64,000 nt of DNA from Bacteroides propionicifaciens DSM 19291 = JCM 14649. Its GTDB lineage: Bacteria > Bacteroidota > Bacteroidia > Bacteroidales > Bacteroidaceae. Position numbers and translations under genes: made by a program. How positions within the stretch are numbered: position 1 is the first letter of the stretch; the number at the start of each line of letters is the position of its first letter. The DNA lies in the NCBI RefSeq assembly GCF_000375405.1, contig NZ_AQWS01000009.1, forward strand, positions 1 through 64,000. Direction: 5' to 3'. This document shows, one piece after another, positions 1-64,000 of the stretch. A model generated the notes under the pieces. It was not told the origin of the DNA. It saw only the letters and a program-made list of their open reading frames with translations, and made no database searches.

Positions 1-91
1 GCTTTTGAATGGACTTAAGGAAGTTGTTTAGTTCTTCACCTGTTTTGAACTGTTTAAAGAACTCATCGGGGATTAAATCTTCTGTTTTCAT
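1..91 (-). CDS. Transposase N-terminus (IS256-like), cut by window edge
   Basis: Only the first 30 codons are visible; the gene runs off the left edge. The peptide starts MKTEDLIPDEFFKQFKTGEE and continues with a helix ending in SIQK, resembling the N-terminus of Bacteroidota IS256-family (DDE, Mutator-like) transposases, where such a helix precedes the MLEGE-type segment. The catalytic DDE domain lies outside the window, so the assignment rests on a short N-terminal resemblance. The gene sits about 60 nt from a possible IS end that abuts the stop codon of the glycosyltransferase gene. Confidence 0.5.
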   Translation of the reverse strand, partial: MKTEDLIPDEFFKQFKTGEELNNFLKSIQK

Positions 92-120
92 ACATGTCTA
101 AGTTTTTTATTATAAAACAA

Positions 121-151
121 CGGCTCAGGTAAAGTTGTTACCCAAGCCCAT
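121..151 (-). repeat. Possible terminal inverted repeat / end of IS
   Basis: On the minus strand the segment reads GGGCTTGGGTAACAACTTTA and continues into CCTGAGCC, lying between the transposase start and the glycosyltransferase stop codon. Its place at the outer end of the transposase leader, with the neighbouring gene ending at the same point, suggests the left IS terminus. The other terminus and the target duplication are outside the window, so this is an inference. Confidence 0.35.
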
Positions 152-1281
152 CATTTTAACTTACACACTTTATGAGAGGGTGTCTCGAATAAAGATATCC
201 ACTCATTCATAATTCTATCTTTATTGAGTTTTGGAGTAATATCTCTTTGCGCAGCCTTGCCAACTTTACATCTAATCTCTTCATTGTCCATAAGTTTGGC
301 CAATACTTCGGCAAACATATTTTTATTGAATAGATCAATAAGATAACCAGTTTGCTGGTCTGTAATATAATCTTTAGGACCGCATTTATACTTGTAAGTT
401 ACTGTAGGGAGACCTAGGCTCATAGCTTCAATAAGCACCATGGGTAGACCTTCATAACGTGAAGTCATTACAAATATTGAACTCTCCTTATATTTTTGAA
501 TTATATCAGGTGTTGCAGGGTTAATTGTGAAGGAGTCTTCAATTTTATGAGCTTTAATAAGCTTGTTTAGTTCATTCTTCTTTTCTCCGTCACCATAGAC
601 TTTGACTTGCCATTCAGGATATTTTTTAGCTAACTTAGACCAGATATCAATTAAATGGTCCCATGCTTTTTGTCCAGAAAGTCGTCCTACTCCAATAATT
701 TGTTTAGAAGAATAATCAATATTTATAGGTTCTTGATATTCTACAACATTGGGAATTACAGTTACGGCTTGTTTCAAATTTCTCCATTGTTCTCGATCTT
801 CATATGTTAATACTACATATTGATCGAACTTTTTAATAATTTGAGTTTGTTTATAGACAAATAAGTTTACTATCAAATGTCCGATGCTAAAAGAATTTAG
901 CCAGCTTAATTTGTTTTTTCGTTTAAACTTTGAAAAATGAGATTCTAATATCTTCTTGCTTGAATCTGAGGCTCTATATAGGTATTTTCCTAGTCTCATA
1001 TCTGTAGCTATGGAGATGTCGGGTTTAATTTCTAATAATGCTTCATCTAGTTTATTAATAAATAAAGCGATGTTTTGTTTATTCGTGTTTTCACTATCCA
1101 TATTCAATTCATAAATATGGATTCGTTTATCATACGAGAAGAAGGGTTGATTAGTTGCTTTGAGCAGAGTTATTATAGAAACATCATACCCTTTTTCTAT
1201 TAAGTAGTTGGCTTTCTGACATAGAATTTTTTCAGTCCCACCTGATCTTGTATAATTAGCGTTTAAATAAACTATTTTCAT
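151..1281 (-). CDS. Glycosyltransferase family 4 protein
   Basis: A 376-residue GT-B glycosyltransferase of the GT4 family, probably transferring a sugar from a nucleotide donor during surface polysaccharide or glycolipid synthesis in the cytoplasm. The N-terminal acceptor half starts with a Rossmann strand followed by the GGTEK loop near residue 14. The C-terminal donor half holds GVGRLSGQKAW and the signature SRYEGLPMVLIEAMSLGLP, with the E-x7-E nucleotide-sugar motif. Length is normal for the family. The substrate cannot be inferred because no other polysaccharide genes flank it. The stop codon lies directly at the presumed IS end, so the last few residues could be altered. Confidence 0.85.
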   Translation of the reverse strand: MKIVYLNANYTRSGGTEKILCQKANYLIEKGYDVSIITLLKATNQPFFSYDKRIHIYELNMDSENTNKQNIALFINKLDEALLEIKPDISIATDMRLGKYLYRASDSSKKILESHFSKFKRKNKLSWLNSFSIGHLIVNLFVYKQTQIIKKFDQYVVLTYEDREQWRNLKQAVTVIPNVVEYQEPINIDYSSKQIIGVGRLSGQKAWDHLIDIWSKLAKKYPEWQVKVYGDGEKKNELNKLIKAHKIEDSFTINPATPDIIQKYKESSIFVMTSRYEGLPMVLIEAMSLGLPTVTYKYKCGPKDYITDQQTGYLIDLFNKNMFAEVLAKLMDNEEIRCKVGKAAQRDITPKLNKDRIMNEWISLFETPSHKVCKLK

Positions 1282-1307
1282 ATCTTATTGATTGCATATA
1301 TTTAATA

Positions 1308-1315
1308 CAAAGATA
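1308..1315 (-). promoter_or_regulatory. -7 box of the GT4 gene
   Basis: The minus strand reads TATCTTTG, an exact match to the Bacteroides -7 consensus TAnnTTTG, about 27 nt before the glycosyltransferase start codon. No strong -33 box was assigned. Confidence 0.5.
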
Positions 1316-1366
1316 TATTTTAAGTTGTTTAACTTGTAAGAAGTAGCCTCATAATACAATATTAAA

Positions 1367-1413
1367 AGAATCCCCCTTCATTATCAGCTGATAATGAAGG
1401 GGGATTCTTTTTT
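1367..1413. terminator. Perfect 22-bp palindromic terminator
   Basis: Positions 1367-1388 and 1389-1410 are exact reverse complements with no spacer, so the hairpin has only the minimal loop. A T run follows on the plus strand and a shorter one on the minus strand. It lies just downstream of the minus-strand glyoxalase gene and ends that operon. Confidence 0.8.
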
Positions 1414-1431
1414 AGACTTTTACTTGATGTT

Positions 1432-1809
1432 CTATTTCATCGGAAGCACTTCAATCCAATAGCCATCGGGATCTATAATGAAATATAATCCCATGCTATG
1501 ATTTTCGTAGCATACACAATCCATCTCTTTGTGGAACTTGCGTACTTCATCATAATCACCAGCAACACGGAAACATAGATGGCTTTCGTTTTCACCTAGC
1601 TCGTAAGCTTTAGGGTGATCTCTAAGCCAAGTAAGTTCGAGAGCAAACCCAGAAGTATTATCTGTTAAGTAAACCAAAACAAAAGAACCATCACTTGCTT
1701 CTTTGCGTCTTAGCTCTGTTAAGCCTAAGGCTTTATTGTAAAACGCTATGCTTCGGTCTAAATCAGTTACATTGATATTAAAGTGATCAAATTTAGCTTG
1801 TATTTTCAT
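1432..1809 (-). CDS. gloA: Glyoxalase I (lactoylglutathione lyase), VOC family
   Basis: A 125-residue vicinal-oxygen-chelate protein. It should isomerise the hemithioacetal of methylglyoxal and a thiol in the cytoplasm. The four metal ligands expected for a glyoxalase I are visible: His9 (FDHFNINV), Glu58 (FALELTW), His77 (ESHLCFRV) and Glu120 (YWIEVLP). Length fits the small Ni-type bacterial enzyme. It starts only 15 nt after the DUF4468 gene stop and ends at a strong palindromic terminator, so it is the last gene of a minus-strand operon. Bacteroidales do not all make glutathione, so the physiological thiol is uncertain. Confidence 0.9.
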   Translation of the reverse strand: MKIQAKFDHFNINVTDLDRSIAFYNKALGLTELRRKEASDGSFVLVYLTDNTSGFALELTWLRDHPKAYELGENESHLCFRVAGDYDEVRKFHKEMDCVCYENHSMGLYFIIDPDGYWIEVLPMK

Positions 1810-1824
1810 AATCTTTTTTATTAA

Positions 1825-2907
1825 TTATTTACTCCAACTACTTTTAACTTCACCAATATACATCTTTTGTAATGCATCCGAACCGAGTTCTCTTCTTAAA
1901 GAGCTATTGGTGATTGATTCGGGAGTTATAGATTGCGATAAAATCTTTTCGCAAGTAATGCTTAATTCAGCACTGTTAAGAAACTCACCGTTTCCTTTTT
2001 TATAAATGCTTATTGTGAATGTATCGGAGTTTTCTAGAATATCGTAAACCTCGCTACCAAAAGGGACAAATATAGTTAATGTTGTTTTGCCAAAGAGTGT
2101 TCCTACGTTGATTGAAGGAACAAGAATGTTCACTTGCTTATTGTCTTGCATAACATTTAGCGCAATAATGCCGCTGTCAATTAAGCCATAAGTTTCTTGG
2201 GGTAGGGTATTGGTTTGATCAGCTGCACTTATAGATGGTGTCAAAGCAGTAGCTGGTATTACCTCTTTGCTTGCTGCATTAACAGTTTGAGTTGGAGTTG
2301 GCTCTGATGTAGTCACTTGATTAGTCTGAAATTGTACTTGTCTTGGAGCAAGCGTAGCAAGACTTTCAGTTGCCGAGTTAAATATTGCATCAACGTGGTC
2401 GATAGTTTTAGTTCTCCACTTAGCCAAACCGCGAACCATTTTGGTTTGCGCTTTATTAAGTGCCTCTTTATCCGAAATCATCTCTTCGGCAGTAAATTTT
2501 TCGTTTTCACCGTAGCTGTAATTTATTTTTTCTATCTGCATGCTGCATTCTCCAGCTTTGACCTCAACCATAAATTGGTAAGTCATGATAGTTTGGTCTA
2601 GCGAAAGGAATGTTTCTTTAAAAACAATGGTATCGTTGCCTAAAGCAACTAGCCTACCTGAATCGAAATCTTTGTATACAACACGACTCATCTTAGAGTT
2701 GAACTGGGTTTCCATCCAACTCTCTATTTTATCGAAAATATCTTTCTTTGTAGCTTTGGGTATATGTACTGTCTTAGCGAATACTACTTTATTGTCAATT
2801 TCGGGTACAGCCCCTGCTAGATACTTGTCGCTGTCTGTTTGTGCGTATAGGGGGGAGGCAATAGTAAGGCACATTACAAAAGCGAATAAATACTTGATTA
2901 GTTTCAT
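1825..2907 (-). CDS. DUF4468 domain-containing exported protein
   Basis: A 360-residue protein with a clear signal peptide (residues 1-22, cleavage after SPLYA). Residues about 40-130 form a DUF4468 domain, an alpha/beta domain common in Bacteroidota periplasmic or outer-membrane proteins: the FAKTVHIP strand, then a helix containing WMETQF, then strands around YKDFDSGRL and MTYQFMVEVKAG. A low-complexity Ser/Thr/Gln linker (about 190-235) leads to a second beta-rich C-terminal region that I do not recognise. Function is unknown. It is sandwiched, with 12 and 15 nt gaps, between the MBL hydrolase and glyoxalase genes, suggesting co-transcription rather than a shared pathway. Confidence 0.8.
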   Translation of the reverse strand: MKLIKYLFAFVMCLTIASPLYAQTDSDKYLAGAVPEIDNKVVFAKTVHIPKATKKDIFDKIESWMETQFNSKMSRVVYKDFDSGRLVALGNDTIVFKETFLSLDQTIMTYQFMVEVKAGECSMQIEKINYSYGENEKFTAEEMISDKEALNKAQTKMVRGLAKWRTKTIDHVDAIFNSATESLATLAPRQVQFQTNQVTTSEPTPTQTVNAASKEVIPATALTPSISAADQTNTLPQETYGLIDSGIIALNVMQDNKQVNILVPSINVGTLFGKTTLTIFVPFGSEVYDILENSDTFTISIYKKGNGEFLNSAELSITCEKILSQSITPESITNSSLRRELGSDALQKMYIGEVKSSWSK

Positions 2908-2919
2908 TTTGGTTTATAT

Positions 2920-3651
2920 TTATAATTTGAGATCAAACTCTTGACCTCGGTGTGTTAGCTTTAAAAATTGGGTGTCGTACTCTTTAGCTACTGCTTCGAA
3001 AGCATTAACCGCAATATAATCTTCATGAAAATGCATTGGAGCAATATAACTTGTTTCAATTTTCTCTATAAACTGTTTAGCTCCTAGGTAGTAGTCGGTT
3101 TGCAGGCGTTTATCGATGGGGAACATCACCAAATCAATAGCTTTGTATTTTCGATAGATATCTGTAAGCTCTCTGAGGTACCACTCTTCTGCTAGTTGAC
3201 TCTCTTGAGGAGATGATTCAGCTTTCCAGTGCCAATTATTTAGGTCACCAGCATGAAAAATCAACTTGTTTCCCAAGTGGATAAGAAATGAACTGCCTTG
3301 ATCCGTCGAACCAAATGCTTCAACACTTAGGTGTTCATCTTCGTAACTCTCACCTTTATCTATGTAGTAAGCATCTTCTTTCTTACTTAGTCGAGCGTCT
3401 AGTATATCTTTGGATAAAATATACTGAATATCGTTTCTCTTAGTTACCCAACTTAATATTTCAGGATTGAAATGGTCGTGGTGAGCATGAGTTGATAATA
3501 CATATAGTTTTTTCTGTGTCTTTAAGAGTTGATCATGTACTAAACCTTTGTCGTCCTGTTCAGAATCTTTGTAATAATCAACTATGATTACCAAATCACT
3601 AGTTTCGATTGCAAAGCAACTGTGGAATATATAATATAGTTTAATCTCCAT
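2920..3651 (-). CDS. MBL-fold metallo-hydrolase
   Basis: A 243-residue metallo-beta-lactamase-fold protein with no signal peptide. The metal-binding THAHHDHF motif (HxHxDH) lies near residue 75, a further ligand candidate is in HAGDLNNWH, and the last histidine is in PMHFHEDY. It resembles the UlaG/YycJ-like small hydrolases used on phosphoesters or lactones; the substrate is unknown. It lies 52 nt downstream of pdxH and 12 nt upstream of the DUF4468 gene, in a probable four-gene operon. Confidence 0.8.
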   Translation of the reverse strand: MEIKLYYIFHSCFAIETSDLVIIVDYYKDSEQDDKGLVHDQLLKTQKKLYVLSTHAHHDHFNPEILSWVTKRNDIQYILSKDILDARLSKKEDAYYIDKGESYEDEHLSVEAFGSTDQGSSFLIHLGNKLIFHAGDLNNWHWKAESSPQESQLAEEWYLRELTDIYRKYKAIDLVMFPIDKRLQTDYYLGAKQFIEKIETSYIAPMHFHEDYIAVNAFEAVAKEYDTQFLKLTHRGQEFDLKL

Positions 3652-3703
3652 ATTTCTGAATTAATCTTTGAAATAGAACAAAATCACGAATCTATAAGTT
3701 TGC

Positions 3704-4348
3704 TCACGGAGCTAATCTATTAATTTTCCATGAATTATTAGCCTCTTTCTCATATAAAAATCTGTCGTGAAGTCGGCTAGGTCTTCCTTGCCAAAACTCA
3801 ATGCGTATCGGTTCTACTTCGTAACCTCCCCAATTATTAGGACGTTCAATCTCCCTGCCCATCCATTTTGCTGATTCTTTAACAAATTCACGCATCAATT
3901 TGAATCGACTGGGTATGGGTTGACTTTGAGGTGATATTCGTGCACCAATTTGGCTTTTGTAGGGACGCGAGTGATAATATTCATCCGATATAGTGGGTGA
4001 AAGAGGCTTGGCAAAACCTTCAATATGTACTTGTCGCTCTAGTTCATGCCAAACAAAGCTGAGTGATATTGCTGGGTTTTCGGCTATATGTTTACCCTTA
4101 CGGCTTAAATAATTAGTGTAAAATACAAACTTTTGGTCAACCACTTCTTTAAGTAAGACTGTCCGAGTAGAAGGGTGACCTTCTGGAGAAACTGTTCCAA
4201 CAAGCATGGCTGTTGGTTCGTTGACCTCCTGACTAATTGCTTGACCTAGCCATTGCTCAAAAAGCAAAAAAGGATTATCAGGAATTTGATTCCTCGATAA
4301 CCCTCTCTTAGTATACTCTTGTCTTACAGATCTTAAATTTAAATCCAT
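3704..4348 (-). CDS. pdxH: Pyridoxamine 5'-phosphate oxidase
   Basis: A 214-residue FMN enzyme that oxidises PNP or PMP to pyridoxal phosphate. Family features are present: N-terminal MDLNLRSVRQEYTKRGL, the FMN-binding strand PSTRTVLLKEV, SRKGKHIAENP, SRPYKSQIGARISPQSQPI and the C-terminal IEFWQGRPSRLHDRF, which carries the conserved substrate-binding Arg/His. Length is typical and the start is unambiguous. It is probably the first gene of the minus-strand operon running to the glyoxalase gene. Another PLP-homeostasis gene, yggS, occurs elsewhere in the window. Confidence 0.97.
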   Translation of the reverse strand: MDLNLRSVRQEYTKRGLSRNQIPDNPFLLFEQWLGQAISQEVNEPTAMLVGTVSPEGHPSTRTVLLKEVVDQKFVFYTNYLSRKGKHIAENPAISLSFVWHELERQVHIEGFAKPLSPTISDEYYHSRPYKSQIGARISPQSQPIPSRFKLMREFVKESAKWMGREIERPNNWGGYEVEPIRIEFWQGRPSRLHDRFLYEKEANNSWKINRLAP

Positions 4349-4426
4349 AATCTTCTATGTATAGTTTAATGCATTCGCATCATTTTGATGCTATCTGCTT
4401 TTTTGTGCTTTAGAGTGCATTTACTC

Positions 4427-5428
4427 TCAAGCAGAAACTTCATTTGTTAGCTCATTGTCAACAAAAAAGGATTTGACATTTTGCAACGTAGTATGTGCAA
4501 TATTGCCAAGTGCTTCTTTGGTGAAAAAAGCTTGGTGTGAAGTTACAATAACATTATTGAATGAAAGAAGACGTGCCAACACATCATCATCAATTACTTT
4601 GTCTGATTTGTCTTGATAGAAATAGTTTCCTTCTTCTTCATAAACATCCAATCCTGCCCATCCCACTTTGTTGCTTTTTAGTCCTGCAATAAGTGCGTGT
4701 GTATTGATTAGCTGACCACGACCCGTATTGATAATCATAACACCATCTTTCATTTTACTGATTGAATAGTCGTTGATGATGTATTTGGTGTCGTCGGTGA
4801 GTGGACAATGTAATGATATGATATCAGCGCCACTGTACAATTCGTCGAGAGTAACATACTTGATGTTCTGACTTTCTGCAAACTCCTTATCTGGAAACAA
4901 GTCGTAGGCAAGAATGTTCATTCCAAAACCTTTTAGAATTTGGATTAGAATCTTCGCTATTTTACCTGTTCCAATGATACCAGCTGTCTTACCGTGCATG
5001 TCAAAGCCTAATAAACCATTTAAAGAGAAGTTCCCGTCTCTTGTTCTCCACGTTGCTCTTGGAATACGGCGGTTTAGTGCCAACATAAGTGCTACTGTAT
5101 GTTCTGCCACAGCATAGGGTGAGTATGCAGGCACACGGACTACTTTAATGCCAAATTTCTCGGCAGCCTCTAGATCCACATTATTGAATCCTGCGCAGCG
5201 AAGAGCTAAAACTTTAACTCCATTCTCTGCAAGCTTCTCGATGATTTCAGCATTTGCAATGTCATTTACAAAAATACATACAGCGTCGCATCCTTGAGTA
5301 AGTAAGATATTATTAATGCTTAAGTTTCCTCGATAAAAACGCAGGTCAAAACCGAAGGCTTGATTCGTCTCCTTAAAAGAACTTTCGTCGTATGGCTGTG
5401 AGCCAAAAAATGCAATTTTAATACCCAT
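4427..5428 (-). CDS. ldhA: D-isomer 2-hydroxyacid dehydrogenase, LdhA-like
   Basis: A 333-residue NAD-dependent dehydrogenase, most like fermentative D-lactate dehydrogenase, which reduces pyruvate to D-lactate in the cytoplasm. The N-terminal MGIKIAFFGSQPYDE is typical of LdhA. The Rossmann motif GIIGTGKIAKIL lies near residue 150. The catalytic triad is visible: Arg in NTGRGQLINT, Glu in DVYEEE and His in VTSHQAFF. It has its own promoter and is divergent from the FadL-type gene. Close paralogues with other 2-keto acid substrates cannot be excluded. Confidence 0.88.
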   Translation of the reverse strand: MGIKIAFFGSQPYDESSFKETNQAFGFDLRFYRGNLSINNILLTQGCDAVCIFVNDIANAEIIEKLAENGVKVLALRCAGFNNVDLEAAEKFGIKVVRVPAYSPYAVAEHTVALMLALNRRIPRATWRTRDGNFSLNGLLGFDMHGKTAGIIGTGKIAKILIQILKGFGMNILAYDLFPDKEFAESQNIKYVTLDELYSGADIISLHCPLTDDTKYIINDYSISKMKDGVMIINTGRGQLINTHALIAGLKSNKVGWAGLDVYEEEGNYFYQDKSDKVIDDDVLARLLSFNNVIVTSHQAFFTKEALGNIAHTTLQNVKSFFVDNELTNEVSA

Positions 5429-5472
5429 TTACAATCTAAATATAATTTTACCTTTAAAAACATATAACTCTA

Positions 5473-5480
5473 CAAAGGTA
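5473..5480 (-). promoter_or_regulatory. -7 box of the ldhA-like gene
   Basis: The minus strand reads TACCTTTG, matching TAnnTTTG, 45 nt before the start codon at 5428. This gives an expected leader of roughly 38 nt. Confidence 0.55.
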
Positions 5481-5597
5481 ATAATGTTTAACCTATATCA
5501 TTATACATCACCCCGATTTTATCTCTTAAGACTCAATGGATAATAGTTGCATTTGTAATTGGTTTGGTGTTCTAATCTCATTTATTGCACAGAATAG

Positions 5598-5627
5598 TTT
5601 GTAGTGTGCAGATTTGTGCTACCTTTG
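5598..5627 (+). promoter_or_regulatory. Promoter of the FadL-type gene (-33 and -7)
   Basis: TTTG at 5598-5601 and TACCTTTG at 5620-5627 are separated by 18 nt, a good match to the Bacteroides sigma-ABfr promoter. The -7 box ends 26 nt before the start codon at 5654. Confidence 0.65.
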
Positions 5628-5653
5628 CCGACTGTTAATCAATTAATAATTTT

Positions 5654-7096
5654 ATGGCAAAGAAATTACTTCTGTTTAGTGCGCTGATTGTTGTTTCATT
5701 TACAACGTTCGCAGGTGGACTTTTAACAAACACAAATCAGCATATTGCTTATTTGAGGTATTTAGCTCGTCAATCTTCGACCGAAATTGATGCGATTTAT
5801 TATAACCCTGCTGGTACAGCATTCTTTAAAGAGGGTTGGAGTTTTTCTCTTAACGGACAAAGTGCGTTCCAAACACGTACAATTACTTCTACATTTGCTC
5901 CTTTTGCAGGAAATATTCAAAACCTTGGGGAATCTACTAAGAAATTTAAAGGCGATGCTGCTGCTCCCATTATACCGAGCCTCTATGCTGCATATAAACA
6001 AGGTCATTGGACATTCTCTGGTAGTTTTGCAATTATTGGTGGTGGCGGTAAAGCTACCTTTGATGCTGGTCTTCCTTCTTTTGAAGCTCCTGTATCGTTA
6101 CTACCTACTAGTCTAAACGCTAAGTTTGGTACTACAGTTTATGATGCAGACTCTTATATGCATGGTAAACAGATTATTTATGGTCTTCAGATGGGTGCTG
6201 CTTATCAAATTAATGATAATTGGTCTGTATTTGGAGGTATCCGTATGAACTATGTAAATAACTCATATTATGGTTATGTGCGTAATATTTCATCAAACAT
6301 TGGTGGTGGTACTGATCTTGTTAATGTAAGTAAGTATATGACCGAAAAATCTGTGGCTGCTAGCACAGCTGCTGACTATTTTGAGGGTATAGGTAATATG
6401 GCCGAGGCTGAAAAGCTTCGTGCTCAGTCGACAGAACTTAAAAAGGTTGCTGATAAGACTGGAGATATTGGCCTAGATAGTAAACAATCGGGTTGGGGTG
6501 TGACTCCTATTATTGGTGCCCACTTTCACAATGCTAAATGGGATGTGGCTGTTAAATACGAGATGAGAACTAAGCTCAATGTTGAAAATAAAACTAAATA
6601 TGATACAACTGGATCGGAAATGTTTAAAAATGGTGTGAATACGCCTCACGACTTACCTAGTATCTTAACTTTTGGTGCTACCTATCAGTTCCTTCCAACT
6701 TTAAGAGGTTCGGTGGGATATAATCACTACTTCGATAAAGGAGCTAAGATGGCTGGTGGTAAACAAAAGGATATTAAACAAGGAACGAATGAATATCTTG
6801 GTGGTCTTGAGTGGGATATTTGCGATTGGGCACAAATCAGTGCTGGTTTGCAACGTACTAAATATGGAGTAACTCAGAATTTTCAGTCTGATATGAGCTT
6901 CTCTCTAAGCTCAATGTCTTATGGCTTTGGTGCAGGATTTATGTTAGCAGATAATGTAAAGTTTAACGTGGCTTATTTCTGGACGAATTATGAGAAAGGC
7001 AATAAAGATGCAATGGTTGCAGAGAAAGTTCCAATTTCATATGAATTTAACCGTACCAATAAAGTATTTGGTGTTGGTCTTGACTTTTCTTTCTAA
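5654..7096 (+). CDS. OmpP1/FadL-family outer membrane protein
   Basis: A 480-residue outer-membrane beta-barrel, probably a channel for long-chain fatty acids or other hydrophobic compounds. A signal peptide covers residues 1-20 (MAKKLLLFSALIVVSFTTFA). The mature N-terminus contains the family hallmark DAIYYNPAGTAFF, the hatch segment. Repeated amphipathic strands follow, and the protein ends in VGLDFSF with a terminal Phe, as expected for BAM-inserted barrels. A charged helical insertion lies near residues 235-265. It is a single-gene unit with its own promoter and a strong terminator. Substrate is not determined. Confidence 0.9.
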   Translation: MAKKLLLFSALIVVSFTTFAGGLLTNTNQHIAYLRYLARQSSTEIDAIYYNPAGTAFFKEGWSFSLNGQSAFQTRTITSTFAPFAGNIQNLGESTKKFKGDAAAPIIPSLYAAYKQGHWTFSGSFAIIGGGGKATFDAGLPSFEAPVSLLPTSLNAKFGTTVYDADSYMHGKQIIYGLQMGAAYQINDNWSVFGGIRMNYVNNSYYGYVRNISSNIGGGTDLVNVSKYMTEKSVAASTAADYFEGIGNMAEAEKLRAQSTELKKVADKTGDIGLDSKQSGWGVTPIIGAHFHNAKWDVAVKYEMRTKLNVENKTKYDTTGSEMFKNGVNTPHDLPSILTFGATYQFLPTLRGSVGYNHYFDKGAKMAGGKQKDIKQGTNEYLGGLEWDICDWAQISAGLQRTKYGVTQNFQSDMSFSLSSMSYGFGAGFMLADNVKFNVAYFWTNYEKGNKDAMVAEKVPISYEFNRTNKVFGVGLDFSF

Positions 7097-7147
7097 ACTA
7101 AGTATTTAAAAACAGTGTTTTAAATAGTGTTTTGACTTATAAATTCC

Positions 7148-7195
7148 TTTGGCTTAGTTGTATGTGAAAATACAGCTAGGCCAAATTATTTTTTA
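7148..7195 (+). terminator. Rho-independent terminator of the FadL-type gene
   Basis: A 16-bp stem (7148-7163 with 7170-7185, including two G:U pairs) and a 6-nt loop are followed by TTATTTTTTAG. It separates the porin gene from the preQ1 leader. Confidence 0.8.
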
Positions 7196-7255
7196 GGGTT
7201 GAGACATTGATTTTTTATGACTACTTTTGTGATACATTTAAATTAACTCAAAACT

Positions 7256-7288
7256 ACCGTGTGCTTGGTAAACCACGTAAAAAACAAG
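7256..7288 (+). promoter_or_regulatory. preQ1-I (class I) riboswitch aptamer
   Basis: The short H-type pseudoknot layout of preQ1-I is visible. P1 is CGTG (7258-7261) with CACG (7274-7277). The 12-nt loop 7262-7273 reads TGCTTGGTAAAC and keeps most positions of the B. subtilis loop TTCTAGCTACAC. An A-rich tail 7279-7284 follows, then CAAG (7285-7288), which can pair with CTTG (7264-7267) to form P2. The tail ends 5 nt before the ATG at 7294, so ligand binding would be expected to block initiation. The downstream gene is a queuosine-precursor transporter, a known target of this class. Assignment is by eye. Confidence 0.75.
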
Positions 7289-7293
7289 ATTTA

Positions 7294-7974
7294 ATGAATA
7301 AAAACGTATCCGTGTTGTTCATGCTGCTTAGCATGATTTTTGTTGTGAGCCTAATTGCTTCCAATCTTTTCGAAACCAAGGTAATTGATCTTTGGGGGTT
7401 GGAAATTACAGGAGGTCTTCTTCTATTTCCCATCTCTTATATTATTAACGACTGTATTGCTGAGGTTTGGGGGTTTAAAAAAGCTCGACTTATTATTTGG
7501 TCAGCTTTTATGCTCAACTTCTGTGTTGTTGGTATTGGTTTCTTGACCACGTTGCTACCAGCTTCTGCCGAGTGGGATGGAGGAGAACACTTCAATTTTA
7601 TTTTTGGTCTGGCACCTCGAATCGCCTTAGCTAGTTTCATTGCCTTTTTGGTGGGCTCTTTCTTGAATGCTTATGTGATGAGCAAGATGAAAATCGCATC
7701 GAAGGGTAAGAATTTCTCCTTGCGTGCTATTGTATCTACTGTAGTAGGTGAAACTGCCGACTCTCTTTTATTCTTTCCTATTGCATTTGGAGGTGAGATG
7801 CCTTGGAGCTTAATATTTAAACTCATGTGTATTCAAATCTTCTTAAAGTCGTTCTACGAGGTGCTTGCTCTGCCCCTTACAATCCGTGTAGTAAAGTATA
7901 TCAAGCGAGTCGAAAAAGTGGATACTTTTGATACTGATACCTCTTTTAATGTTTTTAATATTAAAGATATTTAG
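7294..7974 (+). CDS. yhhQ: Queuosine precursor transporter (YhhQ/DUF165)
   Basis: A 226-residue integral membrane protein of the YhhQ/DUF165 (ECF-S-like) family that imports queuosine precursors such as preQ1 or preQ0 for tRNA modification. About six hydrophobic segments are seen, beginning MNKNVSVLFMLLSMIF. Family motifs include IASNLFETKVIDLWG, FPISYIINDCIAEVWG and VGETADSLLFFPIAF. I chose the ATG at 7294. The frame is open from a TTG at 7207, but that stretch encodes the aptamer and does not resemble family N-termini. The riboswitch and the transporter support each other's assignment. Confidence 0.9.
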   Translation: MNKNVSVLFMLLSMIFVVSLIASNLFETKVIDLWGLEITGGLLLFPISYIINDCIAEVWGFKKARLIIWSAFMLNFCVVGIGFLTTLLPASAEWDGGEHFNFIFGLAPRIALASFIAFLVGSFLNAYVMSKMKIASKGKNFSLRAIVSTVVGETADSLLFFPIAFGGEMPWSLIFKLMCIQIFLKSFYEVLALPLTIRVVKYIKRVEKVDTFDTDTSFNVFNIKDI

Positions 7975-8006
7975 AGCTGCTAATTCTTGGTTAGTGGTAA
8001 GAGTAT

Positions 8007-8048
8007 AATGAGTAGGTGGTTTAAATCAAACCACTTACTCATTATTTA
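8007..8048. terminator. Bidirectional terminator between yhhQ and rlmH
   Basis: A 16-bp stem (8007-8022 with 8028-8043, one G:U pair) has a 5-nt loop. AT-rich tracts follow on both strands. It lies between the convergent transporter and rlmH genes. Confidence 0.7.
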
Positions 8049-8076
8049 TTTTGACCCTTTGATATCCATTGCGGTA

Positions 8077-8550
8077 TTATTCGTGATGATAAGGGCCATT
8101 ATTGAGTATGGTCATAGAGCGGTAAAGTTGTTCTATGAAAAACAGCCTAATCATTTGGTGCGAAAAAGTCATTTTTGAGAGTGAAAGCATTTCGCTGGCT
8201 TGTGAATAAATCAAATCGGAGAATCCGTAGGGGCCACCTATAATAAATACTAACCTCTTAGTGACTGTAATCATCTTCTTTTCGATCCAAACTGCAAAAT
8301 CAACCGATCGATACTCCTTACCTTTCTCATCTAGCAAAACGATATAATCGCTTGGTGCTAATGACTTCAGTATCAGCTCAGCTTCTTTCTCTTTCTGCTG
8401 TTCGGGCGTCAGATTCTTCGTGTTTTTGAGTTCAGGTATAACCTGCATTTCGAAGGATATGTAGCGTTGGGTACGTTGTGTATAGTCTTGAATGGCTTTT
8501 ACAAAATGTGACTCAACTGTACGTCCGACTACTAGTAATGTAATTTTCAT
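8077..8550 (-). CDS. rlmH: 23S rRNA (pseudouridine1915-N3)-methyltransferase
   Basis: A 157-residue SPOUT-class methyltransferase that methylates pseudouridine 1915 in helix 69 of 23S rRNA using SAM. The N-terminus MKITLLVVGRT is typical. The SAM-binding trefoil knot is visible as VFIIGGPYGFSD, followed by LSLSKMTFSHQMIRLFFIEQLYRS and the C-terminal PYHHE. Length matches the family exactly. It is divergent from the DUF4783-nadC unit. Confidence 0.97.
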   Translation of the reverse strand: MKITLLVVGRTVESHFVKAIQDYTQRTQRYISFEMQVIPELKNTKNLTPEQQKEKEAELILKSLAPSDYIVLLDEKGKEYRSVDFAVWIEKKMITVTKRLVFIIGGPYGFSDLIYSQASEMLSLSKMTFSHQMIRLFFIEQLYRSMTILNNGPYHHE

Positions 8551-8603
8551 GCTTAATCTGCTAGATGTTTTTTATTTCAGGCCCCAAAAATAGAACAAAA
8601 ATC

Positions 8604-8632
8604 TTGTTTGTATGTAGTTTTCATTAACTTTG
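8604..8632 (+). promoter_or_regulatory. Promoter of the DUF4783-nadC unit
   Basis: TTG at 8604-8606 and TAACTTTG at 8625-8632 are 18 nt apart and match the Bacteroides -33/-7 promoter. Transcription should start near 8640, which excludes the upstream ATG at 8608 as a start and supports 8656. Confidence 0.6.
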
Positions 8633-8655
8633 CTTTACTAAGACCTATACCACCT

Positions 8656-9045
8656 ATGAAAACTAAAGTTTTATTTTTACTCCTAATGGGTGTCTTTTCA
8701 TTAACAACACTAGCCAATGAGCCTTTAAAAGACTTGAATTTGGCTTTTGCTAAAGGGGATATGCGTTTAATGCAATCTTGTTTAGGTGAAAAAATATCTT
8801 TGTCGGTAGTAAATCAAAAATCTGATGTTCCCACAGAAAAAGCAATTACTGAAGTCAATCGGTTCCTTACTAGTTTAGTCATAGAATCTTTCACCATAAG
8901 GCACACAAGCTTTAAGGAGGAGTCAGGCTATATAATAGGTTCGCTTCAGACCAGCAGTGGGCGTTATCGTGTAAATTGTTTCTTCAAAAAAGGAGCAGAA
9001 AAGTTTTTTATCCACCAAATTAGAATTGATAAAGCAAATGAATAA
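8656..9045 (+). CDS. DUF4783 exported protein
   Basis: A 129-residue protein with a signal peptide (MKTKVLFLLLMGVFSLTTLA). The mature part is a small alpha/beta domain of the DUF4783 family, NTF2-like in character: LNLAFAKGDMRLMQSCLGEKISLSV, then strands around GYIIGSLQTSSGRYRVNCFF and FFIHQIRIDK. Function is unknown. Its last codons overlap the first 8 nt of nadC (ATGAATAA), so the two genes are likely translationally coupled, a pairing that suggests stable co-expression rather than a known shared role. The start was set by the promoter position. Confidence 0.75.
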   Translation: MKTKVLFLLLMGVFSLTTLANEPLKDLNLAFAKGDMRLMQSCLGEKISLSVVNQKSDVPTEKAITEVNRFLTSLVIESFTIRHTSFKEESGYIIGSLQTSSGRYRVNCFFKKGAEKFFIHQIRIDKANE

Positions 9046-9895
9046 AATTATTGAGAAGCAAGAACTAATTGATCGTTTAATTGATTTGGCTTTTGCCGAA
9101 GATATTGGCGATGGCGACCATTCTACTCTATCGGCAATCCCCGAAACAGCTCAAGGCAAATCCAAACTCTTAATAAAAGAAGAAGGTATCTTGGCTGGTG
9201 TTGAGGTTGCTAAATCTATATTTAACCGTTTTGATCCTTCCATGAAGGTTGAGGTTTTGATCCCTGATGGTGCTGCCGTTAAACCTGGCGATATTGCTAT
9301 GATTGTGGAGGGTAAAGTACATTCTTTATTGCAAACTGAGCGATTAATGCTCAATGTAATGCAACGTATGAGTGGTATAGCTACACTGACTCATAAATAT
9401 GCTGAAGCCTTAAAGGGTACATCAACAAAAGTACTCGATACGCGAAAAACTACACCAGGTATGCGTATTCTTGAAAAAGAAGCAGTTAAGATTGGAGGAG
9501 GAGTAAACCATAGAATGGGGCTTTACGACATGATAATGTTGAAAGATAACCATGTTGATTTTGCTGGAGGAATTCCGCAAGCTATATCTGGAGCTCAAGC
9601 CTATTGCAAAGCAAAGGGTAAAGATCTTAAAATTGAAATAGAGGTCCGCAATTTAGATGAGGTTAAACAAGTTTTAGCACATGGTGGAGTAAACCGAATT
9701 ATGCTAGACAACTTTAGCCCTGCTTTGACGCGTCAGGCTGTTGAACTAATTAACGGTGTTTACGAAACAGAGTCGTCGGGAGGTATTACATTTGAAACCC
9801 TCTTAGACTATGCTAATTGTGGTGTCGATTTTATTTCAGTTGGAGCGTTAACACACTCGGTAAAAGGGCTCGATATGAGTTTTAAAGCCTGCTAA
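9038..9895 (+). CDS. nadC: Nicotinate-nucleotide diphosphorylase (carboxylating)
   Basis: A 285-residue quinolinate phosphoribosyltransferase, making nicotinate mononucleotide from quinolinate and PRPP in NAD synthesis. Family motifs are present: LAFAEDIGDGDHST, ERLMLNVMQRMSGIAT, the DTRKTTPG loop, GGGVNHRMGLYDMIMLKDNH and the barrel end DFISVGALTHSVKGLDMS. The ATG at 9038 overlaps the DUF4783 stop codon. Four further codons upstream are open but less likely to be used. A terminator follows at 9916. Confidence 0.96.
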   Translation: MNKIIEKQELIDRLIDLAFAEDIGDGDHSTLSAIPETAQGKSKLLIKEEGILAGVEVAKSIFNRFDPSMKVEVLIPDGAAVKPGDIAMIVEGKVHSLLQTERLMLNVMQRMSGIATLTHKYAEALKGTSTKVLDTRKTTPGMRILEKEAVKIGGGVNHRMGLYDMIMLKDNHVDFAGGIPQAISGAQAYCKAKGKDLKIEIEVRNLDEVKQVLAHGGVNRIMLDNFSPALTRQAVELINGVYETESSGGITFETLLDYANCGVDFISVGALTHSVKGLDMSFKAC

Positions 9896-9915
9896 TTATT
9901 CAACACTTAATTTAG

Positions 9916-9965
9916 AACTCTTCTTATTTATTTTTTAATCAAAATAGCAAAGAAGAGTTTTTTTT
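9916..9965 (+). terminator. Terminator after nadC
   Basis: AACTCTTCTT (9916-9925) and AAGAAGAGTT (9950-9959) form a 10-bp stem with a 24-nt loop, followed by a run of eight T. Confidence 0.65.
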
Positions 9966-9973
9966 AACTTATA

Positions 9974-10006
9974 TTTGTTCTCTGTTGTCAACAGGAATTA
10001 ATTTTG
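9974..10006 (+). promoter_or_regulatory. Promoter of lipoprotein gene 10064
   Basis: TTTG at 9974-9977 and TAATTTTG at 9999-10006, 21 nt apart, match the Bacteroides promoter. The leader would be about 50 nt. Confidence 0.5.
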
Positions 10007-10063
10007 CTTACAGTTAAGACGTTAAGCTCAAGTTTAATCTCCATGTTTTGATAAGGTAAAAGA

Positions 10064-10591
10064 ATGAAAAGGTTAGCATATATATTTTCTTTGTTTGTAC
10101 TATTATTTACTTTGGGGAGTTGTGGAACATCAACTTTAGATTACGATCATCCCGATGTGGATATTTTTGTGCGACAACTTAAAGCAGGAACATATGAAAC
10201 CAAGAGTCCTGAGGGGTTTATTGAAGTTCCCAATTTTATTTACAAAGATGTTCCCAAACTACTCTCATACTCAACTGACTTAACAATCATACCAACCTTT
10301 CCGTTGCCTCCTATAGCTTCATCAATAGCAGGTGAAATTAAGCTAGGCGAATGTATGCTTTGGATTGTTGAAACTATCCGAATGGGCGACTATGCTTCAC
10401 TTGGCTGTCATATGGTGCGTGTAAATGCCGACAATTATGAACCCCGCTATTTCCTTTCTGATGAGGAGATCTTAGATGCAGCCGTTCACTACAAACGCTG
10501 GTGGGAGAATCGTCTCTATCCTAAAACACGTTGGTCTGTTGACCCTTGCTTTGACAACCCACTTTGTGGTACAGGTTATCAATGGTGGTGA
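10064..10591 (+). CDS. Conserved Bacteroidales lipoprotein (DUF4943-like)
   Basis: A 175-residue protein with a lipoprotein signal ending in the lipobox LGSC at residue 20, so probably anchored to a membrane facing the periplasm or surface. The mature part has the DHPDVDIFVRQLKAGTYETK segment and a Trp-rich C-terminus (KRWWENR, YQWW) with conserved Cys in PCFDNPLCG that could form a disulfide. It resembles proteins annotated DUF4943, a name given from memory. Function is unknown. The gap to the next gene is 69 nt. Confidence 0.6.
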   Translation: MKRLAYIFSLFVLLFTLGSCGTSTLDYDHPDVDIFVRQLKAGTYETKSPEGFIEVPNFIYKDVPKLLSYSTDLTIIPTFPLPPIASSIAGEIKLGECMLWIVETIRMGDYASLGCHMVRVNADNYEPRYFLSDEEILDAAVHYKRWWENRLYPKTRWSVDPCFDNPLCGTGYQWW

Positions 10592-10660
10592 TTTTTCCAG
10601 ATTATTCAAACTAAATTCCTATCTTCGGTGTTCATTTTATGAACTTAATTTTCTGTGTAA

Positions 10661-11599
10661 ATGAATAAAATAACATCTTTATTTGGAATTCAATACCCTA
10701 TAATACAAGGGGGGATGGTTTGGTGTAGTGGTTGGCGTTTGGCTTCTGCTGTAAGTAATGCAGGAGGTCTTGGTCTTATTGGTGCAGGCTCAATGTATCC
10801 CGATGTACTTCGTGATCACATTCGTAAGTGCAAAGAAGCTACTTCTAAACCCTTTGGTGTTAATGTACCGCTAATGTACCCTCAAGTAGAGGAAATAATG
10901 AATATTATAGCTGAAGAAAAAGTACCTGTTGTCTTTACTTCGGCAGGGAATCCTAAAACATGGACAGCTTGGTTGCAAGAAAAAGGTATCAAGGTAGTGC
11001 ATGTTGTGTCTTCGTCTAAATTTGCACTCAAATCGCAAGATGCTGGTGTAGATGCTATTGTTGCCGAAGGCTTTGAAGCTGGTGGCCACAACGGTCGTGA
11101 AGAAACTACAACACTTTGTCTTATCCCTCAAGTTAGTGCTGTAACAGATTTACCTTTGATTGCTGCAGGTGGTATTGCTACGGGTGAGGCTATTTTGGCT
11201 GTAGCTGCCTTGGGTGCCGATGGAGTACAAATGGGTACACGTTTTGCACTTACTAAGGAGAGCTCTGCTCACGAAGATTTTAAAAATATGTGTATCAATC
11301 TAAAAGAGGGTGATACTAAATTACATCTTAAGCAACTAGCCCCTACACGCCTTGCTAAAAATAAATTCCGTGACGAGGTTGAAGCACTCGAACTAAAAGG
11401 TGCAACTCCCGATGAGTTACGTGAATTATTGGGCAGAGGTAGAGCAAAGAAAGGTATCTTTGAAGGCGACTTAGCTGAAGGAGAAATTGAAATTGGTCAA
11501 ATTGCAGCTTTGTGTGGTGAGCTTAAAACCGTAGCCGAAGTTATGGACGAGCTTGTTAAATCTTATAAGCTTGCTTGCCAAAAAGATTATTCTTGGTAA
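10661..11599 (+). CDS. FabK-like enoyl-ACP reductase / nitronate monooxygenase family flavoprotein
   Basis: A 312-residue FMN-dependent TIM-barrel protein. Motifs: YPIIQGGMVWCSGWRLASAVSNAGGLGLIGAG at the N-terminus, VFTSAGNPK, FEAGGHNGRE with the candidate catalytic His, and LIAAGGIATGEAILAVAALGADGVQMGTRF for FMN phosphate binding. The family includes FabK (enoyl-ACP reductase II) and nitronate monooxygenase, which are hard to separate by sequence. Bacteroides carry FabK homologues of this type, so a fatty-acid synthesis role is plausible. It lacks other fab genes nearby. Confidence 0.8.
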   Translation: MNKITSLFGIQYPIIQGGMVWCSGWRLASAVSNAGGLGLIGAGSMYPDVLRDHIRKCKEATSKPFGVNVPLMYPQVEEIMNIIAEEKVPVVFTSAGNPKTWTAWLQEKGIKVVHVVSSSKFALKSQDAGVDAIVAEGFEAGGHNGREETTTLCLIPQVSAVTDLPLIAAGGIATGEAILAVAALGADGVQMGTRFALTKESSAHEDFKNMCINLKEGDTKLHLKQLAPTRLAKNKFRDEVEALELKGATPDELRELLGRGRAKKGIFEGDLAEGEIEIGQIAALCGELKTVAEVMDELVKSYKLACQKDYSW

Positions 11600-11672
11600 T
11601 CTGAAAACATTTAAAAGCCCAACAACATAAGATAAGGGTGCTCTGCAATTTCAGTTTCACAAACTAATCCTC

Positions 11673-11680
11673 TATTTTTG
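11673..11680 (+). promoter_or_regulatory. -7 box of the M23 peptidase gene
   Basis: TATTTTTG matches TAnnTTTG and ends 24 nt before the ATG at 11704. Confidence 0.5.
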
Positions 11681-11703
11681 TAGAAAGATTTTATTATTGC
11701 AAC

Positions 11704-13368
11704 ATGTTAAAAATAAGTACCCTTTTTTTATTCCTATATATAACTGTTGGAGGAGTTGTGGCTCAAAGTATAAATCGAGAGGAACTAGGTGTTCCTTTCG
11801 ATTTTCCATTATATCTGAGTGGTAATTTTGGTGAGCTCCGTAGCAATCACTTTCATGCTGGTCTTGACTTCAAGACCCAACACCAATCGGGTAAAAGAAT
11901 GTTAGCCATCGCCGATGGTTACATTTCAAGAGTGCAAGTAACTCACGGCTCAGGCTATGTGTTGCATACAGTCTACGACAACGGTTTATCTACCACTAAT
12001 TTACACCTAATGGGTCTTGTGGCTCCACTAGCAGCTCTGGTCGATTCGATTCAGTATGCCAACGAATCATGGCAGATGGATTTGACATTAGAACCCAATA
12101 AATATAGAATCCGTAAGGGAGAGCATATTGCTTGGAGTGGAAATATGGGATATTCATTTGGTCCACACTTGCACTTCGAACTTATAGATACGGCTACTGG
12201 CGACTTACTCGATGCCATGCCCTATTATCAGCACCGATTAAAAGATACACGAGCACCTAGAGCCGAATCCTATCTTTTTGAACCCTATTTCAATAAAGGG
12301 ATTATTAATGGCTCTACTGAGCTGACTATTGAACCTGTGCTAGCAGCAAATACAGTATCTGCTTGGGGAGTTGTAGGCATTGGTATTAAGGCATTTGACT
12401 TTATGGATGAGGTTAATAATCGGTATGGTGTGCGTAAAATGGAGTTCTATGTTGACGATCAGCTTAGCTTCGAAAGTGATATTGCACGTTATCATCCTTC
12501 AGAGAGTCGCTATATAAACTCGTGGACTTATAAAAATCATATGAAGACGTATATAGCACCAGCTAATCCGCTAAAGATGATTAAAGCTTTCAATCAAGAT
12601 AGGGGGTGGCTTAGAATTGATGAAGAACGACTTTACAACCTTCGATTTGTACTGACTGATTTCCACGGCAACAGCTCAACTTACCGATTAAGTATTCGTG
12701 GTATAAAACAAGAAATTCCTTTAACTCCCATCGATGAGGCTTATCAGCTCTCATGGGATAAAACAAATTATTTCTCTAAATTAGGGCTAGATCTTATCAT
12801 ACCCTCAAAGGCTCTTTACGAAGACAATTACTTAGATTTTGAAGTTTTAAGTGCTGATTCTACTTGTAACTCTTTTGTATATCAACTGGCTAAGGCCGAA
12901 CGCTATATACCTTTGCATAAGCCTTCAGAACTCCGAATACGTGTAAACCCCTCTTTGGTGGCTGATACGACTAAGTTATATATTGCTATGCTCAATGGTA
13001 AAGGAGAGTGGAATAGTGTAGGTGGAAAATATAATGCAGGCTTTGTCCATACTAAAATTAGAGAGTTGGGAACATTTGCTGTATTGACAGACTTCTTACC
13101 TCCAAAATTGAAAGCGGTCAATAAAAACAACTGGATAAAGTCTGGAGAAATCTCTTTCTCATCTGAGGATAAGCAGACAGGTATACAAAGCTATAGGGGT
13201 ACAATTGACGGGGAATATGCCTTGTTCTATCTCGATATAATGCCCAAAAGAATTAAGTATAAGCTTGATAAATCTAGATTGGTAAGAGGAAAGCAACATA
13301 AAGTACAATTAGAAGTGGTAGATAACGCTAAAAATCGTACATTTATTGAAGAAGAGTTTTATTGGTAA
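11704..13368 (+). CDS. M23 family metallopeptidase
   Basis: A 554-residue exported peptidase. A signal peptide covers residues 1-20 (cleavage near VVAQ). The LytM-type zinc domain follows directly: His51 and Asp55 in HAGLDF, His101 in NLHL, and His155/His157 in GPHLHFEL. The catalytic ligands therefore look complete, and cleavage of peptidoglycan cross-bridges or stems in the periplasm is expected. About 370 C-terminal residues form beta-rich, Ig-like regions of unknown role. The next gene, a C69 dipeptidase, starts 24 nt downstream, so the two probably form an operon of exported peptidases. Confidence 0.88.
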   Translation: MLKISTLFLFLYITVGGVVAQSINREELGVPFDFPLYLSGNFGELRSNHFHAGLDFKTQHQSGKRMLAIADGYISRVQVTHGSGYVLHTVYDNGLSTTNLHLMGLVAPLAALVDSIQYANESWQMDLTLEPNKYRIRKGEHIAWSGNMGYSFGPHLHFELIDTATGDLLDAMPYYQHRLKDTRAPRAESYLFEPYFNKGIINGSTELTIEPVLAANTVSAWGVVGIGIKAFDFMDEVNNRYGVRKMEFYVDDQLSFESDIARYHPSESRYINSWTYKNHMKTYIAPANPLKMIKAFNQDRGWLRIDEERLYNLRFVLTDFHGNSSTYRLSIRGIKQEIPLTPIDEAYQLSWDKTNYFSKLGLDLIIPSKALYEDNYLDFEVLSADSTCNSFVYQLAKAERYIPLHKPSELRIRVNPSLVADTTKLYIAMLNGKGEWNSVGGKYNAGFVHTKIRELGTFAVLTDFLPPKLKAVNKNNWIKSGEISFSSEDKQTGIQSYRGTIDGEYALFYLDIMPKRIKYKLDKSRLVRGKQHKVQLEVVDNAKNRTFIEEEFYW

Positions 13369-13391
13369 TTTATTAGAAGAATCACAAAAAT

Positions 13392-15026
13392 ATGAAAAAA
13401 CTTTATTTAACCACAGCCTTATTATTTGCTGTTATTGCTAGTTCATGGGCTTGTACCAACTTAATAGTGGGTAAAAAAGCCTCTGCTGATGGCTCTACAA
13501 TAGTGTCTTATTCGGCAGATTCGTATGGAATGTTTGGAGATCTTTATCATTCTCCAGCAGCAGTTTATCCTAAGGGAGCTAAATTGGACATTTATAATTG
13601 GGAAGACAATCGCTTTATGGGCACTATTGCACAAGCAAAACAAACCTATAATGTCATTGGTAATATCAATGAATATCAGGTAACTATTGCCGAAACCACA
13701 TTTGGTGGTCGTCCTGAGCTCGAAGATACTACAGGAATCATTGATTATGGTAGTCTAATTCGTTTAGGATTGCAACGTTCTAAAACAGCTAAAGAAGCCA
13801 TCAAAGTGATGACTAGTTTAGTTCAAGAATATGGTTATGCTAGTGGTGGTGAGTCATTCACTATTGCTGACCCTAACGAAATTTGGATTCTTGAGATGAG
13901 TGGAAAAGGCCCAGGCATAAAAGGTGCTGTTTGGGTAGCTGTTCGAGTGCCTGATGATTGTATCTCAGCGCATGCAAATCAGTCTCGTATCCATCAGTTT
14001 GATATGAATGATAAAAATAACTGTATCTATTCTCCTGATGTTGTCTCTTTTGCTCGTGAAAAAGGTTATTTCGAAGGGGTAAATAAAGATTTCAGCTTCT
14101 CTAAAGCTTATAATCCACTAGATTTTGGTGGTCTTCGTTTTTGTGAAGCTCGAGTTTGGAGTTTCTTCAATATGTTTACTGACCAAGGAGAGGAATTCCT
14201 TTCGTATGTTGAAGGTGAAGATGAAACGCCAATGCCACTATTCATGAAGCCCAACCGAAAGCTTTCTGTTCAAGATGTGCGTGATGCTATGAGAGATCAC
14301 TACGAAGGTACTCCTCTAGATATTAGTAAGGATTTTGGAGCAGGTGCATACCACACTCCTTATAGATTATCTCCACTAACATTTAAGGTTGGTGATCAAG
14401 AATATTTCAACGAACGTCCAATTTCGACTCAACAAAGTGCTTGGGTATTTGTTTCTCAAATGCGTTCTTTCCTTCCTGATGCTATTGGTGGTGTTTTCTG
14501 GTTTGGTCTTGACGATGCTAATATGACCGTGTTTACACCCGTTTATTGTGGAACTACTGAGGTACCTTATAGCTATGCTGCAAATGGTGCTGATTATGTA
14601 ACATTCTCTTGGGATAGTGCATTCTGGATTTATCAGTGGGTCTCAAATATGGTTTATCCTCGCTACGCTATGATGATAGGTGATCTTCGCAAGGTTCAAA
14701 ATGAATTGGAAGATTACTATACGCTCAATCAACCAGCTGTTGAGAAGGTCGCTTCTGATCTTTATGCTAAAAATCCAGCAGAAGCTGTAAAGTTTCTAAC
14801 CACCTACACTGGTGTCTCGGCACAACAAGCTTTTGAAGCTTGGAAGAAACTAGGTGAATACCTTATCGTAAAGTATAACGATGGTGTAATAACACGTACC
14901 AATAAAGACGGTTCTTTTGAGCGTAACAATATTGGTCAGCCTACAGGCGTAATTCGCCCTGGTTATACTGAAGAATTTCTAAAAGAATATGTCAAGCAAA
15001 CAGGAGATCGCTATAAAGTGAAATAA
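13392..15026 (+). CDS. C69 family dipeptidase
   Basis: A 544-residue exported member of peptidase family C69 (PepD-like), an Ntn hydrolase. The signal sequence ends at Ala20 and Cys21 begins the mature chain (CTNLIVGKKASADGSTIVSYSAD). This is the expected N-terminal nucleophile exposed by processing; a lipoprotein role for the same Cys cannot be ruled out. Conserved regions include VTIAETTFGGR, EIWILEMSGKGPG and SAHANQSRIH. It probably hydrolyses dipeptides in the periplasm, fitting its pairing with the M23 peptidase upstream. Confidence 0.9.
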   Translation: MKKLYLTTALLFAVIASSWACTNLIVGKKASADGSTIVSYSADSYGMFGDLYHSPAAVYPKGAKLDIYNWEDNRFMGTIAQAKQTYNVIGNINEYQVTIAETTFGGRPELEDTTGIIDYGSLIRLGLQRSKTAKEAIKVMTSLVQEYGYASGGESFTIADPNEIWILEMSGKGPGIKGAVWVAVRVPDDCISAHANQSRIHQFDMNDKNNCIYSPDVVSFAREKGYFEGVNKDFSFSKAYNPLDFGGLRFCEARVWSFFNMFTDQGEEFLSYVEGEDETPMPLFMKPNRKLSVQDVRDAMRDHYEGTPLDISKDFGAGAYHTPYRLSPLTFKVGDQEYFNERPISTQQSAWVFVSQMRSFLPDAIGGVFWFGLDDANMTVFTPVYCGTTEVPYSYAANGADYVTFSWDSAFWIYQWVSNMVYPRYAMMIGDLRKVQNELEDYYTLNQPAVEKVASDLYAKNPAEAVKFLTTYTGVSAQQAFEAWKKLGEYLIVKYNDGVITRTNKDGSFERNNIGQPTGVIRPGYTEEFLKEYVKQTGDRYKVK

Positions 15027-15030
15027 AATA

Positions 15031-15074
15031 ATTTACTCTCCTTAATTACCAATTAGGTACTAAGGAGAGTAAAT
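15031..15074 (+). terminator. Possible terminator after the C69 gene
   Basis: A perfect 14-bp stem (15031-15044 with 15061-15074) with a 16-nt loop. It is not followed by a clear T run, so it may act as a transcript-stabilising hairpin instead. Confidence 0.4.
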
Positions 15075-15156
15075 CAAAATAATGATTATATTTAGAGAGG
15101 ATAAAATTCACCTTTTATCACGTATAAAATAGATAAATTTTAAATACTATAGCCGT

Positions 15157-16902
15157 ATGAAAAACGATGAGCTTTTAAAAAGTGTTATAGCTAAAGCTGA
15201 GCAATGGTTAACTCCTGCCTACGATAAGGAGACTCAAGCTGAAGTTAAGGGGATGTTAGACAACAAGGATAATACAAACCTAATTGAGTCTTTCTATAAA
15301 GACTTGGAATTTGGTACTGGTGGACTTCGTGGAATTATGGGGTCGGGTAGTAACCGAATGAATATTTATACTGTGGGTGCTGCTACCCAAGGTCTTTCTA
15401 ACTACCTCAATAAGCAGTTCGAAGATTTGGATCAAATCTCGGTAGCTGTTTGTCACGATTGTCGTAATAATAGCCGAAAATTTGCTGAGATTTCTGCTGA
15501 TATCTTCTCTGCAAATGGAATTAAGGTTTACTTGTTTGAGGAATTGCGTCCTACACCTGAAACTTCTTTTGCTATTCGCTATTTAGGTTGTCAGAGTGGT
15601 ATTATGATTACTGCTTCGCATAACCCCAAAGAGTATAACGGATATAAGGCTTATTGGGATGATGGTGCACAAGTTTTGGCTCCACATGACCAAGGTATCA
15701 TTGATGAAGTAAGCAAGGTTAAAGCTGCTGATATTAAGTTTAAAGGCAATCCTGCACTTATTGAGTTCTTAGGCGAAGAGATTGATAAGATTTTCTTAGA
15801 ACATGTTCAAGCTGTATCGCTTAATCCTGATGCTATTAAGAGAAATAAAGATCTTAAGATTGTTTATACTCCAATCCACGGAACTGGAGTGACACTAATT
15901 CCTCGTGCATTAAAAATGTGGGGTTTCGAAAATATTATTGATGTTCCAGAGCAAAATATTATTAGTGGAGATTTCCCTACCGTAAAATCACCTAACCCTG
16001 AAGAGCCTGCTGCTCTTGCTATGGCAGTGGCTAAGGCTAAAGAGACCGATGCCGATTTGGTTATGGCTAGTGATCCTGATGCTGATCGTATTGGCGTGGC
16101 TATTACCGATGATAAAGGTGAGTGGATTTTGGTTAATGGAAACCAAATCTGTATGATTTTCCTCTACTACATCATTACACAATACAAAGCTTTAGGTAAG
16201 CTTAAAGGCAATGAGTTTGTTGTTAAAACTATTGTAACCACAGAACTTGTTAATAAGATTGCGGCTTCAGCTAATGTTGAGCTAATTGATTGTTATACTG
16301 GTTTTAAATGGGTAGCTAGAGAGATTCGTGAGCTTGAAGGTAAGAAAAAGTACATTGGTGGTGGTGAAGAGAGCTTTGGCTTCTTGGCTTCTGACTTTGT
16401 ACGTGATAAAGATTCTGTTTCAGCTTGTTGCTTGATGGCAGAAATTGCTGCTTGGGCAAAGGATAACGGTAAGTCTCTTTATGAGATGCTTCAAGATATC
16501 TATCTTGAGTTTGGATTCTCTAAAGAACGAGTGATTAGTGTGGTAAAAGAGGGTAAGAGTGGTGCTGATCAAATCAAAGCCATGATGACTGATTTTAGAG
16601 CTAATCCTCCTAAGTCGTTAGCTGGTTCACCTGTTGTTCGAATTAAGGATTTCCAAACCCTTGAGTTGACTGACACAGTATCGGGTAAGGTTTCTAAATT
16701 AGAAATGCCTGATACTTCTAACGTACTACAATTCTACACAGAAGATGGTTCTAAAGTTTCTGTTCGTCCTTCAGGTACTGAACCAAAAATTAAGTTCTAC
16801 ATGGAAGTTAATGGGCAGATGAAAGATCGTAAAGATTATGATAAAGCAAATCAACTGGCTGATGCTAAGGTTGACCAAATCTGCAAAGACTTGGGTATTT
16901 AG
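15157..16902 (+). CDS. Phosphohexomutase (phosphoglucomutase/phosphomannomutase family)
   Basis: A 581-residue alpha-D-phosphohexomutase interconverting hexose 1- and 6-phosphates in the cytoplasm. The active-site phosphoserine loop TASHNPKEYNGYK places Ser154 as the phospho-acceptor. The metal loop DPDADR has Asp306, Asp308 and Asp310. The sugar-binding GGGEESFGF and phosphate-binding RPSGTEPKIKFY loops are intact. The length and GTGGLRG N-terminus are those of the PgcA/PGM2-like group, active on glucose 1-phosphate and sometimes phosphopentoses. It is monocistronic, with a convergent terminator. Confidence 0.93.
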   Translation: MKNDELLKSVIAKAEQWLTPAYDKETQAEVKGMLDNKDNTNLIESFYKDLEFGTGGLRGIMGSGSNRMNIYTVGAATQGLSNYLNKQFEDLDQISVAVCHDCRNNSRKFAEISADIFSANGIKVYLFEELRPTPETSFAIRYLGCQSGIMITASHNPKEYNGYKAYWDDGAQVLAPHDQGIIDEVSKVKAADIKFKGNPALIEFLGEEIDKIFLEHVQAVSLNPDAIKRNKDLKIVYTPIHGTGVTLIPRALKMWGFENIIDVPEQNIISGDFPTVKSPNPEEPAALAMAVAKAKETDADLVMASDPDADRIGVAITDDKGEWILVNGNQICMIFLYYIITQYKALGKLKGNEFVVKTIVTTELVNKIAASANVELIDCYTGFKWVAREIRELEGKKKYIGGGEESFGFLASDFVRDKDSVSACCLMAEIAAWAKDNGKSLYEMLQDIYLEFGFSKERVISVVKEGKSGADQIKAMMTDFRANPPKSLAGSPVVRIKDFQTLELTDTVSGKVSKLEMPDTSNVLQFYTEDGSKVSVRPSGTEPKIKFYMEVNGQMKDRKDYDKANQLADAKVDQICKDLGI

Positions 16903-16923
16903 TGCTTTTATCTACAAAAAATA

Positions 16924-16966
16924 AATAACGGGCATTGGTAATTAACCGACGCCCGTTATTATTTAT
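16924..16966. terminator. Convergent terminator between phosphohexomutase and GNAT genes
   Basis: AATAACGGGC (16924-16933) pairs with GCCCGTTATT (16951-16960). A smaller hairpin in the loop (GGTAATTAACC) strengthens it. AT-rich flanks serve both strands. Confidence 0.7.
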
Positions 16967-16986
16967 ACGAGGTTATAAGTTGTGAT

Positions 16987-17469
16987 CTAATCTAAAGTTG
17001 GCTCAATGATGAGCTTAAACATTACCATGTCTTTTAGGGGATGCCCATTTTCAATGATGGGTTGCTTGTAGTTTTCAACAAAGAAGTTGGGACGTACACC
17101 GTAGGGCTCAAATTGCATCTTTCGATAGAAAGAGAATGCATCAAAACTCTGATCTCCTGTACCAACTATTAGGTCGATAAAGTTGTGTTGCTTGGCATAA
17201 GCAATCGCAGCTTCGACAAGCTGTCTTCCAATTCCTTGTTTGCGATGTGCAGGGGCTACTGCTATATTCTTAATTTCTAAAACGTTCTCATTAATTCGGT
17301 TAAGAGCTAGTACACCAACAAGTTGATGTTCATTTTCTGTTCTAGCTTCTATTAAGACACTTTCGTGAATATACTTGTTAATAGCTTCTTGGTCTTCATC
17401 GGCCAATAGCAATAAATCGTAGGGAATAGCTTCGCCTACTTTTGTCTGAATTTCAATTTGGTAGCTCAT
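16987..17469 (-). CDS. GNAT family N-acetyltransferase
   Basis: A 160-residue acetyl-CoA-dependent acyltransferase. Motif A is clear: IKNIAVAPAHRKQGIGRQLVEAAIAYA carries the R-x-x-G-x-G/A pyrophosphate loop. The following strand DLIVGTGDQS and the FYRKMQFEPYGVR segment match motif B. Substrate unknown; small GNATs of this type acetylate amines, amino acids or peptides. It is a single-gene unit. Confidence 0.87.
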   Translation of the reverse strand: MSYQIEIQTKVGEAIPYDLLLLADEDQEAINKYIHESVLIEARTENEHQLVGVLALNRINENVLEIKNIAVAPAHRKQGIGRQLVEAAIAYAKQHNFIDLIVGTGDQSFDAFSFYRKMQFEPYGVRPNFFVENYKQPIIENGHPLKDMVMFKLIIEPTLD

Positions 17470-17872
17470 TGCTTTGTATTTTGAAAAAACTTCTAATATA
17501 ACCTATTACTAGCTATCAACCAAGCATTCATGGTCCTAATCTAGGGCAAAAAGAATAATTGTCAGGTTTTTATAATCTATATTTCCGTTTTAAATATTAC
17601 CTTTGAGTTCATTACTAACCAATTTACGCTATAATGTGATTAATAAATACCCCCTAATTTCTTCAAAGGGCTTTATTTAAATCCACCCTCATACTCATAT
17701 CTGTTATATTTATCACAGGGAGCTATTCTTGGGTATATAGCATACTCCCAATTCTACTTAACGTATTGATATATAACATTAGTCAAAGTTAATTTGGCTA
17801 AGTCATGCTTTGGATTTAACCCTCTAGCCCTTTAACTTTATTCTAAGTCTAATTTTAAAGGCAAAATATTAT
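17470..17872 (+). promoter_or_regulatory. Long leader of the ABC-F gene with alternative pairings
   Basis: A 403-nt gap without a convincing gene. A -7 box TACCTTTG lies at 17598-17605, giving an unusually long leader of about 260 nt. It contains an ATG-TGA start-stop pair (17634-17639) and a four-codon ORF, MLWI (17805-17819). AGCCCTTTAA (17826-17835) can pair either with AAAGGGCT (17665-17672) or, through CCTTTAA, with TTAAAGG (17855-17861) just before the ABC-F ATG. This suggests an attenuator, but short complementary words are common in AT-rich DNA. Confidence 0.35.
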
Positions 17873-19465
17873 ATGAGTATTATAATTCAAAATATAAGTT
17901 TTCAGCACCCTGACGGTGACGTGCTATTTTCTGATCTCTCTTTTTCGTTAGAGTTTCAGCAACAACTCGCTTTAGTTGGAGATAATGGTTCGGGTAAATC
18001 GACTCTGCTACGATTGATAGCAGAAGATATTCCTTTGCTCCAAGGTTCTATTATTTCTCAAGAGCCGATCTATTTAGTTCCACAAGATTTCACTCCCTAC
18101 TTGAATAACTCTGTGGTAGATGTTCTAAAAATATCAGACAAGCTTCATGCTCTTCAAGAGATTCTGAATGGTAATGTTGATATTATTAACTTTGAAACCT
18201 TAGGAGACGACTGGGAGTTTGAAGAACGAGTTAAAAGCGAAATGGAAAAGTGGGGACTTCAAGATATTTCACTTGACACTCCTTTGAACGAGTTGAGTGG
18301 TGGTGAAAAGACTAAAGTGTTTTTGGCTGGACTAACCTTGAATAATCCAGGCATTGTATTGATGGATGAGCCAACCAATCATTTAGACTATACATCCAGA
18401 ATATTACTTTATACTTGGTTAAAACAGACTACTGCTTCTGTACTAGTGGTTAGTCATGATAGAGAGTTACTCAATTTACTCTCTGGTATTTTAGAATTGT
18501 CGAGTCTAGGACTTAAGTATTATTCGGGCAATTATGAAGCTTATAAGGAGCAGAAAGATATTGAACTTGGTGCTATTCATGCTTCACTAAAAAATAAGGA
18601 GACTGAGCGTAAGCAAGCTCAACTTAAGCAGCAAAAAGTTGCTGAGCGTAAACAAAAGGCTGATAGCCGTGGTCAGAAATTAAGTGCTCGTAAGGGTATT
18701 GGAAAGATGGCGATGGATACGCGTCAGGATAGAGCAGAAAAAACCTCAGCCAGATTTCAAGCTGATCATCAAGGCAAGGTTGAAGGTATTAGTTCAGATA
18801 TTAGGGAGATTAAGAATAAAATAGCTGAACAATCGGTATTAAAGCTTCATTTGGAGTCTTCCAGTTTACCTGAGAATAAATTACTTGTTGAGGCTACTGA
18901 TGTTAATTACTCCTATAATGGCGATAAGTTGGTTTGGAAGGAAGCATTAAGTTTTAAGCTTTGGAGTGGTGAACGTGTTTTATTGAAAGGATGTAATGGT
19001 TCTGGCAAAACAACCCTGATTCGGTTAATTACCGAGATGGTACTTCCTACACAAGGAACGCTTAAAATTACACCCAATAATTGGCTATATCTAGATCAAG
19101 AATACAGCTTCTTAGACGGTTCTAAAACAGTATACGAGCAGGCACAAGCTTTCAACTCCAAATTACCTGAGCATGAGGTCAAGTGTATGTTGCATCGCTC
19201 ACAACTTTCTTTAGAATTCTGGGATCAGCCTTGTAGCTCACTAAGCGGTGGCGGAAAGATGAAATTGAGCTTGTGTAGTTTATTAATTTCGTCTGTTGCA
19301 CCCGATTTAATGATACTCGACGAGCCAACAAATAATATCGATATGCATAGTATTGCTATTTTAACCCAAACATTGAGTCATTATAAGGGAACGCTTTTAT
19401 TGGTTTCTCACGATCGATACTTTGTTGAGGAGCTCGGAATTGATCGCGAGATTAATCTGGATTAG
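17873..19465 (+). CDS. ABC-F family ATPase
   Basis: A 530-residue protein with two ABC domains and no membrane segment, as in ABC-F translation factors, which act at the ribosomal E site. Walker A motifs are GDNGSGKST (about residue 37) and GCNGSGKTT (about 375). Signatures are LNELSGGEKTK and CSSLSGGGKMK. Walker B motifs are VLMDEPTNHLD and MILDEPTNNID. The inter-domain linker (about 225-310) is a highly charged Lys/Gln/Glu coiled coil typical of the P-site tRNA interaction motif. Whether it is a housekeeping factor (YheS/Uup-like) or gives antibiotic resistance cannot be told from sequence. The long structured leader is notable because resistance-type ABC-F genes are often attenuated. Confidence 0.9.
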   Translation: MSIIIQNISFQHPDGDVLFSDLSFSLEFQQQLALVGDNGSGKSTLLRLIAEDIPLLQGSIISQEPIYLVPQDFTPYLNNSVVDVLKISDKLHALQEILNGNVDIINFETLGDDWEFEERVKSEMEKWGLQDISLDTPLNELSGGEKTKVFLAGLTLNNPGIVLMDEPTNHLDYTSRILLYTWLKQTTASVLVVSHDRELLNLLSGILELSSLGLKYYSGNYEAYKEQKDIELGAIHASLKNKETERKQAQLKQQKVAERKQKADSRGQKLSARKGIGKMAMDTRQDRAEKTSARFQADHQGKVEGISSDIREIKNKIAEQSVLKLHLESSSLPENKLLVEATDVNYSYNGDKLVWKEALSFKLWSGERVLLKGCNGSGKTTLIRLITEMVLPTQGTLKITPNNWLYLDQEYSFLDGSKTVYEQAQAFNSKLPEHEVKCMLHRSQLSLEFWDQPCSSLSGGGKMKLSLCSLLISSVAPDLMILDEPTNNIDMHSIAILTQTLSHYKGTLLLVSHDRYFVEELGIDREINLD

Positions 19466-19479
19466 TCTTTAATTAAAAA

Positions 19480-19515
19480 AGAGAAGGAGAGTGTTAAGCT
19501 CTCCTTCTTTGATTT
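19480..19515. terminator. Convergent terminator after the ABC-F gene
   Basis: AGAAGGAGAG (19482-19491) pairs with CTCTCCTTCT (19499-19508) around a 7-nt loop. A tracts and T tracts lie on the two sides, so it works on both strands. Confidence 0.75.
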
Positions 19516-20891
19516 TATAAATCAGCCTCCAACAGGTAAGTACTTTCGGGAGTGTATTTAGTATTGTCTGGTGTAATGATAATCCAATAACTCAAGGTTT
19601 CGATAATTGATGCCGTGACGATATCTCCTTTTTTATATTGTTTGCTCCAATAGGTTTTAGTAATAAGTTTTGCCCGAATCTCATCGTGATGAATATGCAT
19701 TACCTCAAACCACATCTCATCTTGCTTTTTGAAATTATCGTGTTGTTCTAAATCTAATCGAACTATAAACTTCCACTTGTAGCTTGCTCGTGTAGGGCTT
19801 AAGTAGGCTATGTCTGGGAAGTCTTCAAAAGTTTTAGTACCATACTCTTCATAGGCATTAAAAAAGGAGGCGTATCGCTCTCTAGCCATAAGACATTGGC
19901 GTTTTTTTTCCTCTGGGTCAATATAGAGTAGGGGGTCGTTATCTAGAGCTTTGCTATAGATTTGTGGTGAGATCAATAAATCTTCTTCAATAGCAAAGAG
20001 AATGCCCGAAGGATCTCTAAACTTATTGTAACCGCTGTCGGGTTTTTCTCGGTACTTGAACCCACCCAGGGCTTCATTAGGGTATTGCTTTAGTGCTTCT
20101 TCCCAGCGTTGCCAACATAGAACCATATCTAGTCCATCGTAACCAATCTGTATAGGGCATTCCTCTTCAAAGCTCTCTTGAATAAATCTATTGGCTGTGG
20201 CATGTAAGAGCTGGCTCATCTGCTCTACGTTATTATCCACACTAATGATTTCAAGCTCGGGAGCTCCACATCTATAGAGTCCTACCGTTCTCAACCAATA
20301 CTTTTTCTTACCATCACTAGCGATATCCGAAATAATATTTACCAAGTACAAACTACGAGGTGAAGGTGGAATTTTTGTTTGGCAGGTAGTCTGTAGCCAT
20401 TCCGATGAGAAAACTCGGTTTGAAGAGAAGTCAAGAACTAGCAAGACATCTTTAGCAATGGCCTGCATTACTTTAACTTGTAGCAAGAATGAGTTTAGGG
20501 GCTTAGCACTATATACTTGCTTTGTGAATAAAAAATAGGGGCGATCTAAAGCCTCTTCTATCGTCATTTGACTTACTCCCCGATCAAGCACCATTTGCGA
20601 TACTTGAATGTTTCGTGTTTTGCCAATTGATATATAAACAGTAAATAATATACCCTCGTATTCGATGTCTACTTTCCATTCTAAGTTAAGAATCGGGAGT
20701 ACTTCATCCGTAAAGTTGGAGTTTTTAAGCTGAATATTATGGAGTTTTATTTCAGAATGATTCTGAAGGGAGTCCAGTAAGTCTTTTTGAATAAATTCTA
20801 TTTCTGTACTCTTTAAAATTACACCCATGAAGGAGTGTGCTTTTATACCACTCTTCTGAATAAAACCTTCGTAAATTTCATTGTTTGTCAT
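19515..20891 (-). CDS. DUF4026-like protein with C-terminal DUF2314-like region
   Basis: A 458-residue soluble protein with no signal peptide or membrane segment. The opening MTNNEIYEGFIQKSGIKAHSF and the overall length suit the DUF4026 family, named from memory. The C-terminal 100 residues (KWKFIVRLDLEQ, MWFEVMHIHHDEIRAKLITKTYW, KGDIVTASIIETLSYWIIITPD) resemble DUF2314. The family is unknown in function; related proteins in other phyla sit near contact-dependent or immunity-like loci, but nothing of that kind is next to it here. It is monocistronic, convergent with the ABC-F gene. Confidence 0.5.
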   Translation of the reverse strand: MTNNEIYEGFIQKSGIKAHSFMGVILKSTEIEFIQKDLLDSLQNHSEIKLHNIQLKNSNFTDEVLPILNLEWKVDIEYEGILFTVYISIGKTRNIQVSQMVLDRGVSQMTIEEALDRPYFLFTKQVYSAKPLNSFLLQVKVMQAIAKDVLLVLDFSSNRVFSSEWLQTTCQTKIPPSPRSLYLVNIISDIASDGKKKYWLRTVGLYRCGAPELEIISVDNNVEQMSQLLHATANRFIQESFEEECPIQIGYDGLDMVLCWQRWEEALKQYPNEALGGFKYREKPDSGYNKFRDPSGILFAIEEDLLISPQIYSKALDNDPLLYIDPEEKKRQCLMARERYASFFNAYEEYGTKTFEDFPDIAYLSPTRASYKWKFIVRLDLEQHDNFKKQDEMWFEVMHIHHDEIRAKLITKTYWSKQYKKGDIVTASIIETLSYWIIITPDNTKYTPESTYLLEADL

Positions 20892-21073
20892 GCGGATTTA
20901 TTGCAAGTTATGTTGTTTTACTTTTTTAGTTGTTTGTGTTCTATATAAGGAGAAATAACGAATTTATCTTGTATAAAGTTTTAAGTTTTTAGTAATTTTA
21001 TCTTATTGTTGCTCAGAGAAAATAAACTAATCTAGGCTCTTTAAGAAGGAGCTAATGATTTGATGTTGTTATG

Positions 21074-21952
21074 CTAAATTAAATGTTCTGGAAGTAGTTT
21101 TGGCATGGCACCCGCATTAGAACATACGAATGCAGAAACATCTACTGCTCTTTGATGAGCTTCACGCATAGACATACCTCTAAGTATTGAGGCACAAAAA
21201 CTAGCAGTGAATGAATCTCCAGCTCCTACTGTATCAATAACATTGACCTTTGGAGTCTCTTTAAAAGAATGTTTTTGCTCAATAAAGACGTGGCTGCCGT
21301 GTGCTCCACAAGTCAGTATAAGGGTGCTTATTTCGAATTTGTCCATTAATGATCTGCAGATGTGCTCAGCATTCTTGCCTTTTAATTCAAACAACCTATC
21401 TACTACGATTAATTCTTCATCATTAATCTTTAGGGTATTACACACTTTTAGAGAAGCTTCAATTACTTCTTTTGTATAGAATGACTGCCTGAGATTAATA
21501 TCAAATATTTTTAACGTATTCTGATCCTTAGGCATTGCTTTTAAAAACTCATGTATAGTTTTATGGCTAGTACTGGCACGTTGGGCTAATGTACCAAAAC
21601 ATACAGCTTGTGTGTTTTGAGCAATCGCTTTAATTTGGGCATCAAAGGGGATGTAGTCCCAGGCAACTTCTTCTTTAATTTGATAGCTAGGTATGCCTAA
21701 ACTATCGAGTTCAACTTCGACTGTTCCAGTAGGATAGTTTGAGATTGCTAAGTAGTTGTCAATATCCCTAAGCGACATAAAGTCTTTAACTTCAGCTCCT
21801 AATAGGTCGTTACCAATAGCACTTACTACTTTGCTATTGAATCCAAACTGACCAACATGATAGGCAAAATTAGTTGGAGCTCCTCCTAACTGTTTTCCTT
21901 GTGGAAGAATATCCCATAAAACTTCTCCTAACCCTATAATAAATCTTTTCAT
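21074..21952 (-). CDS. PfkB-family fructokinase
   Basis: A 292-residue ribokinase-fold carbohydrate kinase, probably ATP-dependent fructokinase giving fructose 6-phosphate. The N-terminus IIGLGEVLWDILPQGKQLGGAPTNFAYH matches the fructokinase substrate-binding signature. The C-terminal DTVGAGDSFTASF carries the catalytic Asp and anion hole. I chose the ATG at 21952, where family homology begins; the frame is open 19 codons further upstream. No sugar transporter or glycosidase lies next to it. Confidence 0.85.
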   Translation of the reverse strand: MKRFIIGLGEVLWDILPQGKQLGGAPTNFAYHVGQFGFNSKVVSAIGNDLLGAEVKDFMSLRDIDNYLAISNYPTGTVEVELDSLGIPSYQIKEEVAWDYIPFDAQIKAIAQNTQAVCFGTLAQRASTSHKTIHEFLKAMPKDQNTLKIFDINLRQSFYTKEVIEASLKVCNTLKINDEELIVVDRLFELKGKNAEHICRSLMDKFEISTLILTCGAHGSHVFIEQKHSFKETPKVNVIDTVGAGDSFTASFCASILRGMSMREAHQRAVDVSAFVCSNAGAMPKLLPEHLI

Positions 21953-22079
21953 ACGTTGACTTCCGATTGAGTTCAGCCTCAAGTTATTATATTCTTTAAT
22001 GTTCCCCAACTAATCAACTGAAATCTTACAACCAAACTCCTTATTTGCTTGTTGTATGGCTAGATTTAAATACTTAAAT

Positions 22080-22898
22080 ATGAAAACAATTCAAATAAAA
22101 TACTACATGGATCCCATTTGCTCGGCTTGTTGGTCGATTGAGGGTATTATCCGCAGGTTGAAACTGGAGTATGGCAACGACATATCAATTGAAACTTGCA
22201 TGGGTGGGCTATTGCCTCCTGAAGGCTGGGATATTGATTCAGAAGATTACTTAGCACCAGCTGAATTGGCTGAGCTTTGGGATAAGTCGAGTATAGACTA
22301 TAATATGCCCATCAATGGTGATGTTTGGTTGAAGTCTCCCTTGTCTTCTTCCTATCCTGCATCGATTGCTTATCGAGCTGCCTTCTGCCAAAGCCCGAGT
22401 TTAGCTGATGCCTTGCTTCGGAAGTTACGTGAAAAACTTTTTGTTGAATCGTGTGATATCTCAAGCGAGTCGTTTGTCTTTGAGTGCGCTAAGGAAGTAG
22501 GGCTTGATATGTCTATTTTTAGGAAAGATTTTATAGCCGACGGTAAGGTGGCTTTTGATAGAGATATTGCTCAGGGAGTCGAGTTAGGTGTGGAACTATT
22601 TCCTACTTTATATCTTTATCCTTATGGTGTTCTCAAGTCTGAGCTCGTCAATGTGCAGCACTATAAGGAGTATGAATATGAACTGCTCAAATTAGTGCCC
22701 AATATCGCAAAGACCAAATATGATAAATCTGCCCTTAGTATGTTAAAGAGATTTGGTTCTCTTACCAGCAAAGAGCTCTCTATTCTTGGCGACTGTACTA
22801 TGGAAAATGCAACAAAGCAACTTGATGATTTAGTTGATAATAATCTGGCTACTGTAATACGTTCTGCAAATGGTAGCTTATGGGAGATAGTGAGATAA
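22080..22898 (+). CDS. DsbA-like thioredoxin-fold protein (SpxH/FrnE-like)
   Basis: A 272-residue cytoplasmic DsbA-family protein. The redox motif is Cys14-Ser-Ala-Cys17 in MDPICSACWSIEG, just after the first strand, with no signal peptide. The helical insertion and the late ELFPTLYLYPYG segment, with its cis-Pro, match the group of YjbH/SpxH-like adaptors and FrnE-like isomerases. About 60 C-terminal residues look like a small winged-helix or helical tail (LTSKELSILGDCTMENATKQLDDLV). I chose ATG 22080, eight codons inside the open frame, because the fold begins there. Confidence 0.75.
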   Translation: MKTIQIKYYMDPICSACWSIEGIIRRLKLEYGNDISIETCMGGLLPPEGWDIDSEDYLAPAELAELWDKSSIDYNMPINGDVWLKSPLSSSYPASIAYRAAFCQSPSLADALLRKLREKLFVESCDISSESFVFECAKEVGLDMSIFRKDFIADGKVAFDRDIAQGVELGVELFPTLYLYPYGVLKSELVNVQHYKEYEYELLKLVPNIAKTKYDKSALSMLKRFGSLTSKELSILGDCTMENATKQLDDLVDNNLATVIRSANGSLWEIVR

Positions 22899-22966
22899 GC
22901 CGTTATTTTAAGTCCTTTTAGCATTTCCAGCCTAGTTAGTCTAGCTCTAGAACCATTTATGTTAGG

Positions 22967-22974
22967 TATCTTTG
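22967..22974 (+). promoter_or_regulatory. -7 box of the EamA transporter gene
   Basis: TATCTTTG is an exact TAnnTTTG match ending 48 nt before the ATG at 23023. Confidence 0.5.
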
Positions 22975-23022
22975 CATTCGATTTAGAAATAAGTAGTTCT
23001 ATTGTAAAGATATTATCAAAAA

Positions 23023-23949
23023 ATGAAGAGTTTAGCAGGTTTAAAGGGCATTATGTTTGCCATTATTTCATCGGGAACCTTTGGTCTGATTCCCTTATTT
23101 ACGATTCCTTTGGTTAAGGAGTTAGGAATGAGTGAAGCCAATATTCTTTTTTATCGCTTCTTTTTATCTACTATAATGATGGCTGTCATTTGTTTGGCCA
23201 GACGAAGTAATCTTAAGATAAAGTTAAAAGACTTGATTCCAATTTTCGCACTTGGTGCTTTATACGCCTTGACAGCTCTGTTTTTGGTTTATTCTTACAA
23301 CTACATTTCAAGTGGGGTAGCTACTACGATTCATTTTCTGTACCCCATTTGCGTGAGTTTTTTGATGGTTGCCTTCTTTAAAGAAGAAAAGTCTAAATCC
23401 TTATTCTTTGCTGCTTTCATATCGTTAATTGGGGTAGCTCTGATGTGTTGGACGGGCTCTGGTAGCATGAGCATGATGGGTGTTTTTCTTGCTGCACTGA
23501 CTATTATTACTTATGGGGTTTATATTGTAGGATTAAATCAGCTCAAGGTGGGCCAGCTACCTGCTGATGTATTAACCTTCTATGTTATACTCGCTGGAGC
23601 AGTAATCTTTTTCTTGTATGCTCAATTTGATGGAGGAGGTATTCAGGCTATACCAAGTGTTGATGCAGGGTTACATTTATTAGCATTGGCGTTTTTAGCT
23701 ACTGTTGTTTCGGACTTTGCTCTAATACTAGCTGTAAAATATGCAGGCTCAACCGTAACGGCTATTTTGGGTTCTATGGAACCATTAGTTGCCGTAAGTA
23801 TTGGCGTATTGGTGTTTTCAGAGCACTTTACATTTCAATCTTTAATCGGTTTAGTTCTGATTTTGATATCAGTCTTACTAGTTATCCTTAGCGATCAGCA
23901 AAAAAAGAAGAAATTGACGACTCAAAAAGTACCTATTAATCATAACTAA
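23023..23949 (+). CDS. EamA/DMT family transporter
   Basis: A 308-residue inner-membrane protein with about ten hydrophobic helices arranged as two EamA repeats, the drug/metabolite transporter fold. It begins with GIMFAIISSGTFGLIPLFTIPLV and shows the typical ISSGVATTIHFLYPICVSFLMV and AGSTVTAILGSMEPLVAVSIGVLVFSE segments near the end of each repeat. A Lys-rich cytoplasmic tail ends the protein. Probable export of a metabolite; substrate unknown. A good terminator follows. Confidence 0.88.
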   Translation: MKSLAGLKGIMFAIISSGTFGLIPLFTIPLVKELGMSEANILFYRFFLSTIMMAVICLARRSNLKIKLKDLIPIFALGALYALTALFLVYSYNYISSGVATTIHFLYPICVSFLMVAFFKEEKSKSLFFAAFISLIGVALMCWTGSGSMSMMGVFLAALTIITYGVYIVGLNQLKVGQLPADVLTFYVILAGAVIFFLYAQFDGGGIQAIPSVDAGLHLLALAFLATVVSDFALILAVKYAGSTVTAILGSMEPLVAVSIGVLVFSEHFTFQSLIGLVLILISVLLVILSDQQKKKKLTTQKVPINHN

Positions 23950-23971
23950 GTAGTTTAGAATATAAACATTC

Positions 23972-24010
23972 AAAGTGTAGCAGAAAGAATTATTCGGCTA
24001 CACTTTTTTG
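23972..24010 (+). terminator. Terminator after the EamA gene
   Basis: AAAGTGTAGC (23972-23981) pairs with GCTACACTTT (23997-24006) and is followed by more T residues. Confidence 0.8.
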
Positions 24011-24167
24011 TTATATCACGGCAATACTAGGTAGTTCAGTATAAGTGTTGTAAAACTATTTTAATAATATCTCGTTTTATAAGATATATGAAATAATTAA
24101 GTCTTAAATTTCGTTATTCCTTAACTAAGTATTTATCTTGTAGATTAAGTAACTAGAGACAAATCTT

Positions 24168-25109
24168 ATGAATAAAAAGATATTAAAACGACCTCCTATC
24201 GAAGAGCTCAAGAAGTATAATGCTTACGTGGAGAGTGATACGCCTTTTCAGTCACATGCTCGCTTGCTTCAAAATAAGTGGTTGCTCTTTAAGGAATCTG
24301 CTAAAGATAAACTAAAAGGAGAGGCTCAAGATAACGAGAATGCTAATCTTCTTGAGAAAAGCTTTTTGTTTCTGACTAGTAATATCTACAAGCTAGTAGA
24401 TAAGACTATGCTTATGGCGAGTCGTGAGCATGCAGCCAATGTATGGGACAGGTTTAAGAACAACCTGATGTCATCTCAACACTTGTGCTTTAATCTCTTT
24501 GGAGAGATGAGTTTCAATTTGAGTCTGGCTACTGAGTTTTTTAAACGAGTCTTGCCCGATGAGGTTGCTGAAGTGACCTCTGTGGTATATGATTATTCGA
24601 CTCGTAAGGGTAAGCCCGATTGGACGACCTTTGATGTTTATGTGGAGTATTTATCTATAGCAGGCGAAGAAAAGTTCTTAGGAATTATAGTTCGCTATTG
24701 TGAAAACATGAGGGACGAGGAGGAGGGAAAATCTCTACGTCTTTTCTATAAATATAAAGATCAATATAGTGCCCTAGCTGGCGCATCAGGCTATTTTAGT
24801 TCGACTAACTACCAAGATATGGCTATTCCTCCTTATGGTGAAATATGGAGAAAGCATTTGCTTTGTTATAATATGTCGACCGATACTAAGCTTAATCGTA
24901 GAGGAGAGCTCTTAGTGTTGTACCCTTTTAATAATGATCCGTGTGATGTTGTGGTTCGTGAATATAAGGATCGTTTTTTAGTGGACTCAGATAAGCAATC
25001 TAAGTTTCATGCTTATGACCTAAACTATTTCATGAGAACCATAGACCAAATAGCTCAGTCTAAATGGAGCAAAGAGCTTGTTGAACGCTATCTCGTAGAG
25101 GAGGAATAA
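24168..25109 (+). CDS. PGN_0703-like PD-(D/E)XK superfamily protein, active site probably degraded
   Basis: A 313-residue soluble protein. The segment SSQHLCFNLFGEMSF (about 102-116), then TTFDVYVEY with Asp146, then FLGIIVRY (160-167), matches my recollection of the PGN_0703-like putative restriction endonuclease family, which reads roughly SSQ-LCFNLFG ... AFDVFLEY ... GIEVKY. In the usual form the E-V-K triad supplies the catalytic Glu and Lys; here the equivalents are Ile164 and Arg166. The nuclease fold may thus be kept without catalysis. It lies 10 nt before a TIGR01777 epimerase gene, probably in one transcript. No methyltransferase is adjacent. Confidence 0.6.
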   Translation: MNKKILKRPPIEELKKYNAYVESDTPFQSHARLLQNKWLLFKESAKDKLKGEAQDNENANLLEKSFLFLTSNIYKLVDKTMLMASREHAANVWDRFKNNLMSSQHLCFNLFGEMSFNLSLATEFFKRVLPDEVAEVTSVVYDYSTRKGKPDWTTFDVYVEYLSIAGEEKFLGIIVRYCENMRDEEEGKSLRLFYKYKDQYSALAGASGYFSSTNYQDMAIPPYGEIWRKHLLCYNMSTDTKLNRRGELLVLYPFNNDPCDVVVREYKDRFLVDSDKQSKFHAYDLNYFMRTIDQIAQSKWSKELVERYLVEEE

Positions 25110-25119
25110 AAAACACGAT

Positions 25120-26046
25120 ATGATAAAGAGAATTGTAATATTTGGGGGTACTGGTTATATAGGAAGACCTTTAGTCGAAGCTTTAAAGCAGCGCTACAGT
25201 GTACTGATTATTACCCGCGATGCATCTAGGCATCGTCCATCTGATCATGTTTCTTATTGGGAGTGGGATGGTAGGGAGAGCCTTTCTGCACAACTCGAAG
25301 ATTCTTTGGCTGTGATCAATTTAGCAGGAGAAAATATAGGAAATAAACGGTGGAGTCATTCTCAGAGGGACATAATAAAGAAGAGTCGTACCTCCGTGGC
25401 TGAAGCAATCAAATATGGTGTGGAGCATTGTCAAAAAGCTCCTTCTGTATGGATTCAGGCTTCTGCTGTGGGTTATTATGGCCAACAAGGACGCTCGGGA
25501 CATTATGCTACCGAAGAGAGTCCTAAATCAACGAGTTCTGATTTTTTATCTGACGTATGCCAAGCTTGGGAACAACCAATTCAGGATTGTTCTTCTTCGA
25601 TACGTAAGATTATTATTCGTTCGGGAGTTGTTCTTTCTCCAGAAAGCTTGGTTTGGAAGCAGAGTTTTATGCCTTTCAAGGCTCGTATAGCTGTTATTCC
25701 AGGCTCAGGAAAGAATTACCTACCTTGGATAGCTCTTGATGATGAGATCCGTGCGATTCAATATTTGTTAGAATCTGAGAGTCTAAAGGGTATATTCAAT
25801 TTGGTGGCTCCCCAAAGCCTCCAGATGCGCGAACTTATAGCGCTTTTTAAAAAGCAGCGACAGACATTCATAACGGTTCATATTCCTAGAGTTCTATTGA
25901 ATATTGTTTTTGGTAAAGAAATGGTGCATGAATTAATATTAACTAACCAGTTGATTTCTCCTAAAGCCTTGCTTGATAGTGGATTCTTATTTAAATTTGA
26001 AGAGTCCTCAAAGCTAATTAAGCACTATCTTAAGGATGAAAGGTAG
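25120..26046 (+). CDS. TIGR01777 family NAD-dependent epimerase-like protein
   Basis: A 308-residue extended short-chain dehydrogenase of the YfcH/TIGR01777 group. The N-terminal GGTGYIGRPLVEAL is the dinucleotide-binding loop. NLAGENIGNKRWS, WIQASAVGYYGQQG and the C-terminal DUF1731-like region (IPRVLLNIVFGKEMVHELILTNQLISPKALLDSGF) are diagnostic. Substrate is unknown; plant and bacterial members have been linked to cell division or nucleotide-sugar-like ligands. It is co-directional with the PGN_0703-like gene 10 nt upstream. Confidence 0.88.
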   Translation: MIKRIVIFGGTGYIGRPLVEALKQRYSVLIITRDASRHRPSDHVSYWEWDGRESLSAQLEDSLAVINLAGENIGNKRWSHSQRDIIKKSRTSVAEAIKYGVEHCQKAPSVWIQASAVGYYGQQGRSGHYATEESPKSTSSDFLSDVCQAWEQPIQDCSSSIRKIIIRSGVVLSPESLVWKQSFMPFKARIAVIPGSGKNYLPWIALDDEIRAIQYLLESESLKGIFNLVAPQSLQMRELIALFKKQRQTFITVHIPRVLLNIVFGKEMVHELILTNQLISPKALLDSGFLFKFEESSKLIKHYLKDER

Positions 26047-26076
26047 TATAATGCCGCTTGCTCGATCACTTTATAC

Positions 26077-26084
26077 TACCTTTG
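26077..26084 (+). promoter_or_regulatory. -7 box of gene 26121
   Basis: TACCTTTG matches TAnnTTTG and ends 36 nt before the ATG, with a TTG at 26058-26060 upstream at slightly short spacing. Confidence 0.5.
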
Positions 26085-26120
26085 TGTAAAGAATGATTAT
26101 TAATATTTGATTTTAACCCC

Positions 26121-26462
26121 ATGTTTAGATTTCTATTTGCTTTAGTATTAATCGCTACTCCATTTCTGGAGCAGGCGCAAAAAATTGAAGGCCTGGTTAA
26201 GGGTAAAGATACAGACCTTCCCATACGTTATGCTATTATTTCTGTGATTGATGCAGATTCTTTGATTATTGCAGGGGAGCTGACGGATACTTTAGGCTAC
26301 TTTATGATCGATGAGTTGCTTGAGGGAAGCTATGTTATGTCAGTTTCTGCCGTAGGTTATGAATCTATATCTATGCCTATTGAGATGGATGATAACCATT
26401 TCGATTTTGATCCACTATTTCTGACTCCAAAGCAAGAAGAGAAAGAGAAGGAACGCAAATAA
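26121..26462 (+). CDS. Small exported carboxypeptidase-regulatory-like (CarboxypepD_reg) protein
   Basis: A 113-residue protein with an N-terminal signal segment (to about residue 19). The rest is a single Ig-like CarboxypepD_reg domain: IEGLVKGKDTDLPIRYAIISVIDADS, then TDTLGYFMIDELLEGSYVMSVSAVGYES. Such domains usually precede TonB-dependent barrels, but here the chain stops after the domain with a Glu/Lys-rich tail. It could be a free-standing periplasmic protein or a leftover plug-domain fragment. Its stop lies 2 nt from the stop of the convergent PepSY gene. Confidence 0.7.
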   Translation: MFRFLFALVLIATPFLEQAQKIEGLVKGKDTDLPIRYAIISVIDADSLIIAGELTDTLGYFMIDELLEGSYVMSVSAVGYESISMPIEMDDNHFDFDPLFLTPKQEEKEKERK

Positions 26463-26464
26463 CT

Positions 26465-27952
26465 TTATCTTCTATTCTTTCTTTTTGGTCTTCGAATCTT
26501 ATACCCTGAAATAAGTGCCCAGATAACGAGTATACCCGCAAAGAATATGTAGATCAGTGTGCCAGCTCCTAGGAATGTGTATATACGACCTGTATGTACT
26601 TCAAGGGCAATATTCCAAAGAGAAATAGGCTGTGTCCTTAAGAATTGGGGCATGCTGACAAAATTAGCCGGTTTCTCGTATTCAAAAATTACATCTTCAT
26701 TCTTAAAATCTGAGCTGTATCCCGTTATGGCTCGCTTACCGAATGGTGGGCCACTAACTTCTTCTGTTATTTCTTTTGTGAAATAGTCGGTTGTTATTCT
26801 ATTATTCCTATCCCAAACATATAGCCCACTAAAAGAACCTATAAGCCAATGATCTCTGTTTTTCTGCTCAAACACATTTATTCCCATAACGCTAATTGGA
26901 GGTGCATGTTCTATTTTTATAGGTGTAGCTGTGAGTGAGTCGAGTTGATACAATCCTTCAGAACTTGAGAGTAGCCAATCTTTATTAGCTGAGTCATATC
27001 TTAGAGCACGAATACGATCATTCCAAGGGTTCGAGCTGTCAAGCATTGTCGTGGGTATTGCTGGAATTTTTGTTTGAGCTAGAGCAATTAAAAGTGGTGG
27101 TCGCAAAGCCCAACCTGTAATGGCCAAAAATAACATAGCTCCGAATGTATACCTACCAAGCTTGTCGTGCCAGTTGAGTGAGAGTCTAAACCATCTTTTG
27201 GTTTTAGCGGTCGAAATTGCTTTTCTATTTTGGCGTTTAATCTGTTTGGGTAGTAGCCAAAATAATACTCCAGTAACACTTATTATAATCAGTATTACTC
27301 CCAATAAGTCAACAATAATTTTGCCAGCAACTCCAAATAGTTGTCCACTGTGAATGAGCCAAACGGTTCGGAACATGGTAACTTCTCCTTTATAGTCATT
27401 GGGTGCTTTGAGTTCCATGGGTTTAAAATTGGTGTATGGTGGGGTTGAAATATATAATTTAGAACGACCTACTGCAATAAGACTATCTCCCTTTATTATT
27501 AAGTCGGTCAACCTCTCTGTTGAACCGTAATTCAGGATCTGCCAATCTTCTGTTAAGCCTTTATGATAAAGTCCAAATTGTGATGCAGCGAAGAGTCTTC
27601 CACTAAGTGTTTGTTTTACCGCTTGTATATTGCGGTTATCAACGCCTTTAGGAAATCCCGTATTGAATGACTTGAACTCAGTAGCTGAACTGTTTGCTTC
27701 CCATACGCCTGCATTGCCATAGAGTAAGACAGCTGAGTCTTTACCGTTCTTATAGGATAGTGTACCTTTTACTAGACTATTATTCCAACCCTCATACCTG
27801 AAGGAAGAGGGGAGATATTTGCGATTTATTTCCAATGACGAAATAGCAGTGCGGTGGTTTAATAAGATCCCTGATATGCAAAACAAAATAATAAAAGGGC
27901 AGAACAATAGCCCAATCCATTTGTGATGTTTCTTCCAGGTCAATCGTTTCAT
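26465..27952 (-). CDS. PepSY-associated TM-helix protein
   Basis: A 495-residue inner-membrane protein. The N-terminal KKHHKWIGLLFCPFIILFCISGILLNHR is the PepSY-TM signature helix. Further helices lie near residues 205-230, 265-290 and 455-480. Two large periplasmic parts look like short beta-propeller-type repeats (for example NRNIQAVKQTLSGRLFAASQFGLY and DSANKDWLLSSSEGLY). PepSY-TM proteins often act in iron or siderophore reduction and uptake; nothing nearby confirms this. It is convergent with gene 26121 with almost no spacer. Confidence 0.8.
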   Translation of the reverse strand: MKRLTWKKHHKWIGLLFCPFIILFCISGILLNHRTAISSLEINRKYLPSSFRYEGWNNSLVKGTLSYKNGKDSAVLLYGNAGVWEANSSATEFKSFNTGFPKGVDNRNIQAVKQTLSGRLFAASQFGLYHKGLTEDWQILNYGSTERLTDLIIKGDSLIAVGRSKLYISTPPYTNFKPMELKAPNDYKGEVTMFRTVWLIHSGQLFGVAGKIIVDLLGVILIIISVTGVLFWLLPKQIKRQNRKAISTAKTKRWFRLSLNWHDKLGRYTFGAMLFLAITGWALRPPLLIALAQTKIPAIPTTMLDSSNPWNDRIRALRYDSANKDWLLSSSEGLYQLDSLTATPIKIEHAPPISVMGINVFEQKNRDHWLIGSFSGLYVWDRNNRITTDYFTKEITEEVSGPPFGKRAITGYSSDFKNEDVIFEYEKPANFVSMPQFLRTQPISLWNIALEVHTGRIYTFLGAGTLIYIFFAGILVIWALISGYKIRRPKRKNRR

Positions 27953-28277
27953 TTGGTAAGCTGCTTTTAAGTTATTCCGAAAGATATGAATACTTTAAAT
28001 TTATCTAGCAACTCCAACTCATAATTGTAAACAATAGCAAGATTACCCTACTCATACTTTAGCCGCTGCTTGGACTTTGAATTTACTGGATAAAGTGTGT
28101 TGCAAATTTACGTGCTATAATAATGATTAGTTTTGCTTTTGTAGCTTTGTATCAGTGTATTAAATAAAATACAATAGGCTTTAGTTGTAATAATGTTTTA
28201 TTATTATTAGTTTGCTTACTATTCAATCGAACTAAGTACTATTAAGAGGTACTTGAGTAAACAAACAATTTAATTCT
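27953..28277 (+). promoter_or_regulatory. Divergent intergenic region with kdgK promoter
   Basis: A 325-nt AT-rich gap between the divergent PepSY and KDG kinase genes. TAGCTTTG at 28142-28149 matches the -7 box and predicts a leader of about 120 nt for the kinase. On the minus strand TATCTTTC near 27980 is a near-match for the PepSY gene. I see no gene or strong RNA structure. Confidence 0.45.
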
Positions 28278-29315
28278 ATGAAAAAAGTAGTAAGTTTTGG
28301 AGAAATCATGCTACGTTTAGCAACTCCTGGTTATAGTCGTTTTATTCAGTCGAATGCTCTAAATGCCACTTTTGGTGGAGGCGAAGCCAATATCGCCGTT
28401 TCACTAGCTAATTATGGTATTCCTACAGAGTTTGTAACTCGTCTGCCACAAAATGACATAGCTGATTGGTGTATTTCTGATTTGCGTAAATACAATGTCG
28501 GTACGAGTCATATCCTTCGTGGAGGTGAGCGTGTAGGTATCTATTTTTTAGAAACTGGTGCTGTGGCGCGCGCTTCTAAAGTAGTTTATGATAGAGCTCA
28601 CTCTTCAGTAGCCGATATTAAGCCGGGAATGATTGATTGGGAAGCTATATTTAAAGATGCCGAGTGGTTTCATTGGACAGGAATCACTCCAGCAATTTCT
28701 CAAGGTGCTGCTGATGTTTGCTTAGAAGCTATTAAGGTGGCCAACCGTATGGGTGTGACTGTCTCTACTGACTTAAACTATCGAAAAAATCTTTGGAAAT
28801 ATGGCAAATCTGCGCAAGAGGTAATGCCCGCACTCGTTGAAGGTTGTGATGTTATCTTGGGTAATGAGGAAGATGCAGAGAAGGTTTTTGGTATCAAACC
28901 CGAGGGTTTTGATGTAACTGCTACAGCTGGTGAGGTCAATCCTAAGGAGTTTGAATCGGTATGTAAACAACTCATCAAACGTTTCCCTAGAGCTAAGAAA
29001 GTTGTTATTACTCTGCGAGGTTCAATTAATGCTAACCACAACACTTGGGGAGGATGCTTATATTCGGATAAACTTTACATGTCACAGCGTTATGATATTA
29101 CACATATTGTTGATCGTGTAGGTGGAGGTGATTCATTTATGGGTGGCTTGATCTATGGTCTGCTTACCTATAAGGATGATGATCAGAAGGCTCTTGAATT
29201 TGCTGCTGCGGCTTCTTGCTTAAAGCATACAGTTTATGGAGATTATAATATGGTTACCGTTCAAGAGGTTGAAAACTTGATGGGTGGAGATGGTTCAGGA
29301 CGTGTGTCTCGATAA
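28278..29315 (+). CDS. kdgK: 2-dehydro-3-deoxygluconokinase
   Basis: A 345-residue PfkB-family kinase converting 2-keto-3-deoxygluconate to its 6-phosphate, in pectin/uronate breakdown. The N-terminus VVSFGEIMLRLATPGYSRF and FGGGEANIAVSLANYG are typical of KdgK, as is the ERVGIYFLETGAVARASKVVYDRAHS segment. The C-terminal DRVGGGDSFMGG holds the catalytic Asp. The usual partner, KDPG aldolase, is not next to it in this window. A strong terminator follows. Confidence 0.9.
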   Translation: MKKVVSFGEIMLRLATPGYSRFIQSNALNATFGGGEANIAVSLANYGIPTEFVTRLPQNDIADWCISDLRKYNVGTSHILRGGERVGIYFLETGAVARASKVVYDRAHSSVADIKPGMIDWEAIFKDAEWFHWTGITPAISQGAADVCLEAIKVANRMGVTVSTDLNYRKNLWKYGKSAQEVMPALVEGCDVILGNEEDAEKVFGIKPEGFDVTATAGEVNPKEFESVCKQLIKRFPRAKKVVITLRGSINANHNTWGGCLYSDKLYMSQRYDITHIVDRVGGGDSFMGGLIYGLLTYKDDDQKALEFAAAASCLKHTVYGDYNMVTVQEVENLMGGDGSGRVSR

Positions 29316-29383
29316 TATAAAACGATTTAGTCGTTTACTTGTTTGGACTTACTCCTAAGCCTTAAGCGAGTAAGTAGGAGTAT

Positions 29384-29432
29384 AATCGCCCCCTTAGACA
29401 ATAGAACTTTGTCTAAGGGGGCGATTTCATTT
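29384..29432 (+). terminator. Terminator after kdgK
   Basis: A perfect 17-bp stem (29384-29400 with 29410-29426), including a GC-rich core, with a 9-nt loop and short T tract. Confidence 0.8.
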
Positions 29433-29558
29433 ATGGTTAAGTATGGTTAATTAATAGCTGTTACTTCTTTTATAATTAAAATATATTTATCATTGTGATG
29501 TTTAACAGTATTGTTAGATGATTGAGTTAGTGCTAAAATATATACTTTAAATAGAATT

Positions 29559-30176
29559 ATGTCAGTAAAAGAGACCGATACAGAGAAATTGATTTTGGAG
29601 GCTGCCGAAGCAGAGTTTTTAGATAAGGGCTATGGTAAATCGCGTACTACCGAGATTGCTAAGCGTGCAGGGCTGAATCATGCCATGCTTCATTATTACT
29701 ACCGCACTAAGATGAATCTTTTTGAGGTTGTATTTCGTCGAAAAGCAGAACAAATGTGTGATGGTATGCTTTTTACTATTACGCAAGATCTCCCTTTTCT
29801 CGAAAAAATCAAGATGTGGGTTGAGTCGCATTTTGATTTTGTAGCTGCTAATGAGCGATTACCAATATTTTTGTTTAGTGAGATCCGTAACGAGCAACCT
29901 CTCAAGGATCTTCTGATGCAAATTGTTAAAAGCAAGATGCTTCTGTTGATTAAGAATCTTCAAGAAGAAATTGATAAAGAGGTTGCTCGGGGTGCTATAA
30001 AACCAGTTGAGGCTAATGATTTTCTGCTCACTATGGTGTCGCTTAATGCCTTTGTCTTTATTAGCTCACCACTTATTAATAGTGTCTTCGAGATTACTCC
30101 CCAAAGTAAAGCTCAATTTCTGACACATCGTAAACAGCAAAATGTTGAGACAGTCTTGAACTTGTTTCGTCTTTAA
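29559..30176 (+). CDS. TetR/AcrR family transcriptional regulator
   Basis: A 205-residue regulator. The TetR DNA-binding domain is at residues 8-55: KLILEAAEAEFLDKGYGKSRTTEIAKRAGLNHAMLHYYYRTKMNLF. The remaining helical domain would bind ligand and dimerise. It is the first gene of a seven-gene set and lies 11 nt before the TolC-like gene, so it probably controls this exporter and itself. The arrangement resembles E. coli cecR (ybiH) with ybhGFSR. A candidate operator half-site pair, TAACA-GTAT-TGTTA, lies at 29503-29516. Confidence 0.9.
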   Translation: MSVKETDTEKLILEAAEAEFLDKGYGKSRTTEIAKRAGLNHAMLHYYYRTKMNLFEVVFRRKAEQMCDGMLFTITQDLPFLEKIKMWVESHFDFVAANERLPIFLFSEIRNEQPLKDLLMQIVKSKMLLLIKNLQEEIDKEVARGAIKPVEANDFLLTMVSLNAFVFISSPLINSVFEITPQSKAQFLTHRKQQNVETVLNLFRL

Positions 30177-30187
30177 TTTTTAGGCCT

Positions 30188-31441
30188 ATGAAACGACTTT
30201 TATTCGTGCTTATTTCTTCTGTTTTGCCTTTATCAGCTCTTTATGCACAGCTCTCTTTGAGTTCGTGTTATGAGAAAGCTGCTGCCAATTACCCTCAGAT
30301 TAGGCAATACGATTTAATAGAGCAGTCCAAGAACTATAACTTGGCTAATATTGGAAAAGGCTACTTGCCACAGATTCAACTCGGTCTAAAGGCTACCTAC
30401 CAATCGGAGGTTACCAAAGTCCCTATTGCTATGGATGGCATTAAAGCCTTGCATAAAGATCAGTATGGTGCGACCTTAGAGATGAATCAAAGCATTTGGG
30501 ATGGTGGGTCTATCCACGCAGCCAAGGCAGGAATTCGTAGCCAAAGTGAGGTTGAGAGAAAGCGGACAGATGTTACAGTCTATGCTATTCGTCAGCGTGT
30601 CAATGAACTTTATTTTGCGATTTTATTGCATGATGAGATGTTGCGACTTAACCAGGTTTTTCAGAATGATTTGTCTCGGAATTATCAGCAGGTAGCTACC
30701 TACCAAGATAATGGACTAGCTAATAAATCCGATTTAAATCAGATTAAAGTAGAGCAGGTTAAAGCTCAGCAAAACTATACTTCGCTTTTGCACAGCAAGA
30801 AGTCTTACTTAGAAATGCTATCACGAATGATTAATCAGCCTCTTGATTTATCAACCGAATTAGACAAACCCGAAGATTCTCTAGAGTTAGGAATTCTGTT
30901 GATTCAACGACCTGAACTGGCTTTTTATGAAGCTCAGATTAAGAGCTTAGGTATTCAACGCATGGAGGTAAAGGCTAGCTTGATGCCTAAGCTCAATCTT
31001 TTTGCTACAGGTGGTTATGGTCGTCCTGGACTAAACATGCTTGAGCCTGATTTCTCATTTTATTATATGGGGGGAATTTCGTTGAAATGGAATTTTAGCA
31101 GTCTATATACTCGAAAGAACAAGCTTAAGAATATTCAAACGAGTTCAGAACTGATTGAAACCAGTAGAGAGACTTTTTTATACAATAATAGGCTTCAAGT
31201 AACTCAGAGCAGTAACGAGATTGATAAGATGCGAGAGGTATTAAAGTCGGATGACGAAATTATAGCACTTCGAGGTTCAATAAAACAAGCTGCTCAACTT
31301 AAACTTGCCAGTGGTACACTTTCGGTGCTCGACTATATGCACGAAATTAATGCTGAGCAAGAGGCTAAACTAAATAAAATTATTCATGAGATTGAGCTTT
31401 TGCAAGCCATTCACAACTTGAAATTCTTAACTAATAACTAA
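30188..31441 (+). CDS. TolC family outer membrane efflux protein
   Basis: A 417-residue outer-membrane channel subunit. It has a signal peptide ending near ALYAQ and long amphipathic helices in two repeats (for example NQSIWDGGSIHAAKAGIRSQSEV and LNQIKVEQVKAQQNYTSLLHSKKSYLEM), as in TolC trimers. It should form the exit duct for the exporter encoded downstream. It lies 11 nt after the TetR gene and 7 nt before the HlyD-type gene. Confidence 0.88.
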   Translation: MKRLLFVLISSVLPLSALYAQLSLSSCYEKAAANYPQIRQYDLIEQSKNYNLANIGKGYLPQIQLGLKATYQSEVTKVPIAMDGIKALHKDQYGATLEMNQSIWDGGSIHAAKAGIRSQSEVERKRTDVTVYAIRQRVNELYFAILLHDEMLRLNQVFQNDLSRNYQQVATYQDNGLANKSDLNQIKVEQVKAQQNYTSLLHSKKSYLEMLSRMINQPLDLSTELDKPEDSLELGILLIQRPELAFYEAQIKSLGIQRMEVKASLMPKLNLFATGGYGRPGLNMLEPDFSFYYMGGISLKWNFSSLYTRKNKLKNIQTSSELIETSRETFLYNNRLQVTQSSNEIDKMREVLKSDDEIIALRGSIKQAAQLKLASGTLSVLDYMHEINAEQEAKLNKIIHEIELLQAIHNLKFLTNN

Positions 31442-31448
31442 GTGGAAT

Positions 31449-32345
31449 ATGAAATCTGTTAGATATTTATTTATAGCGACTCTGCTTCTTGCTCTGGCTA
31501 GCTGTAAAAGCAAAGATGTAGAATACGATGCCTCAGGTGTTTTTGAGGCTACCGAAGTGATCGTGTCAGCGCAAAGTAGTGGAGAAATTAAGAAACTTAC
31601 ACTTGGTGAAGGTGAGGTTTTGGCTATTAATCAACAAGTCGGTTATATCGATACTATGCAGCTTAGCTTGAAGTACTTGCAATTGGAGGCTAGTCTTTCG
31701 GGGGTTAAAAGTCGTAAGTCTGATTTACCCACTCAAGTTGCTGCCCTCAAAGCTCAGATTGCAAACCAAGAGCGTGAGCACAAACGATTTTCCAATTTGG
31801 TAGCCAGTGATGCTGCCAATCAGAAGCAGGTTGACGATATTGAGTCTCAAATCTTGGTACTTCAAAAGCAACTTAAGGCATTGCACGAAAACATACACAA
31901 CTCGAATGCAAGTTTGTCAAATGAGCAGCGTGCTGTTTTGGCACAGATGGATCAGATCCAAGATCAAATAAATAAAGCTCGCATCATCAGCCCAATTCAG
32001 GGTACAGTTCTTGCAAAATATGCAGAACAAGGAGAATTTGCTATGCCTGGTAAAGCTCTATTTAAAATGGCCGACTTGCAGATCGTTTATCTTCGAGCCT
32101 ATGTTACTGCCGACCAACTCACTACAGTAAAGTTAGGTCAAACGGTAAAGGTCTATTCCGATTTAGGAGCAGAGGGTAGAAAAGAGCACCAAGGTAAGGT
32201 TACCTGGATAGCCGATAAGGCAGAGTTTACACCTAAAACAATTCAAACCCGAGATGAAAGAGCCAATCTAGTTTATGCTGTTAAAATCGAAGTGCAGAAC
32301 GATGGCTTTATCAAAAAAGGTATGTACGGTGAGGTCAAGTTTTAA
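31449..32345 (+). CDS. HlyD-family periplasmic adaptor lipoprotein (YbhG-like)
   Basis: A 298-residue membrane fusion protein linking the ABC permeases to TolC. The signal ends in a lipobox (LALASC), so it is probably lipid-anchored. Order of regions: lipoyl half-motif (ATEVIVSAQSSGEIKKLTLGEG), alpha-helical hairpin (about 75-165), second lipoyl half (ISPIQGTVLAKYAEQGEFAMPG) and beta-barrel. Size and layout match YbhG/YhiI. It sits between the TolC-like and first ATPase genes. Confidence 0.88.
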   Translation: MKSVRYLFIATLLLALASCKSKDVEYDASGVFEATEVIVSAQSSGEIKKLTLGEGEVLAINQQVGYIDTMQLSLKYLQLEASLSGVKSRKSDLPTQVAALKAQIANQEREHKRFSNLVASDAANQKQVDDIESQILVLQKQLKALHENIHNSNASLSNEQRAVLAQMDQIQDQINKARIISPIQGTVLAKYAEQGEFAMPGKALFKMADLQIVYLRAYVTADQLTTVKLGQTVKVYSDLGAEGRKEHQGKVTWIADKAEFTPKTIQTRDERANLVYAVKIEVQNDGFIKKGMYGEVKF

Positions 32346-32366
32346 TTCATAAAACAACTACAAGAT

Positions 32367-33281
32367 ATGATTGCAGTAGCAGTGAAAAATATCAGCAAAA
32401 CCTATGACAAAGTCTCTGCATTGAAGTCTATAAGTTTTGAAGCTAGTAAAGGAGAGATATTCGGGATTATTGGCCCAGATGGTGCGGGGAAGACCACGTT
32501 ATTTCGGATTCTTACCACATTACTCTTAGCCGATAGTGGTGAGGCAACTGTTGATGGTTTTAATGTAGTGAATGACTATAAGGCGATTCGTCAGCGTATT
32601 GGCTACATGCCCGGTAAGTTCTCGCTTTACGAAGACCTGAGTGTTGAGGAAAACCTAGAGTTTTTTGCCACACTTTTCCACACCACTGTCCAAGAGAACT
32701 ATCACCTAATTGAGGAGATATATAAACAAATAGAGCCCTTCAAGAAACGAAGAGCGGGAAAACTGTCGGGAGGTATGAAGCAGAAACTTGCTTTGAGCTG
32801 TGCTTTGATTCATAAACCCTCAGTTTTGTTCTTGGATGAACCCACTACAGGTGTTGACCCTGTGTCAAGAAAGGAGTTTTGGGAGATGCTCTCCAACCTA
32901 AAAACTCAGGGGATTACGATTTTGGTTTCCACACCCTATATGGATGAGGCTTCACTATGTGATAGAATTACTTTTATACACCAAGGTAAGTTCCTCGATG
33001 TAGATACACCACGAAATATGATTGCTAAGTACCCCTCGAAGCTATTGGCTGTATCTGCAAGTCGTATGTATCCGTTACTGCTCGACCTCAGAGCGAATCC
33101 TCAGGTATTGAGTAGCTTTACATTTGGTGATAATCACCATGTAACTTTGGCGGCCACTTATTCGGTTGAAGAGCTAGCTGCTTACCTTAGGCTAAAAAAC
33201 CATGAGGATGTTTTGATTCAACCAATTGAACCTACTATTGAAGATTGTTTTATGCAAATAACAACTACTGCTGATGAATGA
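32367..33281 (+). CDS. ABC transporter ATP-binding protein (YbhF N-half-like)
   Basis: A 304-residue ATPase of an ABC-2 exporter. Walker A GPDGAGKTT, canonical signature KLSGGMKQKL, Walker B LFLDEPTTGVD and a following STPYMDEASLCD segment are intact. The C-terminal 80 residues are an accessory domain. It corresponds to the first half of E. coli YbhF, in which two ATPase domains are fused; here they are separate genes overlapping by 8 nt, which implies translational coupling. Confidence 0.92.
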   Translation: MIAVAVKNISKTYDKVSALKSISFEASKGEIFGIIGPDGAGKTTLFRILTTLLLADSGEATVDGFNVVNDYKAIRQRIGYMPGKFSLYEDLSVEENLEFFATLFHTTVQENYHLIEEIYKQIEPFKKRRAGKLSGGMKQKLALSCALIHKPSVLFLDEPTTGVDPVSRKEFWEMLSNLKTQGITILVSTPYMDEASLCDRITFIHQGKFLDVDTPRNMIAKYPSKLLAVSASRMYPLLLDLRANPQVLSSFTFGDNHHVTLAATYSVEELAAYLRLKNHEDVLIQPIEPTIEDCFMQITTTADE

Positions 33282-34017
33282 CATCGTAATTCAGGCTCAC
33301 GAATTGACCAAAAAATTTGGCGATTTTACGGCTGTTGATCATATAAGTTTTGAGGTTCATAAAGCCGAAATCTTTGGGTTTCTTGGTGCTAATGGTGCCG
33401 GGAAGACTACTGCCATGCGTATGCTTTGTGGGCTGAGCCATCCAACCTCAGGATCAGGAAGTGTAGCTGGTTTTGATATTGCTAAGGACCCCGAAAAGGT
33501 TAAAGCCAGTATAGGTTATATGAGCCAAAAGTTTTCTCTCTATGGTGATCTGAAGGTGTGGGAGAATATCCGTCTTTTTGGAGGGATCTACGGGATGAAG
33601 ACCAAAGCAATTGCCTCTAAAACTGATGTGATTTTAAATCATCTGGGGTTAATGAGTGAAAAAAATACATTAGTCCGTGATTTACCACTTGGCTGGAAGC
33701 AAAAATTAGCTTTTTCAGTCTCTATATTTCATTCGCCCCAAATTGTCTTCCTTGATGAGCCTACGGGTGGAGTAGACCCTGCCGCTCGTCGTCAGTTTTG
33801 GGAAATGATATACGAGGCTGTCGATCAAGGAATCACTGTGTTTGTCACCACTCACTATATGGATGAAGCTGAATATTGTGATAGGGTGTCTATTATGGTT
33901 GATGGGCGGATCGAAGGGCTTAATACTCCAGCACAACTCAAGCAAGAAACAACTTCTACCTCAATGGATGAGGTATTTCAGAAATTTGCACGTAAAGCAA
34001 CTCGTAATCAAGATTAA
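33274..34017 (+). CDS. ABC transporter ATP-binding protein (YbhF C-half-like)
   Basis: A 247-residue ATPase partnering the preceding one. Walker A GANGAGKTT and Walker B VFLDEPTGGVDPAARR are intact, with the switch His in TTHYMDE. The signature is non-canonical, LPLGWKQKL instead of LSGGxKQ, as in the second half of E. coli YbhF. This suggests an asymmetric heterodimer with one standard and one degenerate composite site. It starts inside the end of the upstream gene (8-nt overlap) and ends 3 nt before the first permease. Confidence 0.92.
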   Translation: MNDIVIQAHELTKKFGDFTAVDHISFEVHKAEIFGFLGANGAGKTTAMRMLCGLSHPTSGSGSVAGFDIAKDPEKVKASIGYMSQKFSLYGDLKVWENIRLFGGIYGMKTKAIASKTDVILNHLGLMSEKNTLVRDLPLGWKQKLAFSVSIFHSPQIVFLDEPTGGVDPAARRQFWEMIYEAVDQGITVFVTTHYMDEAEYCDRVSIMVDGRIEGLNTPAQLKQETTSTSMDEVFQKFARKATRNQD

Positions 34018-34020
34018 ACT

Positions 34021-35130
34021 ATGAAGCAATTTCTAGCATTTGTAAAGAAGGAGTTCTTCCATATCTTCAGAGATAAGCGGACAGTTCTGATTTTATTGGC
34101 TATGCCCGTAGTTCAGATTATTCTTTTTGGTTTTGCCATAACCACTGAGGTCAAAAATGCTCAGATTGCTATTTATGACCAATCCAAAGATGTCGTGACT
34201 CAGCAAATTATCCAGCGTCTTCAGGCCAATGAATATTTCACGCTTGTCGAAAATATTTCTGAGCCTTCTCAGATAGAGAAGCTAATGAAAAATGGTAGGG
34301 TAAGCATGGTTTTAGTGTTTGAACCTAATTTTCAAGAGAATATTGAACACTTAGGCAAGGCCGACCTGCAAGTTGTTGTCGATGCTACTGATCCCAATCA
34401 AGCAAAAACCATGACCAACTATGTGACAAGTATTATAATGCAATATCAGCAAGAGTTTATACCCTTGAAGTCTGAAGTGGCTCCGATGCAAATCGTACCA
34501 CAAGTAAGAATGCTTTATAATCCTCAAATGGTTGGTGCGTATAATTTTGTGCCTGGAGTGATGGGATTAATTTTGATGTTGATTTGTGCCATGATGACTT
34601 CGATCTCTATTGTTCGAGAAAAAGAGAAGGGTAGTATGGAGGTTTTATTGGCTTCCCCGATTCGTCCAATCTTTATTATCATTGCCAAAGCTGTACCTTA
34701 TTTCGTAATCTCTATTGGCAATTTAGCAACGATATTAACGCTCTCTGTGTTTGTCTTAAATGTACCCATAGCTGGTAGCTTAACCATGATAGTGGCTGTT
34801 TCGCTTTTGTTTATTTTGGTAGCACTGCTCTTGGGGTTATTAATCTCCAATTTGGTTAAGTCACAGGTGGCAGCAATGTTGATTTCGGGAATGGGACTAA
34901 TGACGCCCACAATGATTCTCTCGGGAATGATGTTCCCTACCGAGAGTATGCCTGTGATTTTGCAGGGCATTTCATCGATTATACCTGCGCGTTGGTACAT
35001 AACTATTATTAAGAAGTTAATGATTCAGGGTGTAGATTCAGTTTATATTGTGACCGAGTTGGGGGTCTTGATTCTCATGCTTTTGGTTTTGCTTGCGGTA
35101 AGTCTGAAGACATTTAAAAAACGCTTATAG
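34021..35130 (+). CDS. ABC-2 type permease (YbhS-like)
   Basis: A 369-residue inner-membrane subunit. One N-terminal helix (about 22-42) follows the FVKKEFFHIFRDKRTVLILL segment. A large periplasmic domain (about 45-175) comes next, then five C-terminal helices with the ABC-2 coupling region REKEKGSMEVLLASPI. It heterodimerises with the next gene product. Substrate is unknown; E. coli YbhFSR has been linked to drug and cation efflux. Confidence 0.9.
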   Translation: MKQFLAFVKKEFFHIFRDKRTVLILLAMPVVQIILFGFAITTEVKNAQIAIYDQSKDVVTQQIIQRLQANEYFTLVENISEPSQIEKLMKNGRVSMVLVFEPNFQENIEHLGKADLQVVVDATDPNQAKTMTNYVTSIIMQYQQEFIPLKSEVAPMQIVPQVRMLYNPQMVGAYNFVPGVMGLILMLICAMMTSISIVREKEKGSMEVLLASPIRPIFIIIAKAVPYFVISIGNLATILTLSVFVLNVPIAGSLTMIVAVSLLFILVALLLGLLISNLVKSQVAAMLISGMGLMTPTMILSGMMFPTESMPVILQGISSIIPARWYITIIKKLMIQGVDSVYIVTELGVLILMLLVLLAVSLKTFKKRL

Positions 35131-35148
35131 CCTAATAAATAGATAAAT

Positions 35149-36258
35149 ATGTTGAGATTCTTATTAGAGAAAGAGTTTAAGCAGATCATTAGAGATCAGT
35201 TTATGCCAAAAGTGATTTTGATGATGCCCGTAATGATGCTTCTTATCATGCCTTGGGCTGCGGATCAAGAGATTAAAAATATAAAACTATCTGTGGTTGA
35301 CAACGATCATAGCACTTATTCCCAGCATCTGATTCAGAAGGTAACTGCTTCGGGATATTTTATTCTGGAGGATATATCTAGCTCTAACGCGCAAGCCCTT
35401 CGGAGCATTGAGTCGGGTAAGACGGATGTAATTCTAGAAATTCGCCCCGACTTCGAGCGTGATTTGGTTCGAGATAAGAAGAGCGAGGTCATGATTTCAT
35501 CTAATGCGGTCAACGGTACGAAAGGAGGGTTAGCGGGCAGCTATTTGAGTTCTATTCTTGCTGATTATGCCCAAGATATTAATATAAATATTGGTTTGAT
35601 TTCAAAAATGTCAACTACACTAATACAGGTGATGCCTTATAATAAGTTTAATACCTATTTAGACTACAAAGTCTTTATGGTGCCTGCACTTATTGTGATG
35701 CTATTAACACTCTTGACAGGCTTTCTACCCGCACTAAATATTGTACAAGAAAAGGAGATTGGTACGATTGAGCAGATTAATGTTACCCCCGTTAAGCGCA
35801 TTCTCTTCATTTTGGGTAAACTTATCCCTTATTGGGTGATTGGTTTTATCGTGCTCACGATTTGCTTTGTATTGGCGGCAGTAGTATATAACTTAACTCC
35901 TGTAGGTAGCTTACTTACAATCTATTTTTATGCCGCAATTTATGTGTTGGTAGTTTCGGGCTTGGGGCTAGTAATATCGAACTATTCTGCTACTATGCAG
36001 CAGGCAATGTTTGTGATGTTCTTCTTTATGCTAATCTTGGTATTGCTAAGTGGTTTATTTACCCCCATTAGCAGCATGCCCGATTGGGCTCAGTTTATAG
36101 CACAGCTCAATCCACTGACTTATTTCATACAGGTGATGCGTTCGGTTTATCTAAAAGGTAGTGGGGTCATCAATTTAATTCCACAACTCTTAAAGTTGAT
36201 AGGCTTTGCACTATTCTTCAACAGTTGGGCGATTCTTAGTTATAAGAAGAGTCAGTGA
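35149..36258 (+). CDS. ABC-2 type permease (YbhR-like)
   Basis: A 369-residue second permease with the same topology: N-terminal LLEKEFKQIIRDQFMPKVILMMP, a periplasmic domain, and C-terminal helices with the coupling segment QEKEIGTIEQINVTPV. It is 18 nt downstream of the first permease and ends the operon at the 22-bp palindromic terminator. Confidence 0.9.
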   Translation: MLRFLLEKEFKQIIRDQFMPKVILMMPVMMLLIMPWAADQEIKNIKLSVVDNDHSTYSQHLIQKVTASGYFILEDISSSNAQALRSIESGKTDVILEIRPDFERDLVRDKKSEVMISSNAVNGTKGGLAGSYLSSILADYAQDININIGLISKMSTTLIQVMPYNKFNTYLDYKVFMVPALIVMLLTLLTGFLPALNIVQEKEIGTIEQINVTPVKRILFILGKLIPYWVIGFIVLTICFVLAAVVYNLTPVGSLLTIYFYAAIYVLVVSGLGLVISNYSATMQQAMFVMFFFMLILVLLSGLFTPISSMPDWAQFIAQLNPLTYFIQVMRSVYLKGSGVINLIPQLLKLIGFALFFNSWAILSYKKSQ

Positions 36259-36273
36259 TTTCTTAGTTCTATT

Positions 36274-36320
36274 ATAAACAAGTATCCCCTAAAGCCTAGC
36301 TTTAGGGGATACTTGTTTAT
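36274..36320. terminator. Bidirectional terminator of exporter operon and DHOD-like gene
   Basis: A perfect 22-bp stem (36274-36295 with 36299-36320) around a 3-nt loop. The genes on both sides converge on it. Confidence 0.8.
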
Positions 36321-36353
36321 AGGTATTTGAAGTTTTAGCCTCAATAATTACAG

Positions 36354-37337
36354 TTATTTGTTTGCACTGAAGTATTTTAAGAACTGTGTTCTTTCGAAGT
36401 AGTTAGCGTTCTTAACGTTCTTGTGATTGAGCCTACCTTTGAATTGGTTAATTCTCTCAAAGCCGTTGTCTTGCATCCAAGTACCAAGGAAAGTAAGCAT
36501 CTTTCTGATTTCAGTATCTGACTTCTTGTAGATAATACTACAAACCTGTACTGCTGATGCACCTGCAAGCAGTGTTTTAACAACGTCTTGTGGGCTTTGT
36601 ACTCCACCAGATGCAGCATAGTCAATTTTATCAACGACAGCTGATGCTATACCAATCCAGCGTAAGGAGTTAGGTAATTCGTTTGAGCTGCTAAGAATAG
36701 GACCTGCAGCATGTTTCATTTTGATGATGTCGATATCAGGTTGGTAGAATCTGTTGAATAAAACTACTGCATCAGCACCGTTAGCATACAATTGGTTGAT
36801 TAAGGCTACAGGATTTGTGAAACTATTACCAAGCTTCATGATCACAGGAAGCTTAACTGTCTTCTTGATATGTTTTAAAATATCAACATGTCTTTGTTCG
36901 AATGAACCATATACATAGTTGATATCTGTTTGGAGTGCTAAGATATTAACCTCAATTGCATCAGCACCAGCTTCTTCTATTTGTTTAGCAAAATCGATCC
37001 ATTCAGAGTCACTGTAGCAATTGATACTAGCAATAATAGGCACGTCTTGACATACGGCTTTGCTAGACTTAATTAGCTCCAGATACTCGTTGAGTTTATG
37101 GTGTCTAACATATTCTTGTAGATAGTCAGTACCTTCCATATAGGATGCTGCGTCAGTAAGCATTTGGTCTGTTTCTATAAGGATTTGCTCCTCAAAAAGA
37201 GATTTCAATACAATTGCTCCAGCACCAGCTTCGGCTAATTTTTTGTTTTTATCAGCGCTGTTGGTAAGTCCCGAGCTGCTCACGATAATAGGATTCCTAA
37301 GTGTGAGCCCAGCAAAGTTTGTTTTAAAGTCGGTCAT
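36354..37337 (-). CDS. Dihydroorotate dehydrogenase-like flavoprotein
   Basis: A 327-residue FMN TIM-barrel protein resembling class 1 dihydroorotate dehydrogenase. The start TNFAGLTLRNPIIVSSSGLT, the SINCYSDSEW strand, PVIMKLGNSFTNP and the FMN-phosphate end AASGGVQSPQDVVKTLLAGASAVQVCSIIYK are clear. In true class 1 PyrD the region after the barrel centre reads like NxSCPN with the catalytic Cys; here it is EVNILALQTD, with no Cys there. It may therefore not be the pyrimidine-pathway enzyme. It follows yggS by 59 nt. Confidence 0.8.
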   Translation of the reverse strand: MTDFKTNFAGLTLRNPIIVSSSGLTNSADKNKKLAEAGAGAIVLKSLFEEQILIETDQMLTDAASYMEGTDYLQEYVRHHKLNEYLELIKSSKAVCQDVPIIASINCYSDSEWIDFAKQIEEAGADAIEVNILALQTDINYVYGSFEQRHVDILKHIKKTVKLPVIMKLGNSFTNPVALINQLYANGADAVVLFNRFYQPDIDIIKMKHAAGPILSSSNELPNSLRWIGIASAVVDKIDYAASGGVQSPQDVVKTLLAGASAVQVCSIIYKKSDTEIRKMLTFLGTWMQDNGFERINQFKGRLNHKNVKNANYFERTQFLKYFSANK

Positions 37338-37396
37338 TATTACTATAGTTTTTTCGGTATATTCAATTATTAACTAAAGTAACTTATTTGTGTGAA

Positions 37397-38068
37397 TTAA
37401 TAAATCCTTTCTCCAAATATTTTACTTCCTACACGAATTAGCGTACTCCCTTTTGCAATTGCTAATTGATAATCGTGTGACATTCCCATAGATAACTCCT
37501 TGAAGCTTGCTTCATCACTAAAATATTCTTCTTTACAGTAGTCAAAGAAATCTTTCAGTTCTTGGAACTCGTTTGAAACTTGTTGCATGTCGTCCGTGTT
37601 GGTAGCCATTCCCATTAGTCCAACAATTTTGACATTCTTGAGTTCATCGAGCAAATTACTCTTGAATAATTCTTTGCACTCTTCAAGTGTAAAACCATAT
37701 TTAGAGTCTTCTTCTGCAATATGAAGTTGGATGAGGCAGGGTATTACTCGATCAACCTTTAGGGCTTCTTTATTGACATTCTTAAGAAGTCTTAGCGAAT
37801 CAATGCTATGTATTAGCGACACAAATGGTGCTATAAATTTGATCTTATTGCTCTGCAAGTGGCCTATAAAGTGCCATTGGATGCCTCTTAGAGGGAGTTC
37901 TTCGTGCTTCTGAATGAGTTCTTGTGCCTTACTCTCACCAAAGATACGTTGTCCTGCATCGTAGGCTTCTTTGAGCTCAGGCACCTCGTGGTACTTTGAA
38001 ACTGCAACTAGGCTAACGTGTGGTGGAACATCTTTAAGTATCTGTTGTAGATTATTGGTAATACTCAT
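37397..38068 (-). CDS. yggS: YggS/PLPBP family pyridoxal phosphate homeostasis protein
   Basis: A 223-residue PLP-binding protein with an alanine-racemase-like barrel but no known catalysis, which buffers PLP and affects amino-acid pools. The PLP lysine is in LVAVSKYHEVPEL. Diagnostic segments are FGESKAQELIQKHEEL, WHFIGHLQSNKIK, KYGFTLEE and LSMGMSHDYQLAIAKGSTLIRVGSKIFG. It is flanked on the same strand by a DUF4494 gene (31 nt upstream) and the DHOD-like gene. Confidence 0.95.
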   Translation of the reverse strand: MSITNNLQQILKDVPPHVSLVAVSKYHEVPELKEAYDAGQRIFGESKAQELIQKHEELPLRGIQWHFIGHLQSNKIKFIAPFVSLIHSIDSLRLLKNVNKEALKVDRVIPCLIQLHIAEEDSKYGFTLEECKELFKSNLLDELKNVKIVGLMGMATNTDDMQQVSNEFQELKDFFDYCKEEYFSDEASFKELSMGMSHDYQLAIAKGSTLIRVGSKIFGERIY

Positions 38069-38099
38069 TTCTATAACTGTTTTTGATCTTTGTGGTTAT

Positions 38100-38561
38100 T
38101 TAAACTTCGGGTTTGTCATTAGCTTCACTGCCATATGGATATACGTCCATAAGTGGAGTCTCTGCTACCGAACTAATTTGGTAGTCAGCCATTCCGCCTT
38201 CCATACCTTTATCTAATTTCTTTACAGCATCTCTTAAATCTGATGCTTGTACTAGCATATTAGTTGATGATTTTTTCTCTGCTCCACTCTTCTCATCTAG
38301 TGTGATGAAAGTCACTTTACATTTGAACCATCTGTCTGCTGATTCTTCTTCAGCAAAAAATATCTCACTATATTTTGCGCGCTTAATGTCAGAAACAGTG
38401 AACTCACCTGTAATGTAAGGGGATATTTCTTCAATGATTCTAGCTTCTGCTTCAGTAAAGCTTAGGGCATCAAAAAGATAAGGCTCTGTTACTTTCTTAG
38501 CAATGCCATTCTCCGCCATTTTCTCATAGCGAACTTTACATTCAAACCAATTGTGCATCAT
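38100..38561 (-). CDS. DUF4494 domain-containing protein
   Basis: A 153-residue soluble protein matching DUF4494, a Bacteroidales family of unknown function. It contains two similar beta-rich units, NWFECKVRYEK near the N-terminus and RWFKCKVTFITLDEKSG in the middle, suggesting an internal duplication. No signal peptide or catalytic motif. It is the first gene of the minus-strand yggS cluster. Confidence 0.8.
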   Translation of the reverse strand: MMHNWFECKVRYEKMAENGIAKKVTEPYLFDALSFTEAEARIIEEISPYITGEFTVSDIKRAKYSEIFFAEEESADRWFKCKVTFITLDEKSGAEKKSSTNMLVQASDLRDAVKKLDKGMEGGMADYQISSVAETPLMDVYPYGSEANDKPEV

Positions 38562-38651
38562 AATTTAATTGTATTCAGTTTTGATTTATATATACAGACA
38601 AAGGTACAAGATATTTAAATAAATCTTGGATGTTGTGGTATAAAAATAAGA

Positions 38652-38690
38652 ATCCTCTCTATACAAAAGTGAGTGCACTCTGAATAGAGA
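38652..38690 (-). terminator. Possible terminator after the FHA gene
   Basis: On the minus strand a 7-bp stem (TCTCTAT with ATAGAGA) closes a 21-nt loop, followed by GGATTCTTATTTTTA. It is a weak candidate. Confidence 0.4.
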
Positions 38691-38715
38691 AGATAATCAA
38701 AAAAATAGAAAAGTT

Positions 38716-39234
38716 CTACTCTTTTGTATAGTAAATAAATGTGGTTGCTCCAGTAGTGATGACTTGTCCCGACTCGATTCGGCGAATATCACCTGGTAGA
38801 ATTTCTTCAGCTCCAAGGAAAGTACCTGTCATGCTATCGTTGTCTTGAATAGTGCAGATAATCTCACCTCCTTTGCGCTGGATGTTGATGATTGTGTGTC
38901 TTCTGTCCATACTCATATCACCCGTCTCAATAGGAATGGTAACTTTAGAGCCTGGTGAACGTCTACCAATGAGATTATCACCCTCACTTAATGGGATAAG
39001 TTGTTTGAATGAGAAAAGATTTTCAATTACCGAAAGATAGCCAAAAGGAGCTTCCAGGTTTTCGGGCGATAAGTCTTCGTCTTTGCGAGTAGCCTTGAGA
39101 GGCGTTTTACCCAAACGTATGCGAAATTGTTTGTCACACTCCTCACAAATAAAGACTAGGGACTGGCCTGCTTCGTAGTTTTGGTCATTGAAGTAAACAT
39201 AATTATCGCACTTAGGGCAGCGTACTCGTTTCAT
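38716..39234 (-). CDS. Zinc-ribbon FHA domain protein
   Basis: A 172-residue protein. Cys6, Cys9, Cys30 and Cys33 form a zinc ribbon (CPKC ... CEEC). Residues about 75-170 form an FHA domain, the phosphothreonine-binding fold: LIPLSEGDNLIGRRSPGSKVTIPI, MSMDRRHTIINIQ and DNDSMTGTFLGAEEI. It probably binds a phosphorylated partner. It lies 9 nt after the HU/SPOR gene and is likely co-transcribed with it. Confidence 0.85.
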   Translation of the reverse strand: MKRVRCPKCDNYVYFNDQNYEAGQSLVFICEECDKQFRIRLGKTPLKATRKDEDLSPENLEAPFGYLSVIENLFSFKQLIPLSEGDNLIGRRSPGSKVTIPIETGDMSMDRRHTIINIQRKGGEIICTIQDNDSMTGTFLGAEEILPGDIRRIESGQVITTGATTFIYYTKE

Positions 39235-39243
39235 AAAATCTTA

Positions 39244-40356
39244 TTAGTTTGCTTTGTACACCCATGCATTGGCATAATCAGCATTTTTTGTTAGTTGGTT
39301 CAGTGCCTTGTATGCAGCATCTTTTGATTCAAATGAGGCAATACTTACTCGAACTCTGTTTTGATTGGTTAGGACTTGTGCATTATCATAACCATTATTT
39401 TTGAGCTGAGTAACCATATCTTTAGCAAGGTCTTTTCGAATAGAGCTTGCTACAATAATATGAAAAGGATTAATGTCGTTTGAAACTTTAATCTCTTGGG
39501 TTACTTGCTTAGTTGGTAAAGATACATCAGAAGCTGGTGTTTCTATCTCTTGCTTAGCTAGAACTTTCTTATCGTGAGCAGTTACATGTGAAAACACGAA
39601 TCCTTCAGAATTTTCACTCGCTTCATCTTCTACTTTTAACTCTTCAGTAATAGAAGGTGCTTCTGCTAACTCTAACGTCGAATTGATCGCTGTTGTTTGT
39701 TGAGCTTTATTTGAAGGTGTAAAGATATCAGTTGATAAGAATTTAGCATAGCTAGTAGTTTGTATCTCTGTGTTTTCTATCGGAGTAGAGAAAAATAGTA
39801 CAGAAATAAAAGCTACAGCAACAAGAACTACTGAGCCTGCCATATTCAAAACTCTTTTATGTGTTTCTGGTTTAAAGAATACAGGAGCAGTTTTGTGAAT
39901 GGAAGTTTCTTGCCCTATTTTGCTGTCAATAATCTGATTAATCTCTAGGATTTCAAAAGGTTTGAAACCATAAAACTGAGGGCAAGTTAATGCTTCAGGA
40001 TTAGCTTTGAATGAATAATTATTATTGGCATCACAACGAAGTGTTCCTAAATTCTTAAGCTCTACATAACCATTGACTTCCAGGTTAGTACGCAATTTGT
40101 CGACAGCTTCTGCAATATTTTGTTGAGCTTCTTGAATACTACAATTGCTAATATTCATATATGACTGAAGCAATAAACCATCGTTTAAAGTCAATCTATC
40201 GTTAAAGCCGATATTACGGACTGGAGGTACAAATAGATCTTTTTTTGCATCTCGAATTGCAGGAGTATAGTGGGCTATAAAGCCTCCAAACCCCGGTATA
40301 ACCGCAAAGTCACTTTCTAAAAGAAGTTTATGTATGTGTCGAGCCAATTCATTCAT
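39244..40356 (-). CDS. HU-CCDC81/SPOR membrane protein
   Basis: A 370-residue protein. Residues 1-130 form a tandem HU-like (CCDC81-type) region: HIHKLLLESDFAVIPGFGGFIAHYTPA and LKNLGTLRCDANNNYSFKAN. A transmembrane helix lies at about 172-192 (NMAGSVVLVAVAFISVLFF). A Ser/Thr/Glu-rich linker leads to a C-terminal SPOR domain (about 295-370: FHIIVASSIRKDLAKDMVTQLK), which binds denuded glycan at division sites. Topology suggests cytoplasmic HU-like domain and periplasmic SPOR, so it may link nucleoid or cytoplasmic partners to septal peptidoglycan. Confidence 0.82.
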   Translation of the reverse strand: MNELARHIHKLLLESDFAVIPGFGGFIAHYTPAIRDAKKDLFVPPVRNIGFNDRLTLNDGLLLQSYMNISNCSIQEAQQNIAEAVDKLRTNLEVNGYVELKNLGTLRCDANNNYSFKANPEALTCPQFYGFKPFEILEINQIIDSKIGQETSIHKTAPVFFKPETHKRVLNMAGSVVLVAVAFISVLFFSTPIENTEIQTTSYAKFLSTDIFTPSNKAQQTTAINSTLELAEAPSITEELKVEDEASENSEGFVFSHVTAHDKKVLAKQEIETPASDVSLPTKQVTQEIKVSNDINPFHIIVASSIRKDLAKDMVTQLKNNGYDNAQVLTNQNRVRVSIASFESKDAAYKALNQLTKNADYANAWVYKAN

Positions 40357-40724
40357 GGTACAAAACTAATATTTTTTATTCTATAAAACGATGAATTTTA
40401 CAAATAAGTTATTCCTTAGTTATCTACTCTTTTTTTAAGAATATATCAGGTTGTAGACTGTACTGATTTTTCCTTAATATCCCAAATGGTAATTTAAGGT
40501 AAAGTGTTTCGTGGTTTAGCTTAGACTAGATATATAAGGTGTATCAAAAGAGCCTTATAGCTCGTTTAAATTGTTCGCTAGTGAAATTACAAAATTAAAA
40601 AGAGATAGTCAATTATATTTTCTATTTTTGTGTTAGCTATTTATGCCTTTAGTTGATACTTTGCAGCTAAATGCGGTTATTTTTCAACAAAATATTCCCA
40701 ATATTTAATTCTTTACTTATTGAT
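40357..40724 (+). other. Intergenic region, ugd promoter
   Basis: A 368-nt AT-rich gap between divergent genes. TATTTTTG at 40623-40630 matches the -7 box and would start the ugd transcript near 40637. Apart from this I see no gene or strong structure. Confidence 0.45.
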
Positions 40725-42044
40725 ATGAAAATTGTAATTGTAGGAACCGGTTATGTCGGATTAGTAACAGGTACTTGTTTTGCCGAAATTGGTGTAGATG
40801 TTACCTGTGTTGATACAGATCAAAATAAGATAGATAAGATTAAAGCTGGGAAAATTCCTATTTATGAGAACGGGCTCGAAGAGTTAGTGGCTAAAAATGT
40901 AGCTGCTGGACGATTGCATTTTACAAGCTCTATTCTTGATAGCCTTGACGATGCTGAGGTTGTATTCATTGCTGTAGGTACTCCACCTGATGAAGATGGA
41001 AGTGCTGATCTCAAATTTGTGCTTGAAGTAGCTCGTACTATTGGTCAAAACATGAATAACTACTTGCTTGTTGTTACTAAAAGTACCGTTCCTGTTGGAA
41101 CATCTCACCGTGTTAAAGAGGCAATCCAAGCTCAGCTAGATATAAGAGGTGTTAATCTTGATTTCGATGTAGCCTCTAACCCTGAATTCTTAAAAGAAGG
41201 AAACGCTGTAGCCGACTTTATGAGTCCTGATCGTGTTGTTGTAGGTGTAGAGTCTGAGAAAGCCGAAAAGATTATGACACGTCTTTACAAACCATTCTTG
41301 CTAAATAATTTCCGAGTGCTATTTATGGATATTTCTTCTGCCGAGATGACCAAATATGCTGCTAATTCAATGCTTGCTACTCGCATTAGCTTTATGAATG
41401 ATATTGCTAATTTATGTGAGTTAGTAGGTGCCGACGTTAATCTTGTTCGTCTAGGCATTGGATCTGACACTCGAATAGGGCGGAAGTTTTTATATCCTGG
41501 GATTGGTTATGGTGGTTCTTGCTTTCCTAAAGACATCAAGGCTCTTATTCGTACAGGGCAAGAAAATAACTATAAACTCCGTGTGCTTGAGGCTGTTGAT
41601 GCTGTCAATGAATCGCAAAAGAGCATTTTATTCGATAAGTTGAATAAGCATTATGGTGGTGACCTTCGAGGTAAAACGGTTGCACTTTGGGGACTTTCAT
41701 TTAAACCCGAAACTGATGATATGCGTGAGGCTCCTTCTTTAATCTTAATGAATTTGTTATTACAAGCGGGTTGTCATATCAGAGTTTATGACCCTGCAGC
41801 AATGGATGAATGTCGTAGAATTATGGGCAATGATGTTTATTATGCAAACGATCATTACGATGCCTTGTTAAATGCAGATGCGCTTATGCTCCTTACTGAG
41901 TGGAAAGAGTTTAGACTTCCTTCTTGGGGAGTTGTTAAAAAAGCAATGAAAGAGCCAGTTTTGTTAGATGGACGTAATATTTATGACAAAGAAGAGCTAA
42001 TCGAAAATGGTTTTACTTACTTTTGCATAGGTATAAGACATTAA
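40725..42044 (+). CDS. ugd: UDP-glucose 6-dehydrogenase
   Basis: A 439-residue NAD-dependent enzyme oxidising UDP-glucose to UDP-glucuronate for polysaccharide synthesis. Motifs: KIVIVGTGYVGLVTGTCFAEIG (Rossmann), NPEFLKEGNAVADFMSPDRVVVG, the catalytic Cys in GYGGSCFPKDIKAL, and the C-terminal SFKPETDDMREAP and YDPAAM of the UDP-binding domain. The ATG at 40725 is preferred, since 18 upstream codons of open frame have no homology. GDP-mannose dehydrogenase is a less likely alternative. Confidence 0.95.
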   Translation: MKIVIVGTGYVGLVTGTCFAEIGVDVTCVDTDQNKIDKIKAGKIPIYENGLEELVAKNVAAGRLHFTSSILDSLDDAEVVFIAVGTPPDEDGSADLKFVLEVARTIGQNMNNYLLVVTKSTVPVGTSHRVKEAIQAQLDIRGVNLDFDVASNPEFLKEGNAVADFMSPDRVVVGVESEKAEKIMTRLYKPFLLNNFRVLFMDISSAEMTKYAANSMLATRISFMNDIANLCELVGADVNLVRLGIGSDTRIGRKFLYPGIGYGGSCFPKDIKALIRTGQENNYKLRVLEAVDAVNESQKSILFDKLNKHYGGDLRGKTVALWGLSFKPETDDMREAPSLILMNLLLQAGCHIRVYDPAAMDECRRIMGNDVYYANDHYDALLNADALMLLTEWKEFRLPSWGVVKKAMKEPVLLDGRNIYDKEELIENGFTYFCIGIRH

Positions 42045-42145
42045 CTAAATATTAGAAACCTTTTAGGACAGGGTTCGTTCTACTATTTAGATGATGATTT
42101 ACGACTAGGTGATAGTCAATAATCTTTAGAACAAAACTCGACTTA

Positions 42146-42988
42146 ATGAAACTCTTATTTCTTATATTATTAATAACCTCTTGGTGTTCTTGTTCATCTT
42201 CGGGCAAAGATGGTGTACAAAAATCGGCCGAACTTCAGCTTGAAAATGTTGAGGCTAAGCGATTATTACAAGGAGTCTGGATCAATGACGACTCAAACGT
42301 ACCTTTGCTATTTGTTAAAGGTGATAGCCTGAGGTTTATAGGTCAATCTGACGATCCAATAGAGTTCAAAATTTATAAAGACAGCCTGTATACTTATGGT
42401 TATGATGTCATGACTTATAAGATAGACCGACAGTCTGAATATGATTTTTGGTTTCACTCGCTTTCCGATCGAATTGTAAAACTTTATCGCTCCGAAAACT
42501 TAGAAGACTCTCTATATTTTAAAGAGGATAGTCAACGTGAGCCTATGCCTATCTATACTGAAGTAGTACAAAAGGATTCTGTTGTTTTTTTTGATAATAG
42601 AAGATTTAGAGGCTATGTATATATCAATCCCTCTTCTTATAAAATCAATAAACCTACTTACTCTGATGAGGGAATTAGGCTCGATGAAGTGTTTTATGAT
42701 AATGTAATACACATTTGTGTTTACGAAGGTTCTAAAAGCCTTTTTGCTCGAGATATGTATAAAACGGATTTCAAGTCATTCTTAACGGACTCTTTTTATG
42801 AGCAGTCTGTTTTGGTTGATATGAGTTTTACAGGAGTAGATGCAGCAGGTTTTCACTTTACAGCTCGTGTGGGTGTGCCTGAGAGTTTTATCCATAATCT
42901 TATTGGTGTGACCATAAGCTTTAATGGCGATATGCAAATGGAGCTAAAAGAGGGTACTATAACTTCACAAGAGAATATAGGACTCTGA
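42146..42988 (+). CDS. DUF4738-like lipoprotein
   Basis: A 280-residue exported lipoprotein; the signal ends in a Cys-rich lipobox region (SWCSCSSSG). The mature part has a lipocalin-like start (LLQGVWINDDSNVPLLFVKGDSLRFIG) and a C-terminal beta domain. It resembles DUF4738 proteins of Bacteroidales, named from memory. Function is unknown. The next gene, the sensor kinase, is convergent 21 nt away. Confidence 0.6.
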   Translation: MKLLFLILLITSWCSCSSSGKDGVQKSAELQLENVEAKRLLQGVWINDDSNVPLLFVKGDSLRFIGQSDDPIEFKIYKDSLYTYGYDVMTYKIDRQSEYDFWFHSLSDRIVKLYRSENLEDSLYFKEDSQREPMPIYTEVVQKDSVVFFDNRRFRGYVYINPSSYKINKPTYSDEGIRLDEVFYDNVIHICVYEGSKSLFARDMYKTDFKSFLTDSFYEQSVLVDMSFTGVDAAGFHFTARVGVPESFIHNLIGVTISFNGDMQMELKEGTITSQENIGL

Positions 42989-43009
42989 TATTGATTTTCT
43001 CTTTACTTC

Positions 43010-44353
43010 CTATATAGTCACTGTAACTACTGTTCCAATCCCAACCTGCGATTGAATATTGTAGATAATATTATTCTTTTCTAAGATTCGTAGGGCGATA
43101 GAAAGCCCTATGCCACTTCCTTGTATCTTATTTGTGTTATTTCCTCTGTAGAACGGTGTGCTGATGTTGGCTAATTCTTGGGGTGGAATACCTATACCTT
43201 TGTCTTCAATGGATATGCAAAGCTTGTCAAACTCTTTGTATAGCTTGACCGCTACTACTTGACCATTAGAGTATTTTACAGCATTCTCGATGATGTTGAA
43301 TAAGGCCATAAACAGTTGTGTCCGATCCTTGTTGACGGTTAGTAGCGCTTCGTCACTTGGCTCAACTTCTAGTTCTACATGAACCTTGGAGTTGGCATAG
43401 TTGAGAGATAACTTATCTATAATTTCCCAAATTAACTCATCAACCCTAAAGTGATGGCTAAGTACCGAAACTTCTCTAAGATCAGAAATAACTAGTAGAG
43501 TGCTTAAAATACCTTCGAGTTGCTGAATTTGGGTAATTAACTTTTGCGATAGCTCTTCATATTCCGAAGGTGACCGATCTTTGAGTGAAAAGACCTCTAA
43601 ATTGCCTAGTATTGCCGCTAGGGGAGTCTTAAACTCATGCGATACATAGTTCACAAAATTCTTTTGAATTATAAAAGTGTCTGAGATCTGCTTCAAAAGT
43701 TGGTTGAAGGTATCGGTGAGTTCTTGCAGCTCATCGTGGGTATTAGGTGATTCAATCTGAACAATGGGGTGATTGGGTACAATCACCTTGACCTGCTCTA
43801 TAACTTGGTTGAATGGCTTGTATGCAATGTGAGCTAGCCATCTGCTAAGCAACACTACTGCTAATAAACCTGTCATGAGTGCTGTGAGTAATATCCAGAG
43901 TAACGAAATGAGTTGATCACTTAAGGCTTGTTTTGATTCTTTAGTAATGATGATAAAATCACCCTGATTGTCTTCATAGAATATTCCATAACAATAGGCG
44001 GAGAGGCTTGTGAAGCTCAGCTTACCTCTTTCAAATATCTTTTGTAGGTTAGAGGGGCTAACCTCTTCGGTATTCTCTCCCCATACAATTTTATTCTGGT
44101 CGTTGTAAACTTGATACTCTGTACCCACAACAATTTCATCGAACTGTTTGCGCACTCTTTCGAAGTCTTTGGCATTCATCTCATCCTCCTCAAGATGAAA
44201 TAAGGCTACTATGGATGCTGTTTTCTCTAAGTTGTTGTAGATGGATTTTTGTGCACTTTGGGCATAGAGAATATAGATCAGAAAAGAGATTATGATAAAT
44301 ATTACTCCAAAAGCTATGGAGCTGTACAGGCTTTGGCGCACTTGAATTTTCAT
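43010..44353 (-). CDS. Sensor histidine kinase of the metal efflux locus
   Basis: A 447-residue inner-membrane kinase. Two transmembrane helices (about 10-30 and 151-170) flank a periplasmic sensor of about 120 residues. A HAMP region follows, then the H-box FVNYVSHEFKTPL with His239, the N-box NIIENAVKYS and the G boxes DKGIGIP and GSGIGLSIA. It lies 7 nt after the response regulator and is probably the metal-sensing partner for the RND pump, like CusS. Confidence 0.92.
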   Translation of the reverse strand: MKIQVRQSLYSSIAFGVIFIIISFLIYILYAQSAQKSIYNNLEKTASIVALFHLEEDEMNAKDFERVRKQFDEIVVGTEYQVYNDQNKIVWGENTEEVSPSNLQKIFERGKLSFTSLSAYCYGIFYEDNQGDFIIITKESKQALSDQLISLLWILLTALMTGLLAVVLLSRWLAHIAYKPFNQVIEQVKVIVPNHPIVQIESPNTHDELQELTDTFNQLLKQISDTFIIQKNFVNYVSHEFKTPLAAILGNLEVFSLKDRSPSEYEELSQKLITQIQQLEGILSTLLVISDLREVSVLSHHFRVDELIWEIIDKLSLNYANSKVHVELEVEPSDEALLTVNKDRTQLFMALFNIIENAVKYSNGQVVAVKLYKEFDKLCISIEDKGIGIPPQELANISTPFYRGNNTNKIQGSGIGLSIALRILEKNNIIYNIQSQVGIGTVVTVTI

Positions 44354-44360
44354 ATAACGA

Positions 44361-45047
44361 CTAATTTTCTTGTGTACGTATGAGATAACCTCTTCCCTTA
44401 ACCGTCTGAATAAGCTTGTTCTCGCTCTCTGTATCTACCTTATTACGCAGATAAGAGATATAAACATCGACCACATTGGTGTTGGAGTCGTAGTCTATAC
44501 CCCAAACAGCATCTAAAATTTGAACTCGTGAAAGCACCTTGTTCTTATTTTCCATCAAGAGTTGGAGTAGCTTAAACTCTTGTAGTGTAAGTTTGATTTC
44601 CTTGCTATCGCGCTCAACAATATGTCTGTCGAGATAAAGCTTGAGATTATCGCAGGTTAAGACATTCTCTTGAACCTGGTTATTTGACTTAAATCGGCGG
44701 GTGAGTGCATTGATTCTGGCAATTAACTCTTTAAAATGAAAGGGCTTAGCCAGATAGTCATCTGCTCCATAATCGAGTGCTTTGACTTTATCATCGGGTT
44801 CACCCAAAGCGCTCACCACTAGGATAGGTGTGTTTATCTTTTTGTACCTCATGTATTGGAGCAACTCAATACCATCAATGTCGGGTAGCATAATATCGAG
44901 TAAAACTAAATCCCACTCGCGTTGGGCAATAAGGCTTCGTGCCTTATTGCCGTTTTCTGCTAATATTACAGAGAATCCACTCTCTTCAAGGCCTTTGACC
45001 ATGAATTCGCTGATACGTGGATTATCTTCTACAAGTAATAACTCCAT
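44361..45047 (-). CDS. OmpR/PhoB-family response regulator
   Basis: A 228-residue regulator. The receiver domain has the phospho-acceptor Asp51 in VLLDIMLPDIDG and Lys in YLAKPFHFKE. The C-terminal winged helix includes LTLQEFKLLQLLMENKNKVLSR and VDVYISYLRNKVD. It is encoded 35 nt after the RND gene and likely controls the efflux operon. Candidate binding sites are the repeats at 50605-50616 and 50638-50650. Confidence 0.94.
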   Translation of the reverse strand: MELLLVEDNPRISEFMVKGLEESGFSVILAENGNKARSLIAQREWDLVLLDIMLPDIDGIELLQYMRYKKINTPILVVSALGEPDDKVKALDYGADDYLAKPFHFKELIARINALTRRFKSNNQVQENVLTCDNLKLYLDRHIVERDSKEIKLTLQEFKLLQLLMENKNKVLSRVQILDAVWGIDYDSNTNVVDVYISYLRNKVDTESENKLIQTVKGRGYLIRTQEN

Positions 45048-45082
45048 AAACTTTCATTATTATATTTCTAAAAGTAAGGATT

Positions 45083-48000
45083 TTATTTCTCTTTCAATCG
45101 CTTATCACCTCGGTAAGCATAATAAAATACCTGTGGTAATACAGTGAAAGATAGAACCATACTGATCACTATACCACCAACAATCATAATAGCTAAAGGT
45201 TTCTGTACCTCAGATCCCATACTGTTGGAGAGTGCAGCAGGTAAGAGCCCCATTGACCCCATAAGAGCAATCATCAGTACAGGGCGAAGACGTTCGCGAA
45301 CTGCCTCATCAATTGCTTCGCGCAGGTTATGCGAGCGTTGCATTTTCGACTTCATTAACGTAATGAGAAGAATACTATCAATCGAGGTAACTCCGAATAA
45401 GATAATAAATCCTATTCCTGCAGAGATTCCAAACACAGTACCTGTAACCCAGAGCGATAAGAATCCTCCAATTATGGCATAAGGTATAGTGCTTGCAGCG
45501 ATTAGGGTATCTTTAACTGTTCCGAAGTTCATGTAAAGTAGGAACAATATTAAAAGAATTACCGCAGGAACAATAATCATCAACTGGTCGGTTGCTCGTT
45601 GTTGCGACTCAAACTCACCAGCCCATACCATCTTGTTTTCGGGGTTTAAGTTTACTTTTTCCTCAACGGCAGCTTGTGCCTCACTGATGGTTGAGCCCAA
45701 ATCTCGGTCACGGATGCTGAATCCTACACCGATGTATCTGCTACTACCGTCGCGGTAGATAAAGGTTGGGCCAGTGATAAATGAGATGTCAGCAATCTCT
45801 TTTAACGGAACATATTGCCCCTCCATAGTAGGTATAAGTATATTGCCAATTTGCTCCTCGTCTGTACGATACTCTTTTTGGAAACGTAACTGCACATCGA
45901 ATATACGTTCGCCTTCATAAAACTGTGTAGCAGCTTTTCCCCCAATTGCCATCTCGATAACTGCTTGTGCATCGGCCATTGATACCCCATAAGTAGCCAT
46001 ACGTGACTCTTGAAGTTTTATTTGAAGTTCGGGCAGTCCGATGCTTCTGAATACGTTGACATCTTTTACACCACGGATACCCTGAATAGCAGATGCGGTA
46101 GAGTCGGCCAAGGCTTCGAGTTGGTAGAGGTCGTTGCCATAAATCTTAATAACAAGCGAACTTTTTACTCCAGCAACATACTCCTCAACATTATCTTGGA
46201 TGGGTTGACTGAACCCAAATATTATACCTGGATAAATGTCTAGTGTCTCTTGCATCTCTTCGATTAAATCATCTTTCTTGATTTTGCGATTCCACTCTTT
46301 TTCGGGCTTTAACTCTGCATGAAACTCAATGTTGAAGAATCCTGTTGGGTCGGTACCGTCATTGGGACGACCTGTCTGTGTTAATACAAAATCGACTTCC
46401 TCAAAATCACGAAGTTTCTGTTTCATCTCTTTGGTTATTCTTACGGACTCGTCCAAATTAATACTATTGGGCAGAGTTGCACGAATATAGATAGCTCCTT
46501 CGTTCATATTGGGTATAAACTCGGTACCCCAAAACATAAAGCGAGCAATACATATAGCTAAGACCACGCAGAAAGTTACGATAGTTCCTTTACGGTGTTT
46601 AGAGCTAAATACTGAAACTCTGTATAGATTATCAATAAAGAAACGGCTGATAAAATTGGTCTTATCTTTTACTGGTTTCTTCATTAGTAGTTTACACATC
46701 ACCGGTACATAAGTTAAGGCCAAGATTAGCGAACCTAGTAGGGCATAACCCAAGGTAAAGGCGAGTGGTGAGAACATTTTACCCTCAACTTTCTGAAAAG
46801 AGAAGATCGGGAATAGTGCCACCACCAAAATAAGCTGAGCAAAGAAGATACTGCCTGCTACACGGCCAGCACTCTTTTTAATAAGCCCGTCTTTGGAGGT
46901 TTTTGTAAAGCGATCCCCCAATTCGTGGGTTCGTTTTTCCATAGCTACAAAGATAATCTCTACAATGACTAGAGTCCCCTCAAGTAGGAGTCCAAAGTCG
47001 AGTGCTCCCATGGAGATTAAATTGGCTGGCAGACCTTGAATACGTAGCATTATGATAGCAAACAAGAAAGAGAGTGGGATTACTGTTGCCACAATAAGGG
47101 TTGTACGCCAATTGAAAAGGAAGATAAAGACTACCAACGAAACGAGGAGAATACCCTCTGCGAGGTTTTTAACCACAGTGTTAACTGTAGTTTGAACCAA
47201 CGTGGTGCGATCGAGGAAAGGAATAACCTCTACACCTTCAGGAAGTATTCTCTCGTTAAGTTCAGTGATTTTCTCTTTAACAAGCTTGATAACAGCTCCA
47301 GGGTCTTGACCACGAAGCATCACTACAATACCTTGTACAACATCGTCCTTATCGTCTAGACCAACCTGACCCAAACGAGGCTTTGCTCCGATACCGACTG
47401 TAGCTACTTGTTTAATGCGGATGGGCGTGCCTCCACGAGTTTCAATCAAAATATTTTCGATATCGTCGATACTTTCAAGCAGACCGATACCACGAACCAC
47501 AAAGGCTTGATTCCCTTTTTGGATAATATCTCCGCCCACGTTGATATTACTGTTTTCTACGGCTTCGTAAACATCTAGTGGTGATAGACCGTAATTAGCC
47601 AATTCAACAGGGTTTACTTTGATTTCATATATTTTTTCTTCTCCACCAAAACTGTTCACATCGGCTACACCAGGAACAGATAAGAGCTCACGCTCGATTA
47701 CCCATTCGTTTATAGCTGTTACCTCTCGGATAGGCAAATCACTATTGATTACATATCTAAAGATTTCACCAGTTGCACCCGATGGTGGCTCTATCGAAGG
47801 GTCAGCACCTTCGGGAAGGTCGAGGCCTTGCATTCTGTTAGAGGCGTATTGTTGTGCATAGAAATCATCAACATCGTCTTCGAAGAGAACCGTAACTACC
47901 GATAGTCCAAAGAGTGAAGTAGAACGCACGTCTGTTTTACGAGGTATTGTATTCATCTCTCGCATGATAGGCAGGGTGATGAATTTCTCCACCTCTTCCG

Positions 48001-48181
48001 CACTACGGCCTGGCCACTGTGTGATGATTCGAGCCCGTGTATTCGTAACATCGGGATAAGCTTCAATGGGTGTGTTGATGTAGGAAGCTATCCCTGCAAC
48101 AAAAAGTATTGCCGTTAAGAATAAAATTAGAATATGATTGCGTAGGGCAAATGCAATGATATTTTGTACGAATTTATGCAT
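45083..48181 (-). CDS. Heavy-metal efflux RND transporter, CusA/CzcA family
   Basis: A 1032-residue inner-membrane proton/metal antiporter pump. It has twelve predicted helices and two large periplasmic loops. Family signatures include YPDVTNTRARIITQWPGRSAEEVEKFITLPIMREM and the TM4 proton-relay segment MGALDFGLLLEGTLVIVE. There Asp395 and Glu408 match CzcA Asp402 and Glu415, but the middle Asp (CzcA 408) is Glu401. It forms a tripartite complex with the adaptor and TolC-like protein encoded upstream. The metal (Cu/Ag or Zn/Co/Cd) cannot be decided from sequence alone. Confidence 0.94.
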   Translation of the reverse strand: MHKFVQNIIAFALRNHILILFLTAILFVAGIASYINTPIEAYPDVTNTRARIITQWPGRSAEEVEKFITLPIMREMNTIPRKTDVRSTSLFGLSVVTVLFEDDVDDFYAQQYASNRMQGLDLPEGADPSIEPPSGATGEIFRYVINSDLPIREVTAINEWVIERELLSVPGVADVNSFGGEEKIYEIKVNPVELANYGLSPLDVYEAVENSNINVGGDIIQKGNQAFVVRGIGLLESIDDIENILIETRGGTPIRIKQVATVGIGAKPRLGQVGLDDKDDVVQGIVVMLRGQDPGAVIKLVKEKITELNERILPEGVEVIPFLDRTTLVQTTVNTVVKNLAEGILLVSLVVFIFLFNWRTTLIVATVIPLSFLFAIIMLRIQGLPANLISMGALDFGLLLEGTLVIVEIIFVAMEKRTHELGDRFTKTSKDGLIKKSAGRVAGSIFFAQLILVVALFPIFSFQKVEGKMFSPLAFTLGYALLGSLILALTYVPVMCKLLMKKPVKDKTNFISRFFIDNLYRVSVFSSKHRKGTIVTFCVVLAICIARFMFWGTEFIPNMNEGAIYIRATLPNSINLDESVRITKEMKQKLRDFEEVDFVLTQTGRPNDGTDPTGFFNIEFHAELKPEKEWNRKIKKDDLIEEMQETLDIYPGIIFGFSQPIQDNVEEYVAGVKSSLVIKIYGNDLYQLEALADSTASAIQGIRGVKDVNVFRSIGLPELQIKLQESRMATYGVSMADAQAVIEMAIGGKAATQFYEGERIFDVQLRFQKEYRTDEEQIGNILIPTMEGQYVPLKEIADISFITGPTFIYRDGSSRYIGVGFSIRDRDLGSTISEAQAAVEEKVNLNPENKMVWAGEFESQQRATDQLMIIVPAVILLILFLLYMNFGTVKDTLIAASTIPYAIIGGFLSLWVTGTVFGISAGIGFIILFGVTSIDSILLITLMKSKMQRSHNLREAIDEAVRERLRPVLMIALMGSMGLLPAALSNSMGSEVQKPLAIMIVGGIVISMVLSFTVLPQVFYYAYRGDKRLKEK

Positions 48182-48185
48182 AAGG

Positions 48186-49271
48186 CTAGATTCCTTTAAG
48201 ACTTGAATAAATTAATAATTGGTTATTGGTAACAACCAAATCTCCCTCTTTTAGACCAGAGGCTATATAAGATATTTTATCGTGATGACCTTGCAAGGTT
48301 ACTGGTTGGTATTCAAACTGTCCTTCCGATTTTTCGATAACTACAAAGTATTGATTATGATCAAAGATTAGTGCTTCGGAGGGAATTGCAACACATTTTG
48401 CTGCATTAAGCTCTTTTACCTTAACTACCACAGCCATTTCTGGTTTGAATTTCAGGTCCGGATTCTTCATCACAATACGAGCTTTTAATACCTTTTCTTC
48501 AGCATCAAAGACCTGTGGAATAGAGCTAATCTTACCATAGAATACTTCACCAGGGTAGGACAGTGAAGTGATTTCAACCTCCATGCCTTCGCGTACAAAC
48601 TTTAGGTTGCTTGCATAGACATTGGCAATCACCCAAACGCTACTTAGATCGGCAATGGTAAAGAGAGGATCGCTTCCTTCAGATAATGTATTTCCTGATG
48701 AGGCATTTTTTTCTATTACATAGCCCGTTAGTGGAGATTTTACAGAGAAGGTTCCATCTGCATTTTGCACACCATATACTGCAATATCAGTTTTTGTTTT
48801 ATGGAGTTCTGCTTGTGCTTGTTGCAACTTTCCTTCAGCTTCAAATAATTCACTCTCCGAGAACATGCCATCTTCGTACATGCTTTGCGCTGTTTTTAAT
48901 TCACGTTGAGCAATACGCACCTCAGTCTCTTGTGATAACTTTTCCGACAATAAAGAACTTAACTCCGTACTACGAATCTTAAGCATATCTTGACCCTTAA
49001 CTACCTTATCGCCTAAAGAGAAATAAGTGCGGTCGATGACTCCATTTATTATTGGTGTATAGCTTACTGTCTTTTCGGGATCTGAACTAACTTTCCCTGC
49101 TAAAATTAGTTCCTGATCCTGATTACTAAGTTCGGCACGTACGGTTTGCACACGCTCTAAAAATGCAGTTTGACCTTTTTGCGTGGATTGCGCTTTGTTA
49201 TCCTTATTGCTTGAACAGGCCAATAATAAAAAAGGCATGAGTACGAGTGTAATTATATTCTTATTCTTCAT
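48186..49271 (-). CDS. Efflux RND periplasmic adaptor (CusB/CzcB family)
   Basis: A 361-residue membrane fusion protein with a lipoprotein signal (LLLACSSNKD, Cys19). A lipoyl/barrel-sandwich domain (TPIINGVIDRTYFSLGDKVVKG and VKSPLTGYVIEKNASSGNTLSEG) encloses a short helical hairpin (about 105-150). Beta-barrel and membrane-proximal domains follow. No His/Met-rich metal-binding tail is visible. It overlaps the TolC-like gene by 4 nt and ends 4 nt before the RND gene. Confidence 0.92.
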   Translation of the reverse strand: MKNKNIITLVLMPFLLLACSSNKDNKAQSTQKGQTAFLERVQTVRAELSNQDQELILAGKVSSDPEKTVSYTPIINGVIDRTYFSLGDKVVKGQDMLKIRSTELSSLLSEKLSQETEVRIAQRELKTAQSMYEDGMFSESELFEAEGKLQQAQAELHKTKTDIAVYGVQNADGTFSVKSPLTGYVIEKNASSGNTLSEGSDPLFTIADLSSVWVIANVYASNLKFVREGMEVEITSLSYPGEVFYGKISSIPQVFDAEEKVLKARIVMKNPDLKFKPEMAVVVKVKELNAAKCVAIPSEALIFDHNQYFVVIEKSEGQFEYQPVTLQGHHDKISYIASGLKEGDLVVTNNQLLIYSSLKGI

Positions 49272-50563
49272 AATGCTAAGTTTAAATCTTTACCAATTCT
49301 ATATTGTAGTTCCTCGAACTGAATTTGCATGTTTTTTTGAGCTTCGAGCACAGTCTGCTTTGTGCTTTGATATGACTCAACGAAATCTATATACTCGAGC
49401 ATGCTAATGTTTCGGTTAAGCAAGTTTTTTGAGTAGGCTTCGAGCATATCGTCAAGCTCTGTTATAAAATCGTTTGCACACACCTTGTCATGAAAGTTAT
49501 AGGCTTGTAGGTAGTTATTATAGGCCTCTACCACTTCGTGTTGTGCCTCATTGATTTGTTGACGTTCCAAATACTGACTCTGGGTTTGAGTGATTCGAGC
49601 AGCTTTAATCCCTCCTTGATTTCTATTAAATACTGGCAAGTCGATACTTACCCCGAATCCGATAAAATCTTTCCAAATCCCACCGAATCGGTCATAATTG
49701 GCGCTGACGGTTACATCTGGAGCACGTTGAGACTTCTCGTAGGCTAACGATTTGTCGGCAAGTTTAGTTTGAAGCCTACTAAGCTTTACATCCGCTTTGT
49801 GGTCGATGGTTTGTAGTAGTAAAACAGGTAGCGACAACGCATCGGGTTCTACGAGCCTACTTTGCTTCCCAACTATTTTAATATTTACAAGTGGGTCGAT
49901 CGATAGTAAGGCTTTCAGTGTTTTAATCTGCTCGTTAAGATCGACTTTTGTTTCGTTACTTTCATTTTCAACTTCTAGTAAAGAAGATTGTAGCCTGAAA
50001 AGTTCAGCTTTTGCAATATTGCCTTTTTGTACTTGTCTCTTGTACGACTCAACCAATTTATTAATGGCCTCTTCTTGCTTGTCAAGTACTACCAAATAGT
50101 TTTGAAGATAGCTGATTTCACTAATTGATTTGCGTAGCTCTAGTTTCAGACCTTGAAGTACTACTTCGAACTCCTGGATGGCAATTTCTTTTGATACTCT
50201 TTCTCTGGCAACAAGTTTACCTCTCTTATTGGCTGTTTGGATAAGCTGGCTTAGCTCAACCGAAAACTGTGTGTTTCGGCCAAACGACCCAAAGAGTGGG
50301 GGGAACGATTCGCCATCGCGTTGACTCTTTGTACTCCAAAGGTTTACATCAGAAATCTCCAAAGTAGGATTTTTCCAAAGTTTGGCTTGTACGATTTCAG
50401 CATCCGCAAGGCTGATATTCATTCTCTCAGCAATAAGCTGAAGATTTTGTTGTAAGAAAATGGCTTCGATTTCTGCCGAAGTAAATCTGTAGGTGTTTTC
50501 GTCTTGGGCGAATGCACCAAAGCACATGAATATGCTGATTAGAAAGAAGATAGGTTTCTTCAT
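49268..50563 (-). CDS. TolC-family outer membrane protein (CusC/CzcC-like)
   Basis: A 431-residue outer-membrane channel with a signal peptide (cleavage near FGAFAQ). It has the two-fold repeat of long helices seen in the family: RMNISLADAEIVQAKLWKNPTLEISDVNLW and ARITQTQSQYLERQQINEAQHEVVEAYNNYLQAY. It is the first gene of the minus-strand pump operon, with a -7 box and repeated palindrome-like sites upstream. Confidence 0.9.
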   Translation of the reverse strand: MKKPIFFLISIFMCFGAFAQDENTYRFTSAEIEAIFLQQNLQLIAERMNISLADAEIVQAKLWKNPTLEISDVNLWSTKSQRDGESFPPLFGSFGRNTQFSVELSQLIQTANKRGKLVARERVSKEIAIQEFEVVLQGLKLELRKSISEISYLQNYLVVLDKQEEAINKLVESYKRQVQKGNIAKAELFRLQSSLLEVENESNETKVDLNEQIKTLKALLSIDPLVNIKIVGKQSRLVEPDALSLPVLLLQTIDHKADVKLSRLQTKLADKSLAYEKSQRAPDVTVSANYDRFGGIWKDFIGFGVSIDLPVFNRNQGGIKAARITQTQSQYLERQQINEAQHEVVEAYNNYLQAYNFHDKVCANDFITELDDMLEAYSKNLLNRNISMLEYIDFVESYQSTKQTVLEAQKNMQIQFEELQYRIGKDLNLAL

Positions 50564-50967
50564 ATTTGCATCATTAGGTTTCTTCTGACAAATATAAAGT
50601 CCTAAGATTAGATCTATTTTGGAACAACATTAAAAGTAGATTAGAATCTAAACCTTTAACACTTAGGGGGAAGTGTGTCTCTGAATTGAAATACGAAGGG
50701 TTGTAATTTAATAAAATATCATATATGAGGTGATTTCTCTATAGTTAATATTTCTAAGTTCTAAAGTTTTTATTAAGCCTTCTGATTAGAGTTGCTTGGG
50801 TTAGAATTTAAAACCAAGGGGTGGTTTAGTATCTACGAGTTACCCCATAGGTTGTTGCGAGTAAGTGGTTGTAAAATAGTAAAGGCTTGAGCAATTAAAA
50901 AAAGCTCAAGCCTTTACTGTTTTATTTATTAGTCTGATCAAAAAAGATCGAGATATGTTAGTCTTAG
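50564..50967 (-). promoter_or_regulatory. Intergenic region with promoter and repeated operator-like sites for the efflux operon
   Basis: On the minus strand TATATTTG (plus coordinates 50589-50596) matches the -7 box 26 nt before the TolC-like start. Two similar sites flank the expected -33 area: AGATTAGATCTA (50605-50616) and AGATTAGAATCTA (50638-50650), about 33 nt apart, or three helical turns. They may be response-regulator sites. From about 50660 to 50870 I see nothing recognisable. Confidence 0.4.
50878..50918 (-). terminator. Terminator of proBA
   Basis: A perfect 15-bp stem (50878-50892 with 50904-50918) with an 11-nt loop lies 50 nt beyond the proA stop. Confidence 0.75.
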
Positions 50968-52215
50968 TTAAGAGTTGCGGACTTGTCCGTTACCTTGAAT
51001 GATCCATTTGTAACTGCATATTTCAGCCAGAGCCATAGGACCTCTAGCATGCATTTTTTGAGTGCTAATACCAATCTCAGCACCTAGTCCGAATTGTGCA
51101 CCATCTGTAAAGGCTGTCGAAGCATTTACATAAACGCAAGCAGCATCAACTACGGTCTCAAATAAGTCTGCTACTTTTGTGTCAGTTGTTATAACCGCTT
51201 CACTATGCTTAGAGCCGTTAGCTGAGATATGCTCAATGGCTTGGTTCACTGAAGTTACGGTTTTGATAGACATTTTGTAATCAAGAAACTCAGTTCCAAA
51301 ACTCTCGTGATTAGCATGATGTAGCAAAGTAGTGGGATAGTGGTTTTCTAAAGCCTTATAAGCATTGGGGTCAGCCCATATCTCTACTTGTTTAGTTGCC
51401 AAATCTTCGCAAAGATAAGAGAGATCTTCAAGTCTCGAACTATCTATAATTAGGCAGTCTAAAGCATTGCAGACGCTAACTCTTCGTGTTTTAGCATTTG
51501 TGATGATATTTTTTGCCATTAGTTTATCGCCAGTTGTATGAAGGTAGGTATGGCATACTCCTGCTCCTGTTTCTATCACAGGTATGCGGCTATTCTCTCT
51601 AACATATTGAATAAGGTTAGTTCCACCTCGAGGAATAATCAAATCGACATATCCTTGAGCGTTTAGTAGCTGATGCGTATATTCTCTATCGTTTGGCAAT
51701 AGTGTGCAGACATCGGGATTAATGTTTTTACTGACTAAAACTTCACGTATGATCTCTACGATTGCCTGATTTGAATGAGCAGCATCTGATCCGCCTTTGA
51801 GAATGCAAGCATTCCCTGATTTAAAGCAGAGTGAGAATACATCGAAACAAACATTGGGGCGTGCTTCAAAAATGACTCCAATCACGCCAAAGGGAACAGA
51901 TTTTTTAATTAAACGTAAGCCGTTGTCAAGAGTGCGGTCGTCTAACACGTTGCCGAGTGGATTGGGGAGGGTTGCTACATGACGAATATCATCCACGATA
52001 CCCTCTAATCGCTCTTTTGTTAGCTTTAGGCGATCGTACTTTGGATTACTGATGTCCATTAGTGCTAAATCTTTCTCATTAGCAGAGATAATTTCATCAA
52101 ATCTCTTTTCTGTTTCTTGGGCTAGTGCAAGTAAAACTTCATTAATCTGAGTTGAGTTGAGTAGTATTAACTCTTGTGAAGCTTTTTGAGTTTTTTTGAA
52201 TATTGTAGTTTCCAT
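50968..52215 (-). CDS. proA: Glutamate-5-semialdehyde dehydrogenase
   Basis: A 415-residue NADPH-dependent enzyme reducing glutamyl-5-phosphate in proline synthesis. Motifs: [65 protein letters not shown], and the catalytic Cys in [11 protein letters not shown]. The C-terminal [30 protein letters not shown] is complete. It is 2 nt after proB, so the two are translationally coupled. Confidence 0.96.
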
Positions 52216-52217
52216 AA

Positions 52218-53309
52218 TTAGTCTATGAATAAGTAGTCGTAATGAATCACTGGCTTAACGTTGCTTTGGCCTATAAGCTTTTCAACCTCTTCGCTTGAGA
52301 ACGCAGTACAGCCGACACCTATTTGCTGGCCATTATTGTCGATGAGTTTTACAATATCATCAGCTTCGAATGCACCTTCGATATGGGTAATCCCAACGGG
52401 TAGCAAACTAACTGCACCTTTGCCTGTTAGGGCTTCACGTGCACCTTGGTTGATGTGGACCTCACCTTTAGCGAAGCTTTCGGAGTGTGCAATCCATTTC
52501 TTAACGTTTGAAACACTTTTTGTTGAAGCAGTAAAGCGAGTACAGATAGTATCGGGGTTATTGACCAAATCAAGTAATATGTTTTCTTTCTTTCCATTAG
52601 CAATCACTACTTCAACACCCTCTTCAGCAATCTTTCGGGCAATATTGTATTTGGTTTGCATCCCGCCACGACCAGCGCTTGACTTGGTAGTTTGGATGTA
52701 CTCCTCTATATTGTCTTTAGTTGTATCAATCTCTTTAATTACTTGTGATTTTTTATCGTTTGGGTTTCCGTTGTATATTCCGTCGATATTACTCAAGATA
52801 ATCAAGCTTTTGCAATTCATCATTGTGGCAACCAAACCTGACAACTCATCGTTATCGGTGAACATCAGTTCATTAACAGAAATGGTGTCGTTTTCGTTGA
52901 CAATGGGTATAATTCCATTCTCAAGCATCACGGTCATGCAGTTGCGTTGATTTAGGTAGTGCCTGCGTGTGGCAAAGTTTTCTTTGGTCGCTAAAACTTG
53001 TCCACAAGTTAAATCGTGGTTGTCGAACAATGTATAATATTGATTAATTAGACGTACCTGGCCCACAGCTGAATAAAGTTGACGAGCCGATACTAAGTCA
53101 AGTTTACCTTTGGGTTTTATCATTGACTTTCCTGCTGCGACAGCTCCCGAAGAGACTAAAATAATCTCATAACCTTGTTTGCGCAACTCGCTGATTTGAT
53201 CAACGAGTGCGGATATTCGAGTAATGTCTAGTGAACCGTCTTTGCGGCTAAGTACATTACTACCAACTTTTATGATAATTCGACCTTGGTCTTTGTTTTT
53301 TGCTTTCAT
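52218..53309 (-). CDS. proB: Glutamate 5-kinase
   Basis: A 363-residue kinase catalysing the first step of proline synthesis. The amino-acid kinase domain holds [40 protein letters not shown] and the [13 protein letters not shown] segment. A C-terminal PUA domain (about 270-363) includes [31 protein letters not shown]. It is the first gene of proBA and is expected to be feedback-inhibited by proline, like other two-domain ProB proteins. Confidence 0.96.
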
Positions 53310-53806
53310 ATATCTGAAAATATAAATACCTATATCTACAAAAATAATAAAATATAGACGAATCTAAACAGTAACCTCTGAGATGTTGTATAATAGTAAA
53401 ATCTATTTGGTATGCTACTCTTCTTAGAACCTCATCTATCACTGAATATATAGCTTTTAATATCTTCTATTTTGTCATAATAATACCCAGTTATGAGGTT
53501 GATTATTTTTCAGGTAGGCATTTCTTCTAGCTTTTAATTAATAAGCTAATGTTTATTATATTTAACATTAACGAGTGTGTATGGTTTGTAATATTATGCA
53601 ATAAATTCACTAGTAATACTTAGATATTAGCTTTTCGGGGCTTGTGGGTGGTGTGTTCTCAGAATAATAATTACACATTTGATAGTTAATTTTTGTTTAT
53701 AAATTGAATTTATTTTAACTACCTGTTAGCTATATCCCTTTAGAATAGGGAGGTTCACATGGAGTACATATAAATTAAACGACTAATTACTTAAACCATT
53801 CACAAA
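53310..53806 (-). promoter_or_regulatory. Intergenic region with proBA promoter
   Basis: A 497-nt AT-rich gap. The minus strand carries TATTTTTG (plus coordinates 53339-53346), a -7 box 30 nt before proB. The rest holds no convincing ORF. A short CCCT/AGGG hairpin lies near 53740. I see no clear -7 box for the metallophosphoesterase gene, only TAATTTTTG-like sequence with one extra base near 53688. Confidence 0.4.
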
Positions 53807-55222
53807 ATGAAAAAAAACATTTTTAAACTATTTATGCTTGTATTTGCAAGTGTGTTTTTATTTAGTGCTTGTTCAGATGACGACAATAAGGTTGACACAA
53901 AAGAACCAGTTAAAAAGCCGCTCAGTTTTAAAATAGCTGTAGCATCAGATACCCATTTTTTTGATCCATCTTTAATCGTAAATGATGGTAAAGCATTTCA
54001 AGACTTTTTGAATACTGACAGAAAACTACTTGCTGAGAGTAATGCAATTTTGGATAACATGTTTGATCAAATCATAGAGAAGAAACCTGAACTATTGATC
54101 ATTCCTGGAGACTTAACAAAAGATGGTGAGAAAGTTAGTCACCTTAATTTTGCTCAGAAACTAGACAGAGTAAAAGAAGCAGGAATTAAGGTTTTGGTGA
54201 TACCTGGTAACCATGATATCAACAATCCTAATGCGCATGAATTTGATGGTGATAACTCTTCTGCTGTAGATCATATTTCCCCAAGAGAATTTATGGAAAT
54301 TTACAAAGAGTTTGGTTATGATGCTGAAGCTCAAATTGAAAAAGGTCCGAAGCTTAGTTACTTATTTGAGCCACTAGAAGGACTATGGGTAATTGGTATT
54401 GATGCATGTATCTACGAAAACAATATTGAAGAAAACTATCCTCGTACGGGTGGAAAACTTGATGAAGAGCATGTAGCTTGGATAGTCGAGAAAATTACTG
54501 AAGGTCGTGCTCAAGGTAAAGAGGTGATTGCTATGATGCATCACGGATTGGTTGAGCATTTCCCAAAACAAGGAGAAATAGCTAGTGACTATATAATCCC
54601 TAATTACAATACTATTGCTCCGAGATTTGCTGAAGCAGGCTTACAGTTTATTTTTACTGGGCATTCGCATGCACAAGATATTTCTTCTTTGACCGTTGGC
54701 GATAAAGATATATACGATATTCAAACCGGATCATCGATTACCTATCCTTGTCCTTTTAGAATGGTAAACATTACTGAGGATCTCTTCTGTATCAAAAGTC
54801 ACGACATTTTGTTGAACAGTGAAATCACAAATAATAAAGAGCTTCGCGAGTTTGCTTTCGACGACATTAACGAAAGTATATTTGGAATTATTAATGTTGC
54901 TTTGAACTCTGGTGGTGATAGTTCTAGTCCTATTAATCAAATGATTGGGCCAGCTGCTGAAGTGTTAATGACCATGGACCCATCAATTCTGCAACCATTT
55001 GCTACCGAGATTTACACAAACATGTGTGGTGGTGATGAGAAAGGTGTGTTGAGTAGCTTTATTGATCCAGATACGAATGAAAAGGTTTTAACATACGACT
55101 ACGCTAAAGCAATGCTTGAGCACACTAGTGAAAGTTTTAAACAGATATTCCCTCTTACGGATCTTATTACTAAGGATTCAGGTCCAAGTGATAACGATTT
55201 TAAAGTTTTATTAAAGAAGTAG
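53807..55222 (+). CDS. Lipoprotein metallophosphoesterase
   Basis: A 471-residue calcineurin-like phosphoesterase. The signal ends in a lipobox (LFSACSDDD), with acidic residues right after the Cys, as in Bacteroidota surface or periplasmic lipoproteins. All metal motifs are present: DTHFF, PGDLTKDGE, PGNHDIN, MMHHG and FTGHSHAQD. About 150 C-terminal residues are helical and unassigned. Likely substrates are extracellular phosphomonoesters or diesters; no neighbour narrows this. Confidence 0.9.
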   Translation: MKKNIFKLFMLVFASVFLFSACSDDDNKVDTKEPVKKPLSFKIAVASDTHFFDPSLIVNDGKAFQDFLNTDRKLLAESNAILDNMFDQIIEKKPELLIIPGDLTKDGEKVSHLNFAQKLDRVKEAGIKVLVIPGNHDINNPNAHEFDGDNSSAVDHISPREFMEIYKEFGYDAEAQIEKGPKLSYLFEPLEGLWVIGIDACIYENNIEENYPRTGGKLDEEHVAWIVEKITEGRAQGKEVIAMMHHGLVEHFPKQGEIASDYIIPNYNTIAPRFAEAGLQFIFTGHSHAQDISSLTVGDKDIYDIQTGSSITYPCPFRMVNITEDLFCIKSHDILLNSEITNNKELREFAFDDINESIFGIINVALNSGGDSSSPINQMIGPAAEVLMTMDPSILQPFATEIYTNMCGGDEKGVLSSFIDPDTNEKVLTYDYAKAMLEHTSESFKQIFPLTDLITKDSGPSDNDFKVLLKK

Positions 55223-55241
55223 TTTCTCCATGAATATGTTT

Positions 55242-55279
55242 TAAGCCCCTACTCATAACCAAATATGAGTAGGGGCTTA
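55242..55279. terminator. Convergent terminator, phosphoesterase and EptA-like genes
   Basis: A 15-bp perfect stem (55243-55257 with 55264-55278), extended by one base pair, with a 6-nt loop. Confidence 0.78.
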
Positions 55280-55304
55280 TTCGTTTTGTTCCTAGCTATA
55301 CTAT

Positions 55305-57005
55305 TCAATACTTGCTTATTCTTCGCTTTAATAGCATGGCTTTATCCTCTTCTTTTAAATTGGTTTTGGTGTAGTGGATTGGGTCATCATGATCATCCAA
55401 GTACATTCGCTCTTGGAGGGTGAAGGCTGAATTTGCTAACGATAAATCTTTCTCTAGAAATGGAGTTTCAATATTGGCAATGTCAAGTAGGGTAGGGAAC
55501 ACCATATTGCTGGATACAGGTTTATTTTTATTAGCCTTTACTAATTCCACTTTTTGTGTATGCGTGTTTTGGTATTTAGGAGAAAACCAAACGATAAAGG
55601 GAATCCTTAGTTGATAGTAAGTTGGGTTAGGTGAAGCATGCAAAAAACGATTTCTTCTATCATCCATTATGTCTTCGCCGTGATCGGATAAATAGAGCAT
55701 AGCAGAGCTTTTATTACTCTGATTTAAAATAGTTGTAATTTCGTGAAGGATATGGTCTGTATATAAGATACTATTATCGTATGCATTGACCATTCTATCC
55801 CGGTTGGCTACCTCAATAGCAGAGAAGTGGTCGGGCTGAAACTTTGCAAACTCTGATGGATATCGCTCCCCATAGTTGAAGTGAGAGCCGTAGGTGTGCA
55901 CTACAATAAAAGTGGGCTTGTTTGCTGCATCTACATAGTATTTAATGCGTTCAAGCAATACCTCATCATAATGGTTTTTAGTTGATTCATTATCTCTATA
56001 GTATTCTGTATGGTGAGCTTGATCACCAAAGTACTCTATGAATGAACTGTTCCTGGCTTGGTTGGAGAGAAAGATTGTTTCAAACCCCGCTTCATCAAAA
56101 GCTGCAAGTATTCCTTTCTGGCTATATATTTGGTCGTAATTTTGAGCAGATGCAGGCGATAATATTATTGATACACTCTTATGTGTTGTATTCGATTGAG
56201 TCAGGGCATCCCTAAAGACGATTAAATTCGAATCGTTGGATAGATTTGGGGTGGTTTGTCTTTCATAGCCGTATATTCCCCAGTTGTCTGCCCGAGAAGT
56301 CTCTCCTACAACAAGTATGTATATATCGTTTTCGGATTTACTGGCATCTCGGCTAGCCTGAAAACTGAAGTTTCCCGAAGTCTTAGAGTAATCAATAATC
56401 TTCCCCATTTTATTAATTGCGAAACCCATATTATAGAGTACATTAATGGGGTATATATTTGTATGCAGATCAAACTCTTCTGTGTTATAGTCTTTAGATA
56501 CGGGGAAGAGTGTGAATGAGACTACTGTTAGAATAAAGCCAACAATTAAATTTGTCTTCAGAAAGCTCTTCGTATAATATTTTCTTGCTCTGAACTCAGC
56601 TATGACTAAAATAATTGTAACGATATAAATTAGGCATGCGAGTATAGTAGGTGCAAGTATACTACTCAATAGTTCATTGGCTTCTGAAGCATTGGTTGTG
56701 GTTAGGTTCAAGAACATATCGACTGCCACAACGTCTTCTTTGAATAGGCTAAAAACTACAAGTTGAAAGGCATGGAAAAAGAATAATGGGAGTAAGAATA
56801 GTTTGACTAACCCAGCTCTTTTCAAAAGTGATAGCAGAATAAGTAATACACCGATAGGAAAAAGCAGTAGTGCGACTTTTCCAGGCATGTTGTAGGGTTC
56901 AGTAAAGACCAAAAAAAGACTAGGAATCAGATTGACTGCTATAAATAAATAATATAAGGTCTTAACCCCTAGCTTTTGTACAATTCTATTTAATGGTTTG
57001 AGCAT
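55305..57005 (-). CDS. Lipid A phosphoethanolamine transferase-like protein (EptA family)
   Basis: A 566-residue inner-membrane enzyme with five N-terminal helices (to about residue 175) and a periplasmic sulfatase-fold domain. The latter opens with IYILVVGETSRADNWGIYGYERQTTPNL. The expected nucleophilic Thr lies in SNTTHKSVS; other metal residues are in LYLSDHGEDI and RFLHASP. It likely transfers phosphoethanolamine to lipid A phosphates, altering cationic peptide sensitivity. The exact acceptor is inferred. Confidence 0.88.
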   Translation of the reverse strand: MLKPLNRIVQKLGVKTLYYLFIAVNLIPSLFLVFTEPYNMPGKVALLLFPIGVLLILLSLLKRAGLVKLFLLPLFFFHAFQLVVFSLFKEDVVAVDMFLNLTTTNASEANELLSSILAPTILACLIYIVTIILVIAEFRARKYYTKSFLKTNLIVGFILTVVSFTLFPVSKDYNTEEFDLHTNIYPINVLYNMGFAINKMGKIIDYSKTSGNFSFQASRDASKSENDIYILVVGETSRADNWGIYGYERQTTPNLSNDSNLIVFRDALTQSNTTHKSVSIILSPASAQNYDQIYSQKGILAAFDEAGFETIFLSNQARNSSFIEYFGDQAHHTEYYRDNESTKNHYDEVLLERIKYYVDAANKPTFIVVHTYGSHFNYGERYPSEFAKFQPDHFSAIEVANRDRMVNAYDNSILYTDHILHEITTILNQSNKSSAMLYLSDHGEDIMDDRRNRFLHASPNPTYYQLRIPFIVWFSPKYQNTHTQKVELVKANKNKPVSSNMVFPTLLDIANIETPFLEKDLSLANSAFTLQERMYLDDHDDPIHYTKTNLKEEDKAMLLKRRISKY

Positions 57006-57209
57006 TGATTTCTTATTTCTGATTTGATATCTAGAAACATAAATATTAGCCTTCTTGTTTTCGGTTTTGTCAAATAATTGCTTTCTGACAGCTATTTAAC
57101 TATAATAATCTATTTTGTAAAGGTTCTGATACTCTATACGTTAGTTGTAAACTGATAATTATTTCAAAAAAACCAGCTTGTAAATTATGGATATTGTAAA
57201 TATTATTTA

Positions 57210-57217
57210 TATCTTTG
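57210..57217 (+). promoter_or_regulatory. -7 box of tRNA-Ser
   Basis: TATCTTTG matches TAnnTTTG and ends 43 nt before the mature tRNA 5' end. Confidence 0.5.
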
Positions 57218-57260
57218 CATCGCTTTCGAAAGGAAGTTCCGCACTAAGAGTGGTGCATTA

Positions 57261-57345
57261 GGAGAGATGGCAGAGTGGTCGATTGCGGCGGTCTTGAAAA
57301 CCGTTGAGCTGTGAGGCTCCGGGGGTTCGAATCCCTCTCTCTCCG
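57261..57345 (+). tRNA. tRNA-Ser (anticodon TGA)
   Basis: An 85-nt tRNA. The acceptor arm GGAGAGA pairs with TCTCTCC (57338-57344), then discriminator G57345. The anticodon loop CTTGAAA carries TGA, reading UCA serine codons. The long variable arm typical of tRNA-Ser follows (GAGC ... GCTC), then the T loop TTCGAAT. CCA is not encoded. The foreign element begins directly after it, so its 3' end is the probable integration site. Confidence 0.96.
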
Positions 57346-57403
57346 CAAATAGGCTTCAAAAGGACTTCACAAAGGTTGTCATTTTAGCCTTCAAAAATTA
57401 GCT

Positions 57404-57440
57404 AATCGTTGTAAAATCAAGGTTTTACAACGATTTTTCT
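57404..57440 (+). terminator. Terminator downstream of tRNA-Ser
   Basis: A perfect 13-bp stem (57404-57416 with 57423-57435), 6-nt loop, followed by T-rich TTTCTTTG. It ends the tRNA transcript and insulates the element. Confidence 0.8.
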
Positions 57441-57460
57441 TTGTATATACCTCCATTGCC

Positions 57461-57645
57461 TGACGGCATAATCCTATGTTTTGATGGTCATTTTTCGGTC
57501 AATTTCTGCTACACATACTGCTACACAAAAAATGCAGCAGCAAAAAATGTAGCAGTGACGGTATTCTGAATACCATATTGACGGCATCAACTCTTTCTTT
57601 TTCAACGTATTAAATATTAACTTTGCAGCCGAGTGCTACACAAAA
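57461..57645. repeat. Clustered short repeats, candidate recombinase/excisionase arm sites
   Basis: TGCTACACA occurs at 57507-57515, 57519-57527 and 57634-57642, the last two extended to TGCTACACAAAA. An inverted CTGCTACA/TGTAGCAG pair lies at 57518-57525 and 57548-57555. TGACGG(C/T)AT occurs at 57461-57469, 57556-57564 and 57579-57587. A 15-nt palindrome GGTATTC-T-GAATACC is at 57560-57574. Such clustering between attL and an integrase gene fits arm-type protein binding sites. Confidence 0.55.
57618..57625 (+). promoter_or_regulatory. -7 box of the integrase gene
   Basis: TAACTTTG matches TAnnTTTG and ends 32 nt before the ATG at 57658. One TGCTACACAAAA repeat overlaps the expected transcription start, so the integrase could repress itself. 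Confidence 0.5.
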
Positions 57646-57657
57646 GAAAGATGCATT

Positions 57658-58884
57658 ATGAGAACAAATTTCAAGGTGTCCTTCTACCTACGCTCAAACT
57701 ATGAGAACAAAGAAGGAAAGTCGCCTGTAATGCTCCGGGTATTCCTTAACGGAGAGATGGCTAATTTGGGATCTACGAAAATCTTCGTGGACAAGACAGT
57801 ATGGAACAATGCCACAAGTCGGCTCAAAGGCCGGACGGCTGAAGCCTTATCCGCCAATGCCGCATTGGACTCTATTTCTGCTGCACTGAATAACATCTAT
57901 CACAAATTTGAGGACGACCCCTCCCTGTCATTGGAGAAAATCCGCTCGTTTTTTGTGGGGAAAGACAGGGAGTACACAACTTTTCTCCCTGTATTCGACA
58001 GGTTCAACGAAGATGTCAGACAGCGTGTAGGACATACCATCAGCAAGGACAGCCTTCAGAAATACAGCGTTTTGAGAAGACATTTCGCAGAGTTCCTTGT
58101 CTATAAGCATGGAAGGAAGGATATAGGGCTCACAGAGTTCACACCATCCGTAGTACAGGATTTTGAGTTGTATCTGAGCACGGTGGCGGGCTGCGCATAC
58201 AACACGTCTGTCAAGAAAATGAAGGCACTCAAGACCGTAACCATCTATGCGCAAAAACGTGGCTATCTTCTTCACGACCCCTTCCTCAACCACCGTTTTC
58301 ACTTGGAGCCTGTCAATCGCGGCTTTCTCACGGACGAGGAAATCATGAAGATTGCTAACAAAGAACTGGATATCCACCGCTTAGAACTGGTAAGGGACGT
58401 TTTCATATTCTCCTGCTTCACGGGACTGGCATATATTGACGTGTCCAATCTCACACCAGACAACATCGTTACGCTCGATGACAAGCAGTGGATTATGACC
58501 AAGCGGCAAAAGACGAATGTTGAAACAAATGTACTCTTGCTGGATATACCCAAGAGTATCATCGCCAAGTACAGCCACAAGACCTATCGAGACGGCAAAC
58601 TGTTTCCCATATTAACGAATCAGAAAACCAACGCATATTTGAAGGAAATTGCCGATATTTGTGGCATCAAGAAGAATCTGACCTTCCATCTTGCCCGCCA
58701 TACATTCGCCACAATGTCACTGAGCAAGGGCGTTCCGATGGAAAGCGTGTCGAAGATGCTGGGACATACCAACATCAAGACCACACAAATCTACGCCCGC
58801 ATCACCAACAAGAAGATAGAGCATGATATGGAGCAACTTTCTGGCAAGCTCGACAAGTTCAACAAGGCGATGGGAATCCGATAA
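57658..58884 (+). CDS. int: Tyrosine recombinase (integrase) of the element
   Basis: A 408-residue site-specific recombinase that should integrate and excise the element at tRNA-Ser. An arm-binding-like N-terminus (1-95) is followed by a SAM-like core-binding domain (about 108-205) and the catalytic domain (about 220-400). Catalytic residues: His344 and Arg347 in HLARH, His370 in LGHTNIKTTQIY and the nucleophile Tyr379. The first catalytic Arg is replaced by Ala258 in CFTGLAYIDV. Bacteroides CTn integrases such as IntDOT are known to lack this Arg. It is followed 32 nt later by the DUF1896 gene. Confidence 0.95.
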   Translation: MRTNFKVSFYLRSNYENKEGKSPVMLRVFLNGEMANLGSTKIFVDKTVWNNATSRLKGRTAEALSANAALDSISAALNNIYHKFEDDPSLSLEKIRSFFVGKDREYTTFLPVFDRFNEDVRQRVGHTISKDSLQKYSVLRRHFAEFLVYKHGRKDIGLTEFTPSVVQDFELYLSTVAGCAYNTSVKKMKALKTVTIYAQKRGYLLHDPFLNHRFHLEPVNRGFLTDEEIMKIANKELDIHRLELVRDVFIFSCFTGLAYIDVSNLTPDNIVTLDDKQWIMTKRQKTNVETNVLLLDIPKSIIAKYSHKTYRDGKLFPILTNQKTNAYLKEIADICGIKKNLTFHLARHTFATMSLSKGVPMESVSKMLGHTNIKTTQIYARITNKKIEHDMEQLSGKLDKFNKAMGIR

Positions 58885-58916
58885 CAAATAAAGTATAACC
58901 CTAAAATAAAAGATTT

Positions 58917-59384
58917 ATGGAAACGACAAAGAAAGAACTTTCCTTCTTCTGTCTGAAGTTAGAGAACTACCTCAGTGAGCATTTCCCTGAAATGCTGAGT
59001 GACAAACCATTCATAACGGCAAGAGCGGATGAAGCCCTTACCACTTACTGCGATGCAGTGGCGCAAGGCTTCTCACATCCCGAAGCAGAGACAATGGCAA
59101 GCGAGGTGCTGCATCGAGGACTGCATTTCTCCAAGTACGATACGCTTGTTTCCGTGCTGGAGAATGAGTTTGAGAAGGAACTTCCCTCCCCACTCCCCGA
59201 AAGGCTTTCCCCGATACTTCTGAAAAACAAGGCTGTACAAAGCGTTTTCGGAAAATATGATCTTACGGACGACTTCGGCGCAAGTCCGGAGTATGAGAAA
59301 CTATACACCGAGCTGACCGGGACAATCGTTCTGCTCATCGAGGTCAATGGTCTGCCAACGATAGGCAGTGAGAGCATAACTTGA
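58917..59384 (+). CDS. DUF1896 domain-containing protein
   Basis: A 155-residue soluble, mostly helical protein typical of Bacteroides conjugative elements (DUF1896). Landmarks are LSFFCLKLENYLSEHFPEM, ARADEALTTYCDAVAQGFSHPEAETMASEVL and LHFSKYDTLVSVLENEF. Function is unknown. The gene directly follows the integrase, in the place often taken by excision or regulatory factors, and precedes a strongly structured intergenic segment. Confidence 0.85.
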   Translation: METTKKELSFFCLKLENYLSEHFPEMLSDKPFITARADEALTTYCDAVAQGFSHPEAETMASEVLHRGLHFSKYDTLVSVLENEFEKELPSPLPERLSPILLKNKAVQSVFGKYDLTDDFGASPEYEKLYTELTGTIVLLIEVNGLPTIGSESIT

Positions 59385-59393
59385 TGTAACACC

Positions 59394-59522
59394 ATCGGGA
59401 GCTTTTGTAGTGTCAAGAGCCAAGATAACCACTCTCCCCCACACACCAAGAGTTTGGGCAAACACTTGGCTTTGTATGGCAGAGTATCTTGTTATTGCTC
59501 TTGAACTATTAAAAGCCCCGAT
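59394..59522 (+). ncRNA. Highly structured 129-nt element, candidate cis-regulatory or small RNA
   Basis: A long imperfect hairpin fills the gap between two genes. Nested pairings: ATCGGG 59394-59399 with CCCGAT 59517-59522; GCTTTT 59401-59406 with AAAAGC 59511-59516; TAGT 59408-59411 with ACTA 59505-59508; CAAGAGC 59414-59420 with GCTCTTG 59497-59503; CAAGATA 59421-59427 with TATCTTG 59485-59491; CTCT 59432-59435 with AGAG 59481-59484; CCAAG 59446-59450 with CTTGG 59465-59469; GTTT 59452-59455 with AAAC 59460-59463, with loop GGGC. The outer stem ends 1 nt before the ATG at 59524. I do not recognise a known RNA family. Confidence 0.6.
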
Positions 59523-59523
59523 T

Positions 59524-59871
59524 ATGAATACAATCATCATGAATCAAGACGTTCACACACCTGCCTTCATCAAGGCAGACGCATCGAACAAGACCGACAG
59601 GAACAGGCAGCAGCCTACTTCTCCCAAGCAAGTCCGCCGCTTCGGTTGGACACGCTTCATCGAACCCGTCCTTCTGCTTTCCCTTGTCATCGGTGCAGTT
59701 TACCTTATCTCAAAGATGGTAACCCCGCAAGTCGTAACTGCCGTGTCAGTCATTGCAGGTTTTCTGATACTACGCTTTATAGTCCGTGTAATCCTGAAAG
59801 TGACATTTACGCTTCTGAGCTTTCTGTTCTGGCTGGCGATACTCTGCGCCAGCCTGCTTTGCGTGCTTTGA
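59524..59871 (+). CDS. Small two-helix membrane protein of the element
   Basis: A 115-residue protein. The N-terminal 45 residues are polar and basic; residues about 48-64 (FIEPVLLLSLVIGAVYLIS) and about 70-112 form hydrophobic segments, ending in a very hydrophobic ILCASLLCVL. Function is unknown; similar small proteins occur in Bacteroides conjugative elements. The frame is open upstream to 59410, but that part encodes the structured element, so ATG 59524 (or 59539) is chosen. A terminator follows. Confidence 0.6.
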   Translation: MNTIIMNQDVHTPAFIKADASNKTDRNRQQPTSPKQVRRFGWTRFIEPVLLLSLVIGAVYLISKMVTPQVVTAVSVIAGFLILRFIVRVILKVTFTLLSFLFWLAILCASLLCVL

Positions 59872-59908
59872 GAAGCACGGTTTTGTAAACCTTTCATTTA
59901 TATTTCAT

Positions 59909-59950
59909 AAGGTGGTTATCTCGCATTTTGCGGATAGCCACCTTTTTTGT
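59909..59950 (+). terminator. Strong terminator in the element
   Basis: AAGGTGGTTATC (59909-59920) pairs with GATAGCCACCTT (59933-59944); the loop itself holds CGCA/TGCG. Six T residues follow. It ends the integrase-proximal transcription unit. Confidence 0.85.
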
Positions 59951-60040
59951 TTTCCATTTCAAGCGTTGCACTTTCGCTTCTCTTCCACGGCTCCACAATA
60001 TGCGATGTCGCAAGACGGGCTGTTCCCTTTTTATCCGCAA

Positions 60041-60158
60041 AGGTAGTACGGGGCTTGCGGCTTTCCCAAGGTCGGTGCCTTCGGTTTGTCTGAAAAATCT
60101 CCATCCCTGCGGGTAGTATTTTTCGCCAAAACCTTGTGCAAGCCCCGCCCCGCTACCT
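60041..60158. ncRNA. Second structured intergenic element, candidate RNA
   Basis: Outer stem in two parts: AGGTAG 60041-60046 with CTACCT 60153-60158, and CGGGGCTTGCG 60049-60059 with 60137-60147. Inside are a hairpin AAGG 60068-60071 with CCTT 60078-60081, and a second arm GAAAAAT 60092-60098 with ATTTTTC 60118-60124 holding CCC/GGG 60105-60113. This three-way-junction layout and the lack of a convincing ORF suggest a structured RNA or protein-binding DNA element. The strand is not certain. Confidence 0.5.
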
Positions 60159-60222
60159 CGTGTATTGCTACAAAAAGGAATCAGCATACTCCGATCTTTG
60201 GACGCATAAAAAAAATGTCGCT

Positions 60223-60654
60223 ATGGATAAGCAGAAAGTAAACATAACATCTTCGATGAAGAAAAAAGGATATAGCTCCTCCTCTCATTACCGCATTAAA
60301 TCTGTGGTTGGACAAAGTGAGCAAGTGTTGGCTACGAAATTCGTGCAGTGGGACGTTGAACCATTGGAGAGCCTTTCAAGCAGCAAAGTGTATCTCCTGC
60401 GTGCGAAACTCAATCGTGGCGAAGTGATGAGCCGTGAGGAAAAGGACTGGCTATGCGAAGCCGTGAACTCAAACACCTACTTCCGTACAGCCGTACCTCT
60501 AATGGGCTACCGATTTGACTTTCTTGATGTGCTGAAGAAATACCTTGTGGCTCAATACGGACAATGGGCAGAGTATTACGCACCCGACAGAACGAGCCTA
60601 AGAGCCTACTTATATGGACGTGTCAATCAGATAGTGGAAATTCCAAAACAATAA
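60223..60654 (+). CDS. Conserved element protein of unknown function
   Basis: A 143-residue soluble protein. The N-terminal 30 residues are Ser/Lys-rich and probably disordered (KKKGYSSSSHYR); the rest looks helical (YLLRAKLNRGEVMSREEKDWLCEAV, FDFLDVLKKYLVAQYGQWAEYYAPDRTSLRAYLYG). No motif gives a function. ATG 60223 is preferred to 60136, which lies inside the structured element. It begins a tight series of small genes (5-nt gap to the next). Confidence 0.6.
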   Translation: MDKQKVNITSSMKKKGYSSSSHYRIKSVVGQSEQVLATKFVQWDVEPLESLSSSKVYLLRAKLNRGEVMSREEKDWLCEAVNSNTYFRTAVPLMGYRFDFLDVLKKYLVAQYGQWAEYYAPDRTSLRAYLYGRVNQIVEIPKQ

Positions 60655-60659
60655 ACGCT

Positions 60660-60953
60660 ATGCAGAAATTCAGTTTTTACCAAGACAGAAAGGTTACTTG
60701 TTGGGAGCGCACCCGATTTGAAGTGAAAGCGGAGAACTACGAGGAAGCCGTCGCCATTGTCAAGTCGTGGCAGGGAGAGGACGTGCTTTGCCTTGAAGAT
60801 GACAAGGTGGTTTTCATCACAGACGGAGAAACCTTGTATGAAACAGCCGAAAGCCTTTCCATAGAGGACAATCAAGGACAGCCCACAATAGAGGTGTTCG
60901 GAGAGTATGGGGAAGACATCATCGACAACAAGCCCGATGTGTCAGTCAGATAA
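60660..60953 (+). CDS. Small acidic element protein
   Basis: A 97-residue acidic protein beginning MQKFSFYQDRKVTCWERTRFEVKAENYEEAVAIVKSW. The beta-alpha pattern and later VVFITDGETLYETAES suggest a small alpha/beta domain like those carried by many Bacteroides conjugative elements. Function is unknown. ATG 60660 lies 5 nt after the upstream stop; the longer open frame from 60564 overlaps the previous gene and is not favoured. Confidence 0.6.
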   Translation: MQKFSFYQDRKVTCWERTRFEVKAENYEEAVAIVKSWQGEDVLCLEDDKVVFITDGETLYETAESLSIEDNQGQPTIEVFGEYGEDIIDNKPDVSVR

Positions 60954-60976
60954 GAAACAAAACAATAAGCAAAGAT

Positions 60977-61409
60977 ATGAAAAGAGCAGAAAAAGCGACC
61001 GATACTATTTTGGTCAGGGCATACACGAACAGCGAATGGGACAGATGCGACTTTGCCATTGTCCATTGTGGAGAAGTGTGGAGGAACATCATACGGAAAA
61101 GAATGGAAGCGATACAGACCATTTCGGAGGACAGCGAACTATGCTCGGTCCGATACCATGGCGCATCGGTGGATTTTTTCCAAACGGACGATGAGGACAT
61201 ATTGAAACTCTTGGAGCAGGAGGATTGGACATTCATTGAGATGGACGAGGACGAGGACGAGGACACTTGCAAGTCCCGAAAACAGGCTTGACACCTACCG
61301 CCTTTCCATTTTCCCGAAAGGAGGATTTATGTACTCCGCTTTCGGCAAGCACACGGGCGAGGAATTTTGGACGGAGGAACTGACCCTTGCAGACATTGCC
61401 GGCAGATAA
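60977..61409 (+). pseudogene. Element protein with apparent frameshift
   Basis: The first frame (60977-61291) gives 104 residues beginning MKRAEKATDTILVRAYTNSEWDRCDFA and stops soon after a GAC/GAG hexamer repeat. In another frame, codons from about 61263 to a stop at 61407-61409 read SPENRLDTYRLSIF ... YSAFGKHTGEEFWTEELTL, which looks like the natural C-terminus of the same protein. Joining the two gives a protein of about 140 residues. A one-base indel near 61240-61285 is the simplest explanation; a sequencing error or two separate small genes remain possible. Function unknown. Confidence 0.6.
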
Positions 61410-61445
61410 GAAAAAAAGAAACATAAACGATTAAGACAACATACA

Positions 61446-61865
61446 ATGAAAGGAACAGAACATTTCACACGGACGATAGCCGAGTATCTCAATCAGCGTG
61501 CAGCGACAGACCCTTTGTTTGCCCCCAATTTGATGAAGCCTAACAAGAGCATCGAGGAGTGTGTAACCTACATACTTAACCAAGTGCAGAAAAGTGGCTG
61601 CAACGGATTTGACGACGATGAAATCTACTCTATGGCAGTCCACTACTATGACGAGGACGAGATAGAGGTGGGAAAGGCGACCGACTGCCAAGTAATGGTA
61701 AACCACGTTGTGGAACTCACGGAGGAGGAGAAAGCCGAAGCACGCAAGCAAGCCATTGAGCAATATCAGCGTGAGGAACTTGCCAAGATACAGAGCCGTA
61801 ACGCACGAGGGAAGAAGACCGAGAGCGCAGCAACACAAGTACAACCATCATTATTTGATTTTTAA
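61446..61865 (+). CDS. PcfK-like protein
   Basis: A 139-residue soluble, acidic protein matching the PcfK-like family of conjugative elements. Landmarks: HFTRTIAEYLNQRAATDPLFAPNLMKPNKSIEECVTYIL and DDDEIYSMAVHYYDEDEIEVG. A charged coiled C-terminus ends in SLFDF, a possible beta-clamp-like tail. PcfK was named from the enterococcal pCF10 transfer region; its molecular role is unclear. It is followed 19 nt later by ardA and then pcfJ. Confidence 0.88.
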   Translation: MKGTEHFTRTIAEYLNQRAATDPLFAPNLMKPNKSIEECVTYILNQVQKSGCNGFDDDEIYSMAVHYYDEDEIEVGKATDCQVMVNHVVELTEEEKAEARKQAIEQYQREELAKIQSRNARGKKTESAATQVQPSLFDF

Positions 61866-61884
61866 CCCCTTAGACAGCAAAGAA

Positions 61885-62415
61885 ATGGAAACAAAGGATT
61901 TAAGCGAAGCACGCATCTATGTAAGTACTTATGGGAAGTACAACGAAGGCTCACTAAAAGGTAAGTGGATAGACCTTTCGAGTTGTTACGACCATGACGA
62001 GTTTATGGAAGTGTGCCACGAACTCCACCAAGACGAGGAAGAACCCGAATTGATGTTCCAAGATTGGGAGAACATTCCCGAAGAACTCATTGACGAGGGG
62101 CATTTGGACAGCAACTTCTTTGAACTTCGGGACGAGTTGGAGAAATTGGACGGTATGAACGTGAGTGCCTTTTGGATATGGTTGGAGAATACCGGCAAGG
62201 ACTTGACCACTTCCGTTTATTTCCTAATGAAGCAATTTCATTCCGCTTTCGTAGGCAGATATGTGAGCAAAGAAGATTTTGCAAGGGAAATGGTAGGAAT
62301 GGAACACGAACTATCCGAGTTTGCAGAACGATACTTCGATTATGACAAGTATGCAGACGAACTCTTTGACGAGGGGTATTGGTTTGAGAGCGGATATGTA
62401 TTCCGTGACGAATAA
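61885..62415 (+). CDS. ardA: Antirestriction protein ArdA
   Basis: A 176-residue, strongly acidic protein of the ArdA family, an elongated DNA mimic that blocks type I restriction enzymes and protects incoming element DNA. The N-terminus ARIYVSTYGKYNEGSLKGKWIDLSSCYDHDEF is the family signature. The acidic segments (DEEEPELMFQDWENIPEE, FDYDKYADELFDEGYW) fit the mimic surface. ATG 61885 is chosen; the frame is open upstream but overlaps pcfK. Placement between pcfK and pcfJ suggests early expression on transfer. Confidence 0.88.
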   Translation: METKDLSEARIYVSTYGKYNEGSLKGKWIDLSSCYDHDEFMEVCHELHQDEEEPELMFQDWENIPEELIDEGHLDSNFFELRDELEKLDGMNVSAFWIWLENTGKDLTTSVYFLMKQFHSAFVGRYVSKEDFAREMVGMEHELSEFAERYFDYDKYADELFDEGYWFESGYVFRDE

Positions 62416-62433
62416 AACAAGGAGGACATAAAA

Positions 62434-63708
62434 ATGAAGCCGAGAAATAAGTTTGAGAAGGCAGTCCTTGCCGAGAGCAAGCACCTTCGCCCGATAACCA
62501 AGACACAGAGCAGGTGGGCATTCCGTGAGTGTATAGACCACTTCGCCTACCGACTGCCCAAAGGTCGCACCACTTGTATGGACTGCGGACATAGTTGGGT
62601 GATGGACAAACCGAAAGAAACCTGCATCTGCCCTCATTGCAGGGCAAAGTTGAAGGTCAAGGAAACCTTTGAGCGCAAATTGCAGCAGAAGCACTACTTC
62701 ACGACACTTACCGCTCATGGAGAATATCAAGTGTTGCGAATGTTCCTCCTCGTGGCAGGAATGGAGAAAGGCTGCAAGGCTGAATATCATGCGCTTGAAA
62801 TCGGGCAGTATTGGTGGAACGCTGAGGGAAGGAAAGCCATAGTCGCCATTCCACGCACGATGGGTTGGTACGTCGATACCTTTTCGTTCTACACCCCTAT
62901 GGCAATCCGCAACGACAATGAAGCCTACCGATATGCCGCCTATTCCCCGATGTATCCGAAGTTCAAGGTGTCGGACACCCTGCGCAGGAATGGCTTTGAG
63001 GACAATTTCTATGGCATGGAGCCAACAACGCTGATACCTGCGTTGCTTTCCGACAGCCGAGCCGAAACATTGATGAAGTCGGGACGTACGGACCACCTGC
63101 GCTATTTTCTTGGCAAAAGAAAAGCGTTTGACGAGTATTGGCAGTCCTATAAGATTGCAGTCCGCAACGGCTACGAGATAACCGACATTTCCCTTTGGTG
63201 CGACTATGTGGACATGCTCCGCAGATTGGGCAGGGACACACACAGCCCGAAGTACCTTTGTCCTGCCGACCTTAAAGCCGAGCACGACCGCAGACATACG
63301 GAACTCAACAGACAAAGGGAAAGGGAGGAGATAGCCCAAAAACGGCAAAAGGCGATGGAAGATGAAAAGCGTTTCCAAGAACTCAAATCCAAGTTCTTCG
63401 GTATATCATTCACGGACGGAAAAATCCAAGTCCACGTATTGGAGAGCGTGCGGGAGCATTTGGAGGAGGGAGCGACCATGCACCATTGCGTATTCTCCAA
63501 TGAGTATTATCTCAAAGAGGACTCACTAATCCTATCGGCTACCATTGAGGGCGAACGGATTGAGACAGTAGAGGTGTCATTAAAGACTTTGGAAGTGGTG
63601 CAAAGTCGTGGAGTGTGCAACAAGAACACGGAATACCACGAGCAGATAGTGAATCTTGTCAATGCCAACCGAAGGCTAATCAGCCAACGAATGAAAGCGA
63701 CGGCATAA
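62434..63708 (+). CDS. PcfJ-like protein
   Basis: A 424-residue protein of the PcfJ family. A zinc ribbon is visible (Cys48/Cys51 and Cys66/Cys69). A long helical middle and a coiled, charged stretch (about 285-325) follow. The C-terminal PcfJ core is SVREHLEEGATMHHCVFSNEYY ... SLILSATIEGERIETVEVSLKTLEVVQSRGVCN. It is a common companion of PcfK in conjugative and mobilisable elements; biochemical role is unknown, although the ribbon suggests nucleic-acid or protein binding. Confidence 0.9.
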   Translation: MKPRNKFEKAVLAESKHLRPITKTQSRWAFRECIDHFAYRLPKGRTTCMDCGHSWVMDKPKETCICPHCRAKLKVKETFERKLQQKHYFTTLTAHGEYQVLRMFLLVAGMEKGCKAEYHALEIGQYWWNAEGRKAIVAIPRTMGWYVDTFSFYTPMAIRNDNEAYRYAAYSPMYPKFKVSDTLRRNGFEDNFYGMEPTTLIPALLSDSRAETLMKSGRTDHLRYFLGKRKAFDEYWQSYKIAVRNGYEITDISLWCDYVDMLRRLGRDTHSPKYLCPADLKAEHDRRHTELNRQREREEIAQKRQKAMEDEKRFQELKSKFFGISFTDGKIQVHVLESVREHLEEGATMHHCVFSNEYYLKEDSLILSATIEGERIETVEVSLKTLEVVQSRGVCNKNTEYHEQIVNLVNANRRLISQRMKATA

Positions 63709-63733
63709 CATGAACCATTAAATAATCAGAGAT

Positions 63734-63988
63734 ATGAAAGTACAAGTAGAAGGCATCATCAGAAATTGGGCAGATGAGATACCCAATATCATTGTAAGGG
63801 TTATCAATGCAATAACCATAGCCGAGAACAAGGAGGAATTGCAGACAGCACTCCTCCTAATTGCCCAAGAAACTGCGCTGGACAAATATTTTGTCTATGG
63901 ATATGGCGCACATCACTTTTGGCTCACGCACCGCAGATTGTCAAGTGGAAAGCCAATGGAATATAGATTGTTAATTGTTGAATTTTAA
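63734..63988 (+). CDS. Small element protein of unknown function
   Basis: An 84-residue protein, MKVQVEGIIRNWADEIPNII ... GYGAHHFWLTHRRLSSGKPMEYRLLIVEF. It is complete within the window, begins 25 nt after pcfJ and shows no signal peptide or known motif. Its place and codon style put it in the same operon. Confidence 0.6.
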   Translation: MKVQVEGIIRNWADEIPNIIVRVINAITIAENKEELQTALLLIAQETALDKYFVYGYGAHHFWLTHRRLSSGKPMEYRLLIVEF

Positions 63989-64000
63989 GATTACGAAGAT

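Follow-up and report, generated by a model that had tools for sequence, protein, structure and literature searches.

What is a hairpin of 129 nt doing between two genes of an integrative element, with its last base lying one nucleotide before a start codon? This question was raised by an earlier note on a window of 64,000 nt from Bacteroides propionicifaciens (the whole stretch of DNA analyzed here), in which the gap between a gene of the DUF1896 type and the gene of a small membrane protein was described as a near-continuous, RNA-like hairpin. The structure was therefore evaluated with respect to its fold, its conservation in related elements, its predicted effect on translation, and the alternative functions that such a sequence may have.

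Fold and Placement of the Hairpin

RNA folding of positions 59394–59522 (plus strand) yielded one unbranched hairpin with a minimum free energy (MFE) of −52.5 kcal/mol, compared to −28.1 ± 3.2 kcal/mol for dinucleotide-shuffled versions, none of which was equally stable (0 of 200; z −7.5). Complementarity beyond chance, as claimed by the earlier note, was thus borne out, as was the extensive nature of the pairing; the count of about 43 base pairs has to be corrected, the MFE structure featuring 51. The minus strand folded with −59.1 kcal/mol (z −8.1), and z values of −8.3 and −9.2 were obtained for the same hairpin under DNA parameters. The hairpin is separated by 9 nt from the stop codon of the DUF1896 gene (59382–59384) and ends 1 nt before the ATG at 59524; it thus occupies 129 of the 139 intergenic bases, and its placement in the gap agrees with what had been described.

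The hairpin comprises segments that differ in their conservation. An outer stem of approximately 17 pairs, variable in sequence and covarying, is formed by the 5′ arm at 59394–59411 and the 3′ arm at 59506–59522, as deduced from the fold and from covariation. In the alignment, it is followed by a core, whose 5′ arm (TCAAGAG-CCAAGATA, 59413–59428) is nearly invariant in the main family and whose 3′ arm is divided into an outer half (GCTCTTGA, 59498–59505) and an inner half (ATCTTG, 59487–59492, with approximate ends). The two core helices, of 7–8 and 6–7 pairs, respectively, are separated on the 3′ side by a one-sided bulge at 59493–59497, which has a fixed length of 5 nt and a free sequence, being TTATT here and TTATC, TAACT, CCGGC, TCCAC, TTGTT, or ACATT in other versions. 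Comparison of homologues placed a variable inner arm together with the apical loop at 59429–59486. The core helices TCAAGAGC/GCTCTTGA and CCAAGAT/ATCTTG hardly ever vary across the alignment; because the core is nearly invariant, its pairing is supported by sequence conservation and not by covariation.

The loci L018, L024, L037, L084, L088, and L149, among others, carry an insertion of a 26-nt palindromic repeat, TTTCGAGCATAGCTCTCAACAACTCG, within the 3′ strand of the inner arm (for example, at L018:2928–2950, and with two copies in L037). The repeat also occurs elsewhere in related elements in either orientation, and is absent from the 64,000-nt window.

Genetic Context in a CTnDOT-Type Element

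Judged from its gene content, the host element of the hairpin is an integrative conjugative element (ICE) of the CTnDOT type, a self-transmissible element occurring in Bacteroidales of mouth and gut. It begins beside a tRNA gene (57261–57345) and encodes, in this order, a tyrosine integrase, the DUF1896 protein, the small membrane protein following the hairpin, and, beyond a terminator-like hairpin, unknown open reading frames (ORFs), PcfK, and PcfJ. Further along the contig, the other strand carries genes for TraQ, TraO, DUF4138 (TraN-like), TraM, TraJ, and TraG of the CTnDOT type. The integrase gene (57658–58884, plus strand) was assigned to the tyrosine recombinases by the domains Arm-DNA-bind_5, Phage_int_SAM_5, and Phage_integrase, and the DUF1896 gene (58917–59384, plus strand) by its match to PF08989 (E 4e-60). 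The third gene of the unit (59524–59871, plus strand) encodes 115 amino acids, hydrophobic stretches occurring from residue 44 onwards. No credible family was found for this protein in Pfam, NCBIfam, and PHROGs; it is 65–99% identical in most of the elements found. In one group of homologues (L052, L053, L057, L060, L009, and others), the membrane gene is extended by 72 nt (GTTCTTAAAA...GAAGTC), inserted in frame approximately 30 nt after the first ATG.

A Bacteroidales-type −7 promoter element, TAACTTTG, is located at 57618–57625 (plus strand), 32 nt before the integrase ATG. Since it represents the only exact match to TAnnTTTG on the plus strand between 57300 and 60300, it is the likely promoter of the unit consisting of integrase, DUF1896, hairpin, and membrane protein, and read-through from it probably accounts for transcription of the hairpin. 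The unit is closed by a hairpin resembling an intrinsic terminator (59908–59946, plus strand; z −7.9), followed by a T-run.

Between this terminator and the next ORF, a second long hairpin region was noticed (60036–60165), with z values of −3.2 on the plus and −4.2 on the minus strand, flanked by CAAAGGTA and the conserved GATCTTTGGACGCA. Among the fetched loci, it occurs in 59 different versions; it is one of the sites carrying the palindromic repeat in related elements, contains a promoter-like TAnnTTTG site on the minus strand at 60045, and also occurs in DUF1896 elements devoid of the first hairpin (L007 and L014).

Distribution among Related Elements

Using the downstream membrane protein as the query, 73 loci were fetched from contigs representing one genome per species. 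They originated mostly from oral Prevotella, Hoylesella, Segatella, Hallella, and Alloprevotella, and also from Phocaeicola oris, Porphyromonas, and Tannerella; accordingly, the nearest relatives of the element reside in Prevotella-type organisms and not in Bacteroides sensu stricto. The hairpin was located directly before the ATG in all but a few of these loci, the exceptions including L079, which is devoid of it, and L084, where it is decayed. Apart from the decayed copy, it constantly precedes the same membrane gene. More distant members (L010, L089, L092, L093, L094, L143, and L144) were obtained from genome and viral searches.

The DUF1896 stop codon lies 25–41 nt before the core in 74 of 74 loci, and exactly 30 nt before it in 64 of them. 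A covariance model of the hairpin matched 10 out of 251 genomes of the family, and every plus-strand match checked was situated at the same junction; the genome of the window itself contains a single copy. Conversely, a hairpin of this family was missing in five loci that have DUF1896 but not the membrane gene (L007, L012, L013, L014, and L105), and also at a weakly similar copy of the membrane gene in another context (L167). The hairpin is thus consistently tied to the gene junction, the negative cases being few. In one genome, a second copy of the module (L132, approximately 3363–3973; G459:C1:1798362–1798973) was observed, in which the membrane gene, beyond approximately its first 20 codons, is inverted with respect to the start and the hairpin that belong to it; the genome's other copy is normal.

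The most distant relative, L128 (G014), also has a DUF1896 gene upstream, and its membrane protein was matched at 27% identity. Its hairpin is longer and nearly unrelated in sequence, is located at the same junction, and follows the same plan of core, bulge, and core: TTCAAG.GC-AAAGGT pairs with ACCTTT-ATAAA-GCCCTTGAA, leaving a bulge of approximately 5 nt. The covariance model recovered this hairpin at an E-value of 4e-6 (cmsearch). Further kin of the L128 type were found neither on plasmids nor in viral contigs, and 393 genomes of the order yielded no closer ones.

Covariation and Strand

Compensatory changes in the stems, which the earlier note expected for an RNA function, were detected in an alignment of 32 sequences guided by the structure through the covariance model (A4). 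Of all cells in this alignment, 92.5% were paired. Double changes affected 13 pairs (shuffled: 5.9 ± 1.6; 13 reached in 0 of 500) and 37 cells (shuffled: 7.8 ± 2.2; 0 of 500), with the reservation that A4 leans towards the structure, because the alignment was fitted to it. When the structures were slid by 1–3 columns as a control, only 3–6 pairs and 5–17 cells with double changes were counted. A plain alignment made at first gave 8 double-change pairs, which was not clearly beyond its shuffles (5.7 ± 1.4; 48 of 500); the RNAalifold consensus was likewise poor, since in divergent members the 3′ outer arm is placed wrongly by MAFFT, a fault mended by the covariance-model alignment.

The compensatory changes are located in the outer stem and the inner arm, and individual examples are visible by eye in the raw sequences. 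In L143 and L144, the outer stem reads GAGTG.GGTGGT with a compensated ACCACC..CACTC, in L085, TGGT/ACCA replaces TAGT/ACTA, and L089 as well as L010 feature GCATT/AATGC. Taken from the sequences, the hairpin is a genuine structured element, whose arms have changed together in evolution. G-U cells outnumbered A-C cells by 31 to 21, and dropped to 14 versus 21 when one constant G-U column was left out, while the minus strand was the more stable one in 51 of 59 sequences. From the similar counts and the stabler minus strand, the plus strand is not singled out as the RNA, and because the wobble counts favor no strand, DNA-level and processing or small-RNA roles are kept among the alternatives weighed below.

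Two Start Codons behind the Stem

Besides the ATG at 59524–59526 (ATG1, plus strand), which the earlier note took as the start right after the hairpin, a second, in-frame ATG is present at 59539–59541 (ATG2, plus strand). The position of ATG1 was correctly recognized; it may not be the sole start, since two in-frame ATGs follow the hairpin in 74 of 74 loci, 15 nt apart in 67 and 18 nt apart in 7. ATG1 is predicted to be buried by the hairpin and ATG2 to be accessible: opening the region from −18 to +12 would cost 18.4 kcal/mol and 6.7 kcal/mol, respectively, in the window, and 17.0 ± 3.3 versus 6.7 ± 1.8 kcal/mol across 73 loci. For comparison, predicted opening costs at seven other ORF starts of the element range between 3 and 10 kcal/mol. 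Low barriers at ATG1 were calculated for L093 and L094 (8.3 and 4.9 kcal/mol), and in the distant relative L128 the reading frame begins at the position corresponding to ATG2.

In Prevotella bryantii, start-region hairpins of −5.2 and −11.1 kcal/mol lowered protein to 0.12 and 0.007 of an unstructured control, whereas one positioned at −21 caused no loss (PMC3155529). Taken together with the opening costs, these results suggest that ATG1 should be silent as long as the hairpin is closed, and that ATG2, which lies 16 nt past the stem, should allow at least some initiation. Control of downstream translation, as proposed in the earlier note, is therefore plausible; should initiation normally occur at ATG2, the effect of the hairpin on translation may be slight.

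Alternative Explanations

Among other functions of the hairpin, RNA processing or the release of a small RNA was considered, where cleavage by RNase III would split the integrase–DUF1896 mRNA from that of the membrane protein and set their stabilities, or the RNA would act in trans. A precedent is sib of phage lambda, where RNase III processing sets the stability of the int mRNA. The outer stem and the core provide approximately 30 nearly uninterrupted pairs, which is enough for RNase III in general, and the near-invariance of the core TCAAGAGCCAAGAT and its partner is as anticipated for a recognized or pairing element. On the other hand, no exact TAnnTTTG promoter was found just upstream on either strand, the hairpin is not followed by a U-run and thus offers no terminator for a free RNA, and, as far as checked, its occurrences in 251 genomes were confined to this gene junction. 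We regard this explanation as rather unlikely, and the same grade is given to a signal in single-stranded DNA, by which the hairpin, formed in the transferred strand at conjugation, would be a single-strand origin, a priming site, or a protein-binding hairpin for second-strand synthesis. The ICE does carry transfer genes of the TraG/J/M/N/O/Q type, the fold is equally striking with DNA parameters, the wobble counts show no strand preference, and ICEs can have single-strand origins with stem-loops (PMC4595007). Like sso1 of ICEBs1, the hairpin represents a conserved stem-loop sequence in an ICE; sso1, however, works in DNA and consists of three stem-loops with a pBAA1-like sequence (PMC4595007), whereas a single hairpin between two genes is found here. 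Moreover, a DNA signal would need no fixed position between stop and start codon, yet all 74 loci have it, and DUF1896 elements without the membrane gene are also without the hairpin.

Far less probable are two explanations that the earlier note had left as alternatives. A miniature inverted-repeat mobile element (MITE) would account for a long inverted repeat within a mobile element, but the single copy in the genome, the placement of every plus-strand match checked among 251 family genomes at this junction and at no unrelated site, the fixed flanks in all loci, and the compensatory changes led us to reject it as highly improbable. The frame 59410–59523, which is open in the window and might encode an N-terminal extension of the membrane protein, has practically no chance of being coding: it is broken by a 1-nt difference between GAT-ATG and GATT-ATG and by further length variation in the hairpin and in its distance to the ATG, and its GTG start is not conserved among homologues. 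Two further candidates were dismissed, namely an intrinsic terminator, the stem being followed by TATGAATACAATC and not by a U-run, and a translational attenuator with a leader peptide, there being no conserved short ORF and the GTG at 59410 being absent in several homologues.

Comparison to Known Structured RNAs

In agreement with the earlier note, which recognized no named RNA family, Rfam release 15 (4227 families) gave no match above a gathering threshold on the hairpin, nor any sensible one at E-values up to 10, and only tRNAs were reported for six divergent homologue loci. Likewise, neither of the two papers in which DUF1896 was encountered evidently concerns this hairpin. By description, the hairpin may be likened to the small RNA RteR of CTnDOT-type Bacteroides conjugative transposons, which belong to the same broad class of ICEs; RteR is a trans-acting repressor of the transfer operon and differs in its location. 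The tetQ leader, a translational attenuator of a Bacteroides ICE gene, also represents structure ahead of a start codon in an ICE of Bacteroidales. It uses a short leader peptide, whereas one long hairpin between two genes and no conserved leader ORF are present here.

A human-microbiome catalogue describes palindromic structured-RNA candidates of Bacteroidetes near integrases (PMC8040213). As far as its descriptions go, the hairpin resembles them in featuring predicted structure on both strands, in not being a terminator, in belonging to Bacteroidetes, and in its proximity to an integrase gene. The candidate HMP2_4078 (109 bp, Bacteroidetes) is described there as lying near D5_N and a phage integrase (PMC8040213), and thus differs, on its description, from a hairpin located beside DUF1896 and the membrane gene. 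The hairpin is set apart from the 3161 candidates of this catalogue (PMC8040213) by description only; it may represent a new family, or may be one of them.

Proposed Function and Implications

The best explanation in our opinion, with a probability of roughly one half, is that the hairpin acts as an intercistronic, cis-acting regulatory RNA of the membrane gene by occluding the start site. Residing within the transcript of integrase, DUF1896, and membrane protein of the CTnDOT-type ICE, the closed hairpin would block initiation at ATG1, so that the membrane protein would be made weakly or from ATG2 only. Opening or cutting of the stem would then allow the other start to be used or increase the yield. 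Candidates for this step are a protein reading the invariant core and the 5-nt bulge, a cut of the RNase III type in the long duplex, and ribosomes that complete DUF1896 within a few nucleotides of the stem base. Expression of the membrane protein might thereby be tied to the state of the element, for example, to excision or transfer. It is a speculative and quite improbable extension of start-site occlusion that a factor encoded by the ICE or the host opens a switch at the core and the 5-nt bulge and thus picks between the two starts of the membrane protein, coupling the output of the integrase operon to the cell-surface state of donor or recipient.

The hairpin would represent a new RNA family in a widespread group of Bacteroidales ICEs, about whose post-transcriptional control little is known. 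Being small and occurring in many oral relatives of Prevotella, the module would make the choice of start codon and mutants of the stem directly accessible to experiments. Furthermore, the pair of DUF1896 and the small membrane protein, neither of which has a known function, would be marked by the hairpin as a regulated unit.
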